IMG/VR virus record: IMGVR_UViG_3300035438_000328 | Coordinates: 1 to 49,960 of that record | DNA: 49,960 bases | Source: a virus | Reading direction: 5' to 3' (one strand) | Shown: positions 1 through 49,960 of the stretch, in pieces | How the letters are laid out: the number at the start of each line of letters is the position of its first letter | Position numbering within the stretch: the first letter of the stretch is position 1 | Notes under the pieces: model-generated | Databases searched by the model: none | Told to the model about the DNA's origin: nothing | The model's input: only the letters and a program-made list of their open reading frames with translations | Made by a program: the position numbers and the translations under genes

Positions 1-410
1 TTTGCCCGCTCCCTATCCTTTTCCGTCTGTGATATTGGGTCAATGGCCTCCACGTTAGGAAAGGGTGCCGTGCCAAGTATTTTGTTGACTACAATCTTAA
101 CGAACTTCGGAATGATTGGCACCGGTGACCAGTCAATAGAGAGAAGCGCTCCATCCCCGTTGTTTGGGTCGAGGGAGGTGAGTATCTGCTTATAGATGTT
201 CGTGTCTTGTGTGCCGTTGGCGTAGTCCCTGTTAATTTGAAACTCCTTCCAACGGATGTTGTATAAAGACCCAGTGGTATTGACTCCGCCCCACTGAGAG
301 TATACGCCTTTCGCGTACTGCAATCCGTATTCTTTCGTGACTTTCTTGGCGTGATTAGCCAATGGGTCAGGGAAGTTTACGTTGCTACTCACATAATTGT
401 AATCCGACAT
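1..410 (-). CDS. portal protein, N-terminal part (gene runs off the window)
   Basis: The minus-strand frame opens with ATG at 408-410 and stays open to the window edge, giving about 136 residues (begins MSDYNYVSSNVNFPDPL). No stop is seen, so the C-terminus lies outside. It starts just downstream of the large terminase, the usual place for the portal, and the opening (a W-G-G segment, then a long amphipathic stretch containing WKEFQINRDYANG) resembles portal N-termini of Bacteroidetes phages. The portal forms the dodecameric ring through which DNA is packaged and ejected. A Bacteroidetes -7 element (TATATTTG on the minus strand, 432-439) lies just upstream. The assignment rests on position plus N-terminal resemblance, because the diagnostic core is missing. 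Confidence 0.7.
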   Translation of the reverse strand, partial: MSDYNYVSSNVNFPDPLANHAKKVTKEYGLQYAKGVYSQWGGVNTTGSLYNIRWKEFQINRDYANGTQDTNIYKQILTSLDPNNGDGALLSIDWSPVPIIPKFVKIVVNKILGTAPFPNVEAIDPISQTEKDRERA

Positions 411-431
411 ATTAAAATATCCGTTATTGTG

Positions 432-439
432 CAAATATA
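432..439 (-). promoter_or_regulatory. candidate -7 promoter element for the portal gene
   Basis: The minus strand reads TATATTTG, matching the Bacteroidetes TAnnTTTG consensus, about 22 bases before the portal ATG. No well-placed TTG is seen upstream, so this is a half-site only. Confidence 0.35.
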
Positions 440-448
440 CAGATATAT

Positions 449-2569
449 CTAACGTCTGATTTCTCGACTCTTGCGAAAAAACACCTTATCGTTAAAATTA
501 GCTTTTGGCTTTTCTGGAGCCACCTTCTGAGCGGCTATCAGCGCTAAGCCAGCGGATATTGTTAAGTCAAACTTAGTTCGGTCGTCAATCTTAAAGTTAA
601 TCCAGTCCTCAAGAGTTCTGTTGAAATACATTTTACCAAACAGGCCACTCTCGTCGTTAGAGCCCACGTGGTGATAGATGTATGCCTCAATAGCCTGAGC
701 GTGAGCCTGAATGACGTCTTGGCTGTTGGATGGGATTCCCTTTGTCTTTACCGTTACGTGCGCGGAGGTGGAAGATAGGTGTGCCGGCCTTGCCATTAAA
801 TATCCATCATAGCCTCTTGACTCAAAGTATCGTACAATGCCATATTTGTTGTTCTCCACCAAAAGGGGGAAACCATAAAATACCGAAGCCATCAAAACGT
901 CTTCATAAAATATTTTCGCCAGCGGTGGTCGCGACGCATACTCTGCCACAAACATATTCGACGGGTACTGCATATTGAACTTAGTCATCAGGTGGCAGGC
1001 GCCTTTTGAAGAGCGTCCGTCTGTTGTTGCGTCAAGGTCATAGGAGTCAACACCGCCGCATCCAAGGAAGTCGTTAGGGGCAACCTTCTGATTTCTCTCT
1101 ACCTGAATTTTGTTTCTAAGCTCAACAGGTGGCATCCACGTGATGCGCCATCTTCCGTTGGGGTCTGGCTTAAACATTACCTTGGTGTCCTGAGCTCCGT
1201 TCTCCCAACAAAAGTTACCAATCACCACCGGGTTGGGAAACAGCTCATCGTTGTATTGAATCTGCTCATAAATCTTGGTGATATTAAACAGCGATGCTTT
1301 TGTAGAATCTCGAAAAGCTTCATCTTCGGTGAAGGGAAACTGACGAATAATCTCGTTGAGCTCGTAGCTGTTATGCTGCTGGCCCTTGCGCTCGTTCTTC
1401 AAGAATGTCCTTGCCCCGATTGATGTGAACGTACCGTCCTCGGTAATTGTTGGTGCCGCTGGGTCTTCTATAATAGGCATCCCGTACTGGTCAAAGAATC
1501 CCTCAAGGGCTTCGTATGCTGGGATAAATATTTTATATAAACCGCTTTTAGTCCTTCCGTTTTCGTTTCTCTGATTTGGGTCGGAGTCGTGATAAAGGCC
1601 TCTGAACTCGCGACCTCCTCTGTCAAGGGGGTTTACGGTAGAGCCAATCATTGCCTTACCAATCACCTTACGTCCAACGATAAGGCAGGTGCGGTGGATA
1701 CGCCATATCTCACGAATGTCAATGCCTTTCTCGTATTTTCCCGCTTCGTCGAAAAACAATCTATGGGCCTTGCTTCCGTCATAGGCATTCATAACTGTGT
1801 TCTTCCAGTTGATGATGGTATCCAATGCCTCTCCTCGGGTTGCCGTTTTATTGTTTTTGGTAATTCTTTTTGACGGCTCACGAAACGCAAGCTCCATACG
1901 CGGGTTTGTCGTTCCGTCAATTACCGGGGCAAAGAAAAACGGGTATCTTTTAAAGATGGGTATTACCTTGGAGCCAAAGACAGCCTCTTGTGCGTCGGCT
2001 CCTGTTTTGCTCATAATGCCAAGCAACTTATCCTTTACCTGAGAGCCTTCATCCACCAGTGTGGCGGCACTCATATTGGTATACCCAGAGCGTCGGCACT
2101 TGGTATATATCTGTCCAAGGCAACGAGGGTCGGCTTCGCAAGCCGCAAAGTGAATGAACAGCCTCCTCTGGAAGTCAAGATAGCTTGGGTACCCGATGTC
2201 TATGCTGCTCCACTGGAGAAACATATAGTGGTGGCTCGTGATGTATGTCACTATTCCGTTGTTGTAAAACCAAACTCCGTCCCGGCGGCGGCGAAACTCC
2301 TCTTCGATGTACGACCCCCACCTAAGCTGAAACTCACGCGGAGACTCATACCAGTCGTCCATACTCTTAATCTGATTTAGCTCCTTTGGCATCTCCTGAC
2401 GTTGCCATCTTTGGTCTTTGGGCTTAAGGTTGTGGAATAAGATATTTTTCTTTTCCGGCTTCTTGGGAAGCTGTATCAGAAGGGACTCAATCTCAATAAT
2501 ATCCCCTTCCGTGTCGTTGGGGCAAATGTTAATTACCTCTTTGTCTTTTATTATTTTTAATCCAGACAT
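449..2569 (-). CDS. terL: terminase large subunit
   Basis: 706 residues. This is the ATPase-nuclease motor that cuts concatemeric DNA and drives it through the portal. A Walker A-like segment KCRRSGYT lies at about 157-164 (a deviant P-loop of the type seen in many terminases) and the Walker B LFFDEAG at about 271-277, with the expected acidic pair D274/E275. The C-terminal nuclease domain begins near GGVDSYDLD (about 505-513), supplying metal-binding aspartates. Length is normal for the larger Bacteroidetes phage terminases. It sits between a small helical protein (possible small subunit) and the portal, a standard packaging cluster. Confidence 0.93.
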   Translation of the reverse strand: MSGLKIIKDKEVINICPNDTEGDIIEIESLLIQLPKKPEKKNILFHNLKPKDQRWQRQEMPKELNQIKSMDDWYESPREFQLRWGSYIEEEFRRRRDGVWFYNNGIVTYITSHHYMFLQWSSIDIGYPSYLDFQRRLFIHFAACEADPRCLGQIYTKCRRSGYTNMSAATLVDEGSQVKDKLLGIMSKTGADAQEAVFGSKVIPIFKRYPFFFAPVIDGTTNPRMELAFREPSKRITKNNKTATRGEALDTIINWKNTVMNAYDGSKAHRLFFDEAGKYEKGIDIREIWRIHRTCLIVGRKVIGKAMIGSTVNPLDRGGREFRGLYHDSDPNQRNENGRTKSGLYKIFIPAYEALEGFFDQYGMPIIEDPAAPTITEDGTFTSIGARTFLKNERKGQQHNSYELNEIIRQFPFTEDEAFRDSTKASLFNITKIYEQIQYNDELFPNPVVIGNFCWENGAQDTKVMFKPDPNGRWRITWMPPVELRNKIQVERNQKVAPNDFLGCGGVDSYDLDATTDGRSSKGACHLMTKFNMQYPSNMFVAEYASRPPLAKIFYEDVLMASVFYGFPLLVENNKYGIVRYFESRGYDGYLMARPAHLSSTSAHVTVKTKGIPSNSQDVIQAHAQAIEAYIYHHVGSNDESGLFGKMYFNRTLEDWINFKIDDRTKFDLTISAGLALIAAQKVAPEKPKANFNDKVFFRKSREIRR

Positions 2570-2572
2570 TCT

Positions 2573-2869
2573 CTATCGCCTTGCGTTTCTTTCTGCAAAC
2601 CCGCCCTTGAAGTCTTTTTTCTCTTCAATCTCTCCGGTCTCGGTGAGGGTTCTAACCATCTCCTCAAGCCTTTGCCGCTCTTGTATTAGCTCACGAGCGT
2701 CTACCGCAGTTTGCTTTATTGACTGCAATTCCGCTTTTCTGGCAGAGCCATTAATATCGGGGTCAACGGGCTTCTTTATTTCTTCAATCATATTATTGAT
2801 TGCCACACCCATCGACTCAAGAAGACGCTGCGCTGCGTCTACGGTGGTAAACTTATCCTTCGTAGCCAT
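2573..2869 (-). CDS. small helical protein upstream of terL (possible terminase small subunit)
   Basis: 98 residues from the ATG at 2867-2869 (MATKDKFTTVDAAQRLLES). An upstream TTG would add four residues but is a poor start. The sequence is almost entirely helical and charged, with a probable coiled coil at about 45-80 (ELIQERQRLEEMVRTL). It overlaps the co-chaperonin gene by 17 bases and ends four bases before terL begins. Position and helical character would fit a small terminase subunit, but no DNA-binding motif is recognisable, so that is inference only. Confidence 0.65.
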   Translation of the reverse strand: MATKDKFTTVDAAQRLLESMGVAINNMIEEIKKPVDPDINGSARKAELQSIKQTAVDARELIQERQRLEEMVRTLTETGEIEEKKDFKGGFAERNARR

Positions 2870-3434
2870 AGTCAACAGCAAGTAGGTGATTTACGTTCAT
2901 CCGCCAAAGCTTCTTTCCGTCAATTTCCATTTCATAATCTGCATCTTTGGCAAAGTATACTATGTCTCCTTTTTTAATCCCCAATTCCTCTAACGCCTCC
3001 GAGTCGCAGTATATGCGGCCGTAGCGGTTAGCCTCTGGGGTTAGAGATACCAGCTCTATGATAGAGCTTTTGAGGTGGTGTGGCTGTGGTATGGGCTCCA
3101 CCAGAACCCAGTCGGTAAGCACCTGAATGCCATTTTCGTTTTTAAAGGCATAGCAATGCGTGGAGAACCCGCCATCTGGATGGTACCGCACCATAAAATT
3201 ACCCTTTTCAAGCTGGTTGGCGTCATCCATCATCACGTGGTGGTGTACATAAAGAACGTCTCCTACCTTAACGGGGGTCTTGTATTTTAGCGGAACAGAA
3301 ACTACTTCACCATAGGGAACGCGATGCTCAAACTCGTTAAACTTCGTTTCGATATATATCTCTATATCTCCTATTTTCTTGGTGTCTTGTAATTTCTTGG
3401 GTATGTTTATAATAAATTTATCTAGGCAGTTCAT
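2853..3434 (-). CDS. GroES-like co-chaperonin, apparently two-module
   Basis: 193 residues. The C-terminal part (about 137-190) reads like GroES: GRIYCDSEALEELGIKKGD, then VYFAKDADYEMEIDGKKL and a closing NHLLAVDYG. This parallels the GroES pattern of a GD(x)V strand, a lysine-rich hairpin, an 'idG..y' strand and a terminal 'D-ILA(v)'. The N-terminal half (about 38-115) has a second barrel-like series: VVSVPLKYKTPVKVGDVLYV, a His/Met-rich loop HHHVMMDD that could be the mobile loop, then WVLVEPIP. Phage co-chaperonins such as T4 gp31 work with host GroEL to fold the capsid protein. Its place in the packaging cluster fits that role. The two-module reading is inference. Confidence 0.72.
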   Translation of the reverse strand: MNCLDKFIINIPKKLQDTKKIGDIEIYIETKFNEFEHRVPYGEVVSVPLKYKTPVKVGDVLYVHHHVMMDDANQLEKGNFMVRYHPDGGFSTHCYAFKNENGIQVLTDWVLVEPIPQPHHLKSSIIELVSLTPEANRYGRIYCDSEALEELGIKKGDIVYFAKDADYEMEIDGKKLWRMNVNHLLAVDYGYEG

Positions 3435-3439
3435 ATTGT

Positions 3440-3676
3440 TTAATTAAAATCACACGAGTATTCTATAATAACACACTGGTGCATAATACGTTTCCACAGC
3501 ATCAAGCCCCGCTCGTCTTTTATATAGATGTCATATTTTTCTTTCCCGTGTTTCGATAGGTAGCGCTCGTCAAGGACGATAGAGTCAATCTTTGAACGAC
3601 CCGCATCCTGACCTACTACATAGGCAAGGCCCTTTAGCGGGTCTTGGCCCACTACTATTTTTCTTATTAATTCCAT
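3440..3676 (-). CDS. conserved small phage protein, function unknown
   Basis: 78 residues (MELIRKIVVGQDPLKGLAYVVGQDAG). It looks like a mixed alpha/beta globular protein: the opening strand and GQDPLKG turn are followed by a 'GKEKYDIYIKDERG' strand pair. No signal peptide, membrane segment or known motif is seen. It is packed between the co-chaperonin and a 95-residue gene with gaps of 5 and 4 bases, so it belongs to the same leftward operon. Confidence 0.6.
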   Translation of the reverse strand: MELIRKIVVGQDPLKGLAYVVGQDAGRSKIDSIVLDERYLSKHGKEKYDIYIKDERGLMLWKRIMHQCVIIEYSCDFN

Positions 3677-3680
3677 TGTT

Positions 3681-3968
3681 TTAATATTTTAACCAGTAGT
3701 CGATGCTAGAGGTGTCCTCGCCATCTTCTTCGTCGGTCCATCTTTCAGCGATATACCCGAGTACCGTCATCAGTTCGGATTTATCGCTAGCTTCAATTTT
3801 ATATATAGATTCAATTAAAATTTTATTGTTGTGTTCGCGCAGTAAGCCAACGGTTGCCACCATTAAGAGCTCATTCTCAAGTCCCATATCAATTGCCATT
3901 TCGGCTATCTCATCTAGCTTATGGCGAGCCTTTATAAGAAACTCCATTTTGACTCGCTGGTCTGCCAT
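3681..3968 (-). CDS. small acidic helical protein, function unknown
   Basis: 95 residues (MADQRVKMEFLIKARHKLDEIAEMAIDMG), predicted to be a helical bundle with an acidic C-terminal tail (DEEDGEDTSSIDYW). Its ATG overlaps the stop codon of the upstream fibre gene by one base (TAATG), which suggests translational coupling with that gene. No family is recognised. It could be a small chaperone or accessory protein for the fibre, judged only from coupling. Confidence 0.6.
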   Translation of the reverse strand: MADQRVKMEFLIKARHKLDEIAEMAIDMGLENELLMVATVGLLREHNNKILIESIYKIEASDKSELMTVLGYIAERWTDEEDGEDTSSIDYWLKY

Positions 3969-4879
3969 TACAGCTTGCGGATGTGAAGGATAGAGTATTG
4001 GTCTATGGTAACCGTTCCAGCGCCCGTCTCTAGCGCGGTTATCGATAAAAGGTCTCCTCCGTTTAGGTTGGCAAATGTAGACTGAGTTACAAAATGGTCG
4101 GTTCCGACGCCTAATTCCGTTTCGTTGGTGTTTATAATAACTCCATTGAGCTCAAAGAAAAACTTAATCACGGCCGACGCGGCGGTCGACGTGATAGCCA
4201 TACAAATAGTAATTTGATATATCCCTCCGTCTGAAAGAAACTGTACCGCGTCATTGGTTCCACCATATACGCTCAATAAATCGAAGTAAGTGGTGGCATC
4301 CCCCACTTTGTTGGATTCTGTAGCAAGGGTTCCTATAGGCTGAAACTCCAGATGCTGGTGCGAGGCGGTTAGCACTAGCGCTGCCGTTGTGCGAGCAACA
4401 AGCTCTGGGGCTGACTGATAGCCGCCGGGGTTTATCAGGGACTTAAGGTTGGAGTAGTCTATTCTTTTCCAAGTAGTAGTAGATACGTCATAAATCAAGA
4501 ACCTGTCGCCGTTGGCGATGGCACCAATGTCAGATATAGACGATGGGTTGTCAAGGCGTACCGTTGAGCTGGTGATGGCAAGGGGTAGGGTCGCCGTTGT
4601 AACGGCTCCTCCTGAGAATGCGGCAGCGTTAAGGGTTCGCTTTACGACTTGGTTGGATGCGTTAAGCAAAAGTGCTGATGTCTCGGTAGACCCAGTAGCG
4701 GGAACCGTTGGGAACTCCAAGATTCCGTTGACACCTACTTTGGTGGTAGCAACCTGAAGCGCCGTGGCCACCCCGTCGCCGGATTCTACGTTCTTAAGGG
4801 TGGTGGTAGCGGTGTTTGTCGCTAGCTTCAACAGCGAAGCAAATGCGTTCTTTACCTTTTGTCCACTAAGTGTTGCCAT
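3968..4879 (-). CDS. tail fibre / receptor-binding-like protein
   Basis: 303 residues, rich in Ser, Thr, Ala and Gly. The N-terminal third (about 1-110) shows the beta-rich repeats typical of Bacteroidetes phage fibres (VGVNGILEFPTVPA, then SALLLNASNQVVKRTL). The segment DRFLIYDVSTTTWKRIDYSN is a common fibre strand-turn-strand. The last 130 residues (YQITICMAI, KFFFELNGV, FANLNGGDLLSI, QYSILHIRKL) look like a small jelly-roll head of the C1q/TNF-like type, a fold used at fibre tips. It lies among non-virion genes, away from the main tail cluster. Function is inferred from composition and pattern; a head-decoration fibre is an alternative. Confidence 0.7.
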   Translation of the reverse strand: MATLSGQKVKNAFASLLKLATNTATTTLKNVESGDGVATALQVATTKVGVNGILEFPTVPATGSTETSALLLNASNQVVKRTLNAAAFSGGAVTTATLPLAITSSTVRLDNPSSISDIGAIANGDRFLIYDVSTTTWKRIDYSNLKSLINPGGYQSAPELVARTTAALVLTASHQHLEFQPIGTLATESNKVGDATTYFDLLSVYGGTNDAVQFLSDGGIYQITICMAITSTAASAVIKFFFELNGVIINTNETELGVGTDHFVTQSTFANLNGGDLLSITALETGAGTVTIDQYSILHIRKL

Positions 4880-4885
4880 ATTTCG

Positions 4886-4903
4886 TACTTTTGTACAAAT
4901 ATA
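4886..4903. promoter_or_regulatory. overlapping divergent promoter elements
   Basis: The 38-base gap between the divergent genes at 4879 and 4918 holds TACTTTTG on the plus strand (4886-4893) and TATATTTG on the minus strand (4896-4903), both matching TAnnTTTG. An inverted GTAC-TTTT-GTAC (4885-4896) lies between them. Well-spaced TTG elements are not evident, so strength is uncertain. Confidence 0.45.
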
Positions 4904-4917
4904 GAGTTTAATTTAAG

Positions 4918-5376
4918 ATGGCTAAGCACACGCAAAAAAACAAGTCGCGTATGTTTCGGGAGTTCAGTAAGCTACCAGAGCGAAGCATAACACACGATGG
5001 CCTTAAGCATCTTGGCATAACCTATCATTACTTCCGTCAAAAGTTTTCTTTAACGATAGGACAGCTACATTTAATGCTGTTGGTTTATGACCTTGAGTTC
5101 TTCACCACGGACTACGCCTGCAAGCAGATGCGTATGTACCGAGGTATGTTCTACAAAAGAAACGTGTTGCCATTGGTAAAGGCTGGATACCTATACCATC
5201 ACTTTCGCCAGACCAGCCCGTCTCACGTTAATATGGAGGACTTAATGTTTTATGGGGAGACGCGGTTTTCTTACCGCTCCCGTATGGCCCTAACGCAGAA
5301 GGCTAGGCTAATTGTCGCTAGGTTCTACAGGTCCGCCGCTTCGGGGGAACTTCCCGAGCTAGACCTTAGTGAGTAG
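4918..5376 (+). CDS. winged-helix-like (MarR-like) putative regulator
   Basis: 152 residues and the only plus-strand gene inside the leftward 1-8845 block. Basic N-terminus (MAKHTQKNKSRMFREFSKL), then helices and a segment resembling MarR-type winged helices: LTIGQLHLMLLVYDLEFFTTDYACKQM, MYRGMFYKRNVLPLVKAGYLYHHF (recognition helix followed by a wing-like pair) and a final long helix (ALTQKARLIVARFY). A role as transcription regulator of late genes is plausible from its isolated, divergently promoted position, but is inference. The 3' end overlaps the convergent small gene by 11 bases. Confidence 0.6.
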   Translation: MAKHTQKNKSRMFREFSKLPERSITHDGLKHLGITYHYFRQKFSLTIGQLHLMLLVYDLEFFTTDYACKQMRMYRGMFYKRNVLPLVKAGYLYHHFRQTSPSHVNMEDLMFYGETRFSYRSRMALTQKARLIVARFYRSAASGELPELDLSE

Positions 5377-5533
5377 ATATTATCTTAAAGGGCATCTCTA
5401 GTGCGGCACCATCGTGGGGGGTGAACTTCCCATCTTTGTGCTTCATAAGGAAGTACCTTCCGCCTTTATCCATCCAATGGTACCCCTCTGGGGCCTTTAC
5501 CATCATCTTATTGTTTTTCTTTTTGGCTTTCAT
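5366..5533 (-). CDS. 55-residue conserved small phage protein
   Basis: Short frame from ATG 5531-5533 to TAA 5366-5368. The protein is basic: MKAKKKNNKMMVKAPEGYHW, then MDKGGRYFLMKHKDGKFTPHDG and a hydrophobic end. The arrangement 'APEGYHWM..G..Y.LMKH..GKF.PH.GA' recurs in small proteins of Bacteroidetes phages, which I recognise as a pattern without a known function. Its ATG overlaps the stop of the methyltransferase gene by 4 bases (ATGA), so it is translationally coupled to it. Its end overlaps the convergent regulator gene. Confidence 0.7.
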   Translation of the reverse strand: MKAKKKNNKMMVKAPEGYHWMDKGGRYFLMKHKDGKFTPHDGAALEMPFKIISTH

Positions 5534-6111
5534 TTCTCTAGTTCAAATATCAAGTCGTCGTACCTGCCTTTGTTATCGCGAAGGTCAAAGGTCCGATATT
5601 TTTCGTAACCAAATTTAGCGGCGTGGCTTATTAGCTCACCAAACCATTCGGGGTGCTGAAGGTCTTCGATGATGAGCTTGCCCCCATCTTTAACCTTTGG
5701 CATCCAAAGCTCTATTGCCATCTGCATACTCCATAGGCTATGCGGGCCGTCGTCGATGATGTAATCGTAGCTATTGTCTTTGTGTTGCGATGCGGTGGTT
5801 GATGCGTATGCGTCGTCAATGATAATCTTTATCCTAGAGAACTCCACGCCAAAGGATGCCTGCTTGTAATTGTCGATGCATTCTTTTAGTACATCGATGC
5901 CCGTAATGTTTGCGTTCTTAAACCACTGGTGCCAAAGTATTAGGCTTCCCCCGTTCTGCACTCCTATTTCAAGGATATCGGTAACCTTGTCTGGGTCTTT
6001 AAACTCCTCGTTGTAATACCCATCCATATAGTCGTGCACTGTGGTCTTGTCGGTGGTGTACCATCCATCGGGCCCCAAGCAGTACTTGTCGTGTATTTCT
6101 TTTAGTGTCAT
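5530..6111 (-). CDS. class I SAM-dependent methyltransferase (macrocin/cephalosporin-hydroxylase-like group)
   Basis: 193 residues. Motif I is ILEIGVQNGGSLILWHQWF (about 46-64), the SAM-binding glycine-rich loop. An acidic strand end follows (ITGIDVL), and motif IV-like YDYIIDDGPHSLWSMQMAI carries the D-D-G-P-H signature of small-molecule and sugar O-methyltransferases. 'GGKLIIEDLQHPEWF' completes the core. It lacks the DPPY/NPPY and target-recognition regions of DNA methyltransferases, so DNA methylation is unlikely. A sugar or surface-glycan substrate is possible. It lies in the leftward operon between two very small genes. Confidence 0.75.
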   Translation of the reverse strand: MTLKEIHDKYCLGPDGWYTTDKTTVHDYMDGYYNEEFKDPDKVTDILEIGVQNGGSLILWHQWFKNANITGIDVLKECIDNYKQASFGVEFSRIKIIIDDAYASTTASQHKDNSYDYIIDDGPHSLWSMQMAIELWMPKVKDGGKLIIEDLQHPEWFGELISHAAKFGYEKYRTFDLRDNKGRYDDLIFELEK

Positions 6112-6122
6112 CTTAATGTACG

Positions 6123-6227
6123 CTAGGAGCCACAGGCCTCGCAGTCCTCGGGGTTGTCTATGTTACAGCTAGGCTGGTTGGCTTCTTCAAGCTCCTCTAG
6201 CCAGTCTTCAAACTCTCCCCCGGTCAT
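6123..6227 (-). CDS. 34-residue acidic protein with C-terminal cysteines
   Basis: Small frame starting at ATG 6225-6227, overlapping the stop of the lipoprotein gene by 4 bases (ATGA). It encodes MTGGEFEDWLEELEEANQP and then SCNIDNPEDCEACGS. The N-terminal half is one acidic helix; the tail has three cysteines in a 'C..x6..C..x2..C' pattern that might bind metal. The 'NPEDCEACGS' ending recurs in tiny phage proteins, but no function is known to me. The tight overlap supports it being real. Confidence 0.55.
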   Translation of the reverse strand: MTGGEFEDWLEELEEANQPSCNIDNPEDCEACGS

Positions 6228-6910
6228 TTGGTTTGAATTTTTTTACTCATCTCCATAACTGGAACTGGTGTCCCAACGGGGTATGGCTTTCCTGCTATTG
6301 CTGCGGTGATTGACTTCATACCAGTCTTTACCTCTATAGCCTTACGAAGAGGAACAGCAGCCTCATTCACAGGCCCGTAGCATTTAGCGAGAACGATTCC
6401 TGTCTCCGTGGTGTCAAAGATTGCACAGGGCATACAGAACATATTGCTCTCGCTAGTCACAGCGTAGTCTGTGTTGACGATAAACGAGCGGTTCTTTGGG
6501 TGCATCATCTCCCAATCCTGAGTCTTTGGATTGTACTGAGGAATAAAGCTAGAGGTATCAAAGTACCAGTACAGAGACCACACTGACTTACCATCCCACG
6601 CTGTGCTACCATCGTTGTTAGGGTACTGGAAGTTTTTATCGGTACTGAACCCGGAGCCCCAGCTAAAGCTATAGCCGTCCATAGCTAGGTTGGAGACCGA
6701 AGGTCCATCCAACACTGGGCAGATAGAACAGCCCTCTTCAAATACTTTTCCTTGGACTATGATTTGCTTTCCTGTTAGGTATGCGCCCGACGCTCCGCAG
6801 AAGGCATACAGTCCTTCGTGAACCTTAAGAGCCTTAGCGTCTTTTGATTCTTCGGTTGTGCAGCTCAGTAGCGCTGAAGCAGCAAGTAGTGATAATAGTG
6901 TATTTTTCAT
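6224..6910 (-). CDS. phage-encoded lipoprotein, possibly periplasmic or outer-membrane
   Basis: 228 residues. The N-terminus is a classic lipoprotein signal: MKNTLLSLLAASALLSC with a lipobox (L-L-S-C, Cys17), so it should be lipidated and exported. The mature part has four further cysteines in two pairs (CSIC near 76-79 and CMPC near 160-163) and aromatic-rich beta segments (YSFSWGSGF, WSLYWYFDTS). No enzyme family is recognised. Phage lipoproteins often act in superinfection exclusion or in altering the cell surface. That is an analogy, not something the sequence proves. Confidence 0.7.
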   Translation of the reverse strand: MKNTLLSLLAASALLSCTTEESKDAKALKVHEGLYAFCGASGAYLTGKQIIVQGKVFEEGCSICPVLDGPSVSNLAMDGYSFSWGSGFSTDKNFQYPNNDGSTAWDGKSVWSLYWYFDTSSFIPQYNPKTQDWEMMHPKNRSFIVNTDYAVTSESNMFCMPCAIFDTTETGIVLAKCYGPVNEAAVPLRKAIEVKTGMKSITAAIAGKPYPVGTPVPVMEMSKKIQTK

Positions 6911-6924
6911 CTTGGGGTTTTGGG

Positions 6925-7170
6925 TTATTTTTTAGCTCTATTTTTTGACGCGGGAATCATTTTACGCTCTGAGTGGTCGAAATCCATACCATCTCCGTTC
7001 CCATAGGTCCCCATTCGTCTGTTTACTTTGTTGAGGAACGCCCGATACTTCTTGCGCTCTTCGGAAGAGTGGTATTCTTTGTTGTATGCGTTCTTCTTCT
7101 GGCGAGCCTCTGTGTTATCGCGAAAGTATTTTGCCGACTCGGAGGGCTCTTTTTTCTTAATCTTTGCCAT
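6925..7170 (-). CDS. small basic conserved phage protein
   Basis: 81 residues, strongly basic (MAKIKKKEPSESAKYFRDNTEARQKKNAYNKEYHSS). The C-terminal motif RRMGTYGNGDGMDFDHSERK includes a 'G.GDG.D..H' signature found in small proteins of several phage groups. The D-x-D-H spacing faintly recalls HNH or endonuclease VII chemistry, and it directly follows an endonuclease VII-like gene, which it overlaps by 14 bases. Nucleic-acid binding is likely from charge; the role is unknown. Confidence 0.6.
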   Translation of the reverse strand: MAKIKKKEPSESAKYFRDNTEARQKKNAYNKEYHSSEERKKYRAFLNKVNRRMGTYGNGDGMDFDHSERKMIPASKNRAKK

Positions 7171-7597
7171 AGTATCCTTTTTCTCTTAGGTATTTAGCTG
7201 CTCTGTCTGCGTTGCTTGGGGAGTCTTTTAAGAATGCTATTGATGTGTTGCACTTGCGGCACAGCAGCCCTCTGAAATCATTTGTTTCGTGGTTGTGGTC
7301 AATAGCGCAGGAATCAATTTTAATGCTGTCAAGGCATATCTCGCATTTACCTTCTTGGGCTTTAAATGTATCTTTTATTAAGCTTGGCAGTACGTTCCTT
7401 CTTTTGCATCTTCGGTCAAATGTCCATTCGGGGTTTGACTTAACAGCTTTCTCTGGGTTTTCTGCCTTCCATATCTTGTAATGCTCGTAGGCACAGGCCT
7501 TGCATTGCTGGTAGTGTTTCTCTTTGTGGCGCCCATAGGCACGAAATTCCGAAAGGGGCTTTTCGACACTACAGGACCGGCAAGTAAAAGAGTCCAC
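7157..7597 (-). CDS. recombination endonuclease VII-like HNH nuclease
   Basis: 146 residues. N-terminal zinc-ribbon-like Cys pairs (C6/C9 and C33/C36), then a C85-x2-C88 pair, the catalytic segment AIDHNHET (about 98-105) and a second pair C113/C116 in GLLCRKCN. This is the endonuclease VII arrangement (zinc-bound beta-beta-alpha-metal nuclease, T4 gp49 family). Such enzymes resolve branched DNA before packaging or act as structure-specific HNH nucleases. The start is GTG at 7595-7597, overlapping the preceding TAG by one base (TAGTG), which decides the start and implies coupling. Confidence 0.85.
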   Translation of the reverse strand: MDSFTCRSCSVEKPLSEFRAYGRHKEKHYQQCKACAYEHYKIWKAENPEKAVKSNPEWTFDRRCKRRNVLPSLIKDTFKAQEGKCEICLDSIKIDSCAIDHNHETNDFRGLLCRKCNTSIAFLKDSPSNADRAAKYLREKGYYGKD

Positions 7598-7767
7598 TAC
7601 TCTTCGTAGAAGCAGGCTTTGAACTTATAGTGGCTAGGAGTCTTGCCTGATGCTTTGACAGCAGCCTCAAGCTGCTTCATCCCAGATGCCATATCCATTG
7701 ATTTGATTTCAATCTCCTCGCCGGACTCGTCCATCTTACCTCCGTATTCGTACTTCTTGGTCTTCAT
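7597..7767 (-). CDS. 56-residue small protein with GGK motif
   Basis: Runs from ATG 7765-7767 to TAG 7597-7599. MKTKKYEYGGKMDESGEEIE opens with the same Lys/Tyr/Gly-Gly-Lys signature as the next gene upstream (MKTKKTMYQDGGKM), so the two look related. The rest is a mixed helix ending KFKACFYEE. It lies 3 bases after the EF-hand gene and overlaps the endonuclease start by one base. Function unknown; possibly a minor virion protein. Confidence 0.6.
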   Translation of the reverse strand: MKTKKYEYGGKMDESGEEIEIKSMDMASGMKQLEAAVKASGKTPSHYKFKACFYEE

Positions 7768-7770
7768 CGC

Positions 7771-8364
7771 TTACTTCTTCTTTAGCATCTTAAAGTCAAT
7801 GGAAGAAATCTTCCCGTCCTTGTTCTTGTCGAGCTTCACTTGGTCGCCCATAAGGTACTTCTTCATCTTGCCTCCCATACCGTACATATCCATCTTACCG
7901 CCGCCTGTCATCTTCTTGACGGGGGCTGATTCTTTTGCCTTTATTACACGGTTCTCTACGCGAGCTGCCTTTCCTAGAAGTCGGTCAGCCTTGCGCTCCC
8001 TACCCTCGTCTACGGCTTTGCTGCCACGCGCTACAAGGTTGGCTTCGCGATTCTCAAGTCTTTTGACTTTGTTTTCTACCTTTCCGCCCTTAAGGTACAT
8101 ATCCATCTTACCACCATTCATCATCTTCTTGACGGCTGCGGCAGCTGGCTTAGCGGCTGGCTTCTTGTTAACCATAAATCCTTGCTCCTTTAGTCCACGG
8201 TCAAAGGCGGGCAATGCGGCGGGGTCATACTTACGGATGGTGTTGCGCTCCTCGGTGAGCATCTGCATACGGTTTGCCTTAGCAATCTCCATATCGGTCA
8301 TCTTCTTTTTTGTTCCAACAGGCATTTTACCGCCATCTTGGTACATAGTCTTTTTCGTTTTCAT
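7771..8364 (-). CDS. basic GGK-repeat protein with a C-terminal EF-hand
   Basis: 197 residues from ATG 8362-8364 (MKTKKTMYQDGGKMPVGTKK). An upstream extension in frame runs through the M15 gene and is rejected. Four or more copies of a short motif M-(N/T)-G-G-(K/G)-x-M-D-M-Y with a following G-G-K appear (around residues 88, 95, 164 and 172). The middle is a highly charged helical region (VENKVKRLENREANLVARGS). The last 20 residues contain DKNKDGKISSIDF, a canonical calcium-binding EF-hand loop (D1, N3, D5, G6, I8, D12). A -7 element (TATCTTTG, 8370-8377 on the minus strand) sits almost on the start, implying a very short leader. A virion or DNA-condensing role is inference. Confidence 0.7.
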   Translation of the reverse strand: MKTKKTMYQDGGKMPVGTKKKMTDMEIAKANRMQMLTEERNTIRKYDPAALPAFDRGLKEQGFMVNKKPAAKPAAAAVKKMMNGGKMDMYLKGGKVENKVKRLENREANLVARGSKAVDEGRERKADRLLGKAARVENRVIKAKESAPVKKMTGGGKMDMYGMGGKMKKYLMGDQVKLDKNKDGKISSIDFKMLKKK

Positions 8365-8377
8365 AGTTACAAAGATA

Positions 8378-8845
8378 TTATTTAAACGGCTTGTATTTTG
8401 TCTTACCCGCAGCATCGCGGTAGGCCACAAGTATCTGCTTTCTGTTGGCTCCTTTGCGGTAACCAACGTGCACCCAGTCAGGGTTCTTGCTAGTCCCGAA
8501 CTCAAATATGCATTGGTCGAATTCAAGGTTGTCTACGATAAAGTTAAAGACTTCCATATTGGTAACCCCGTTGCCGTGACCGTCTTGGTCTAGGTCAAGA
8601 GCGCGACCTAGGTTATGGTCAGAGGTAGAGCTCCCCCCAATAGCCTTGTTCAAGGCAGCAGAGCGATACCCCGAAGAGATATAGATAGGAACACCGAAGT
8701 GCTCACGTATCTTATCAAACACCTCGACACATATCGTCTTGAGGTTCTCTAGGTGCTCTGGTGTTGGCTCGTTACTAATGCCCTTGCGCTTGGCAGTATC
8801 ACTACGGGTGACCTCACTGATGGAGACATAATCGGACAGCTTCAT
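8378..8845 (-). CDS. M15-family zinc peptidase (endolysin, peptidoglycan peptidase)
   Basis: 155 residues with the M15 signature: SSGYRSAALNKAIGGSSTSDH (57-77), continuing HNLGRALDLD (77-86), where H77 and D84 are zinc ligands, and DWVHVGYR (123-130), where H126 is the third ligand. These enzymes cut peptidoglycan stem-peptide cross-links, as in T5 and other phage endolysins. There is no signal peptide or membrane segment, so access to the wall would need a holin; none is obvious nearby. It is the first gene of the leftward block facing the control region, with a minus-strand -7 element TATGTTTG at 8867-8874. Confidence 0.9.
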   Translation of the reverse strand: MKLSDYVSISEVTRSDTAKRKGISNEPTPEHLENLKTICVEVFDKIREHFGVPIYISSGYRSAALNKAIGGSSTSDHNLGRALDLDQDGHGNGVTNMEVFNFIVDNLEFDQCIFEFGTSKNPDWVHVGYRKGANRKQILVAYRDAAGKTKYKPFK

Positions 8846-8866
8846 TGTAGTCTACGTTTTGTTTTG

Positions 8867-8874
8867 CAAACATA
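8867..8874 (-). promoter_or_regulatory. -7 element of the leftward promoter for the endolysin block
   Basis: The minus strand reads TATGTTTG, 22 bases before the endolysin ATG. No well-placed TTG is visible 19-21 bases upstream, so an activator may be required. This would fit a late gene, but is inference. Confidence 0.45.
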
Positions 8875-8930
8875 GGGAAATATATTTTATGCTTTTGGAG
8901 GATAAAGTTATCAACAAATGCGTTTTTTAC

Positions 8931-8961
8931 TTGATTACTAACTTTTTTTCTTATAACTTTG
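8931..8961 (+). promoter_or_regulatory. Bacteroidetes-type promoter driving the structured RNA
   Basis: TTG at 8931-8933, a 20-base spacer and TAACTTTG at 8954-8961 match the TTG-N19/21-TAnnTTTG consensus exactly. Transcription should start near 8967 and run rightward into a GC-rich region that encodes no protein. Confidence 0.75.
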
Positions 8962-8966
8962 CCACT

Positions 8967-9157
8967 AAAGGACCTAGCGCTAGCACCCCAATTACAGGAT
9001 GATAAAGCTGCCGAGCGGGCCCCAAGCCCCGCCAAGGCAGCACCTGCACAACGGCTAGCAAGTGAAGCTTTGACCACAACACTCCTGCACTGGGTCAAAG
9101 CAAACGCGCCAACAGGACTATAGACTTATGTGGCGACGAATACTATTCTTTTTTTTT
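8967..9157 (+). ncRNA. candidate structured non-coding RNA in the control region
   Basis: A locally GC-rich stretch in an AT-rich intergenic region, directly downstream of a consensus promoter. Visible pairings: GCTAGC 8979-8984 with GCTAGC 9054-9059, enclosing a two-part hairpin (GCTGCC 9007-9012 with GGCAGC 9036-9041, and inside it GCGGG 9015-9019 with CCCGC 9028-9032); a perfect 9-bp stem GCTTTGACC 9067-9075 with GGTCAAAGC 9093-9101; and CGCCA 9107-9111 with TGGCG 9131-9135. A run of nine T (9149-9157) could end the transcript. It is not a tRNA (no T-loop) and no tmRNA tag frame is seen. Function unknown; a regulatory leader or trans-acting RNA are both possible. Confidence 0.55.
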
Positions 9158-9494
9158 ACAACATTAAAACACTAATGCATTTAAAATCAGTGTTATAAAT
9201 ACATAGTTGTCTACGTTTTAATTTAAAAAAACAAATATGCTGTCATTCCCCCCCCCTTTGAAATGAACAGCAAATAACACCCCAACAGACAAAATCACCA
9301 CCATTGTTAATAGAGGGGCCTGTAAAAGATGGTAGATATAATGGGGTGGGGGATAATATATACTATAAATCATTTGGAAAAATAATCCCAAACCAAAATC
9401 CAGAACCCAAGCCCTACACGTAAAGAGTAAATTACAAATATATTTTAGCGTTTTACACTACTACATTCCCAAGGAATCTAACTATTACCTACCC
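9158..9494. other. non-coding stretch, no clear feature
   Basis: AT-rich with a C9 run (9248-9256) and a G-rich patch near 9340-9352. The 11-mer GTCTACGTTTT occurs here (9209-9219) and in the leader of the endolysin gene (8850-8860). I see no credible open frame or strong hairpin. Confidence 0.5.
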
Positions 9495-9720
9495 TAAGCC
9501 AATAGGTTCTACCTATCAACCCCTATAAGCCAATAGGAAATAACTATCGGAATGAGTAAGGATTAGAGGTAACTACTTGATAGTCAGAGGGAAACAATCC
9601 CCTCCAATAATCCCCAATAGTCAAAACCTATCAAAGACTACCAACTCCACGCGAATATCGGCTTTGCCGATAGGCATATCCTATCGAAGATAGGAAAGAA
9701 AAAACGAGAAAAGTTTGCAC
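9495..9720. repeat. cluster of short repeats and mini-palindromes (possible origin or operator array)
   Basis: TAAGCCAATAGG occurs at 9495-9506 and 9526-9537, 31 bases apart (three helical turns). ACCTATCAA occurs at 9511-9519 and 9626-9634. Two small perfect hairpins follow: TATCGGC-TTT-GCCGATA and CCTATC-GAA-GATAGG (9656-9691). ATAGTCA recurs here and again in both arms of the large inverted repeat at 9805. There is no open frame. Direct repeats in phase with the helix suggest protein binding: a replication origin or a regulator's operators. Confidence 0.45.
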
Positions 9721-9749
9721 ATCAAATCGAAAAGCCCTATCGTGCGCCT

Positions 9750-9798
9750 GCTATGTAGATGATGACGTAGATGATGATGCGCGTGATGTAGGGGTGTA
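9750..9798. repeat. short imperfect GATGA-rich tandem repeat
   Basis: The stretch from about 9752 repeats GTAGATGATGA with small changes (…atgtagatgatgacgtagatgatgatg…). It separates the repeat cluster from the inverted repeat. It may be a slippage product or a spacer. Confidence 0.4.
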
Positions 9799-9804
9799 TG
9801 CGCG

Positions 9805-9878
9805 ATAGTCAATAGTAATTCTAAACGAAATATATTTGTTTCTCAAATATATTTCTTAAGAATTATTCTATTGACTAT
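9805..9878. repeat. long imperfect inverted repeat overlapping the early promoter
   Basis: The left arm 9805-9838 and right arm 9844-9878 are near-complementary with a 5-base loop. The outer part ATAGTCAATAG and inner part GAAATATATTTG pair without mismatches; two single-base bulges and one mismatch lie between. The right arm contains the TTG (-33) element of the next promoter, so a protein bound here would block or recruit RNA polymerase. As DNA it could form a cruciform. Confidence 0.7.
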
Positions 9879-9900
9879 TTCCCGACGCGAAGTATCTTTG
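9871..9900 (+). promoter_or_regulatory. promoter of the rightward (early) gene block
   Basis: TTG 9871-9873, 19-base spacer, TATCTTTG 9893-9900. This is a full Bacteroidetes-type promoter 30 bases upstream of the first rightward gene. The TTG lies in the right arm of the inverted repeat. Confidence 0.75.
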
Positions 9901-9930
9901 CCTCGAAATCCACCAAAAAATCGTGTTCCG

Positions 9931-10215
9931 ATGGCTAAAGTAAAAAGAAATACTAATTCGAACTATACTCTAAAGAGTACTCCGACAAGCAGTTCAGTGT
10001 ATCAAGAGAACATATACTTATCTCATAAGTTTAGTAAGTTCAAAACAAAGTTTAAGACTAAATGCTTCGAGACTAATTCTATCCTTGATGCTGGTACTTT
10101 AGTAGCCTTTGATACTTTGAGTCGTAAAGTGTTTAGTCTTAATAGTCCCACTTATGCTTACTACATTGCTTCGGTTAGTAGATTATCAAAAGGACTAAAT
10201 TGGTCTAAAGTATAA
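9931..10215 (+). CDS. first early gene, small basic protein of unknown function
   Basis: 94 residues from ATG 9931 (MAKVKRNTNSNYTLKSTPTS). A longer frame starting at a TTG inside the inverted repeat is rejected because it would begin upstream of the promoter's -7 element. The N-terminus is basic and Ser/Thr/Asn-rich and probably disordered. The middle (YLSHKFSKFKTKFKTKCFET) is strongly basic and the end is hydrophobic. Being first behind the early promoter suggests host takeover or autoregulation, which is inference. Confidence 0.65.
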   Translation: MAKVKRNTNSNYTLKSTPTSSSVYQENIYLSHKFSKFKTKFKTKCFETNSILDAGTLVAFDTLSRKVFSLNSPTYAYYIASVSRLSKGLNWSKV

Positions 10216-10228
10216 ATAAATTTTAATT

Positions 10229-10405
10229 ATGACCTATAAAATAAATGCCCTCACGTCTTATGGGTGGGAGGAGATTGACCAAGCCTCGACCTTTGAAGAT
10301 GCTTCTTTTTTGATTGAGCAATACCAAAGTGCATTTAGCGCGGTGAGTGTTGAGCCCATCATTTGTGTATCCTTATCGGAACTCCCAAGTTATTCTAAAC
10401 CTTAA
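10229..10405 (+). CDS. 58-residue small protein, function unknown
   Basis: ATG at 10229 with an A/T-rich leader, TAA at 10403-10405. MTYKINALTSYGWEEIDQAS and then a helical segment (FEDASFLIEQYQSAF) and a strand (EPIICVSLSELP). It reads as a compact alpha/beta fold. It is directly followed by a hairpin and T-run, so transcription may partly end here. Confidence 0.55.
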   Translation: MTYKINALTSYGWEEIDQASTFEDASFLIEQYQSAFSAVSVEPIICVSLSELPSYSKP

Positions 10406-10413
10406 AAGGTGTA

Positions 10414-10446
10414 AGACACTACCTTAAGTGTGTCTATTTTTTTTTT
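10414..10446 (+). terminator. terminator or attenuator before the amidoligase cassette
   Basis: AGACAC 10414-10419 pairs with GTGTCT 10430-10435, followed by ten T (10437-10446). It looks like an intrinsic terminator. The same T-run opens the U-rich leader of the next gene, so this may attenuate rather than stop transcription. Confidence 0.5.
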
Positions 10447-10465
10447 AATTCAATTCCTTTTTGTT

Positions 10466-11602
10466 ATGGATAATGTTGTAGTTCTATCTTGTGGTTCTAA
10501 AGTTAGCATCGAAGATGCTGTTATGATTACCTATGGTTGGAGAAAAGGTGAGTATATTCTCACTGAAGATTCAGTTTATACCGAAGATGGTGAGATGGTT
10601 CACCAAGATGATTCTTACTTTTGTGAGTCAGATGATTGTTACTATTCAAGTTCAAATGATTTATGCTACGTTTCTTCAGGGAACTATAATGGTTGGTTTC
10701 ACTCTGATGATGTAGTCTACGTTCAAGATGAGGGAGAATACTACCATATCAATGATGAAGGTGAGTGTTTCTGGCTTCATAGTGATGGGGACTACTACAA
10801 CCACGAAGAGAGTTCAAGGTTAAGGCATCAATACCATAGCCAAAACAGGGAGCGTATTGTCAATGACAATACAAAGTTCACCATTGGCTTTGAGGTCGAG
10901 AAGGAGGACGAAGATGTTTTAACATCTTGGGACTTGTGTGATGTAGATGACACGAAGTGGTGTAGAGAAGAAGATAGTTCTTTGGATAGTGATTCCGGCT
11001 TTGAGTTAGTGAGTCCTACCTACGACCTTATGGCTGATGACCTTGACAAAGCGCTAACTAAAGACATCCTAAAGGAACATATCAATGCTTCTTTCTCAAG
11101 TAGTTGCGGTGGTCATATAAACTTTGGTATTGTTGGGATGAGTGGCGAAGAGGTTTACAATCAAGTAAAGGGTTTCGTTCCTGTTATCTTGAGTCTATAC
11201 CAAGGTAGGCTAACTAATTCTTACTGCTATCCAAGAAAATCGTACTCAAACTCAAAGAGTAGTGCCGTTTCTATCAAGTACGGATATATGGAGTTCAGAG
11301 TATTCTCTGCTGTTCGTTCGGTAGATAACCTACTATGGCGTAGGGATTTGCTTCGCTATATGGCTTCTAACTTAAACAAAGGTACTTTGTTCTTTATCAG
11401 GGAGATGCTAACTCCTACGAGTAAGTTACACAAGCACCTACTCAAGCACATAGATGCCTCTACAATCACCCGTAGAGCAGCCTTTGCCGCAGCGATGGCT
11501 GAAGCCATAAATGGAAACGACCTATCAAAGTGGATAACTTTTGAAGGCTTCGCCAATATAGTCGAGGGACAAAAGCCTCGCGCTAATGATATGTTGAACT
11601 AA
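10466..11602 (+). CDS. amidoligase (COOH-NH2 ligase, Amidoligase_2-like), paralogue 1
   Basis: 378 residues from ATG 10466; an upstream GTG start lies inside the terminator and is rejected. The C-terminal domain (about 138-345) carries the amidoligase marks: GFEVEKE (141-147), EDSSLDSDSGFELVSPTYD (169-187), CGGHINFG (214-221), YMEFRVF (274-280) and WRRDLLR (291-297). The family has a glutamine-synthetase-like fold and is predicted to form amide bonds using ATP. The N-terminal 120 residues are an acidic, Tyr-rich run of short strands (CESDDCYYSS, HSDDVVYVQDEGEYYHINDEG), a repeat-like module probably for substrate or partner binding. It forms a cassette with the amidotransferase and paralogue 2 downstream. 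The substrate is unknown. Confidence 0.8.
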   Translation: MDNVVVLSCGSKVSIEDAVMITYGWRKGEYILTEDSVYTEDGEMVHQDDSYFCESDDCYYSSSNDLCYVSSGNYNGWFHSDDVVYVQDEGEYYHINDEGECFWLHSDGDYYNHEESSRLRHQYHSQNRERIVNDNTKFTIGFEVEKEDEDVLTSWDLCDVDDTKWCREEDSSLDSDSGFELVSPTYDLMADDLDKALTKDILKEHINASFSSSCGGHINFGIVGMSGEEVYNQVKGFVPVILSLYQGRLTNSYCYPRKSYSNSKSSAVSIKYGYMEFRVFSAVRSVDNLLWRRDLLRYMASNLNKGTLFFIREMLTPTSKLHKHLLKHIDASTITRRAAFAAAMAEAINGNDLSKWITFEGFANIVEGQKPRANDMLN

Positions 11603-11608
11603 TAATTT

Positions 11609-11707
11609 ATGTCTAAAATGAGAGAATTGTCTATCTCCTTGCTAATTTGTGCAGTAATGTCGCTGATTGGTCTTATATGCGTAGTACTTGCCTACGCTAT
11701 TGTCTAA
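11609..11707 (+). CDS. 32-residue single-pass membrane peptide
   Basis: ATG at 11609, TAA at 11705-11707, six bases after the amidoligase stop. MSKMRELSISLLICAVMSL continues into IGLICVVLAYAIV: a short basic start and one hydrophobic helix of about 24 residues. Placed between the amidoligase and amidotransferase genes, it may anchor one of them or act separately on the inner membrane (a small holin-like peptide cannot be excluded). Confidence 0.5.
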   Translation: MSKMRELSISLLICAVMSLIGLICVVLAYAIV

Positions 11708-11739
11708 CTATTTTTTTTAATTCTTAATTCTTACTTACT

Positions 11740-12657
11740 ATGTGTATTGCTATCCTTAATAAATCAAATCAACTATCCCGTAAAACCCTCAAGAATTGTT
11801 GGGACTCCAATGATGATGGAGCAGGTATTATGTATGTCAAAGACAAGAAGTTAGAGTTGTTCCGGCAACCTAACCTATCCCCTGATGACTTCAACAGCCT
11901 TTACCTTGCTTACTGCACTGCCTACAAGCAGCGCGACAAGGACACCCCTGTTGTCCTACACTTCCGGATTGCTACTCACGGACTTACTCCGGAGTTCCTT
12001 CATCCCTTTGCTGTCTCTGACACTTTGGGCTTCGTTCACAATGGCATCCTTTCAGGCTTAGGCACTCACGAGTACTCGGACACTGCGGAACTGCGCGACC
12101 TACTTCGGGAACTCCCCAAGTCTATGACCAAGAGTGTTGCCGGACTTCTTAACCCTCGGCTTATGTTTACTATGCTTCAGCAATTCATTGGGGTTGGTAA
12201 CAAACTAATCTTCCTTGATAACATTGGGGACTTCGAGATTGTCAACGAGAAGGCAGGCTCTTGGGATGGCGGTAATTGGTTCTCTAATTCATCCTACAAG
12301 GAGCGAGGCGTTCGCTACTACGGCTCTATGGCTATGTATGGGAGTACCTACACCCCTAAGTCTACGTTTGGCACTGCCTACAAAAGCACTTATGCCGACC
12401 CCTATGATGAGAGCCTTGAGATGGATTTTTGGAACAAGAGTTTCATCAAGGAGCCGAAGGCTATTGCCGAGAAGGGTTATAGTTGGGAGGACTACGACCT
12501 TGATGCCCCGTTCGTAGATAGCACCTACCCGTGTGAGTGCTGCGGGGACAAGGAGGCTCACGTAAACTTCGAGGGAGAGTGTGTTACTTGCCTACACTAC
12601 ATCCCGGCATCGGTCAATGATGTAATCCAAAAAATGGACTCTATGGAGAAGGCTTAG
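11740..12657 (+). CDS. class II glutamine amidotransferase (Ntn-type glutaminase)
   Basis: 305 residues. It begins Met-Cys, so Cys2 would be the N-terminal nucleophile after Met removal. Family motifs follow: NDDGAGIMY (24-32), LHFRIATHG (73-81), HPF (88-90) and FVHNGIL (98-104), all matching the glutamine-binding face of GATase-II enzymes such as PurF and GlmS. These hydrolyse glutamine and pass on ammonia. The C-terminal part is unusual: a Gly/Ser/Tyr-rich linker and a four-cysteine zinc-ribbon-like end (CECCGD and CVTC, about 265-284). Lying between two amidoligases, it probably supplies nitrogen to them. That pairing has been noted for amidoligases before, but the product here is unknown. 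Confidence 0.85.
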   Translation: MCIAILNKSNQLSRKTLKNCWDSNDDGAGIMYVKDKKLELFRQPNLSPDDFNSLYLAYCTAYKQRDKDTPVVLHFRIATHGLTPEFLHPFAVSDTLGFVHNGILSGLGTHEYSDTAELRDLLRELPKSMTKSVAGLLNPRLMFTMLQQFIGVGNKLIFLDNIGDFEIVNEKAGSWDGGNWFSNSSYKERGVRYYGSMAMYGSTYTPKSTFGTAYKSTYADPYDESLEMDFWNKSFIKEPKAIAEKGYSWEDYDLDAPFVDSTYPCECCGDKEAHVNFEGECVTCLHYIPASVNDVIQKMDSMEKA

Positions 12658-12724
12658 TAGTGTTTAATTGTTTTTTTAATTTGTTTTTTAATTTGTTTTT
12701 TTTTAATTCTTTAATTCTTTTGTT

Positions 12725-14311
12725 ATGCAATTTATAAATGTAAACATCGGTGCTTGGTTCAATTCTGACACTGACTATCAGGGCGAAGCCATTCACCCTA
12801 TCTACGCTGATGCGTACCGACATCACCTCAAGGAACACTTGACTTCCAATAACTTCAATGCTGAGGCAAGTTTCTTTAGTGTTCTGTTTAGTTCAGCACA
12901 ATTCGGACTAAACTCAGAAATGCCTAATGATGTCAATGATAATTGGCTGAGTGGGGTTAGGGAAGAAGAAATCCGCATCCGTAATTATTGGGATGGGGAT
13001 GACAATGCTACCTTGAGGATGAATCACACCTTCAGCGCAAGAGACCTACACACCCCTTGGCAACGGCTTGAGGAGGCGTTCGGTAAGCGAGTTGTCTTTT
13101 GGCTTGGCAAGATACCCAGCACTACAAGTTGGGTAGGCATTCCACTTGATGCCTCTCGTGAGTCTTGGGCTAAGTTTAATACATTGATTTACAATGCTTT
13201 TTCAGCCATCCCGTACCCTTCGCCACCCCTTGAGGATGGTGATGAGTTTATTTATAGGGGCGATAGGGCGAGATTCCGCAAAAGGTTAGTCCTTCAAGTT
13301 TTCGAGCAGATGGCGGGTTGGCAATTCCCAAGTGACTTTATCGTTTCAGATGGAGAGACAAGCGCATTCCTTATGTCAAGCGTATCGGAGATAGCAATGC
13401 AGTCCGCCTTGGATAACATCCGTATGGAGGTAGAGCGAGTCGAGCAAGAGCGCCTACGTATTGACAGGGCGCCACACGTAGCAGCCTACCACCAAGGTGT
13501 TAGCGATGGCAGCGAACGTAGTTCATACGTATCAAAGGACACGCTGTTCTCTATTGGCTTTGAGGTTGAGAAAGAAGATGCCCACGTTAAGGAGTCTATC
13601 AACTATATCAACTTCAAGAATGCTACGGGTTGGGATAAGGAAAGGGATGGGTCGTTAAATTCTGATGGCTACGAAATCATCTCCCCTACCTACGACCTAT
13701 ACAGTGAGCGCCTTGACCGAGACCTTGAGAACGATGTCCTACGTAACCACGTAGATGCTGAGTACTCCCGTAGGTGTGGCGGACACATTCACATAGGTGC
13801 GGTTGGTATGAGTGGTCGTACGTTCTTCGACAGGATGTCCCCTTGGATTCCTCTAATGTATTCACTATACGTAGGGCGAATCAATGGTGAGCATTGCAAG
13901 ATAAAGTTGAACAACGACATCAAGCATTCCGATGACAAGTACCAATCGGTTCGTGTGCTTAGCAATCGCATAGAACTACGGATACCTAATGCGGTAGAGG
14001 ATTCCTCTAACTTACTATGGCGTAGGGACTTGATGCGAATCATTTGTGATAACCTTGACGCGACTCCCCTACGTGTTGTGAGTATGATGACCGACAAGCG
14101 TAGCCGATTGCACAAGCACCTACGAAAGGTGTATGCTGAAAGCCGTATGCAAGTCAAGTTGCAACTATATGTGTACTTCGCTAATGAACTGCTCAGTAAC
14201 GAATACACTATGATACCAGAGCGCATCCCTTCTTGGGAGAAGATGTTCAACAAATCACAAATCGAACACCTGCGCGAATATAACTTCCGTCAAAAATCTA
14301 TTACTATTTAA
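12725..14311 (+). CDS. amidoligase (COOH-NH2 ligase), paralogue 2 with a long N-terminal extension
   Basis: 528 residues. The C-terminal domain repeats the motifs of paralogue 1 almost word for word: GFEVEKE (278-284), DGSLNSDGYEIISPTYD (308-324), CGGHIHIG (351-358), GMSG, NRIELRIP (414-421), LLWRRDLMR (430-438) and a later RLHKHL. The catalytic-type glutamates, histidines and arginines are therefore retained. The first 270 residues differ from paralogue 1 and match no family I know; they are mixed alpha/beta with a helix near 225-245 (MEVERVEQERLRID). The two enzymes could act in series or as a heteromer. The gene's leader is the same U-rich type as the two preceding genes. Confidence 0.8.
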   Translation: MQFINVNIGAWFNSDTDYQGEAIHPIYADAYRHHLKEHLTSNNFNAEASFFSVLFSSAQFGLNSEMPNDVNDNWLSGVREEEIRIRNYWDGDDNATLRMNHTFSARDLHTPWQRLEEAFGKRVVFWLGKIPSTTSWVGIPLDASRESWAKFNTLIYNAFSAIPYPSPPLEDGDEFIYRGDRARFRKRLVLQVFEQMAGWQFPSDFIVSDGETSAFLMSSVSEIAMQSALDNIRMEVERVEQERLRIDRAPHVAAYHQGVSDGSERSSYVSKDTLFSIGFEVEKEDAHVKESINYINFKNATGWDKERDGSLNSDGYEIISPTYDLYSERLDRDLENDVLRNHVDAEYSRRCGGHIHIGAVGMSGRTFFDRMSPWIPLMYSLYVGRINGEHCKIKLNNDIKHSDDKYQSVRVLSNRIELRIPNAVEDSSNLLWRRDLMRIICDNLDATPLRVVSMMTDKRSRLHKHLRKVYAESRMQVKLQLYVYFANELLSNEYTMIPERIPSWEKMFNKSQIEHLREYNFRQKSITI

Positions 14312-14313
14312 TT

Positions 14314-14556
14314 ATGAATAATACTATTTCCGAATACGTCAATGGCTACTATGCCTTCCTTGCCTACAAGTATGTGTACTCTCAGATGCAAGTCCACGAC
14401 TCCCTATGTGATGGTGAGTTGTGGGATAAGTGCCGAGAGTTCGCTGATAAGTGGCGGGATTGGGATAGAAAAAATGACTCCCCTACTTTCAGTGGCTACG
14501 ATTCCTTTATGGAGTTTATAGAGATAGCCTCTCACGATGAAGATGAATTACTTTAA
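14314..14556 (+). CDS. 80-residue acidic protein, function unknown
   Basis: MNNTISEYVNGYYAFLAYKY then a Trp/Asp-rich helical part (LWDKCREFADKWRDWDRKND) and an acidic tail. It starts 2 bases after the amidoligase 2 stop, so it is probably translated with it and may be a fourth part of that cassette. No recognisable motif. Confidence 0.6.
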   Translation: MNNTISEYVNGYYAFLAYKYVYSQMQVHDSLCDGELWDKCREFADKWRDWDRKNDSPTFSGYDSFMEFIEIASHDEDELL

Positions 14557-14577
14557 CCTAATAAACAAATAGAAATT

Positions 14578-14766
14578 ATGAAAACCTATCAATTTACCAT
14601 AATCATAACGAATTCAACAATCATTGAAGTTCAAGCAAATAACATTGTTGAAGGTCTTGAAATTGCTCAAAGTCAAGTATATGATACTGACGTAATAAAG
14701 AGCCTTTGCAATCCATCGGATGTAGAAGTAGATATTGACCTTTTCTGCGAAGAAGAAAACGACTAA
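14578..14766 (+). CDS. 62-residue small acidic protein (leader family member 1)
   Basis: MKTYQFTIIITNSTIIEVQA then NNIVEGLEIAQSQVYDTDVI and an acidic end. The pattern of two strands, a helix and an acidic end resembles small anti-host or inhibitor proteins, but no family is recognised. It carries the shared AACAAATAGAAATTATG leader. Confidence 0.55.
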   Translation: MKTYQFTIIITNSTIIEVQANNIVEGLEIAQSQVYDTDVIKSLCNPSDVEVDIDLFCEEEND

Positions 14767-14786
14767 CCAACAAAACAATAGAAATT

Positions 14787-14978
14787 ATGAAAACCATTCT
14801 AACGATAGGCGACCTACGCCAAGCAATTCAGCACCTTGACGACCACGATGTAGTGGTGGTAGAGATACACGAAGGTGAACGCCAAGAAGACCTATACACT
14901 TTCTACATTGACGACTCAATTACTATTGTGTCCGATGACTTGAACAGCACAATGCGAGAGGTTCGCATTTGTATTTAA
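14787..14978 (+). CDS. 63-residue small acidic protein (leader family member 2)
   Basis: MKTILTIGDLRQAIQHLDDH, then alternating hydrophobic strands (DVVVVEIHEG, LYTFYIDDSITIV, MREVRICI). It reads as a compact beta-rich domain. It has the shared leader and MKT start and no known motif. Confidence 0.55.
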   Translation: MKTILTIGDLRQAIQHLDDHDVVVVEIHEGERQEDLYTFYIDDSITIVSDDLNSTMREVRICI

Positions 14979-14997
14979 CCCTTAACAAATAGAAATT

Positions 14998-15240
14998 ATG
15001 AAAACCATAGATAATATATCAATTTATTACAAATTTGAATGCGATGATGAAAATCGTCCATCTAACGTAGACCACGACTTCTATTTTGAATTGTCAGAAT
15101 ACGATGAAGTTTTGAAGACGATGGAGGAATTAGATTCTAAGGGATTAAAATACACGCTAGTACTTGAAAGATTTAACAAATTAAATGACAACATTATATC
15201 AAGAGATTATTTTGTTGCCAACAATGACCTTAACCAATAA
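14998..15240 (+). CDS. 80-residue small acidic protein (leader family member 3)
   Basis: MKTIDNISIYYKFECDDENR followed by alternating strands and a helix (YDEVLKTMEELDSKGLKYTLVLERF). The layout resembles a ferredoxin-like fold with an acidic surface. It has the shared leader. Function unknown. Confidence 0.55.
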   Translation: MKTIDNISIYYKFECDDENRPSNVDHDFYFELSEYDEVLKTMEELDSKGLKYTLVLERFNKLNDNIISRDYFVANNDLNQ

Positions 15241-15252
15241 CAAATAGAAATT

Positions 15253-15402
15253 ATGAAAACTTATATCCCACAACAAATCATTGTACCTGTGTACTACTTC
15301 ATTGATGAAGATGAAAAGGTGCAATTTGACTTTGAAGAAATGACTCGATTCTTTGAAAACGAATTGAGCAATATATGTTCTACCGATAAACAAATTAACT
15401 AA
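15253..15402 (+). CDS. 49-residue small acidic protein (leader family member 4)
   Basis: ATG 15253, TAA 15400-15402. MKTYIPQQIIVPVYYFIDED then an acidic helix (EEMTRFFENELSNICS). It has the shared leader and the MKT start seen in members 1-3, which supports it as a real gene despite its size. Confidence 0.55.
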   Translation: MKTYIPQQIIVPVYYFIDEDEKVQFDFEEMTRFFENELSNICSTDKQIN

Positions 15403-15418
15403 TAAACAAATAGAAATT

Positions 15419-16159
15419 ATGCCTAACTACTGCGAAAACACCCTTGACATAACTTGCCCACGCGAGGTATTCAATAAACTTCAACCGCTTCTATTCATCG
15501 AGAAGGTGGAGCGCAATGATGAGACGGACAGTCCCCCTTGGACAATGCTGAACAATCAAATGTTTTCTTTCGAAGCGCTACTACCTACACCACGAGAACT
15601 ACGTGGGTTATCAGCCCCCGCAAGTATCGTTACCGAAGAAGAGCGTCAAAAGTTCCTAAAGGATAAGGCTATGGGCAATGCCCTACCTTATGGAGAGCCT
15701 ATCACCAAGGAGATGAGTAAGGACTTTATTAAAAGGTTCGGACACAACGATTGGTATAATTGGCAATTGAATAATTGGGGAACTAAGTGGAATGCCGATG
15801 TGTACCACATCGAGAGTAACCTACTTAGCGAGCCTAACTCAAGTGAGGTAACTATCAAGGTGTGCTTTAGCACCGCGTGGTCTCCACCAACGAATTGGTT
15901 TAACAGCCTATGCGATATGCTAAGGGATGATGAGGTGTCTATGGAGATTCGCTACTCCGAGTCGGGGATGGGTTTCGCCGGGACTCACTACTTCAATAGC
16001 GGAGCGCGATGGGATGCCGAAGGCCGTATCTATATGGTTCAGGATTCTACAGGCAGTCCCGTTACCTACAACGAAAAGACGGATGGTTGGAGAAACGACA
16101 AGGGTCAGTTCGTGGCACAAGATGACATCAGAGAAGAATATGAATACGATAGCCAATAA
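15419..16159 (+). CDS. DUF1281 / Api92-like protein with ferredoxin-like domain
   Basis: 246 residues beginning MPNYCENTLDI, the characteristic start of this family (M-P-N-W/Y-C-x-N). The core NWQLNNWGTKWNADVYH matches the family's 'W...NWGTKWD' signature, and the following STAWSPPTNWFNSLCDM is the usual Trp/Pro-rich continuation. The family is widespread on plasmids and phages and its function is unknown. It carries the last copy of the repeated leader. Confidence 0.75.
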   Translation: MPNYCENTLDITCPREVFNKLQPLLFIEKVERNDETDSPPWTMLNNQMFSFEALLPTPRELRGLSAPASIVTEEERQKFLKDKAMGNALPYGEPITKEMSKDFIKRFGHNDWYNWQLNNWGTKWNADVYHIESNLLSEPNSSEVTIKVCFSTAWSPPTNWFNSLCDMLRDDEVSMEIRYSESGMGFAGTHYFNSGARWDAEGRIYMVQDSTGSPVTYNEKTDGWRNDKGQFVAQDDIREEYEYDSQ

Positions 16160-16187
16160 TAAATTAACAATAAATAAATCAACTAAA

Positions 16188-16442
16188 ATGAAAGAAGTAA
16201 AACGTACCTACCTATTTGAGCGTGAATACACTCACGGGATAACGGGTCAACCCGCAAACGTAACGTGCGAACTTGAAATCGACTATGGTCGGTCTCAATG
16301 GAGCATTGACAACATAACTGCACACGTGTTCAACGGAAGTGGATGGTCTACAAACTTACCAAAGATTAAGGCTACCATTGAGATGCACGCTGAAGTCATT
16401 GAGTTTGCTATGCTTGAACTTGGAGATGATGCACCTCAATAA
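16188..16442 (+). CDS. 84-residue protein, function unknown
   Basis: Starts at ATG 16188 behind an A-rich leader (MKEVKRTYLFEREYTHGITG). Alternating strands (NVTCELEIDYG, QWSIDNITAHVF) and a C-terminal helix (KIKATIEMHAEVIEFAMLEL) suggest a small alpha/beta fold. A longer overlapping frame reading through the previous gene is rejected. Confidence 0.6.
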   Translation: MKEVKRTYLFEREYTHGITGQPANVTCELEIDYGRSQWSIDNITAHVFNGSGWSTNLPKIKATIEMHAEVIEFAMLELGDDAPQ

Positions 16443-16555
16443 ACTAATCAATAATGTCCTAATAAATCTCAATGTAAAACCCACCCAACGGATACGGGTA
16501 TCTAAATATATGTATCTACTTGTCTATAAAAATCAAAAAACTAAAATTACACTCA

Positions 16556-17011
16556 ATGAATAATCTTGTACATTCTTTTATCTATCTCCTAAAGCGGGGG
16601 ATGTTTACTATCATCACTCTTGTTTCGCCATTCAAGCGCAACAAAATCACACGGGTTCAATTCGAAAGGGAGGCTGACGGCCTATGGTACGTGCTGCTCC
16701 CCTCTTGGAAAGGCCTAAAGGCTAACCTTCTAATGGTTGGTGGCACTGAAAATATCCTTGACGCAATCCTAAAGGATGAGCGACGCTTTGGATTCAAGCA
16801 CGCCAACGTGGTTACCATCGAGGTTACTACTACTCCCGACTTGTTGCTCAGGGCCCACGCCTTCCACCTTGTCGAGAAATGCCAGTGGGATGGAGCGTAC
16901 TACCTACACACTCGTAGCAAGAAGACAGTATGGTTTTGCGATGTGCTTAAATATGTTATGGGTGAGTTCCCTGAGACAATGTATTACCGCCACGTAATTG
17001 GAGCAATCTAA
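16556..17011 (+). CDS. DUF6717-like protein, function unknown
   Basis: 151 residues from ATG 16556; a start further downstream at MFTII is possible. The core FEREADGLWYVLLPSWKGLKANLLMVGGTENILD resembles a family in phages and bacteria with 'WYidLP.W.g...dL.MV.Ga...Ld', which I associate with DUF6717. The rest is beta-rich (NVVTIEVTTT, DGAYYLHTRS). The role is unknown. Confidence 0.6.
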   Translation: MNNLVHSFIYLLKRGMFTIITLVSPFKRNKITRVQFEREADGLWYVLLPSWKGLKANLLMVGGTENILDAILKDERRFGFKHANVVTIEVTTTPDLLLRAHAFHLVEKCQWDGAYYLHTRSKKTVWFCDVLKYVMGEFPETMYYRHVIGAI

Positions 17012-17046
17012 TGTTTATTTATCTACAATAAGTTTTTTCAAATTGC

Positions 17047-17077
17047 TTGGAATTATAAATTCTCATCAGTAACTTCG
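17047..17077 (+). promoter_or_regulatory. candidate internal promoter
   Basis: TTG 17047-17049, spacer of 20, TAACTTCG 17070-17077 (one mismatch to TAnnTTTG). It lies in an intergenic gap and is followed by a GC-rich hairpin region. Confidence 0.5.
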
Positions 17078-17083
17078 CCGTGT

Positions 17084-17152
17084 TGTCTCCCAATCGCCGC
17101 AGCGTAGGGGGTCACAAACCCCCCTTAGCAAGCGGCTCCGGTGGCTTTGGGC
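17084..17152 (+). ncRNA. GC-rich hairpin element (5' leader or small RNA)
   Basis: GCCGC 17096-17100 pairs with GCGGC 17132-17136, enclosing GGGGGT 17107-17112 with ACCCCC 17118-17123. It follows a promoter-like sequence and precedes a small coding gene. It could be a structured leader of that gene. An open frame across it (from 17080) has an unlikely composition and is rejected. Confidence 0.4.
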
Positions 17153-17169
17153 GTACTATTATCTATTTT

Positions 17170-17340
17170 ATGTCATACTTTACCTATAGTTCCGATAGTT
17201 GGAACGAACTGTTATCCTTTAAGAATCAACAAGTTGAAGCACTTCAAAGAAAAGTTCTTGAACTACAATCTAAATTAAATTATTATGAACAATTATCTTC
17301 TGTCAATCCCGATAGCGAAACAAGCAAGGGCTCAAATTGA
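17170..17340 (+). CDS. 56-residue coiled-coil protein
   Basis: From ATG 17170: MSYFTYSSDSWNELLSFKNQ, then a heptad-like helix (QVEALQRKVLELQSKLNYYEQL) typical of a short coiled coil. The start was chosen over 17080 because the extra N-terminus would translate the hairpin. The next gene's start lies inside this one. Confidence 0.5.
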   Translation: MSYFTYSSDSWNELLSFKNQQVEALQRKVLELQSKLNYYEQLSSVNPDSETSKGSN

Positions 17341-17533
17341 TATTCTCCCCCACGATATGGACTACGGAGTTGGTATAAAACGAATTGACTATGTGCTCGA
17401 AAGAGGTAGGAGGCTCGGCTTTATTGAAAACGCAGTTGTCTACGCTACAAAGAGATATAGCCTTGCCCTGTATGATGACAATGCCCTTTTGTATGATAAG
17501 TACAACTTGGTCTTGCACAATATAACATTGTAA
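17285..17533 (+). CDS. 82-residue protein, function unknown
   Basis: MNNYLLSIPIAKQARAQIDI from ATG 17285, with a typical A/T-rich leader but a 56-base overlap with the previous gene. An internal ATG at 17357 would avoid the overlap. The C-terminal half (IDYVLERGRRLGFIENAVVYATKRY) is a helix-strand unit. Its TAA overlaps the next ATG by one base (TAATG), so it is coupled to the glucosaminidase gene. Confidence 0.5.
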   Translation: MNNYLLSIPIAKQARAQIDILPHDMDYGVGIKRIDYVLERGRRLGFIENAVVYATKRYSLALYDDNALLYDKYNLVLHNITL

Positions 17534-18078
17534 TGCTGTTCATCTATGATAAGAGGTCGGTTATGTATCGCAAGGTTCGCTACATCCGGCTTCTTCTTCT
17601 TGTACTTGGATGGACTGGGATAACAATGTTGTCTACGCTTTTTTTTAGGTATGATGAGGATTTGTATGAGCGCATCGTGAATGTCTATCTAAACGAGCCT
17701 AAGTTCTCCGAGGATAGGCTTATCGCCAAACTCAAGCAACTGAATGTTCGTTACCCACACATCGCCCTTGCTCAGGCTCGCATCGAGTCAGGCAACTATC
17801 GTTCTACTATCTTCTTAGAGAACAATAATATGTTTGGGATGAAGCAAGCGAAGTCAAGGATTAACTTGGCTGCGGGAACAAAGAGAGGGCACGCCTACTA
17901 TGATAAGTGGGAGGACAGTGTTCTTGACTACGCCTATTGGTGTGCTACGTATGCCAATAAATGTAGGAGCGAGGATGACTTTTATAATTTGCTGTCCTCC
18001 TATGCGGAGGCTAACTACTATGAGAGCGCCCTACGTAAGACAATTGAAGTAAATAACCTTAAATCTAAATTCAAATGA
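17533..18078 (+). CDS. membrane-anchored glucosaminidase-like peptidoglycan hydrolase
   Basis: 181 residues. A single N-terminal membrane segment at about 18-38 (YIRLLLLVLGWTGITMLSTLFF) acts as an anchor or signal-arrest-release helix. The rest matches the FlgJ/LytG-type N-acetylglucosaminidase fold: LAQARIESGNYRSTIFLENNNMFGMK (E88 of 'ARIESG' as the likely acid), then AYYDKWEDSVLDYAYW and a repeat of Tyr-containing helices. It would cut the glycan strand from the periplasmic side. It lies in the early block, far from the M15 endolysin. Confidence 0.8.
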   Translation: MLFIYDKRSVMYRKVRYIRLLLLVLGWTGITMLSTLFFRYDEDLYERIVNVYLNEPKFSEDRLIAKLKQLNVRYPHIALAQARIESGNYRSTIFLENNNMFGMKQAKSRINLAAGTKRGHAYYDKWEDSVLDYAYWCATYANKCRSEDDFYNLLSSYAEANYYESALRKTIEVNNLKSKFK

Positions 18079-18215
18079 AACAGCGAGACCAGTTTATGCG
18101 CATTGCAATGGCGCAGTTAAGGAAGGACTACCCGTTCTACCCTCAGCGAATAGCCTATGCTGCCGGGATGTGGAAGAGATTCTACGAAAAAATGCAACAA
18201 AAAGAAAATAAATAA
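18075..18215 (+). CDS. 46-residue basic helical protein
   Basis: ATG 18075 overlaps the glucosaminidase stop by 4 bases (ATGA). MKQRDQFMRIAMAQLRKDYP, then FYPQRIAYAAGMWKRFYEKM and a Lys-rich end. Two amphipathic helices are likely. Function unknown; coupling implies stoichiometric expression with the hydrolase. Confidence 0.6.
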   Translation: MKQRDQFMRIAMAQLRKDYPFYPQRIAYAAGMWKRFYEKMQQKENK

Positions 18216-18224
18216 TAATACAAT

Positions 18225-18590
18225 ATGATAAACGATTTCGTTAGTTTCCGCCAAGCGGAAGAACTAAGTAACTTAGGCTTTAACTATCGCTGCTTCGCGA
18301 GTTATGGCTACAAAAGCAAAGCCATATCCATATCTATGGATGGGCACGACTCAAGGGTTGCCGCTCCAACCTATGCCTATGCATACGACTGGATGCGTGA
18401 CCACGCTAAGATGTTTCCAACCATAGAGACATTCTTTGATGAGGGTATGATGTTTGGCTTTAACATAGGAGTTGTTGACGACCAAGGTGTTGTGAGCAAA
18501 ACGAACTGCGAATGCCTATACGAGTCATACCGAGAGGCGCAAAGCGAATGTCTGGATGAGATGATAAATGTGTTTAAACAGATAAAATGA
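18225..18590 (+). CDS. conserved protein of Bacteroidetes phages, function unknown
   Basis: 121 residues. The segment VAAPTYAYAYDWMRDHAKMFP resembles a 'PtY..a.dW.R.k' signature that recurs in uncharacterised Bacteroidetes phage proteins (also FRQAEELSNLGFNYRCFASY at the N-terminus). It is mixed alpha/beta with no catalytic motif recognised. The next gene overlaps its end by 4 bases. Confidence 0.65.
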   Translation: MINDFVSFRQAEELSNLGFNYRCFASYGYKSKAISISMDGHDSRVAAPTYAYAYDWMRDHAKMFPTIETFFDEGMMFGFNIGVVDDQGVVSKTNCECLYESYREAQSECLDEMINVFKQIK

Positions 18591-18877
18591 AATCAGACGC
18601 TCAAAAGCAAGCACTTGCCGTCAAGGCTATCATCGCGTCACAACTTCTCGTTGAATGCTTTGATGAGTTAGAGCAAACTAATATATACAGACAAGACCTT
18701 AAGTTCTACGGAAAGAAAATAGTTGGGTCACTTGAGGACTACCTCAACACGGCGTACCGACACATCGACAACCATAAAGAGAACGAGGAGACGTTTATGT
18801 ACATAGAGCGTGCTATCCGTGAGGTGATGGACAAAACACTTAGAGAACTTTTCATCGATGGCGGAGGAAAAGAATGA
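18587..18877 (+). CDS. 96-residue helical protein
   Basis: MKSDAQKQALAVKAIIASQL and then three further amphipathic helices (YLNTAYRHIDNHKENEETFM). ATGA overlap with the previous gene, 20-base overlap with the next. No family recognised. Confidence 0.6.
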   Translation: MKSDAQKQALAVKAIIASQLLVECFDELEQTNIYRQDLKFYGKKIVGSLEDYLNTAYRHIDNHKENEETFMYIERAIREVMDKTLRELFIDGGGKE

Positions 18878-19097
18878 CTACGACTTCATCAGCCCTTCCC
18901 ACTACAAACAAGGTAGCAAGGAAGTATGGGAGATGATGGTGGATATATGGGGTAAAGACGCCTACGTAACCCACTGCGAGATGACAGCATTCAAATATCG
19001 AATGCGAATAGGACTAAAGCCAGACCAGCCAATCGAGCGAGACCTCGAGAAAGCACGATGGTATGAGGCGATGGCCAGTAAACTTAAAAAACAATAA
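18858..19097 (+). CDS. DUF3310 protein
   Basis: 79 residues with the family pattern SPSHYKQGSKEVWEMM (about 12-27), a central GKDAYVTHCEMTAFKYRMRIG and the closing RDLEKARWYEAMASKL. DUF3310 proteins are small phage and prophage proteins, sometimes annotated as nucleotide kinase-like without direct proof. The helical 'KY..R' region may bind nucleotide or nucleic acid. It overlaps the preceding gene. Confidence 0.75.
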   Translation: MAEEKNDYDFISPSHYKQGSKEVWEMMVDIWGKDAYVTHCEMTAFKYRMRIGLKPDQPIERDLEKARWYEAMASKLKKQ

Positions 19098-19098
19098 T

Positions 19099-19296
19099 AT
19101 GAAGACACAATTTTTTACAATACAAGACAACCTTAAGGGAAAGAAAGAAACACTTGACATTAACTCCTTTGAGGAGTTCGTGAAGGTGTGCCAAGGATTT
19201 CAAGTGCTATGGGAGACTGATGCCATTGACCTATACGTAGGAGATATGTTTAAGCAGCCCCTTGTGGTATTTCGTAAAGAAAAAGAAACTTGTTAA
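19099..19296 (+). CDS. 65-residue protein, function unknown
   Basis: Starts at ATG 19099 (MKTQFFTIQDNLKGKKETLD), one base after the DUF3310 stop. It contains alternating strands and a helix (SFEEFVKVCQGFQVLW). No motif. It is the last gene before the promoter for the recombination genes. Confidence 0.55.
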   Translation: MKTQFFTIQDNLKGKKETLDINSFEEFVKVCQGFQVLWETDAIDLYVGDMFKQPLVVFRKEKETC

Positions 19297-19297
19297 C

Positions 19298-19328
19298 TTG
19301 CAATTAACAGAATTATTAACTACATTTG
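19298..19328 (+). promoter_or_regulatory. promoter of the recombination operon
   Basis: TTG 19298-19300, spacer of exactly 20, TACATTTG 19321-19328. The spacer and -7 region share ATTAACA and TTATTAACTA with the promoter at 22695, indicating a common class. Confidence 0.8.
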
Positions 19329-19353
19329 TGAACAACTTTAATCTAATTTAACT

Positions 19354-19971
19354 ATGGCAATTACAAAAAATACTGCTAATGAGCAACTTACGCTCGAACA
19401 ACGCCTAATCTCAATTCAGAGCGAACTAAAGGCACCAAAGTCTCAGTACAACTCATTTGGTAAGTACGCGTACCGCAACCAAGAGGATATTCTTGAGGCT
19501 CTAAAGCCTTTGCTAAGCAAGTATCAAGTGGGTATGAATATATCGGACAGCATCAAGGAAGTCTTCGGACTCGTGTATGTAGAGGCAAGCGTTTTAATTA
19601 CTTGCAACGGAGAGACGCGGGCTGCTACGGCACAAGCCGGAATCGACCCAAGCCGAAAGGGGATGGACATTGCCCAATCGTTTGGCTCTTCATCCTCCTA
19701 CGCTCGTAAGTATGCGCTTAACGCTATGTTCCTCATTGACGACACTAAGGACGCCGATGCCACGAACAACCACGCCAAGGACAGTGCGCCACGCACACCA
19801 CGCGTAGCCGCCCCTGCCGCAGCACCTGCTGAGTCAGACCTATTCCTACGAGCCACTCAGTCAATGAAAGAGCACGGCACTCAAGAGCAATACGATAAAA
19901 TTATTACCTCTGCCGGAGATAAGTTTAACGACTCTCAGAAACTTGCCCTTTCTAAACTCATCAAGTGGTGA
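19354..19971 (+). CDS. erf: ERF-family single-strand annealing recombinase
   Basis: 205 residues. The ERF core is clear: LTLEQRLISIQSELKAPKSQ, then FGKYAYRNQEDILEALKPLL, LVYVEASVLIT and GMDIAQSFGSSSSYARKYAL with the conserved 'S.aRKYaL..lf.idd..D.d' ending. ERF proteins anneal complementary DNA strands in phage recombination and genome end repair. A Pro/Ala-rich linker (APRTPRVAAPAAAPAE) leads to a short C-terminal helical tail that may bind a partner. It is directly followed by an exonuclease, completing a recombination pair. Confidence 0.9.
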   Translation: MAITKNTANEQLTLEQRLISIQSELKAPKSQYNSFGKYAYRNQEDILEALKPLLSKYQVGMNISDSIKEVFGLVYVEASVLITCNGETRAATAQAGIDPSRKGMDIAQSFGSSSSYARKYALNAMFLIDDTKDADATNNHAKDSAPRTPRVAAPAAAPAESDLFLRATQSMKEHGTQEQYDKIITSAGDKFNDSQKLALSKLIKW

Positions 19972-20765
19972 GCGAAGAAATAATTCTGTTGGACGGCACA
20001 TCGTGGGATAAGAGCACCCTTATCGAAGCGATGCGCGATGACGACTTCTACTATGGTTACTTGGGGAAGGCAGCGATGTCTTCCTCTAACCTAAAGAAAA
20101 TCAATGACTCACCGAAGGAATACGAGAGATACGTTAAGTTCGGGGAGGACGGAGACACAACTGCGCTGGTTATGGGTAACCTAATCCATACGCTATTGCT
20201 TGAGCCGCACTTACAGGAGCGCTTCGAGCCAGTTGAGTGCGCCTCTAAGGCGGCAAACATTTGGAAAGATGCTGTTGCTCACCACGAAGGCACGGGTAAG
20301 AAACTATTGCTGCGAAAGGACTTTGACAACTGCTACTATGTGGCTGATGCACTGAAGAAGAACAGCATTGTGAAGGATGCCCTTCGTGATGCTGAATACG
20401 AACTGCCCGCTATAAGTATGCTGTACGGCATACCCTTTAGGGGCAAGGCGGACATTAAGAAAAAAGATTCTCCCGTTATATATGACCTTAAGACCACATC
20501 AAACCTTTCTGACTTCAGGAGTAGCGCATTCAAGTATTCCTATGCCGCTCAGGCCTACATCTACTGTACTTTGTTTGATGTTCAGTTCGAGAACTTTAAG
20601 TTCATAGTCATTGACAAAGGCAACAAAGACATTGGGATATTCTCGATGTCGGAGGAGTTTTTTGAGCGGGGACGTAAGTTGGTGGAGCGTGGTGTTGATA
20701 CATACATCAAGTACTTCGTCAATGGAGAGGACTTGGAGAACTATGTTGTTTACGGAGAATTATAA
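19968..20765 (+). CDS. PD-(D/E)XK exonuclease, RecE/YqaJ-like recombination partner
   Basis: 265 residues. The start is GTG at 19968, chosen because GTGA overlaps the ERF stop by 4 bases. Motifs: AAMSSSNLKKINDSPKEYERYVKF near the N-terminus (the 'S.S.lk....sP..y' entry of this family), MGNLIHTLLLEP, then RGKADIKKKDSPVIYDLKTTS where D-(x)n-D-x-K forms the catalytic core, and FRSSAFKYSYAAQAYIYCTLF (the conserved 'Y..Q.a.Y' helix). It would resect 5' ends to give ERF a 3' single strand. Confidence 0.85.
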   Translation: MSEEIILLDGTSWDKSTLIEAMRDDDFYYGYLGKAAMSSSNLKKINDSPKEYERYVKFGEDGDTTALVMGNLIHTLLLEPHLQERFEPVECASKAANIWKDAVAHHEGTGKKLLLRKDFDNCYYVADALKKNSIVKDALRDAEYELPAISMLYGIPFRGKADIKKKDSPVIYDLKTTSNLSDFRSSAFKYSYAAQAYIYCTLFDVQFENFKFIVIDKGNKDIGIFSMSEEFFERGRKLVERGVDTYIKYFVNGEDLENYVVYGEL

Positions 20766-20775
20766 ATTATAAATT

Positions 20776-21000
20776 ATGGAGGCTGTTTTAAAATTCGATA
20801 TGGGTGATGACACCGATAGAGAAACATTCATTAACTGCTATAAGGGAGACACCTATGCGGAGGCTATTGTCCTATTTGGGGAATGGCTAAGGATAGAGAT
20901 GTCTTACAGCGAAGACCGATATAGTGAGTCTCAATACGCTACCCTTAAGTTAGTTAGCGATAAGTTCTTTAATGAGGTTCAATCTACCGTAGAGCGTTAG
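20776..21000 (+). CDS. 74-residue acidic protein
   Basis: MEAVLKFDMGDDTDRETFIN then an amphipathic helix (AEAIVLFGEWLRIEMSYS). It lies between two nuclease genes in the recombination operon. A helical protein with a strongly acidic N-terminus might bind or regulate one of them. No family is recognised. Confidence 0.6.
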   Translation: MEAVLKFDMGDDTDRETFINCYKGDTYAEAIVLFGEWLRIEMSYSEDRYSESQYATLKLVSDKFFNEVQSTVER

Positions 21001-21002
21001 TA

Positions 21003-21383
21003 ATGGACTATAATAGCGACTTCAGGTTTGACTTGGAGTTGGGACAGCAAGGTGAGACCACCTTCGGCGCTATATTTTCTGGCACCAAGATAGAAGTCAA
21101 AACAGACTTCGCGGCTCACCGAACTGGCAACTTCTTCATCGAATATGAGTCACGCGACAAGCCTTCGGGCCTTGCCACTACCCACGCCGTATATTGGTGC
21201 TTGATTGCCACCAAGACTCCGGAGCGCGTGCTTGACGACAACGTGTTGTTTATGGCTGTCCTCCCCACTGATAGGCTGAAGGAGTTATGTCGTGAGGCAT
21301 TTGCAGAAAGAGGATACGTGCTTGGAGGAGACAGCAATACATCTAAGGGTGTGTTGCTCCCCGTAAGCAAAGTGTTCTTATAA
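21003..21383 (+). CDS. PD-(D/E)XK nuclease, Holliday-junction-resolvase-like
   Basis: 126 residues. FRFDLELGQQGETTFGAIFS gives the G-x2-GE entry. GTKIEVKTDFAAHRTGNFFIEYES supplies the IE-V-K catalytic strand and the 'TGN.fIEye' continuation, followed by KPSGLATTHAVYWC. This is a recurrent phage endonuclease type. It probably nicks or resolves branched DNA. The start is 3 bases after the previous stop. Confidence 0.8.
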   Translation: MDYNSDFRFDLELGQQGETTFGAIFSGTKIEVKTDFAAHRTGNFFIEYESRDKPSGLATTHAVYWCLIATKTPERVLDDNVLFMAVLPTDRLKELCREAFAERGYVLGGDSNTSKGVLLPVSKVFL

Positions 21384-21404
21384 ATTCACTAACCATAAGT
21401 AAAA

Positions 21405-21692
21405 ATGAAAATAGAACTAACAATGACCGAGCTGTTGTTAATCGTTGATATGATTAAAAATGGCATCGAACCAGAGGACAACGAAGGCACTGACTTCTAC
21501 ACTGAAGATGAACTTAATACCAAAGAAACAATGACTGACATCACTAAATGCTGGGGACACGGATGCGCCCTCAAAGAAACCTGCTACCGCTTCACCGCCT
21601 CCGAAGGTATGTATCAATCCTACTTTATGAACTCACCTATTAAGAACGGCAAGTGCGAATACCAGTGGGATACTAGCGCCAAAGAGAAATGA
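21405..21692 (+). CDS. cysteine-motif protein, function unknown
   Basis: 95 residues. A helical N-terminus (MKIELTMTELLLIVDMIKNG) is followed by a four-cysteine region, CWGHGCALKETCYRFTASEG ending NGKCEYQW. The Cys spacing (x4, x5, then a distant fourth) could hold zinc or an iron-sulfur site. It belongs to the recombination operon; the next gene starts within its stop (ATGA). Confidence 0.6.
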   Translation: MKIELTMTELLLIVDMIKNGIEPEDNEGTDFYTEDELNTKETMTDITKCWGHGCALKETCYRFTASEGMYQSYFMNSPIKNGKCEYQWDTSAKEK

Positions 21693-21937
21693 AAACAGAA
21701 AGCAATTTAAACATCACAACAAACGAAGACAGTGCTTTTAAAAAGCAAATTGAGTTTCTACTCGGTAGGGAAGTTCCATTAAGTGCATCCGAAATTAACT
21801 CATTGGCTCACCTAACAACAGGAAACCTATGGGTGATTAAAGTATTAGATAAACTAAATTTATCCATTGAAGACATCATTTACGAAAGAGATAGAGACAT
21901 TCTAAAAGCTGAAGTTCTTAACACCAACGAGAAATGA
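21689..21937 (+). CDS. 82-residue helical protein
   Basis: MKTESNLNITTNEDSAFKKQ, followed by helices (IEFLLGREVPLSASEINSLA, LWVIKVLDKLNL). ATGA overlaps at both ends. No motif recognised. Confidence 0.55.
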   Translation: MKTESNLNITTNEDSAFKKQIEFLLGREVPLSASEINSLAHLTTGNLWVIKVLDKLNLSIEDIIYERDRDILKAEVLNTNEK

Positions 21938-22083
21938 GCAAGTACATCAGTGCAGCGTTCTTTAGGGACGTAGTGAACCGCCAACGATTCGGAGGCGAAG
22001 ATGAAGGCATCAGCTTTGATTATATGTTGGAACTAATAGAACAAGAAGTAATAAAGAACTATGAAAGCACCACGATTAAATAA
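21934..22083 (+). CDS. 49-residue small protein
   Basis: ATG 21934 overlaps the previous stop by 4 bases; TAA at 22081-22083. MSKYISAAFFRDVVNRQRFG continues into an acidic helix. Size and coupling suggest it is genuine. Function unknown. Confidence 0.5.
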   Translation: MSKYISAAFFRDVVNRQRFGGEDEGISFDYMLELIEQEVIKNYESTTIK

Positions 22084-22168
22084 ACAGCATCGGAAAATGA
22101 AGATGCTTAAAATTGTTAAGTCGGATAAGCAGTTCTGCTTACAATTGCTAAATCGGGTTAACGTATAG
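22061..22168 (+). CDS. 35-residue basic peptide (uncertain)
   Basis: Frame from ATG 22061 to TAG 22166-22168, overlapping the previous gene by 23 bases: MKAPRLNKQHRKMKMLKIVK. It is lysine- and arginine-rich and could bind nucleic acid. It may be a chance frame. Confidence 0.3.
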   Translation: MKAPRLNKQHRKMKMLKIVKSDKQFCLQLLNRVNV

Positions 22169-22208
22169 GTTGACACCATCACCCAAATAGTAAACCCATA
22201 GATTGACA

Positions 22209-22310
22209 ATGAAAACAGAGACAACAGATACCACAGACCTATGCCCAGTATGCCTGCGAACAACCCAACAGATTAACGAAGGCGATAGCGACTGCTACTG
22301 CACACAATAA
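22209..22310 (+). CDS. 33-residue four-cysteine peptide (zinc-ribbon-like)
   Basis: From ATG 22209 to TAA 22308-22310: MKTETTDTTDLCPVCLRTTQ then EGDSDCYCTQ. The CPVC and CYC knuckles resemble a minimal zinc ribbon. It sits ten bases before the MazG-like gene. Confidence 0.45.
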   Translation: MKTETTDTTDLCPVCLRTTQQINEGDSDCYCTQ

Positions 22311-22319
22311 CAAAAACAA

Positions 22320-22622
22320 ATGGATACTATACTAGACCTAGAAATGAAAGTAGTAGATTGGGCACACCGCCGCAATCTAGTGCACCCCGAGAACGTAAAC
22401 AGCCAAATGCTGAAGGTTATGGAGGAAGTGGGGGAACTTGCCTCAGCCATTGCCAAGAACAAAGAAGAAGAGACCATTGACGCTATCGGAGATGTCCTCA
22501 TTACGCTGATTATTCTGTCCGCTCAGCTTGAACTTAACCCTTGGGATTGCCTAGAGGCTGCCTACGGTGAAATCAAAGAGCGAAAAGGCAAACTGGTCAA
22601 CGGAATATTTATTAAAGAATAA
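22320..22622 (+). CDS. MazG-like nucleotide pyrophosphohydrolase
   Basis: 100 residues. MLKVMEEVGELASAIAKNKE (about 30-49) holds the E-E-V-G-E-L metal-binding helix, and DAIGDVLITLIILS (about 54-67) the second acidic helix (D54, D58). These all-alpha NTP pyrophosphatases remove non-canonical nucleotides or lower alarmone levels. In phages they help keep host metabolism active. A terminator-like hairpin follows immediately. Confidence 0.85.
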   Translation: MDTILDLEMKVVDWAHRRNLVHPENVNSQMLKVMEEVGELASAIAKNKEEETIDAIGDVLITLIILSAQLELNPWDCLEAAYGEIKERKGKLVNGIFIKE

Positions 22623-22684
22623 AGTAGGAAGTCGTTGACGGCTAGTACGTTGGCGCAATTAGGGATATTTAGCCTACTTTTTTT
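22622..22684 (+). terminator. large stem-loop terminator after the MazG-like gene
   Basis: AAGTAGG 22622-22628 pairs with CCTACTT 22673-22679, with an inner GGCTA 22640-22644 / TAGCC 22670-22674 alternative, ending in seven T (22678-22684). The long loop is unusual for a plain terminator. Confidence 0.6.
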
Positions 22685-22694
22685 AAGGATATCC

Positions 22695-22725
22695 TTGCTA
22701 TTAACACTCTTATTAACTAAATTTG
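22695..22725 (+). promoter_or_regulatory. promoter of the SSB/replication operon
   Basis: TTG 22695-22697, spacer of 20, TAAATTTG 22718-22725. It is closely similar to the promoter at 19298 across the spacer, including ATTAACA and TTATTAACTA. Confidence 0.8.
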
Positions 22726-22741
22726 TTAAAAATTCATAACA

Positions 22742-23062
22742 ATGGAAAATAAATCAGAAAAAATCTTCTGCGGCTACGTTAAGTCGGTGAAGTTATGGGA
22801 CGAAGGCCAACGGGCATTTGTTGAACCACGAGAAGGAGTATCAATGCGTTTCAGCCTTTCAGTTGCTGAAATGAATGACCTTCAGCGTTACGCCACCAAG
22901 GGGGAGAAGCCTTTCGTTTCTTTCGACCTTAAGCGTAGCTCGAAGGGGTCGTACTACATTGAAGTATCCGACCCATCCACGTGGGCTCAACGTCCTCAGG
23001 CAGGTCTATCAGCGCCACAGGCTCCAAAAGCGCCCGTAGCCAATGATGACCTTCCCTTCTAG
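22742..23062 (+). CDS. ssb: single-stranded DNA-binding protein-like
   Basis: 106 residues. It is beta-rich (IFCGYVKSVKLWDEGQ, VSMRFSLSVAEMND, KPFVSFDLKRSSKGSYYIEV) with a Pro/Ala/Gln-rich linker and the acidic hydrophobic tip NDDLPF, the hallmark of SSB C-termini that recruit replication and repair partners. The OB-fold is shorter than bacterial SSB and lacks an obvious match. Function is assigned from tip, size, own promoter and neighbours. Confidence 0.7.
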   Translation: MENKSEKIFCGYVKSVKLWDEGQRAFVEPREGVSMRFSLSVAEMNDLQRYATKGEKPFVSFDLKRSSKGSYYIEVSDPSTWAQRPQAGLSAPQAPKAPVANDDLPF

Positions 23063-23444
23063 GCTTCTTGAGTCCTCGTTAGTTTACCTTGTAGGCTTTG
23101 AGTGGGGGATGGACATTCTAAAGATTGAATATCCCCTATTCTACGCCTCTACCCCTTCCAAGAAATTACATTGGTTTGAGGTGGTTACGGCCGCCTCTAC
23201 TGATGGTGTCGTGACCTTTGATAAGGTGTCGGACAAGGAATACTCTGTCATTTACTTTCCTAACAGGAAAAAGGGAGACAATGTACTACTTGTTCAAACA
23301 CATAAACTGAAGCCGACACTTACTGGATTTGAATTGGCTGACTTGATAATCAGAAGAGCCGAGATTCGGGTAGAAGAAATTATCGAGCAAGGGATATACA
23401 ATCAGCTCGAGGCCAAGAAGAGCAAGTTAACCGAACCTCAATAA
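23043..23444 (+). CDS. 133-residue protein, function unknown
   Basis: MMTFPSRLLESSLVYLVGFE from ATG 23043 (23046 is equally possible), overlapping the SSB-like gene by 20 bases in another frame. Mixed alpha/beta (HWFEVVTAASTDGVVTFDKV, EYSVIYFPNRKKGDNVLLVQ) with a charged C-terminal helix. Overlap and co-transcription suggest a replication accessory. Confidence 0.6.
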   Translation: MMTFPSRLLESSLVYLVGFEWGMDILKIEYPLFYASTPSKKLHWFEVVTAASTDGVVTFDKVSDKEYSVIYFPNRKKGDNVLLVQTHKLKPTLTGFELADLIIRRAEIRVEEIIEQGIYNQLEAKKSKLTEPQ

Positions 23445-23503
23445 AGGGAGCATCTTACTTCAGTAAGTCGGTGGCGTTATGGATACGTTAGTGCTGTCCC
23501 TTT
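23443..23503 (+). promoter_or_regulatory. stem-loop spanning a small gene's start
   Basis: AAAGGGA 23443-23449 pairs with TCCCTTT 23497-23503, continuing as AGCA/TGCT (23449-23452 with 23492-23495), enclosing CTTAC-TTCA-GTAAG (23454-23467). The ATG of the following tiny gene (23479) lies inside, so the fold may control its translation. It starts within the previous stop and could also be a weak terminator. Confidence 0.5.
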
Positions 23504-23556
23504 TATTTATAGTAATGGCCATAATTGCCATTAAAACAACACCAAAGAATAAATGA
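23479..23556 (+). CDS. 25-residue membrane peptide
   Basis: MDTLVLSLLFIVMAIIAIKT then TPKNK: one hydrophobic helix and a basic tail. Its TGA overlaps the next ATG by 4 bases (ATGA), which argues for translation. It is too short for motif evidence. Confidence 0.4.
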   Translation: MDTLVLSLLFIVMAIIAIKTTPKNK

Positions 23557-24023
23557 ATCTTCAATATTCCGCATCTAGGATGCAAACTTTTGGCATCGCC
23601 ATCTCAGACTACTATAGGATTGATATATTTTCAAGCACTCGCAAGGGAGTAGTCGTCAACCTAAGAAAGGCTTCATACTATGTGCTTCGCCGTAGGGGTA
23701 TAACATTTTCAGCTATTGCCGCAGTGTTTGATAAGAACCACGCAAGCATAATGCACGGAGCTAAAAGTTGCGCTAACCTACTTGAGGTTCGAGACCAAGA
23801 TATGCGTAAGTATGTAGATGTGATTGAACTCATCGCTAACGAAATATTTCAAGAAACCGAGGCCGACAATATGCGCCCCGAAATGAGATTAAACATATAC
23901 CGATTAAAGTTTATGGATTTCCTTATCGAGCAGGACAATCTTCTTCCCTCATTTAATTTAAGTGAGCGCAAAATGATGTCTCGAAAGATATTTAACGAAG
24001 TACATAAAGACTTCTATGAGTAA
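23553..24023 (+). CDS. DnaA domain IV-like DNA-binding protein
   Basis: 156 residues. VVNLRKASYYVLRRRGITFS, then AIAAVFDKNHASIMHGAKSC, closely follows DnaA domain IV ('R..A.yl.R.....s...ig..fg..dhstv.ha...i'), where the DHxTV-type helix (here KNHASIMH) reads DnaA boxes. There is no ATPase domain. The C-terminal 70 residues are helical and unassigned. It could mark the phage origin or interfere with host initiation. It is placed just before the primase-helicase. Confidence 0.75.
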   Translation: MNLQYSASRMQTFGIAISDYYRIDIFSSTRKGVVVNLRKASYYVLRRRGITFSAIAAVFDKNHASIMHGAKSCANLLEVRDQDMRKYVDVIELIANEIFQETEADNMRPEMRLNIYRLKFMDFLIEQDNLLPSFNLSERKMMSRKIFNEVHKDFYE

Positions 24024-24177
24024 TAGATTGGCCGCCCCCGAGGCGAAGGCCGAGTCTTTGGTTGCTATGCACGGTAAGGATGATGCCTTAAAGCACGCCG
24101 CGCAATGTATGTATATGGGCAACGACAAGGCATACAAATATTGGAATGATGTAATATTAATAATTGAATCGAAATGA
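24016..24177 (+). CDS. 53-residue small protein
   Basis: ATG 24016, TGA 24175-24177, overlapping both neighbours (8 and 4 bases). MSNRLAAPEAKAESLVAMHG, then a helix (KDDALKHAAQCMYMGNDKAY). Tight coupling to the helicase suggests a loader or accessory; no motif proves this. Confidence 0.5.
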   Translation: MSNRLAAPEAKAESLVAMHGKDDALKHAAQCMYMGNDKAYKYWNDVILIIESK

Positions 24178-26018
24178 ATCTACTAGACCAAAAAGTAACC
24201 ATATTCAAAAGCGTATTTGAAGTTGGAGCGCCGATGCACATCACCGTTCTGCAGGCACTTGAGAGAATTAAAAATGGCAAACAAATTGAGAGAATAGCCC
24301 TTATCAGGGAAGGCGAGAGAGAGCTAAAAAATAAGCTGCCCGTTGTTCTTTGGTCTGGAGTTTTTGATTCACGAAACGATGATTCTCTTACAGAACATAG
24401 CGGCCTCATCGTCATTGATATAGACCACGTAACGACATTCTCCACCGTTGAGGAAGTCAAGTCTGTCCTATGCCTTGACCAACACATTTTAGCCGTATGG
24501 ATTAGCCCCTCCGGCGATGGAATTAAAGCACTGGTGAACATAACATTCCCAGAGCGCCACAGAGACCACTTCAGGGCCCTTGAGAAGTACTTTGAGACCA
24601 AGTATAACTTAATCATTGATGCCTCCGGAAAGAATGAATCTAGGGCTTGTTTTGAGTCCTATGACCCCGAGTTGTGCATAAAGACAGCATCGAAGTTCTC
24701 CAACCTACTTACCGAAGAATACGAGCGAAAAAAGCAAGAGATTAGGACCGTACAGAAATCAACGGACTACCATCGTCTAAACATAGCGGCGCAAATGATT
24801 CGCCGTGCTCCCGATGGAGACAAGCACAGCACCTTGCTACGTGCGGCAATACTTTGCGGAGGATACATAGCAGCAGGAAGAATGGAGGAAGATGAGGTCT
24901 TCCGCGTTCTACTTCGCGAGATTGAGCGCCGCGATGTAAACAGCATTGACTCCGCTAAGAAAACAATCACCGATGGAATCGAAGAGGGAAAGCGTAAGCC
25001 TATCCACGAAACCGTTACCGAGGAAGAGAGTGTAACTCGTAAGATGAAGCTAGAGGATGGAGATATGTCCTTTATCGCTCCCGATGATTCTGATGAACGA
25101 TGGATTGATGACTTCGCAGAGGGGCGCATACAGCTTGGCCTGACAACTGGGCATCCTGAAATAGACAAACACTTTGTCTACAAGAAGGGGTTCACCATTA
25201 TCAACGGACACTCCAACATCGGCAAGACCACACTTGTGCTGCACCTTATGGTTAACGCAGCGATACGGCACAACTGGAAGTGGATTGTATACTCAAGCGA
25301 GAGCAGGACAGCCTCTATAAAGATGCGCATTATGCAGTACGCCTGCGATTTAAACATTAAGGATATGTCATTCTTGACAAGGAAGAAGGCTTATGAGTGG
25401 GTGAAAGAGCATTTTATATTCATCAACAACAACAAGGTCTTCTCCTATATGGACATCCTACTTTACTGCGAGAAGATTATGAACTACAAGCAGATAGATG
25501 GAATACTAATCGACCCCTACAACTCGCTGCGCGTAGATATGTCGCGAAACTCTGGCGTAGGCGTTCACGAATACCACTACGATGCGGCATCAGAGTTCCT
25601 TACTTTCGCCAACACAAATCAAGTGGCGCTGTGGCTAAATACTCACGCAATCACTGAGGCAGCAAGGCGACGTGGAGAGGATGGATTGCCCGTTGCTCCG
25701 GGGGCAGAGGATAGCGAACACGGGGGTAAATGGGTCAACAGGGCCGATAACTTCCTTACGTTTCATAGAAAGATTCAGCATCACGTTCCTCAAATGAAGC
25801 GCACAATGGAGTGGCACGTAAGAAAGATTCGTGAAACGGAAACCGGTGGAGATACAACGTCAATAGATAGTCCCATCCTCTTGGAAATGAATCACGCAAG
25901 GACTTCTTTTAGGACTCGCAGTGGGCAATTATTATTCCCGCCGCTTGGCACCAACTTAGAAAAAGAAGAACTTCCGGGTCACATAGAAATAAATGGTGAT
26001 TATCAAACTTCTTTTTGA
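24174..26018 (+). CDS. primase-helicase fusion (BT4734/VirE-like N-terminus plus RecA-like helicase)
   Basis: 614 residues. The N-terminal 170 residues match the BT4734/VirE_N type, an archaeo-eukaryotic-primase-like domain: IVIDIDHV (about 81-88), then AVWISPSGDGIKALV (about 107-121), giving the D-x-D and SPSG-x-GxK signatures. The C-terminal domain is a hexameric DnaB/RecA-like ATPase with Walker A NGHSNIGKTT (about 342-351), a Walker B-type hydrophobic strand ending IDPYNSL (about 447-453) and a sensor region NTHAITEAARRRGEDG. It would unwind and prime the phage fork. A RusA gene follows. Confidence 0.85.
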   Translation: MNLLDQKVTIFKSVFEVGAPMHITVLQALERIKNGKQIERIALIREGERELKNKLPVVLWSGVFDSRNDDSLTEHSGLIVIDIDHVTTFSTVEEVKSVLCLDQHILAVWISPSGDGIKALVNITFPERHRDHFRALEKYFETKYNLIIDASGKNESRACFESYDPELCIKTASKFSNLLTEEYERKKQEIRTVQKSTDYHRLNIAAQMIRRAPDGDKHSTLLRAAILCGGYIAAGRMEEDEVFRVLLREIERRDVNSIDSAKKTITDGIEEGKRKPIHETVTEEESVTRKMKLEDGDMSFIAPDDSDERWIDDFAEGRIQLGLTTGHPEIDKHFVYKKGFTIINGHSNIGKTTLVLHLMVNAAIRHNWKWIVYSSESRTASIKMRIMQYACDLNIKDMSFLTRKKAYEWVKEHFIFINNNKVFSYMDILLYCEKIMNYKQIDGILIDPYNSLRVDMSRNSGVGVHEYHYDAASEFLTFANTNQVALWLNTHAITEAARRRGEDGLPVAPGAEDSEHGGKWVNRADNFLTFHRKIQHHVPQMKRTMEWHVRKIRETETGGDTTSIDSPILLEMNHARTSFRTRSGQLLFPPLGTNLEKEELPGHIEINGDYQTSF

Positions 26019-26030
26019 TAAATTTGTATA

Positions 26031-26600
26031 ATGTATGATGAATATCAAGAACTTACAATCCCACTACCTAAGCCTCCTAGCCTTAACGCGTTTTATTCTG
26101 GGAAACATTGGACTAATCGTTTCAATGAAAAGTCTTCCTTTGGAAAAAAGGTTAAAGAAACGCTTTTATCCTTTGATAGCTTTCACGCTGACAAGATTAG
26201 TATACACCTTAGCTACAACTGTAGGTTTGACGTTGATAATACCATTGTGGCTATTAAGTTTCTTGCGGACTATTTTAAGTCTAACGGCTACATTGATGAC
26301 GACACTCCAAAGTATCTTACTTCAATTAGTTCAACATTTAATAATGGACTCGGAAAAGACGAGTTCCTAGCTAAGGTCTGTTGCTGGGGATATAAATTAA
26401 GAGAAGATGACGAAACAGCAACTATCGAGGCAGTTCTTTATAGCGATGGAGATGATTCATCACTCAACCACAAATCTGTTCGAGCAGCTTCACGACCAGC
26501 AAGGAAATCCCCTGCAAAACAAAGAGCAAGTGGAAAGGCTGCTGCAAAAATATCAAGCGGCAATAAAGGAAGAGCTAAGCGGAGTAAGGGAGGCGATTAA
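26031..26600 (+). CDS. rusA: RusA-like Holliday junction resolvase with extended tail
   Basis: 189 residues. PPSLNAFYSGKHWTNRFNEK is the RusA entry. CRFDVDNTIVAIKFLADYFK and NGYIDDDTPKYL supply the conserved acidic residues (D66, D68 region, and D90-D92) of the resolvase active site. RusA cuts four-way junctions during replication or packaging. The natural domain should end near residue 130. The last 60 residues are Ser/Arg/Lys-rich low-complexity and are encoded by DNA that also reads as another gene in a different frame (26407-26619). Confidence 0.75.
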   Translation: MYDEYQELTIPLPKPPSLNAFYSGKHWTNRFNEKSSFGKKVKETLLSFDSFHADKISIHLSYNCRFDVDNTIVAIKFLADYFKSNGYIDDDTPKYLTSISSTFNNGLGKDEFLAKVCCWGYKLREDDETATIEAVLYSDGDDSSLNHKSVRAASRPARKSPAKQRASGKAAAKISSGNKGRAKRSKGGD

Positions 26601-26619
26601 GGAATACCACAAAGAATGA
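26407..26619 (+). CDS. 70-residue helical protein overlapping the RusA gene
   Basis: MTKQQLSRQFFIAMEMIHHS then a coiled-coil-like helix (EQVERLLQKYQAAIKEELSG). It overlaps RusA for 194 bases in another frame. Its stop overlaps the glycosyltransferase ATG by 4 bases (ATGA), which supports translation. Composition is natural for a helical protein; function unknown. Confidence 0.55.
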   Translation: MTKQQLSRQFFIAMEMIHHSTTNLFEQLHDQQGNPLQNKEQVERLLQKYQAAIKEELSGVREAIKEYHKE

Positions 26620-27578
26620 TAAATGTAATCCACTTAGGAGACCTTGGCGGGGTGAACTACCACCGCTTAATCGTTCCATTTCGCAGGCTGCAATCTCAGG
26701 GCCTTAACCTTCATTGGATTGAGTCTCTTAACGAACTTAGGGATATGAATCTTGACTTGGTAGATAACTTAATTGTCTCCCGAAAGGCTTCCGTCACCAA
26801 CCATAAGGAGTTTAGCCGTATGCTTAAAAAGCATAACGTGAGATTGATTCTCGATAACGATGATTACTGGGTGTTGAATCCAGAGAATCCGGCGCGCCAG
26901 ATATACGAAACATACTACGGGCCAGACATTAAGAAAACCATTAAGATTGCTGACGTAATATGGACACCCTCAACCTACTTAGCCAAGCTAATGAGGGCTG
27001 TCAACCCCTCTGCAATTATTGAATTTGTAAACAATGCAATCGACACTACGGAACGGCAATGGGCCGAGCAATCCAAGCGACGCTCTTCTGCTGTTCGCTT
27101 TGGCTATGTTGGCGCTATGGCTCACATACACGACGTTAAATCCATAGGCTACGACTTCTCTAAAGTAAACACCTTCGGAGTAAGTGGAATGGATTACGAT
27201 GATATATTAAAGTACGACAAGACATCCCCTCCGAAAGACATCTGGAGCTACGGACAGCTGTATAGGCAGTTTGACGTCAGCCTTGTGCCATTGATTAAAA
27301 ATAGATTCAACTCCAGCAAGAGCGACCTAAAGATTGTTGAGGCAGCAGCGACCCATACAGCAGTAATAGCCTCAAACACAACGCCATACAATGCCTCAAT
27401 CATCCACGGAGAGACTGGTCTCTTGGCCTCTACCCCTAGCGAGTGGGCGGAATGCATTGAAATGATGGACAAGAAATTAGCTAAAAAGCTATCCGACAAC
27501 CTTCACGATGCAATTAAGGACTCGCCAAACCACAATTTGGATTTGGTTAATCTGAAAAGAATCAAGTACTTAACGTAG
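26616..27578 (+). CDS. glycosyltransferase, GT-B fold (family 4-like)
   Basis: 320 residues. MINVIHLGDLGGVNYHRLIV is the N-terminal Rossmann entry. LILDNDDYWVLNP and the DVIWTPSTYL segment are typical of GT-B phage and surface glycosyltransferases. FGYVGAMAHIHDVKSI opens the second domain, and NSSKSDLKIVEAAATHTAVI plus GETGLLAS form the donor-binding E-x7-E-like loop. It would move a nucleotide-sugar residue onto an acceptor. The acceptor is unknown: DNA bases, a host glycan or a virion protein. It is the last gene of the rightward unit. Confidence 0.75.
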   Translation: MINVIHLGDLGGVNYHRLIVPFRRLQSQGLNLHWIESLNELRDMNLDLVDNLIVSRKASVTNHKEFSRMLKKHNVRLILDNDDYWVLNPENPARQIYETYYGPDIKKTIKIADVIWTPSTYLAKLMRAVNPSAIIEFVNNAIDTTERQWAEQSKRRSSAVRFGYVGAMAHIHDVKSIGYDFSKVNTFGVSGMDYDDILKYDKTSPPKDIWSYGQLYRQFDVSLVPLIKNRFNSSKSDLKIVEAAATHTAVIASNTTPYNASIIHGETGLLASTPSEWAECIEMMDKKLAKKLSDNLHDAIKDSPNHNLDLVNLKRIKYLT

Positions 27579-27598
27579 TCTTACCCCTGACCTACGTT
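27572..27598. terminator. stem-loop at the convergence of the two large units
   Basis: AACGTAG 27572-27578 pairs with CTACGTT 27592-27598 around a 13-base loop. It includes the stop codons of both converging genes. A short T-rich stretch follows on the plus strand. It could act as a bidirectional terminator, weak by pairing. Confidence 0.45.
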
Positions 27599-27715
27599 TA
27601 ATTTAGCGTAGTTCTTGCTGTTCTTAGACTTAGAGTACTTAGTCTTAGAATGAATGCCGGGACGCTTCTTGCGCGGCTTACGCAAATTCATTTGTATTTC
27701 TTTTACTTTAGCCAT
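27581..27715 (-). CDS. 44-residue highly basic conserved phage protein
   Basis: ATG 27713-27715, TAA 27581-27583. MAKVKEIQMNLRKPRKKRPG followed by IHSKTKYSKSKNSKNYAKLN and VGQG. The sequence 'KPRKKRPGIHSKTK.S..K.S..Y.K...GQG' is a pattern I recognise from many Bacteroidetes phages, always near virion genes. It is probably nucleic-acid binding or packaged in the head. It overlaps the spanin-like gene by 13 bases. Confidence 0.75.
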   Translation of the reverse strand: MAKVKEIQMNLRKPRKKRPGIHSKTKYSKSKNSKNYAKLNVGQG

Positions 27716-28149
27716 CTAGCTATAAGTTTATAAATTAGTAGGGATAACAAAAGTGCTATGATAAATAAAAGCATAGCGTCCTTTAGCTTGTCAATACGCG
27801 TTTTAGGATTGGGCACGTATTCAATAACGGGGACTTTTACCTCTACATTCCTTATGATGTTATAGGGCTTTACTTTAGTCTTTACAATATATTTATCCTG
27901 ATACTTAATGATGGTAGTCTCAACAGTATCGTTGCTTACCACAACGCTGTCACTCCCAGAAAAAGAAACTGTATCCGCATACACAATCTCTTTTGTTACA
28001 ACAGTGTCCGTTTTTACTATCACTCTTTCTTGAAGCAGCGAAGGATTTAGCTGCGTGGCTCGATTCAAGTGCCAAGTCGCTCTTTTGTTTGCCGAGCATC
28101 CCACCATCAGTGTGCTCAGCATCAAAAAAATTGTAGTCCATTTATTCAT
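27703..28149 (-). CDS. u-spanin-like lysis protein
   Basis: 148 residues. The N-terminus is a lipoprotein signal ending at LMVGC (lipobox, Cys18). The C-terminus is a hydrophobic helix (LLFIIALLLSLLIYKLI) followed by a basic end. The middle is beta-rich (VIVKTDTVVTKEIVYADTVS). Lipid anchor outside, membrane helix inside and a beta ectodomain form the unimolecular spanin plan that joins inner and outer membranes at lysis. It overlaps the giant gene's end by 8 bases. Confidence 0.75.
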   Translation of the reverse strand: MNKWTTIFLMLSTLMVGCSANKRATWHLNRATQLNPSLLQERVIVKTDTVVTKEIVYADTVSFSGSDSVVVSNDTVETTIIKYQDKYIVKTKVKPYNIIRNVEVKVPVIEYVPNPKTRIDKLKDAMLLFIIALLLSLLIYKLIARWLK

Positions 28150-31100
28150 TTTGTTTTTGTGTATATAATTTTCTTACAACAGCGTAGAATTCTTCGTTAG
28201 GGCGGAATCCAACTTCCCTTAAGTCTTTCATAACATCGTTAAACTCCTCAGGTTCAAGCTTTCCGAACTTATCATAAAACACCCTAGCCGCTTCAGTCTG
28301 CGTGTCTGCAAATCTAATACTCATTAGGCTCTTATCAGACTCGGAAGCCAAAACAGTATAAAAATATTTACGCCCTAAACGCTCTCTCTTTTCCGGGCTA
28401 ACCTCAGATAAAACCTTGTTAAGCTCCTCTTTATAGGTTTTCCCGTTCTTATCGAAATGACCTTGCTCTTTATGTTTTTTAGCAAGGGATTTAAGTTTCT
28501 CGCTAACCATAAAGTCTTCAGTAGATTCCTCCATCTTTATCTCTTTATCTACCCCCTGCTTTCGGATGTAGTCTCTCCAATTAGGGTTGGTTGAACGAAC
28601 AAACACCTTCTGAGCGTTATCCTTAATGCCCTTCAGTTCCCTAGTTACCCTTGTGCCAGCCTTTTCCTCCATTTGCTTCTGTGAAAGGTCTACGTCCTCT
28701 ACGTTAAGAACATCGGTGGCGGCACGCGCTGCCAAGTCCAAAACACCATAGCCTACGCCAACAAGTAAGTTAGTGGTAGGGCTAGTGATAATAGACTCAA
28801 CGCCAGCCTTAAGGCGAGGTGCTGAAATGTCGGGGATAAGCTCAGACTCAGAAGCCTTAGCGATAGCCTTGTAGAAGAACTCTACTCGGTCACTTGCACG
28901 ACTCTCGGCGTATGGCTTTACCGTTCCGAAGATATACTCAGGCACAATCGTAGCATTCCTAAACGAATCGTAGTTAAATACTGACTTGGCAATAACCGCA
29001 GCGGCAGGTATCCTGTTCATTAAATCAAAAGACTTATCAATGCCGGGAACGAAAAACGGAAGTCCGTCCGCAGCGTTTTCCCAAGCAAGACGCACTTCAT
29101 CGTCGGTAAACTTCTTTGGCTTGCCATTAATCACAGAAGCCCAAGAATGAGCAAGCATCTCCAATGGCACCGTCAGTGGGAGTAATGACTGAACCTTCTT
29201 TAGTCGAATGTACTGACGATTGCCATCCTTATCCTTTGTGGGTAGTAATATTATGTGGTAGCGATAACGCATATATGGGTCTATATCCTCATAGTCATCA
29301 TCGTCTCCATAGGTGAGGATGTTGTAGAACACAAGGCCCATAATGCCAACGGCGTACTGGAAAAATTTAGAAGCAAACTTTTCTGGGTTGTCCTTAATTC
29401 CATTGAATGTAGACATTGTAGCTTGAAAGGCGACGTTTAGGTATGGAGCAACCGCGTCGAGGTCCTTAGTGAGCTTTCCGCCCTTGCTGAAGTCAACAAT
29501 GTTCCTAGCCTCAGCAGCAGCCATAAACTTAATCTTCTCTACGCCCTCCTTAGTCTTTGCTAAGTCTGGGAACTGCTGCTTTAGATTTTCAATCATCCGC
29601 TTATATACGGCCAAACGAATTCCAATCTCAAACGTCTCGCCAGTAAACGCAATGCCTTTAGCAACGCTGTCCCACCGCTTGGCAAGAGTATACTCAAGTT
29701 TGTTTTTATACTTTTCGCGGAATCGATATTCGGGACGGAACTCTTGGCTCATAAAGGACATACCGCCACCGTGAGCGAAATAGTCACGAGCGAGGTCTTG
29801 GTCTGTGGCCTTTGAGTAAATGCCAACAGCATAGTCCTTCGCCATCTTCAATAGGGCAACGGGAAGAAAGGAATCCTTGCCGTACACACGCCCACGCGCC
29901 AATACAACAGCTAATGATTCAGGAACCACTAGACCGAATCCGAATGTGATGTTATACCCCGTGGCAAATATCCGTAGGATTGGAGCCCCAGAAAGCGCAG
30001 AAAGAGCCCTCTTGAGTTTGCTGCCAGCACCGAAGTAGCTTCTATTCGAGTCGTTCCACTGCTCTAACATATCGCTTCGCAATTGAAAAGCACGAGTCTT
30101 TCCCCTCTCCTTATAGAATACATTTTCAAAGCCCTTGTCGGCAGGAGCTACGCGGGCATTTCCATATTGGTCTGTTGCCGCGCTTCCGTCTGGTAGCTCA
30201 ATGTAGTTAGCATCGCGAGCGAAGTCAGCAGTGTCGGGCGTTATTTCAGACGCTAGCTCTGCGTTGGCAATGTTTTGGAACCTCTTGGATTCCGCAGATT
30301 TGTATGCCAAAGACAACAGCATACGAGAGTCCATAAGAAGATTGCCTTCGCTTCCCTCTTTAATAGCCTTTAGCACGTCTTGCTTAAGTCCGGTGCCAGC
30401 CCTTTGGAACACCTCATCGTCGAGGTCTTCAAAGATTTTTTCAATAAACTTACGCGGCTCGTAGTCATCCTTGGCGAAACGCTCATAGGTAGCCTCGTCA
30501 ATAAGGCCGTTGACTTCGTAAGACTTAAGAACTGCGCGGAACTCAGTAAAGTAAGCATCGGCACGCATATTCAGCTTGCCAAACTGAGTGGCTCCAAGCT
30601 TACGCTCCATAGCGGTGATAGCCTGAATTGACTCCTCTCCGTTGAGTCCCTTCGGATGCTTGGGACGCTCAGCGTAGTCAGAAGCGATGTCCTTGAGCTT
30701 GTCTCGCTGCTCACGGATGTTCATCTTGTCGTTCTCAAGCTCGCTGATAAACTTCTTGTTGGGCTTAGGGCTGTTCTTTTCTCCCTTAATTAAATCATCA
30801 ATGGCACCAATATCAATGCGCATCTTTTCTTTAAACGACTCAAGGTTTCCTTCGGCTATCTCCTTGCGCTTATCCCAATTAGAATCAATCTGGATGACGC
30901 GACGCATAAAGATAATTTGGTCAAGAGCCTCCACTTCACCACGAGACAAGTCTTTATATATGCGCTTCTCAGCATCATTAAATAAATATGTTGCGTTGGC
31001 TTGGGCTCCCGCCCTTACGGTCATAAGATTTTCAACATAATCTAAGCTTCCATCTACAAGGGCTTCGCGAATGTCGGCTTGACGGTCTAACCAAGCATTC

Positions 31101-34100
31101 TTAGATAGGATGTTCTTCTGGACAGAGGTAAATAGCTTCATACGCTCTGCATACTCCTTATCCGAGTCGTAGGATGCCTTGCCCACCTTGTCGAGCGCTA
31201 CGTCTTCTGCGCTTTCTTCAAGAGGAGACAGCTTAATACGCTTAGAGAACTGGACGGCCGACTTAGTGAACTGCGTGGGGCTGTTTAGGTTTGTGAAGAT
31301 TTTAGGGATAAAGATTGTTTCGCCCCTCATTCCGTATGCATTAAACATACTTATGTACTCCTCAACATATTCATCCGCATCAATGCCAATAGCGTCGGCC
31401 TTCTCTTCAATCTCTGGAAGTGTGATGACCTCTCGAGCGCCAAAGTCTTGAAGCATAATTTTTTCAATCTCTTCAGGTTCAGTTTCAGCACCTTCCCTGT
31501 CCATAAACTCAAGATACTTCTCGTATGACTTGTTGGGGATTGCATAAAGAACACCAAGAGATGCGTAATGGTCGTCGATAAGAGTCTCATCGTGCACCTT
31601 AAGGGCAAATTCGCGACCAGCCTTCTTAACATACGCTAAGTTGTTTAGGGCAATACGGCGTGCGCCATCAGTTCTTTCATCAAACTTATGAGACTTCTCT
31701 TCGATGTTAAGTGCTGTTTTGTACTCCTTGGAATTCTTATCAGCCTTGCTCAACACTTCGTTTACTTTTTTAGAGAACGACTCATAAAGCGGATGCATTT
31801 TATCCTCTCCAGCAGCACTAAACTCAAGTGCCGCATACTCAATATCTGGGAACATTGTAGGGATAAGCTCTACTGTTCTGGCAAATACAGGAAATGCGTT
31901 TAGATATGGCGGGACGTTTTGATACTTAAATATCTTAGACTCGTACGCTACGGTAATTTTATTTGACGTAGGGTCGTAGTACAAATTAATGGTATATTCA
32001 TCATTGAGGCCGTCGCGCTTTAGGTTGGTCTTTTTACCAATGCCTTCGTCGCCATCAAACTCATCCGGGACTACATCAAGACCCATATAGTCTTCAGGAA
32101 ACTGCCAAACGTGGGGAAAGGAATAAGTTCGGTCATACAGGCCAGATTCTGTCATTGCTCTGCTACCCATATCGGCAATTGTCATCTCAAGGTCAGCAAT
32201 AGAAACAGCGCCTTTAGACTCAATGTCCTTTAAACGCTTCTCCAGATTGTTGTCGGTACCGCTTGCTATTTTGATATACTCATCAAGAAGCGCCCTTGGC
32301 TCCGAGAAGAATGTTTCCGGGGATACCTCATTACCAAGCTCTGCCTCAAAAATCTTGTATCCACCAAGTCCGTTAACTGTCTTCACCTTGAATATAGGCA
32401 TAGACGGGTCATAGCCAATCTCATCAAGGATTGACTCAAGAGACTCCTTGAAGTCTGGTATTAAGTATTCAGAAATCCCATTCTGCATATAGTTTGGGTC
32501 TTGGAAAGTCTTAACAGCAATCTTGCCTACAATCTTAACAATGTTTACACTAAACCGAGAAAGGTCAACTTCTTGCCTTGGGGAGAGGGGCATTCCTGTT
32601 GAAGCGTCAGTTATGCTACCCCCATCGAGCTTAATCTTATGGAATGATGATTCAACCGCTCCGGCCTCTCCAAGGTATTCTCCTATACTCTTACGCACAT
32701 ACAGCACGCCCTCTTTTGCATCAGCTTCAATCTTATCAAGAAGCTCTTGGCTAAGCTTGTTTAGAATTGGCTTTTCCGTTTTGATATATGTTGAAACATA
32801 TTCATTATCAGGGATTAACGCAGCAAGCTTTCCAAATATTGGATTGTTCTTTAGGGTGCGCTCAGTATCTTTTGACCTTAGGTTCCCTATGTTTGAGAAA
32901 CTAAGAGCTGAAGCTATCTGATTGATTGCGTTAGCCTTAAGCTTATTAAGTGCGTCGATGCTTACCTGAAAAGAGCCGGATTCCCCGTCATATCCACCGG
33001 GGTTGTATGGGGAGCCAAAAGCCTGATAGGTATACTCTTTGCTGCCAAAAGCCAGATAGAACTCCTCAGCATAAGTAATTGCCGAGCTATTCAACGATAT
33101 AGAGCCTGTCTTAAACACGGCAGACTGTTCGTCCATCACCTTAGCCATCTCAATAGCATCAGCAGAGTTCTCTTTGTTGTCAACCTTGGCCTTTAATGCA
33201 GCAATAATTCTGTCCTTGGCTTCTTCAATTGTTTGTGCCTTGTAGTCACTAAACGCAGGCACCTCACTAGCGCTCTTGAGCAAATTAGCAAAGTCATCAA
33301 GACGCGAGCCGACAGTAAACTCCTGAATGGTAAGAGGCGTAGGGCGTAGCTGCTCCTCGAGCTTTGGCTTAGCCGCTTCAACCACTTGCTTTACAGAATT
33401 AATGTCAGCTAAGTTCTCATTGAAGTTATCGCGGATGTAAGTCTGAAAAGCATCAGCAAGCGCCGTATACGCTAGGGCTTCACGAATCTCCTTATCGTTA
33501 AGGTCAACAGTCTCGTAAACCTTCTTGCCCTTAAGCTTACCAAACAGACCTTCAGCCTGAGCAATATCAATCATCTGCTGGTACTCGTCAATTGCCATAT
33601 TGACAATAGGGTCGGCCCCGCGTTTGGCGCCTACGATGCTTGACATAATGGCATTGAAGGCATTGGTGCTGTTTTCCTTCAGCATCTCAACGAACACTGC
33701 GCTATAGCCGTAGATAGATTGGTCTACGTTTCTTGCGGCAGCATTGATTACAATATACTTGTCAGACTTAAGGCCCTTCGGGATGTTGTATCCCTTCTTG
33801 CGGAACCCTTCAACAGCATCCGCTGGCATCATCTGGTCGGTAATCGTACCAGTGCGCAAATCAGGGAAGTTAAAGAATCCAACCTTAGAGGCATAGTTAA
33901 ACTTCTTATCGTTGACAACAACAAATGGAAGCTTCATCTTTACCGATAGCTTTTCAATTAGCGGCAATACAGTCGATAGGGCAGGATTTAGGTTTTGAAT
34001 TTCATTGGCGGGCACGATGTCATCCTCAATGTTGACACGAACCTCGGTGTCCTCCGACATAAAGCGTCGGATAATGGTCTGTTTCTCCTCACGGGTGGAG

Positions 34101-37100
34101 AACTGATACTTGTTTAGTGCGCTACGAACAAGCGCTCCTTTGTCTAGACGGACAGCCTTACCTGCTGCAAAGCTGTTGCGCATCTCCGTAAGGAAATCAA
34201 GAAGTTCTTTCTTGTTCTGGATTCGCTTGGTTATACCAAGATGACTTAAAATTCTGTTAATCAGATTCTTAACTCTATCTAGAAACGACGGGCTTTGGTC
34301 AAGCAAGTCAAACAACTCAGGGTCAGAGAATTGAGCAGTAAACTCAGTTACAATCTCCTTAGCGTCACCACTCTTGAGGACCACGCGCATACGACGCATA
34401 GCAGCAGTATTGGAAATAGCGTCAGGAGCGTTCTCAACGAGCTTGCGAATCTCATTAACAAGCCTGTTGGCAAACAAAGAATCTTTAGCCACTAACGCAT
34501 CAATGACGGGGTGGATGATTTCGTGGCGTATTACCCGGAACTCGTTCTTGCTAATCTCCCTATCGGTAGTGGGCTCAAGCAGTATGTGTATTTCATTGTT
34601 GGCCGCATCGTAGTACCCTTCGGTATCTCCAGTGCGCTGCTCTTCGGCAAGGGTGCTATCAATAGAATCCTGCGTGTAGTGAACTACTAACTTGACGTTT
34701 GGAGCAAGGTTAAATAGAACACTTAAGTAACGGTTAATGACATCTGATGTCTTCTTGGACACCCCTTTGAGCTTACCTCCAATAGATAAAACCTCAAGGT
34801 TCTTCTTTGCGTCTGACTCATCCTTAGTAAGCTCCTGCTTCTTTGTCTCTGCTTTGGCTGGGCGCTTTTTAGGCTCAACTTTACGCTTTGTTTCTACTCG
34901 ACGAGTAACAGCTTCATAAGCCTGCTCAAAGTCGTACTGAGGAATATCTCCTAGCTGTTCTATTTGGCCCTGAATAGCAAGGTCAAGAGCGAGGTTAGCG
35001 TCTTCAGCCGTCTCACGCACCTTAGACATCTTGGCTATCTCTTCCGTGCGATTAAGAATAACAAATGTCTGGGCGGACACGTCTTCGCCAAGCGGAGTGC
35101 GCTTACGAACCCTAGCCCCCATAATACGTCCGCTGTCGTCAAATATAGACTCAACGTACTCAATATCGGACAGTCGAGGGAATGCATCAACTACTCTGCG
35201 CTGCTCAATACGAACAATGTCGTCACCCCATTTCTCGCCTTTGTTCTGCTTAATCTCCTCTGGGGCGGCACGCCTATATGTTACAACATCTACGTTGCCA
35301 TCGGGCTGCACCTCAAGCATAGAGATGGCGCCGTAGCGCTCGTCTCCTACTCGGACAGGGGCAAACTGGAGCCTTTCTTGGAGGGGGAGCTTGTCAACCC
35401 TTTCTGCTTTAGGGCGTTCAACTCTTTTAGGAGCTCCAACTGGGACTCTTTCGGTAATGTTTTCAGCAGTAATTTCTGTTTTGTTGTCATAATAATCAAT
35501 TTCGTCAAAAAGTTCGGTAAGTAATTCAATGGATGCTTCACGCTCAATACCCTCTGGCATAGAGCTTATTCGGCCAATAGCTTCAAGAATCTGTTCCTGT
35601 GCCGCATCAGCATCTTTAATGTCCACGAAGTTGCCTTCCTGCACTTGCTGAAAGATGGGCAAATCAGCGATTTGAGACACCTCTGCCTCATAGTTAGTGG
35701 TTACTTCTTCAACCCCTTCTTCGATAGGTACTTGAAGAACTCCACCTGCTTGAGGCGTTTCTGCGCCTGCTCCTTCGATAGGCTGGGCTTCGACAACGGT
35801 TTCCCCTTCGACGATAGGACTTGGTAGCCCTGCTTCTTGCGTAGTATCATAGCCTTCAGATATGGTTTTGATTTGTTTGTACGTGTCCATCATTCTGGAC
35901 GCGAGAATGTCTTTAGCTGCTTCGTCTTCAGATGCAACACGCTGCTGCGCCATATCTTCAAGCTCTAAGCTTAAAGCGTAGGTCGTTGCGCGGTCCTCTG
36001 GAGTCATTGACTCGAAGTACTGAATACTTGACTTCATCTCACCATTGCGGCGCTTGGTGAGCTCTAAGATGTCGCTAGCAATTACTTGCCTGTCTTCGGC
36101 GGTAGGAGCCTGTAGTAGCTCCTCCTTGCGTTTCTTGATGGCGGAGTCAATCTTCTTCACTTCGAAGTTTCTACCCATCTTGTTAGCCAAGACGATAGGA
36201 ACTTCAACAGCAAGAGTTGGTGCTGTTAACACTCCGGCCATACCGACACCAGCAGCAGCAGAACGCCTAAATGCGTCAAACGCCCCGTCAAGGGTTGCGT
36301 CTGTGCCCTGAGCAACAGCATCGTTTACGTATTGAGTTACGCCAGTGATACCCTCACCGATAGCGTTTTCAGATACGTTGAGTGTTCCGTTGTATACAAG
36401 ACCCTTAAAGTATTGAGATAGAGCCTTTTGTGAGGCTTGTTTGGTTGCGTCAACAGCAAGTCCGCGCAGGGCTCTTGTAGCGGCTCTTGCTCCGGCAAGT
36501 TCGCCAACGCCCTCAGCTAGTCCAGATATACCAACATATCCAAGCTGTCCCATCGGCTCAAGCTTCTTAAACCATTCTTCATCCTTGACCTCTCCGTATA
36601 CTTGAGCTGCAGATAAAGAAGACAGAATTGCAAGTCCAGTCATTGGATTTTGAAGAGATGAGGCGCCAGCTGCAAGCATAATTGGGGCGCTTTGTGCAGT
36701 AGTATTCAAGGCAATACGCGCTGCGTTTGAATACTCGGAGTCTTTTATAGAATCAAAAAAGTCTTGCTCGAACTGCGTTGTGTTTCTACGCATTTCATCG
36801 TCAAACAAAGCATCAGATACTTTGTATGGTATGCCGAACGGGTCTACATCAACCCCCACAACAGACTGAAGGCCCTTAATTATCCCTCGAGCCCCCTTCG
36901 CCAATGATGCCGCTGCGTCAACAGCAAAGTTTTGGTCATTAAAGCGCTTATCTCCAGATAAGTCCATACCAACACCTTCGTTGAGCCAAAGGTCTGTCTC
37001 TAGCTTCTTTAAATATTCTTTGTCTTGCTTTTTGCCCTCGGGAACAGCCTGAAGAATAGTCCCCTTTACGGATTGCTGGAGTTCTTTCCAAATCTTGTCG

Positions 37101-37675
37101 TTCTCGGCTTTCTTGTTTAAGTTTAGCTCTCTATTTTTAGATTTCTCGAGTTCATACTGAAGATATGGTGCATTGCCTTGAGCCTGCTGAAGAGCCTGAA
37201 TTCTTTCTGTTTCAGCGATTTCTCTTGGCGTAGTAGCGGGAGTTATTCTTTTAGCCCTGTTATCTACGATGGTTTTGAATATGTTTTCAACCTGAGGCTG
37301 TTCCCCAACTTGACCCTCCGTAATGTCGCCCTTAGCTATCGCATCATCAACAATAGAACGGGCAGCATTGTTATAGATTGACTGTTTGTCTAGTCCAAGG
37401 CTACGAGCCTCACTTTGAGGCTTTAAAGGCTGCCGTGAAGGTGTAGCTTTTGCCGAAGGCCCGGAGGGTAATTGAGAAGCCGTAGATTCCTGCTTGGCCC
37501 GTGAAGGTTCTTGTGGAGATACCGCTTGTTCTTTTTTTTTTACTCCGTACTTCTTCTTAAAGTCGCCTACAACAAACTGAATAGCGTCATCCGATTCCTT
37601 ATTAAACGACATCTTTTGTACGATGCCATCAAGTCTAGCTCTGTCTTGCTCGGATAAAATCAGTTCGTCTTCCAT
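28142..37675 (-). CDS. giant internal virion / ejection protein with a zinc-peptidase-like motif
   Basis: 3177 residues. The N-terminus is charged, Pro/Gln/Ser-rich. Residues about 325-500 contain several hydrophobic Ala/Gly-rich helices (SAPIMLAAGASSLQ, GVGMAGVLTAP) that could form a membrane channel. HEIIH at 1051-1055 in NEFRVIRHEIIHPVIDAL fits the HExxH zinc-peptidase motif. The C-terminal third (about 2560-2960: FATGYNITFGFGLVVPESLAV, FMAAAEARNIVDFSKGG, YAVGIMGLVFYNILTYG) resembles the 'large polyvalent protein' C-terminal modules of other phages. Such proteins leave the capsid with the DNA. The ATG overlaps the preceding stop (TGATG). Confidence 0.75.
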   Translation of the reverse strand: MEDELILSEQDRARLDGIVQKMSFNKESDDAIQFVVGDFKKKYGVKKKEQAVSPQEPSRAKQESTASQLPSGPSAKATPSRQPLKPQSEARSLGLDKQSIYNNAARSIVDDAIAKGDITEGQVGEQPQVENIFKTIVDNRAKRITPATTPREIAETERIQALQQAQGNAPYLQYELEKSKNRELNLNKKAENDKIWKELQQSVKGTILQAVPEGKKQDKEYLKKLETDLWLNEGVGMDLSGDKRFNDQNFAVDAAASLAKGARGIIKGLQSVVGVDVDPFGIPYKVSDALFDDEMRRNTTQFEQDFFDSIKDSEYSNAARIALNTTAQSAPIMLAAGASSLQNPMTGLAILSSLSAAQVYGEVKDEEWFKKLEPMGQLGYVGISGLAEGVGELAGARAATRALRGLAVDATKQASQKALSQYFKGLVYNGTLNVSENAIGEGITGVTQYVNDAVAQGTDATLDGAFDAFRRSAAAGVGMAGVLTAPTLAVEVPIVLANKMGRNFEVKKIDSAIKKRKEELLQAPTAEDRQVIASDILELTKRRNGEMKSSIQYFESMTPEDRATTYALSLELEDMAQQRVASEDEAAKDILASRMMDTYKQIKTISEGYDTTQEAGLPSPIVEGETVVEAQPIEGAGAETPQAGGVLQVPIEEGVEEVTTNYEAEVSQIADLPIFQQVQEGNFVDIKDADAAQEQILEAIGRISSMPEGIEREASIELLTELFDEIDYYDNKTEITAENITERVPVGAPKRVERPKAERVDKLPLQERLQFAPVRVGDERYGAISMLEVQPDGNVDVVTYRRAAPEEIKQNKGEKWGDDIVRIEQRRVVDAFPRLSDIEYVESIFDDSGRIMGARVRKRTPLGEDVSAQTFVILNRTEEIAKMSKVRETAEDANLALDLAIQGQIEQLGDIPQYDFEQAYEAVTRRVETKRKVEPKKRPAKAETKKQELTKDESDAKKNLEVLSIGGKLKGVSKKTSDVINRYLSVLFNLAPNVKLVVHYTQDSIDSTLAEEQRTGDTEGYYDAANNEIHILLEPTTDREISKNEFRVIRHEIIHPVIDALVAKDSLFANRLVNEIRKLVENAPDAISNTAAMRRMRVVLKSGDAKEIVTEFTAQFSDPELFDLLDQSPSFLDRVKNLINRILSHLGITKRIQNKKELLDFLTEMRNSFAAGKAVRLDKGALVRSALNKYQFSTREEKQTIIRRFMSEDTEVRVNIEDDIVPANEIQNLNPALSTVLPLIEKLSVKMKLPFVVVNDKKFNYASKVGFFNFPDLRTGTITDQMMPADAVEGFRKKGYNIPKGLKSDKYIVINAAARNVDQSIYGYSAVFVEMLKENSTNAFNAIMSSIVGAKRGADPIVNMAIDEYQQMIDIAQAEGLFGKLKGKKVYETVDLNDKEIREALAYTALADAFQTYIRDNFNENLADINSVKQVVEAAKPKLEEQLRPTPLTIQEFTVGSRLDDFANLLKSASEVPAFSDYKAQTIEEAKDRIIAALKAKVDNKENSADAIEMAKVMDEQSAVFKTGSISLNSSAITYAEEFYLAFGSKEYTYQAFGSPYNPGGYDGESGSFQVSIDALNKLKANAINQIASALSFSNIGNLRSKDTERTLKNNPIFGKLAALIPDNEYVSTYIKTEKPILNKLSQELLDKIEADAKEGVLYVRKSIGEYLGEAGAVESSFHKIKLDGGSITDASTGMPLSPRQEVDLSRFSVNIVKIVGKIAVKTFQDPNYMQNGISEYLIPDFKESLESILDEIGYDPSMPIFKVKTVNGLGGYKIFEAELGNEVSPETFFSEPRALLDEYIKIASGTDNNLEKRLKDIESKGAVSIADLEMTIADMGSRAMTESGLYDRTYSFPHVWQFPEDYMGLDVVPDEFDGDEGIGKKTNLKRDGLNDEYTINLYYDPTSNKITVAYESKIFKYQNVPPYLNAFPVFARTVELIPTMFPDIEYAALEFSAAGEDKMHPLYESFSKKVNEVLSKADKNSKEYKTALNIEEKSHKFDERTDGARRIALNNLAYVKKAGREFALKVHDETLIDDHYASLGVLYAIPNKSYEKYLEFMDREGAETEPEEIEKIMLQDFGAREVITLPEIEEKADAIGIDADEYVEEYISMFNAYGMRGETIFIPKIFTNLNSPTQFTKSAVQFSKRIKLSPLEESAEDVALDKVGKASYDSDKEYAERMKLFTSVQKNILSKNAWLDRQADIREALVDGSLDYVENLMTVRAGAQANATYLFNDAEKRIYKDLSRGEVEALDQIIFMRRVIQIDSNWDKRKEIAEGNLESFKEKMRIDIGAIDDLIKGEKNSPKPNKKFISELENDKMNIREQRDKLKDIASDYAERPKHPKGLNGEESIQAITAMERKLGATQFGKLNMRADAYFTEFRAVLKSYEVNGLIDEATYERFAKDDYEPRKFIEKIFEDLDDEVFQRAGTGLKQDVLKAIKEGSEGNLLMDSRMLLSLAYKSAESKRFQNIANAELASEITPDTADFARDANYIELPDGSAATDQYGNARVAPADKGFENVFYKERGKTRAFQLRSDMLEQWNDSNRSYFGAGSKLKRALSALSGAPILRIFATGYNITFGFGLVVPESLAVVLARGRVYGKDSFLPVALLKMAKDYAVGIYSKATDQDLARDYFAHGGGMSFMSQEFRPEYRFREKYKNKLEYTLAKRWDSVAKGIAFTGETFEIGIRLAVYKRMIENLKQQFPDLAKTKEGVEKIKFMAAAEARNIVDFSKGGKLTKDLDAVAPYLNVAFQATMSTFNGIKDNPEKFASKFFQYAVGIMGLVFYNILTYGDDDDYEDIDPYMRYRYHIILLPTKDKDGNRQYIRLKKVQSLLPLTVPLEMLAHSWASVINGKPKKFTDDEVRLAWENAADGLPFFVPGIDKSFDLMNRIPAAAVIAKSVFNYDSFRNATIVPEYIFGTVKPYAESRASDRVEFFYKAIAKASESELIPDISAPRLKAGVESIITSPTTNLLVGVGYGVLDLAARAATDVLNVEDVDLSQKQMEEKAGTRVTRELKGIKDNAQKVFVRSTNPNWRDYIRKQGVDKEIKMEESTEDFMVSEKLKSLAKKHKEQGHFDKNGKTYKEELNKVLSEVSPEKRERLGRKYFYTVLASESDKSLMSIRFADTQTEAARVFYDKFGKLEPEEFNDVMKDLREVGFRPNEEFYAVVRKLYTQKQNE

Positions 37676-38988
37676 CAGTACCTATATTTTGCTCTAAGGT
37701 CCGCAGGATTAGTCCCTGCGGGTGCCCCAGTAGCTCGTCCCGAAGATACGTCATTTCCAAATAAGAAATTGTAGGTGCGCGGGTCGTTCTTGCTTACTAA
37801 GTACTGCTGTAATGCGGCCACATCTTGAGCTGACGCATCATTAAATGCCGGTGAAGCCCCATCTTCAAAAACGTTAGAGGCATCATCTTCGCCCTGCTTG
37901 TATGACACATAAATTGTCCCATCTTTCTTTTTTCCAAACGATGTAATTTGTCGAGAGCCAGAATAAATGTTGCCTAGAGCCTGAAACTCTGTGCCGGTTT
38001 TAGGAGCCGTGGGTTGTTCTATATTGGTTCCAAGTCCACGCATAGTAACCTTAGCCGACTTGCCTTCTTCAAGTTGACGCTCAAATGGAGCGTGTAGCGT
38101 CTGTTTTCCGTCACCAAACATAAAGTCAGAACCACCCTTATTTCTATTTAGCGCGTCCTGTCGGGCTTCAAAAGGGCTAACGGAAGCTTCGGGTACAATT
38201 AGGTCTGTGTAGTTTTCTACCTCTCTTTGAAACGCAGATACCCATTCATTATAAAGAGGATTATCCATAATTCCATCAACTTCATTGTAGTCGGTAATCT
38301 CCCCGTTACTTCCAAGTTGCCTTCGAGTCAACCCAGACCAAATGGCTGCATTTTTTTGAGAATCGGGTTCGCGGAGCGTTGCCGCCGTGGTCTCTCTAAT
38401 CCAATTAAGCCTGTCTTGCTCGTTGTACTTTCCAGTCTTAGGGTCAATAAAACTAAACTGAGCAGACTCATCCCAGTCCTTACGAAGTTTGCGTGCGAAC
38501 TCAGTGGGGTTGGTGACCTTATAATCTATTCTTCGGTCTAATACAAATGGTTGTGAAGCCCTCGATATAATCTCATCTGCAGATAAAGATTCAGTATTAT
38601 ACTGAGAATAGATGTCCCTTGCATTGCGCCCCCCTAGATTAAATTTACTGGGGTCAGCCATAGCGCTTGTGGTTTCCTTTAATATGGACCCGGTATAGGC
38701 TACGCCCGCACCAGCAAGCTCGGAGTAATTTTGATATGCGCGTCCAAGAGCGGTTCTCCCCGACGGGGTATCATTCATCTCAAGGTCAATAGAAAGATTT
38801 TCTACGTCATTCCAAGCCTTTTGAACTTCAGGCCGAACGCCGTCTAAAAGCTGTCCTTGCCTCTTGGTAAACTTACCTAAGTACTCAGCAAGTTGATTTT
38901 GCCGCTCACGCTCTTGCTCTTTTAATTGCCTAGCGTACCCAACTAAATCTGGGACATTAAGAGGTGTGGATATTGGAGTGACTGCCAT
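37675..38988 (-). CDS. virion protein, probably internal (437 residues)
   Basis: MAVTPISTPLNVPDLVGYAR opens a long helical region with coiled-coil tendency (KEQERERQNQLAEYLGKFTK) and later beta segments (YVSYKQGEDD). Its placement between a membrane-active virion protein and the giant protein, with one-base overlaps at both ends (TAATG and TGATG), indicates a set of proteins made together and probably ejected together. No homologous family is recognised. Confidence 0.65.
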   Translation of the reverse strand: MAVTPISTPLNVPDLVGYARQLKEQERERQNQLAEYLGKFTKRQGQLLDGVRPEVQKAWNDVENLSIDLEMNDTPSGRTALGRAYQNYSELAGAGVAYTGSILKETTSAMADPSKFNLGGRNARDIYSQYNTESLSADEIISRASQPFVLDRRIDYKVTNPTEFARKLRKDWDESAQFSFIDPKTGKYNEQDRLNWIRETTAATLREPDSQKNAAIWSGLTRRQLGSNGEITDYNEVDGIMDNPLYNEWVSAFQREVENYTDLIVPEASVSPFEARQDALNRNKGGSDFMFGDGKQTLHAPFERQLEEGKSAKVTMRGLGTNIEQPTAPKTGTEFQALGNIYSGSRQITSFGKKKDGTIYVSYKQGEDDASNVFEDGASPAFNDASAQDVAALQQYLVSKNDPRTYNFLFGNDVSSGRATGAPAGTNPADLRAKYRY

Positions 38989-39851
38989 TACTTCTGCTTA
39001 TTGAATTTTTTTAACAACTGACGGAAGTAAACGCTTTCTTTGCTAAGCTTCTTTTGCTGCGCTGGGTTAAGAATAACTTCTCCGCCTGTCATCTCGCCAA
39101 TCTTTTTACCTTTCTTCACGATGTCAATTGGATTAGCCTTATGGTCAAACTTACCGCCTGTGACCATACCGCCATTTTCCATAGCCCGGCCGCGTAGTCC
39201 GAGCTCGTCAAAACCCCCTGATTCAGTTTCACCTATTGCCATTGAGCCTCCGTCGTCGTCCGACTCCTTCTTGCCTTTCCTTGTTCCGGACGTTGCGTCC
39301 ACAAGTGTCTTGGCCAAGCTTGAGGCTCCGGCAAAAAGATTCTGAGTGCCGCCAGAGCGTGCCGCACGAGTTTCATCGAGACGACTTTCATAAAAATCAG
39401 TTCCTCTTTTAATGGCCCTTTCATCTGCCGCAGCAAGGTTTAGAGCAGCGTTTTGCTCACGGGCAATCTGCTGATTGTAAACATCTTGAGTAGCCTGCTG
39501 AGTACCCATAGCCAACGGCTGAAGGCCAGCAGCAACAGCTTGTGCGCCGCCAGACTGCAAGGCCTGAAGATATGTAGCGGAAGCTCTGTTTATTTGGTCA
39601 ATGTTTTGCTGCACAAGTGCTTGGTTTTGAGCGCTTTCAAACATCTCCCTATAGGAGGCCGGGGTGGCAGTAGACGGAGCCTTTAATTTTCTCTCGGCCG
39701 CCAATCCACCAACAAGCTCACCGGCGCCGACGACGCCTTGACCAATTGATAAAGCGCCTTGCGCTAGGGCGGGTATTGCCTTTAAGGCTCCTGCCAATAG
39801 CGCTCCACCCGCAATATATTTTTTAACTGGTTTTTGTTTTTTAGACTTCAT
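38988..39851 (-). CDS. virion protein with hydrophobic N-terminus (287 residues)
   Basis: MKSKKQKPVKKYIAGGALLA followed by a Gly/Ala-rich hydrophobic stretch to about residue 48, then a long helical Ala/Gln region. The C-terminus has GGMVTGGKFDHKANPIDIVK, then MTGGEVILNPAQQKKLSKES and YFRQLLKKFNK, a tail I recognise from Bacteroidetes phage virion proteins. The GG-K/M motifs echo the EF-hand protein at 7771. A minus-strand -7 element TATCTTTG lies at 39856-39863, just before the start. Confidence 0.65.
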   Translation of the reverse strand: MKSKKQKPVKKYIAGGALLAGALKAIPALAQGALSIGQGVVGAGELVGGLAAERKLKAPSTATPASYREMFESAQNQALVQQNIDQINRASATYLQALQSGGAQAVAAGLQPLAMGTQQATQDVYNQQIAREQNAALNLAAADERAIKRGTDFYESRLDETRAARSGGTQNLFAGASSLAKTLVDATSGTRKGKKESDDDGGSMAIGETESGGFDELGLRGRAMENGGMVTGGKFDHKANPIDIVKKGKKIGEMTGGEVILNPAQQKKLSKESVYFRQLLKKFNKQK

Positions 39852-39867
39852 AATGCAAAGATATTAT

Positions 39868-42800
39868 TTATTGTTGTCCTAGCTCGTTGTGTAGGTTGCT
39901 TTTAGAAAATATAGCGTTGACCGCATACATTTCCGTTTCGTTTATGTCGTTATTACTTAATCGAATCTTAAGGTAATAGTCCCTCATTTGGTCGCCCTCA
40001 ATGGCTCCATTTCCAAGAGCCACAATAGTGTCACCATTTGCCACGCCAACGACTGCGGCGGAACAGCTAATTGTGGAAGAAGCAGTGATGCCAGTTACCG
40101 TAATTGCCAAGGGCACTAATGTAGAGCCAGAGACCTTAAATAAAGATGCTCCAATAGGGAAGGGGACAGCCCCAACTGGCGTCGTAAACGTAATGTTAGA
40201 GCCACTAACTCCACCCGCAGCGACGGCTCCAAGGACAAAGACCTCAGATGAGCCACTAAGGCTCGTAATAGTTGGGGTGCCAGTGTTGGCGCTAGAGTCC
40301 CTAGGGATGTAGGCGTAGTAGTAGCGCTCTTTCTTTTCGTAGTCTCCGTAAGGATAGAAAACGTCTTCTACCGTTACTGGCGTATTAGAGATTGACGTAG
40401 ACTGGTCTGTATTGCTTAGCGTGGCAGCCCAAGATGAGTCTCCTTCAATGCTCAGGGCCTCGTAGGCCTTTACCATTGAATTGTTTTGAGACGATATGAC
40501 CTCCACAACAGCGCCAAATGCAGAACCATAGTAAGTGGCTCTGTTTGCTGCGTCAGAGTGCAGATACATAACCCCAGACTTAAAGGTGTATAACGCATCG
40601 TCTACGGAGGCAATAGCCTCAGGGCGATAAGAATACAAGGTGTTCCATACCCCTCCATTAATGTCGTACGCTGCGGTAAAGTCGCTTACAGTGCCCGTAG
40701 GCGAGCCAATTGTTCCGCTATAGCCAGCACAATCGTTGGTAAAGGAAAAATTACCTTGAGCCAAGTCAAACAGAATCGTTACAAAGAAGTCATACGTTGA
40801 GTTCGTGGCAACGCCATAGATAAGTCCAGTCTGGCCGATGAACTCCTCGCCAACGTATGCTGGCTGTCCATCAACTAGCTTGTCCAAGAAGACGATACAG
40901 TTTAAGCTGTCCTCGAACTCATCGCAGATGTCTTCAAAGTTCCTGATTTCCGTAGAGAAAGTAAACAAGTCATCATCATCAAATTCAACGTCAGCAATAA
41001 CTCTATTGCCAGCAGCATTTGTTTGAACTCCATAAGAATATGTTAATACTCCATTGGTTACAGATACATCAGCTGATGTTATCAAATCTGCGGAAATAAT
41101 ATACTCATCTGATTCGTTGTCTACTCCGCCAATAACCTTCTGACGTGAAGTTAGTGTGGTGATATAACGGAAGTTCTCCTTGAAAAACGAATCCATCTTA
41201 ACCTCACTAATTAAAGTAATGCCATCTCGAGATATACGAATAATTTTTCCGCTACGAACATCTGCAAAATAAACTCGACCCCTGTCAAAGCCAAAAGATT
41301 CTGGGTTATTGTTGATTCCGTAGTCACCAAGATAGTAGTTCGGAACGCTAAAGACATTGCGAGAAATGGTGATTGCCTGACCGCCGTCAGAAGATTCAAT
41401 TACATTTCGCCCAATAACGACATATCCAGCCTTGCGCTCTTGGAGTAAGTACATTCTGTCGTCGTCTCCAATTAGCTGTTTGATTGCCCCAAACCGATAG
41501 TCAAAGTCCTTGAAATTAGCAAGCGAAGGGTTAAAGGAAGACAAGCCAAGTCTGCTGTTTCCTATCAGGTATGGCTCAGAGTATACAACGGAGGCCTGAT
41601 GGTAAGTTGTTTCCGCCTCTGGTATCACCGCGTGAACACGGCCAATAGAGGTGGACTTAGAAGAGAAAAAATCGCTTACGGAATAGTCCTCGATAAAGGA
41701 CAGTTCAAAGTTGTTGGAATAGGCTTTTGCGCCCATCTTTAGAAGCCTAGGGCGATAATAGCTGTCCCCTTGGGAGAACTGAATAACTGCGTCTGAGCTA
41801 TTAGATAAATTCAATGTGTAAGAACCAACGGAAAACGAACCACTAATAATTCTTGCGTAGAATACATAATTATAGATGCCATTTACCTGAGCATATACAT
41901 TCCCGACAATTAATGTGTTTCCAGAGGCGGTAAGAACGTCTCCGGAATAGACAATAATGTCTGAGTAAAATATTAAGCCATCACCGTCAGCGACAACCGC
42001 AACGCTGAATGGACTAACTGTAGTCCTTTGACCTTGGTGAATTCCGTTTACTACGGGGAAGTTCTCTCCTATCTCGTAGAAAAACTGCTCCGACGCTGGT
42101 AGGTTTTGCCTGTAGACTTCAATAATGCATTGGTTTCTCCAGTTGTCTACCCCCGTGATAATGCTATAATTATCCCATTCGGTTTCTTCGCTCGAGCGAA
42201 CGGCAATAAATTTACCCGTAGTATTAAATGTGTCCTCATCGCTAGTAAGGTCAAGGATTGGATTCGTGTCAATGTCGTTTATGAAATCAAAATATCCAAG
42301 TACTTCAAGATTAATACTTGAGCGCTCTAGTTGTCCGTATTGTATTATTCTAAGTCTGTCTCCTCGCTGAAATGAATAATCAATGTCGGCAGAAAATAAC
42401 TCTCTATAGGAATCATTCTTACCCTCAAGTGAGCGCAAGGACAGATAGGTGACCTCTTCGAATGAAGAAATGCCAGCAAATGGCTTTGCCTGAAGGTTTG
42501 TTGCCGTAAAGGCAGAGGTAATAGAGTATTGAAACTTATTAATAATAGTATTTATTGGCGCATAAACAGGCGCCCATTTCACCGCCCAAAGTGGGGCGTT
42601 GTGCTTTACCCTAAATACAGAGTTTACTCGGCCATACAAATCATTCTCAGATGCTCGGTTGTCAAACCATTTGACATACATATCCGAAACGGTCTGCACG
42701 CCCCCGTTCCTATTGAACTGGTCGTAGTATACAATTCCAAAGGAGTGAGTTGCGCCAGCCTTAAATGCTTGATACCCATCAACATCTCCCTTGGTTAATA

Positions 42801-44811
42801 CATTGGAGTCAAAAGATACTGGCGGATTCTCTAAGTCTTCACTTTTAGTTAAAAACGTAGTATCGCCAGTTAATGGGAGAAAATCATTGTTGCCGGCGTT
42901 TGGAACAAATTCATCGTTGGATATATTGATTTCAGTAAATCCTCTATATGAATTATTATCTCCGGGATATATAATGGCCGGCGTGTTTACAAAATCTATT
43001 TGATTAAATAAAACATTTGTTGCGGGATATTTTTCACCAAGCGTGCGTCCCTTTGTAAACAAAGACTTAATCATTGAAAGTGGAACTATCATATTCGTGA
43101 CAGAATCCACAAGGCTAGATACGTTGAAATTATACCCAAGTTTAGCGGATAGCGCTGCACTAGTAATGCTCATCGTAAACCTTAAATTGTTTACAAGCGC
43201 CCCAGTATCGTCAGCAATCCGCAATTGACCTGAGCCAGCAAAAAACATCCACTTATTAGAATTGGTAGCCCCGGGCCCCAGTTCTTTTACTTTAGTAATT
43301 CTCGTAGCGTAATCAAAGTCCGTCACATCGGAGTCGAAAACTAAATTGTAGTTGCCAACAATGGCGGCCTTAATCATACTAATGATTTCTGCCTTTGTAG
43401 TTCCAGCTGGAACTTGAATTGTTTCGGATATAGACAATGGAGATGCCTTAACCTTAATTCCACCACCAATTGGAAGACTAGGCGTGCCAATTTCAACGTA
43501 TTGCTGCGTAATTCCAGCGTAGTCGCGGTCAGTTTGGGTAGCCTTATCCGTTTGCACCCACTGACAATAAACCTGGCCTCCGTCAACTGTGATTCTACCT
43601 AAATTTAACGCAAACGTTATATTCAATATAGACTTCTCGGCAGTAACGCTTGGAATCGTGGTAATGTCAATATCAAATGCTTTTCTTCGCTGGGTATTGA
43701 TTGCAGGCCCAGTTACTGATGGATATGTTACACTTATCGCATAATCTGTCGGCTGGGGGAAGTAATTTGGTATTACATCCACATCAGTTCGGATGTTAGG
43801 GTAGCCATCCGTATAGGCTCCCATTACAAGTCTGTTACCTACAATAGTCAGAGACTCAGCCGTCTGCGGTACGTTATCGTAGATTTTGTTTACCTCGTCT
43901 TGAGATATGGGCGTGTACAGCTTAGTATTGTCAAATACAACTGATTGCGTAGATGAGTTTGAATTATTAAGAACGGTGGCAATTTCATAAAAGGCCCCGA
44001 TGTTTCCATTCCTAGCAATGACAATAATTTCTTTAACGTCAGCCACGCTGTTCGGTACGCTGATGGTAAGGGTGTTGTCTTTAAGCTTTTCCTCTTCGCT
44101 AATGATTCCATCAAAAAACTGAGAAGCAGAAACAGCTAATTCAGAGTAAGGAGAAATGGCGGAGCGCTCACCGTCTTGATAGATGTACTGCGCAGCAAAC
44201 TGAAAAGTAGACTTATAAAGATTATTTTGTAGAAGCGTTACGTTTGTTGAAAAAACAAATGTTGGCGCAGTCATAGGTGGCTGTTTGATTACCGTTAAGC
44301 ACGATAACTTCTCGGCGGCAGTACCAGTGGTAAATGCAGCGGGATACAGCCCCAAAAGAGCCCTTGTAACGTTGATTTTCTTCGGAGGGGTAATTCCCTC
44401 TGTAAAGTACAATAAAGTCTCGTCAGAGATGTTTTTAACGGCTGAAGCCCTAATGGTCGCGTAGCGCACAAACCCAAGAACAGAATCTCGGTAGATTAAC
44501 TGCGACTCATTGGATGAGGAAGAGAAACGATAGACAGAATGGTTGTTGTTGGAGTTCCAAACAAAAAAGTAAATCTCCCCATCCTGAGTGTTAGCCAAAC
44601 TGCCGATAACCTCATTGGTTCCAGCAGGCAGTCCATCACCACTCTTAAACGCAATAGCAGCATTGCCGTAAGCATTTTTGATTACACCACCATCGCCGTC
44701 AACGTCAGCGGAAAAACGAACGTTTAGCGCGTCCGTCATTTCCGTTGCCGCCACCAATCTTACATCGTCCTCCTTATTGAGTGAGCGAGGAATAAGTTTA
44801 TCAATAGCCAT
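39868..44811 (-). CDS. large tail protein (nozzle / stabilisation-like)
   Basis: 1647 residues. The opening MAIDKLIPRSLNKEDDVRLV followed by TEMTDALNVRFSADVDGDGG and VIKNAYGN is typical of the crAss-like tail 'stabilisation/muzzle' and T7 gp12-like nozzle proteins. The rest is almost wholly beta with repeated short strands, consistent with propeller and barrel domains. It lies just after two ring-like proteins, the expected order for a short tail. Exact equivalence is inference. Confidence 0.75.
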   Translation of the reverse strand: MAIDKLIPRSLNKEDDVRLVAATEMTDALNVRFSADVDGDGGVIKNAYGNAAIAFKSGDGLPAGTNEVIGSLANTQDGEIYFFVWNSNNNHSVYRFSSSSNESQLIYRDSVLGFVRYATIRASAVKNISDETLLYFTEGITPPKKINVTRALLGLYPAAFTTGTAAEKLSCLTVIKQPPMTAPTFVFSTNVTLLQNNLYKSTFQFAAQYIYQDGERSAISPYSELAVSASQFFDGIISEEEKLKDNTLTISVPNSVADVKEIIVIARNGNIGAFYEIATVLNNSNSSTQSVVFDNTKLYTPISQDEVNKIYDNVPQTAESLTIVGNRLVMGAYTDGYPNIRTDVDVIPNYFPQPTDYAISVTYPSVTGPAINTQRRKAFDIDITTIPSVTAEKSILNITFALNLGRITVDGGQVYCQWVQTDKATQTDRDYAGITQQYVEIGTPSLPIGGGIKVKASPLSISETIQVPAGTTKAEIISMIKAAIVGNYNLVFDSDVTDFDYATRITKVKELGPGATNSNKWMFFAGSGQLRIADDTGALVNNLRFTMSITSAALSAKLGYNFNVSSLVDSVTNMIVPLSMIKSLFTKGRTLGEKYPATNVLFNQIDFVNTPAIIYPGDNNSYRGFTEINISNDEFVPNAGNNDFLPLTGDTTFLTKSEDLENPPVSFDSNVLTKGDVDGYQAFKAGATHSFGIVYYDQFNRNGGVQTVSDMYVKWFDNRASENDLYGRVNSVFRVKHNAPLWAVKWAPVYAPINTIINKFQYSITSAFTATNLQAKPFAGISSFEEVTYLSLRSLEGKNDSYRELFSADIDYSFQRGDRLRIIQYGQLERSSINLEVLGYFDFINDIDTNPILDLTSDEDTFNTTGKFIAVRSSEETEWDNYSIITGVDNWRNQCIIEVYRQNLPASEQFFYEIGENFPVVNGIHQGQRTTVSPFSVAVVADGDGLIFYSDIIVYSGDVLTASGNTLIVGNVYAQVNGIYNYVFYARIISGSFSVGSYTLNLSNSSDAVIQFSQGDSYYRPRLLKMGAKAYSNNFELSFIEDYSVSDFFSSKSTSIGRVHAVIPEAETTYHQASVVYSEPYLIGNSRLGLSSFNPSLANFKDFDYRFGAIKQLIGDDDRMYLLQERKAGYVVIGRNVIESSDGGQAITISRNVFSVPNYYLGDYGINNNPESFGFDRGRVYFADVRSGKIIRISRDGITLISEVKMDSFFKENFRYITTLTSRQKVIGGVDNESDEYIISADLITSADVSVTNGVLTYSYGVQTNAAGNRVIADVEFDDDDLFTFSTEIRNFEDICDEFEDSLNCIVFLDKLVDGQPAYVGEEFIGQTGLIYGVATNSTYDFFVTILFDLAQGNFSFTNDCAGYSGTIGSPTGTVSDFTAAYDINGGVWNTLYSYRPEAIASVDDALYTFKSGVMYLHSDAANRATYYGSAFGAVVEVISSQNNSMVKAYEALSIEGDSSWAATLSNTDQSTSISNTPVTVEDVFYPYGDYEKKERYYYAYIPRDSSANTGTPTITSLSGSSEVFVLGAVAAGGVSGSNITFTTPVGAVPFPIGASLFKVSGSTLVPLAITVTGITASSTISCSAAVVGVANGDTIVALGNGAIEGDQMRDYYLKIRLSNNDINETEMYAVNAIFSKSNLHNELGQQ

Positions 44812-44812
44812 A

Positions 44813-45550
44813 TTAAGCTTTGACTGTTTGCTTGAAATTTTTTCTTATTGTCTTAAGCGCCTCCTCCTTAGAGAACGCCTTAAGCCTGCTGTTGGCCAAC
44901 CTGCGCTCATTGTAGTACTCCTGACGAGCGCGAGCCTTTTCTGACTGAGGTACGCTAGAGCGACGCTCGATGAGGTGGTAATAAATATACGCGCGAAGAG
45001 CCTGTTCAGCGTACACGTGGATAGTGGGACTAGCCGCTAAAGCCTCATCAGCAATGTACTCTAAATAAACAGTCGACGCGCCTATATCTGAGGACAACTC
45101 AAACCTATTGTTTTGAGAGTCTACTCTATATTGGCCAGAATAGTTACCACCCCCGAGACCATACATACCTCCGTTGCTTGTGGTATATATGTACTCCCTG
45201 AAAACATAGGAGTCGTAGTTCTGGTTGAAGTCATCGTCAATAACGATAGGGGTTCCTGTGAGGTTAAAGTTCTTGTTTTCTCCGAATACATAGATAAGTC
45301 CATCGCTTCCAATTCTTCCAATTTTAGTGTAATCAACATAGTCGGCAGGAAAGGCCACGGTGTTGTTTGCATCGACATTTAAGGTGGTTGCCTTGATGCG
45401 TTTTAGAATGTCAAACCCCATCTCGCGGATTCCACGTAGGGCAAAATTTTTAATCACAACTCCCGACGCATTATTTGCGTAGTCATCGTGGTCCATAGAC
45501 AGCATAAAGTCAGTAATGACTTGCTCTAACAATACGGTATCCTGTGCCAT
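44813..45550 (-). CDS. head-to-tail ring / adaptor-like protein
   Basis: 245 residues. MAQDTVLLEQVITDFMLSMD, then VIKNFALRGIREMGFDILKR, helices followed by a beta region (TTLNVDANNTVAFPADYVDY), resemble T7 gp11-like adaptor proteins that attach to the portal. The C-terminal helices (ALRAYIYYHLIERRSSVPQS, EKARARQEYYNERRLANSRL) are also typical. The stop lies one base from the next gene's ATG. Confidence 0.7.
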   Translation of the reverse strand: MAQDTVLLEQVITDFMLSMDHDDYANNASGVVIKNFALRGIREMGFDILKRIKATTLNVDANNTVAFPADYVDYTKIGRIGSDGLIYVFGENKNFNLTGTPIVIDDDFNQNYDSYVFREYIYTTSNGGMYGLGGGNYSGQYRVDSQNNRFELSSDIGASTVYLEYIADEALAASPTIHVYAEQALRAYIYYHLIERRSSVPQSEKARARQEYYNERRLANSRLKAFSKEEALKTIRKNFKQTVKA

Positions 45551-46266
45551 TAAATACTAGTTTTTTGTTCTGACGTCGCGTAATTGTAAACGTCTGCATC
45601 CCTAAGATTCACTCCAATCATTTTAGCAATCTCCACAACAATGTCGGCAAAGTAATGCTCTGGGAGCTCAAAGTCAACGCTGTTCGCTGCGCTGTACACT
45701 TCCTTGCCCGCAACTACCGTGTAGCCAAAGCGTGGCTGAGAGGCTGTCCTTGCCCCCGTAGAAGGGTTTAATCCCTCTGGCTGCTTGTAGTAGCGAAGCT
45801 TGACAGATGCAATAGAGGTTGGTGCCACTTCAATTTGATTGGTTAGCAACGCGGCAGGGAAGGAGGCGGTGGGTGCGCTAAGGGTGCTACGCAAAACATT
45901 TTCCCAGTTCACCTCATCGTATACCACAGGCACGGCCACCGATGGAGATGCCGTTGTGTTAATGGATATGACGCGAGCCAAGTCAGATGGCTTAGCTCCA
46001 ACACCAACAGTCAAAGAAACTGTTGCGCTCTTTGAGAAAACCGCCAAATCTTCCTCAACCTGCTTCATCTTCCCCTTGTCTTGCTTTGCATCAAGGGCAG
46101 CGTTACGCAATCTCTTTGCCAGTGCAGTGCTTTCAAATAGGTTGTTGAAGATATTCATTTGGGCTATGCCCGAGAAGTTATTAAATACAGCGGGCGTAAT
46201 AAACCCACGTTGGTCCTTATTAGCTAAGTCCTTGAGGGTTGAGTATACTCGGTTTACACTTGCCAT
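45550..46266 (-). CDS. ring-like / tail connector protein
   Basis: 238 residues from ATG 46264-46266 (MASVNRVYSTLKDLANKDQR). An in-frame upstream start is less likely because a -7-like TATATTTG precedes this ATG. It has helices at the N-terminus, then beta segments. FITPAVFNNFSGIAQMNIFN is a recurrent opening among Bacteroidetes phage connector proteins. Its stop overlaps the adaptor ATG by one base (TAATG). Confidence 0.65.
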   Translation of the reverse strand: MASVNRVYSTLKDLANKDQRGFITPAVFNNFSGIAQMNIFNNLFESTALAKRLRNAALDAKQDKGKMKQVEEDLAVFSKSATVSLTVGVGAKPSDLARVISINTTASPSVAVPVVYDEVNWENVLRSTLSAPTASFPAALLTNQIEVAPTSIASVKLRYYKQPEGLNPSTGARTASQPRFGYTVVAGKEVYSAANSVDFELPEHYFADIVVEIAKMIGVNLRDADVYNYATSEQKTSI

Positions 46267-46302
46267 TATTTTTCTTAGTTTAATGCAAATATAACCCAAA
46301 TA

Positions 46303-46326
46303 ATAAGGGGGCCTGAGCCCCCTTAT
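46303..46326 (-). terminator. perfect 10-bp stem-loop between virion genes
   Basis: ATAAGGGGGC 46303-46312 pairs with GCCCCCTTAT 46317-46326 around CTGA. The U-tract after it on the minus strand is weak (TATTTGGG), so termination may be partial. It divides the capsid and connector gene groups. Confidence 0.6.
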
Positions 46327-46346
46327 GTCCTTGATGGATTTATGTG

Positions 46347-47174
46347 CTACGCCTTGCTCAAAGAGTCCTGCAACTCATTGTATAAGATAGAGCCCTTTTC
46401 GCTAAGGCAAAAGCGCGTCATAACTTCCGTAGTGTCTTGTCCCGCTGGAGTGGACACAATTAGACGACCGCTATCAAACCAATACATACCGTCTTCCTTC
46501 TCTCTAAGGATTTGATAGTCAATGGCTTTCTTTACAATAGCTCGAGACTGAACTACTGGATTGTCAAATAAGGAAATAAACCGCTGTGGGTTTCCTTTGG
46601 CTTCAAGCAAAAGTTCGCGCTTAATCTCAGCATTCTTTTGATTGGTGTCGATGCCCAAGTAAATGGCCACGGGCAGCAAATCATCAATTCCTTTATTACG
46701 AATCAATCCAATTGCGTCGTGCATAATAAATTCAATGTCCACATCCACCTGAGCCTTGTGCTCGGTATTGACCTCTTCAAAGATTCCGCCTCCGTTAGCA
46801 GTATTGCCGGGGTGCATCGATAAGAACTTTTGAAGAGTAGGGTTTTGAGGAGATGCGTAAATCATACCTTCCTCAAACACGATGTGCTTGCGAACCGCAA
46901 GGGCGCTCTGCTCATCAGTAAATATGGAAGACTCATTGGGGCAGTATCGAATCTGTCTGTTGGTGTTTGACTCAGCGTCATAAATAACAGCCTCAGATTT
47001 AATAGTATATATAACTCCACCTCCAGTTGGGATGTGATAGATTTTTCCCTTTGCCGGAGACTCTTGAGGTTTAGCTTTGGGGAATGTGCGCTTTGGAGTT
47101 GGAACTTCAGCAACTTCTGCTGTTGTTTCCGCCTCAAAAGAGTCAGTTGTTTGGTTTACACGAGGACGTGCCAT
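46347..47174 (-). CDS. conserved virion-cluster protein (275 residues)
   Basis: A disordered Pro/Thr/Glu-rich start (MARPRVNQTTDSFEAETTAE), then a globular region with repeated strand-helix units (KIYHIPTGGGVIYTIKSEAV, KHIVFEEGMIYASPQ, HDAIGLIRNKGIDDLLPVAI). It lies directly after the capsid gene. In this phage group such genes are virion components (head auxiliary or DNA-associated), inferred by position. Confidence 0.6.
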   Translation of the reverse strand: MARPRVNQTTDSFEAETTAEVAEVPTPKRTFPKAKPQESPAKGKIYHIPTGGGVIYTIKSEAVIYDAESNTNRQIRYCPNESSIFTDEQSALAVRKHIVFEEGMIYASPQNPTLQKFLSMHPGNTANGGGIFEEVNTEHKAQVDVDIEFIMHDAIGLIRNKGIDDLLPVAIYLGIDTNQKNAEIKRELLLEAKGNPQRFISLFDNPVVQSRAIVKKAIDYQILREKEDGMYWFDSGRLIVSTPAGQDTTEVMTRFCLSEKGSILYNELQDSLSKA

Positions 47175-47205
47175 ATTTAAAAGAATTTAATGTTATTAAT
47201 GACTA

Positions 47206-47213
47206 CAAATTTA
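47206..47213 (-). promoter_or_regulatory. -7 element after the capsid terminator
   Basis: The minus strand reads TAAATTTG, with a TTG 15 bases upstream (short spacing). It lies between the MCP terminator and the 275-residue gene, consistent with a fresh promoter. Confidence 0.5.
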
Positions 47214-47230
47214 TGTATTAAAGTAATACA

Positions 47231-47255
47231 ATAAAAAAGGGGCCCGAAGGCCCCT
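47231..47255 (-). terminator. intrinsic terminator of the major capsid gene
   Basis: On the minus strand AGGGGCC, a TTCG tetraloop and GGCCCCT are followed by six T. This is a textbook stem, loop and U-tract. Confidence 0.85.
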
Positions 47256-47276
47256 CTCTACAAGCTAACTCATTGA

Positions 47277-48695
47277 TTATGAGCGCAGGAGGACGTGCTG
47301 GTTAGCTGCTCGAGTAACGAGAGCACACTCAGAACGGTAGTTGAACTGCAAAGCGTCCGTGTTGGTGTTGGTAACTCCAAGGATAGAACCTGTCATCCAA
47401 TGCTCCATTTCGCGGCTGTAGCCGTTAGTAGCCTTGTAGTTAAGTTCCAAAGCAGGAGCCTTGTCGCCAGTCTTCGGGTCAGCAATGCGAGCCAAAGGAA
47501 TCATAACACCTTGGAACACACTGTTCGCTAACAACGTAGGGTCGTTGAGTAGCTTCCAGTTGTGCTTGTGGAAGGTGTAAGAGCCGCGCATAAATGAAGA
47601 GAAGCCAAGCTTCACCATATCTGCAGCGTTAGCAAACTGTCCGAACTGAGTAGTAACACCAGCGGTGATGTTAGCAGCCGTAGACGTACCATTAGCAATC
47701 ATATCGTCAATAGCGAGGTCTTGCAGACGGTTAACGTACATAGCGTACTCAGGCATAGAGCCTTGCTTGTCAAGAGCGGTGATGATGCCGTCAAGTTCGT
47801 CAAGGGTAGCGATAGCAGCAGTAGTGGTTGCACCAGAGTTCATAACGATACCACGGTCAGCGATAGCAGAGAAGTAACCTTCAGAGCCAGCGATTGAACC
47901 AAGAGCAGTAAGTCCAGTGTTGGTTACAGACTGACCTAACAACATCATCATCTCACGCTTGTCGAGGAAGCGTTGACGGGTGTCGTTCTCAGACTTGATG
48001 AACCAGCGGTAGTCGCCATTTCCTAGGTTTACCCAGCCAATGTTGGTAGCCTGTGAACCAGTAACCTTGTATACTTCTTTTAGAATCATATAAGGGTTGG
48101 TACGCTTTACAACGTTTGACTCTAGGTATCCAGTGTTCTGGTCGCTTCCTTGAGAAAACAAGTTTCCTACGATAGGGAAGTTAGCAGAAGCAGCGGCAGC
48201 AGAAGCGCTAAGGCCTCCGCTTGTAAGCGAAACAGCGGTAGCGGCAGCAGTAGCAGTCTGAGAGTATTCGCCAGAAGAAACAGCAGTGATGATGAAGCGG
48301 TCTACACCACCAACCAAAATTACGTCGTTAACGCGAAGGTACTTCTGAGCAGCAGCCTTAGTGGCTCCAGTGGCAGATGTAGCGGCAGAGGCCAAGTTCA
48401 GCGTCAGGGTAGTTGCAGCGGCAGCAGCAGAAGCGGCTGGAGTAGCAACCTGAAGCTGGTGCAAGCGAGTCTCTTCCCAGTATTGAACCTCATCGGCAAC
48501 ACCGTTAGCCTTTACGGCTCCAGTTAGCTGAAGGAATCCAGTGATACCTTGATTACCGTATGTTTTAACCAAAAGGTCACGGTTATCAGGCTTGTTTACT
48601 TGGTTGATGAAATCACCAAGTGAAGTGTATTTAGTCGGGTCTAACCGACGAAAGCTGTTGGGTGAAAAATCCAACGGAGTGTTTGTAGTTGACAT
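47277..48695 (-). CDS. major capsid protein
   Basis: 472 residues. MSTTNTPLDFSPNSFRRLDP is an N-arm. VLLRS closes the protein after a long alpha/beta core (YLESNVVKRTNPYMILKEVY, WVNLGNGDYRWFIKSENDTR). A low-complexity Ala/Ser/Thr-rich beta insertion lies at about 85-175 (VATPAASAAAAATTL), perhaps an exposed domain. Size, scaffold upstream, strong terminator downstream and likely high expression fit an HK97-type capsid protein. I did not recognise a named subfamily. Confidence 0.85.
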   Translation of the reverse strand: MSTTNTPLDFSPNSFRRLDPTKYTSLGDFINQVNKPDNRDLLVKTYGNQGITGFLQLTGAVKANGVADEVQYWEETRLHQLQVATPAASAAAAATTLTLNLASAATSATGATKAAAQKYLRVNDVILVGGVDRFIITAVSSGEYSQTATAAATAVSLTSGGLSASAAAASANFPIVGNLFSQGSDQNTGYLESNVVKRTNPYMILKEVYKVTGSQATNIGWVNLGNGDYRWFIKSENDTRQRFLDKREMMMLLGQSVTNTGLTALGSIAGSEGYFSAIADRGIVMNSGATTTAAIATLDELDGIITALDKQGSMPEYAMYVNRLQDLAIDDMIANGTSTAANITAGVTTQFGQFANAADMVKLGFSSFMRGSYTFHKHNWKLLNDPTLLANSVFQGVMIPLARIADPKTGDKAPALELNYKATNGYSREMEHWMTGSILGVTNTNTDALQFNYRSECALVTRAANQHVLLRS

Positions 48696-48709
48696 ATTGA
48701 GTCAGGGTT

Positions 48710-49849
48710 TTATATTTTTATTTTTAGACTATTGTCGCCATACAGATAATTATAAATCTGTTGGGCAACATTGTCAGTACTTTGAGGGGAGGTGGTGCGA
48801 GGAGATGAAACATCTATGTTCGCAGCTTTGTCAACAAGCTTACGCTGTCCGTCGCTCATACCCTGATTATAGACAGACTTGACAATTTCGTCAATATTAT
48901 CTAATACAGCGCGGTGCGAATTCAGCAGCTCGAAGTCCCAGCGGCCTCCTTCATCTACGTACTGGTCGAAGAACTGGTCTAACTGAACATTCTTTTGCTT
49001 CAATTGTCCTTTGTAGTCATCCGTGAGTCCGAAGTTAAACTCTTGGCCATTCAAATCGAATGTTAACGCCTCAAGTTCGTCTACTTCTTTAGACATCGTG
49101 GAAATCCACTCTTGGTCAATTGGGCTTTCAATGTTAGTTTCCTGTGCCTCTTGCTTTAAAGGAGCTTTGAAATTCTGTCTTAGAGTTTCAATTCCCTTTC
49201 TAGCCTTTTCCGCATCAAGCTTCAATTGAATGCTGGATAGCTTTACTTCTTCGTCTGAATAGATACTAGAGTTTGTTTTATACTTAGAATCTAATAAGAG
49301 TTCGATTTCTTCGTTAGAAAGGCTAGGGTATTCAATTGTCATTTGCAATTTAACCGCATTCAGTTCGTCCATTTCAGACGGATTGATTGACTGGTACTTA
49401 AACCAATCCAGCGGGTCCCTACCCGTTTCAGCAACGAAGTCAGCAATAACCTTTATTCTTTCGTCAATTGATGGGGCTTTTTGAGCTTCCAGAAGTTGAG
49501 TAAGGTGTTCGATGCTATCGATAGATACGCCTAGCTTTTCACTGACGTAGCTTGCGACTGCAGCCTCGAACTCTTGCTCAGACATCTCTGGCTCGATTTC
49601 GTTATTTATTAAAGAACTTTGAACCTCTCCCGGTTCGGGGTTTACTTGCGTCTCTTGAGTTGCTATTGGTTCTGACGGTAGTCCAACGAATTCGGGTTCA
49701 ATCCCTACGTTAGATTCAGATAAATCAATAACGTCGGCACCCTGAGGAATTTCAAACGATGGCTCGTTGAGCTGTGTTCCCTCTGGCACCTCTCCGCTAG
49801 TGACTTCAAAACCAAGTGCCCCAAGGGCGTCTTCCATTTCTTTTGACAT
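48710..49849 (-). CDS. capsid scaffolding protein-like
   Basis: 379 residues, acidic, with a Glu/Pro-rich disordered N-terminus (MSKEMEDALGALGFEVTSGE) and long amphipathic helices later (SEQEFEAAVASYVSEKLGVS, KLDAEKARKGIETLRQNFK), the usual look of phage scaffolds. It ends 15 bases before the major capsid gene, the classic arrangement. A Tyr-rich C-terminus (QQIYNYLYGDNSLKIKI) may contact the capsid protein. Confidence 0.75.
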   Translation of the reverse strand: MSKEMEDALGALGFEVTSGEVPEGTQLNEPSFEIPQGADVIDLSESNVGIEPEFVGLPSEPIATQETQVNPEPGEVQSSLINNEIEPEMSEQEFEAAVASYVSEKLGVSIDSIEHLTQLLEAQKAPSIDERIKVIADFVAETGRDPLDWFKYQSINPSEMDELNAVKLQMTIEYPSLSNEEIELLLDSKYKTNSSIYSDEEVKLSSIQLKLDAEKARKGIETLRQNFKAPLKQEAQETNIESPIDQEWISTMSKEVDELEALTFDLNGQEFNFGLTDDYKGQLKQKNVQLDQFFDQYVDEGGRWDFELLNSHRAVLDNIDEIVKSVYNQGMSDGQRKLVDKAANIDVSSPRTTSPQSTDNVAQQIYNYLYGDNSLKIKI

Positions 49850-49874
49850 AATATTAAATTTTAATTATAATTAG

Positions 49875-49882
49875 CAAAGTTA
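49875..49882 (-). promoter_or_regulatory. -7 element upstream of the scaffold/capsid genes
   Basis: The minus strand reads TAACTTTG, with a TTG 24 bases upstream (slightly long spacing). It would start the capsid transcript about 20 bases before the gene. Confidence 0.55.
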
Positions 49883-49960
49883 AATAAAATAACCTATACT
49901 ATTTTTCAATAAGTTTCAGTATTGCTATTTCCGGAATTTAGCAATTTTCTTGGCAATAGC

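Follow-up and report, generated by a model that had tools for sequence, protein, structure and literature searches.

The put antitermination RNA of phage HK022 is about 70 nt long, folds into two hairpins and acts in cis on the early operons. Bacterial 6S RNA forms one long rod with a central bubble that mimics an open promoter. A 6S RNA of Bacteroides has been mentioned (PMC7366714), and small RNAs near phage control regions are a known kind, exemplified by the OOP RNA of phage lambda and others (PMC12197685). OOP RNA is 77 nt long and antisense to cII, and its promoter matters for the control of replication (PMC12197685).

The locus described here very probably encodes a real, previously undescribed phage RNA. 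It lies in an IMG/VR virus record of an uncultured phage of Bacteroidota type; "the window" is the whole stretch of DNA that was analysed (49,960 nt), and positions refer to it. As with OOP, this is a small phage RNA with its own promoter in a control or replication region. The DNA element beside it is origin-like and a putative origin. It differs from OOP in being about 190 nt long and multi-hairpin, in having no conserved gene on the opposite strand, and in belonging to phages of Bacteroidota. Like put, it is a structured RNA with which an early transcript would begin, but here a separate promoter serves the early genes and the RNA is followed by a long gap. It shares with 6S RNA a length of about 190 nt, and host polymerase is a conceivable target; however, its predicted fold combines an enclosing stem with hairpins that stand apart, and none of the Rfam models for 6S RNA matches it. 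The phage RNAs described below are a new set within a known kind, with an unusual turnover of classes at a fixed slot.

Searches for known relatives of the RNA were negative. None of the 4227 models of Rfam 15 matched the window or 12 relatives at the gathering threshold, and a permissive Rfam search of positions 8800-9300 returned only chance matches (E 2.9 and above). Among 50,697 phage records, DNA searches with the RNA and with the neighbouring element found nothing relevant, and a pattern search for RNAs of the window's class returned only lineages already known. The literature searched yielded no description of such an RNA, and likewise none of a structured RNA of Bacteroidota phages.

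The control region and its promoter

The large terminase of the window shares 47% identity with that of an uncultured Manatee Spring podovirus, and 34-39% with those of Elemovirus of Flavobacterium and Cellulophaga phages such as phi38:1. The host is probably an aquatic member of the Bacteroidota, and the phage collection searched contains no isolate of this group. The late genes, which reach as far as an M15 endolysin, are read leftward and the early genes rightward from 9931, so that the RNA locus occupies the divergent gap between the late (endolysin/terminase) side and the early genes. Elsewhere in the window, a 3177-aa open reading frame (28142-37675, minus strand) has no PHROG match and no PDB sequence match. 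The features of the locus are as follows.

8378-8845, minus strand: M15 peptidase endolysin, the divergent neighbour (Pfam PF08291, 1.2e-18; PHROG endolysin, 6e-37)
8931-8961, plus strand: promoter P1, Bacteroidota type, with TTG at 8931-8933, a 20-nt spacer and TAACTTTG at 8954-8961 (motif and relatives)
8967-9157, plus strand: structured noncoding RNA (folding z-score -2.5; no conserved reading frame; conserved island in L056, 79% identity)
8979-9059, plus strand: enclosing stem, GCTAGC 8979-8984 with GCTAGC 9054-9059 (five of six positions changed on both sides within class A, manual alignment)
9007-9041, plus strand: compound hairpin P2, outer stem, GCTGCC 9007-9012 with GGCAGC 9036-9041 (sequence, pair probabilities)
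9015-9032, plus strand: compound hairpin P2, inner stem, GCGGG 9015-9019 with CCCGC 9028-9032 (sequence, pair probabilities)
9067-9101, plus strand: hairpin P3, nine perfect pairs, GCTTTGACC 9067-9075 with GGTCAAAGC 9093-9101 (in L034/L053 both partners differ at two pairs, with pairing in 100% of cells)
9107-9135, plus strand: hairpin P4, CGCC 9107-9110 with GGCG 9132-9135 (pair probability about 1.0; not clearly supported in L034/L053)
9149-9157, plus strand: T9 run, presumed 3' end (sequence)
9348-9415, plus strand: conserved, origin-like DNA element (divergent copy), GTGGGGATAATATATA ... AACCGAAACG ... C-rich (nhmmer E 0.0014 in the window)
9871-9900, plus strand: early-gene promoter P2, TTG-N19-TATCTTTG (conservation of 82-94% in L056 and L053)
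9931-10215, plus strand: first early gene, 94 aa, no assigned function (78-80% identical in L034, L053 and L056; 38% in L058)

The Bacteroidota sigma-ABfr consensus has TAnnTTTG at -7 and TTG near -33 (PMC7366714), and P1 (TTG-N20-TAACTTTG) fits this type. The first-pass annotation had described P1 as a full consensus promoter; the promoter itself stands, as one of Bacteroidota type, but not as a sigma-70 consensus, for a sigma-70 promoter scan of the window did not list it. Matches of sigma-ABfr type are expected by chance in the window (8 observed, 7.6 expected), so a lone motif carries no weight and the claim rests on the relatives. There P1 owes its credibility to its constant position and to a spacer of 19-20 nt in 41 of 41 sequences, several of them near-identical and the whole therefore not 41 independent cases, in a search that permitted spacers of 17-22 nt. 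In L034 and L053, P1 reads TTG-N20-TAACTTTA, which the strict pattern skipped and which was read directly from the search output. The position and geometry of the promoter are thereby established at the level of sequence comparison.

A search with the endolysin gave 80 loci, and two other endolysins, DNA patterns and an early gene added more. About 40 related phage contigs share a layout, and by sequence comparison this synteny is established: a left gene (mostly the endolysin), P1, a structured RNA, a conserved DNA element, promoter P2 and the early genes. Where the endolysin is at least about 73% identical, the region is usually arranged as endolysin, P1 on the opposite strand, about 200 nt of folded noncoding sequence, several hundred nt of further noncoding sequence, promoter P2 and small early genes. 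More distant endolysin loci are without the RNA, and L289 has an RNA (of class C, see below) beside a different left gene. The RNA is therefore tied to the control region and not to the endolysin, and the idea that it is part of the endolysin gene was ruled out on the same two grounds. In L009, L012, L013, L019 and L052, open reading frames of about 170-270 aa lie between endolysin and P1; some may be homing endonucleases. Between L056 and the window, the 79% identity is limited to promoter plus RNA, and conservation falls just after the RNA. The RNAs of L034/L053 are too diverged for BLAST, with the layout kept.

Folding, composition and covariation of the RNA

The RNA is about 190 nt long, with its start predicted at about 8965-8968 from the -7 box and its end placed at the T9 run, where a terminator scan found no canonical terminator. 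The perfect 9-bp stem, the two-step GC hairpin enclosed by GCTAGC/GCTAGC, the third stem and the T9 run that the first-pass annotation had noticed are all present as listed above, and its contrast in base composition is borne out, with a GC content of 0.55 in the RNA; the flanks have 0.29 and 0.33, and the window as a whole 0.44. The minimum free energy is -57.5 kcal/mol, compared to -47.5 +/- 3.9 for dinucleotide shuffles, of which 3 in 200 fold as well. Pair probabilities of the named helices are mostly 0.9-1.0, except near the tip of the inner P2 stem, where they go down to 0.54. Pairing of the 5' end with the U-run, closing the whole RNA, has negligible probability in the register tested; the single-sequence minimum-energy structure does draw a stem between these segments, in a different register.

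The stretch had also been described as lacking an open frame, and comparison establishes its noncoding nature: no reading frame is conserved among the relatives, and on the opposite strand none is kept among those of class A. A short conserved peptide was ruled out, since no reading frame is shared. The RNA is neither a tRNA nor a tmRNA, as had been noted, with 0 genes reported by ARAGORN.

Two repeats lie close to the RNA. An inverted repeat, GCTGTT...AACAGC, is found just past it (9239-9271 in the window; in most relatives, about 180-330 nt downstream of P1) and occurs in most classes, possibly as an operator or terminator. A 28-nt direct repeat containing GTCTACGTTTT has copies on either side of the RNA gene, at 8843-8870 and 9202-9229, the former being the endolysin leader.

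The RNA sequences of the relatives fall into at least five classes (A, B, C, D and E), with no alignment between classes. Class A consists of the window, L044/L056 and L034/L053, and with only these three lineages its covariation amounts to few independent events, partly from manual alignment. Within P3, U-A is replaced by C-G and by G-C in L034/L053, and 45 of 45 cells are paired. Manual alignment further shows a compensatory change from C-G to A-U in hairpin P2 of L044/L056, and an enclosing stem that is nearly all rewritten with pairing retained. Compensation is clearest in the hairpin of classes B and C (n=11), which has 93.9% of its cells paired, compared to 79.6 +/- 2.3 when shuffled, with five pairs changed on both sides; its covariation score of 0.356 (0.099 shuffled) is reached by none of 500 shuffles, and the signal is lost when the partner strand is slid. 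The compound hairpin of class E covaries as well. Of 21 sequences folded, 20 have a negative z-score, not always a strong one, and the values are weak in part of class E. The helices are thus established as conserved pairings, so far as alignments can do so, and folding against shuffled controls together with compensatory changes in classes A, B/C and E supports the original proposal of a promoter-driven structured RNA.

A covariance model of B/C recovers B/C members, including the held-out L030 (1.3e-5). It does not find the window RNA; for two class E members it hits the correct site on the correct strand, with E values of only 4-8. The classes have a similar plan, with a compound hairpin in mid-RNA that carries an asymmetric internal loop; they are treated as positional counterparts, a common family not being established. 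A single family-wide 3' hairpin with an ACUAU loop was considered and is not claimed, because the motif occurs in B, C and E members with a stem in no common register. In L090, a class D phage, a second promoter-driven, GC-rich and seemingly noncoding stretch lies in the early region (8484-8720, plus strand).

Because the shape is kept by compensatory change despite the turnover of sequence, the RNA most likely functions through its fold. The explanation that we prefer, with a probability of roughly 0.5, is that it is a stand-alone phage noncoding RNA gene with its own transcript of about 190 nt, likely acting in trans early in infection.

The origin-like element and alternative roles

The element downstream of the RNA has the consensus GTGGGGATTATATATAC, a stretch of near-constant length, AACCGAAACG and a C-rich tract. 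It is AT-rich with fixed internal spacing and has repeats close by, and from its sequence it looks like a replication origin or packaging site. Two pattern searches found it in 19 and 20 viral stretches, in partly overlapping sets. The element is common to many uncultured phages of Bacteroidota type, with or without the RNA (for example, L269 12144-12223 and L266 9241-9319). Patterns for the element and the B-class hairpin had no match in 84,980 bacterial and archaeal genomes, and so no prophage or host copy was found. Iteron-like direct repeats in the window (CCAATAGG...CCTATCAA, 9477-9634, 31-nt spacing) suggest an origin or a repressor array.

The constant proximity of the RNA to this element makes an origin-linked role, like that of OOP, the main rival. 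The element would be an origin, and transcription from P1 toward it, or the RNA itself, would activate, prime or control replication in cis. P1 precedes the element by 268-512 nt in nearly all close relatives, and the composition, C-rich tract, spacing and repeats of the element, in the gap where late and early genes diverge, are consistent with this role. However, in five more distant lineages (L255, L256, L262/L265, L280 and L286) a P1-like promoter with a structured noncoding stretch precedes the element on the opposite strand, facing away from it; homology of these stretches to the window RNA is not established, and they could in part be 5' UTRs. In several element-bearing contigs the strict pattern finds P1 on neither strand, the element is only a putative origin, and mere transcriptional activation would need no preserved folding. 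We consider the origin-linked role possible but doubtful.

The first-pass annotation had also suggested a leader that regulates the early genes. Such a leader, or a put-like antitermination RNA, would allow transcription begun at P1 to cross the noncoding region and enter the early operon. In the close relatives the RNA is indeed on the same strand as the early genes and upstream of them, a structured RNA at the 5' end of a long noncoding gap. Against this, a separate conserved promoter, lying about 940 nt downstream of P1 with about 700 nt of noncoding DNA in between, serves the early genes; T9 directly follows the RNA; conservation forms an island that ends just past it; and the orientation varies in the wider group, the opposite-strand lineages suggesting that orientation toward the early genes is not essential. 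A leader is therefore the less likely reading, and we regard it as improbable. Promoter P2 overlaps a large palindromic region (9805-9878; TAGTCAATAG ... CTATTGACTA, with an inner AAATATATTT inverted repeat) that is 84-88% conserved in L056 and L053 and is a possible operator of the early genes.

That the hairpins act as DNA (as cruciforms or single-strand initiation sites, for example), with no functional RNA, is very improbable: compensatory changes would preserve DNA hairpins too and the location is origin-like, but a promoter of fixed geometry is conserved exactly at the start of the folded stretch, and the wobble changes in class A are G-U on the plus strand, as for an RNA made from P1 (a weak point, from few cells).

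A proposed stand-alone RNA gene and its possible significance

For the preferred stand-alone RNA gene, we infer transcription, its timing, the 3' end and action in trans from the features above. Upon phage entry, host RNA polymerase with the primary sigma factor would start at P1 and make a discrete transcript of about 190 nt from the divergent control region. This transcript would fold into the enclosing stem around compound hairpin P2, with hairpins P3 and P4 after it, and would stop before the conserved element and promoter P2, and for this reason it is read as its own transcription unit and not as an early-operon leader. Early in infection, the folded RNA would bind a protein or RNA target in trans. 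Fast sequence turnover with retained folding fits such a target, possibly under arms-race selection, and titration of a host factor by the RNA, as initially proposed, is possible.

More tentatively, these loci may constitute a new RNA system, in which a folded RNA gene occupies the same control-region slot of uncultured Bacteroidota phages and its sequence is exchanged as a whole from one lineage to another (five classes or more), with promoter geometry, compound-hairpin plan and the link to an origin-like element kept. If so, the pattern would fit an arms-race RNA, for instance one that inhibits a host machine or defence or serves as its decoy, or else an RNA that is a cofactor in initiating replication. 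The phage-encoded structured RNAs that are understood are few, and a slot with the same promoter and element but a changing RNA sequence would offer a handle on the start of replication, or on host takeover or evasion. Such a slot would also provide a way to locate the control region in many uncultured phages.
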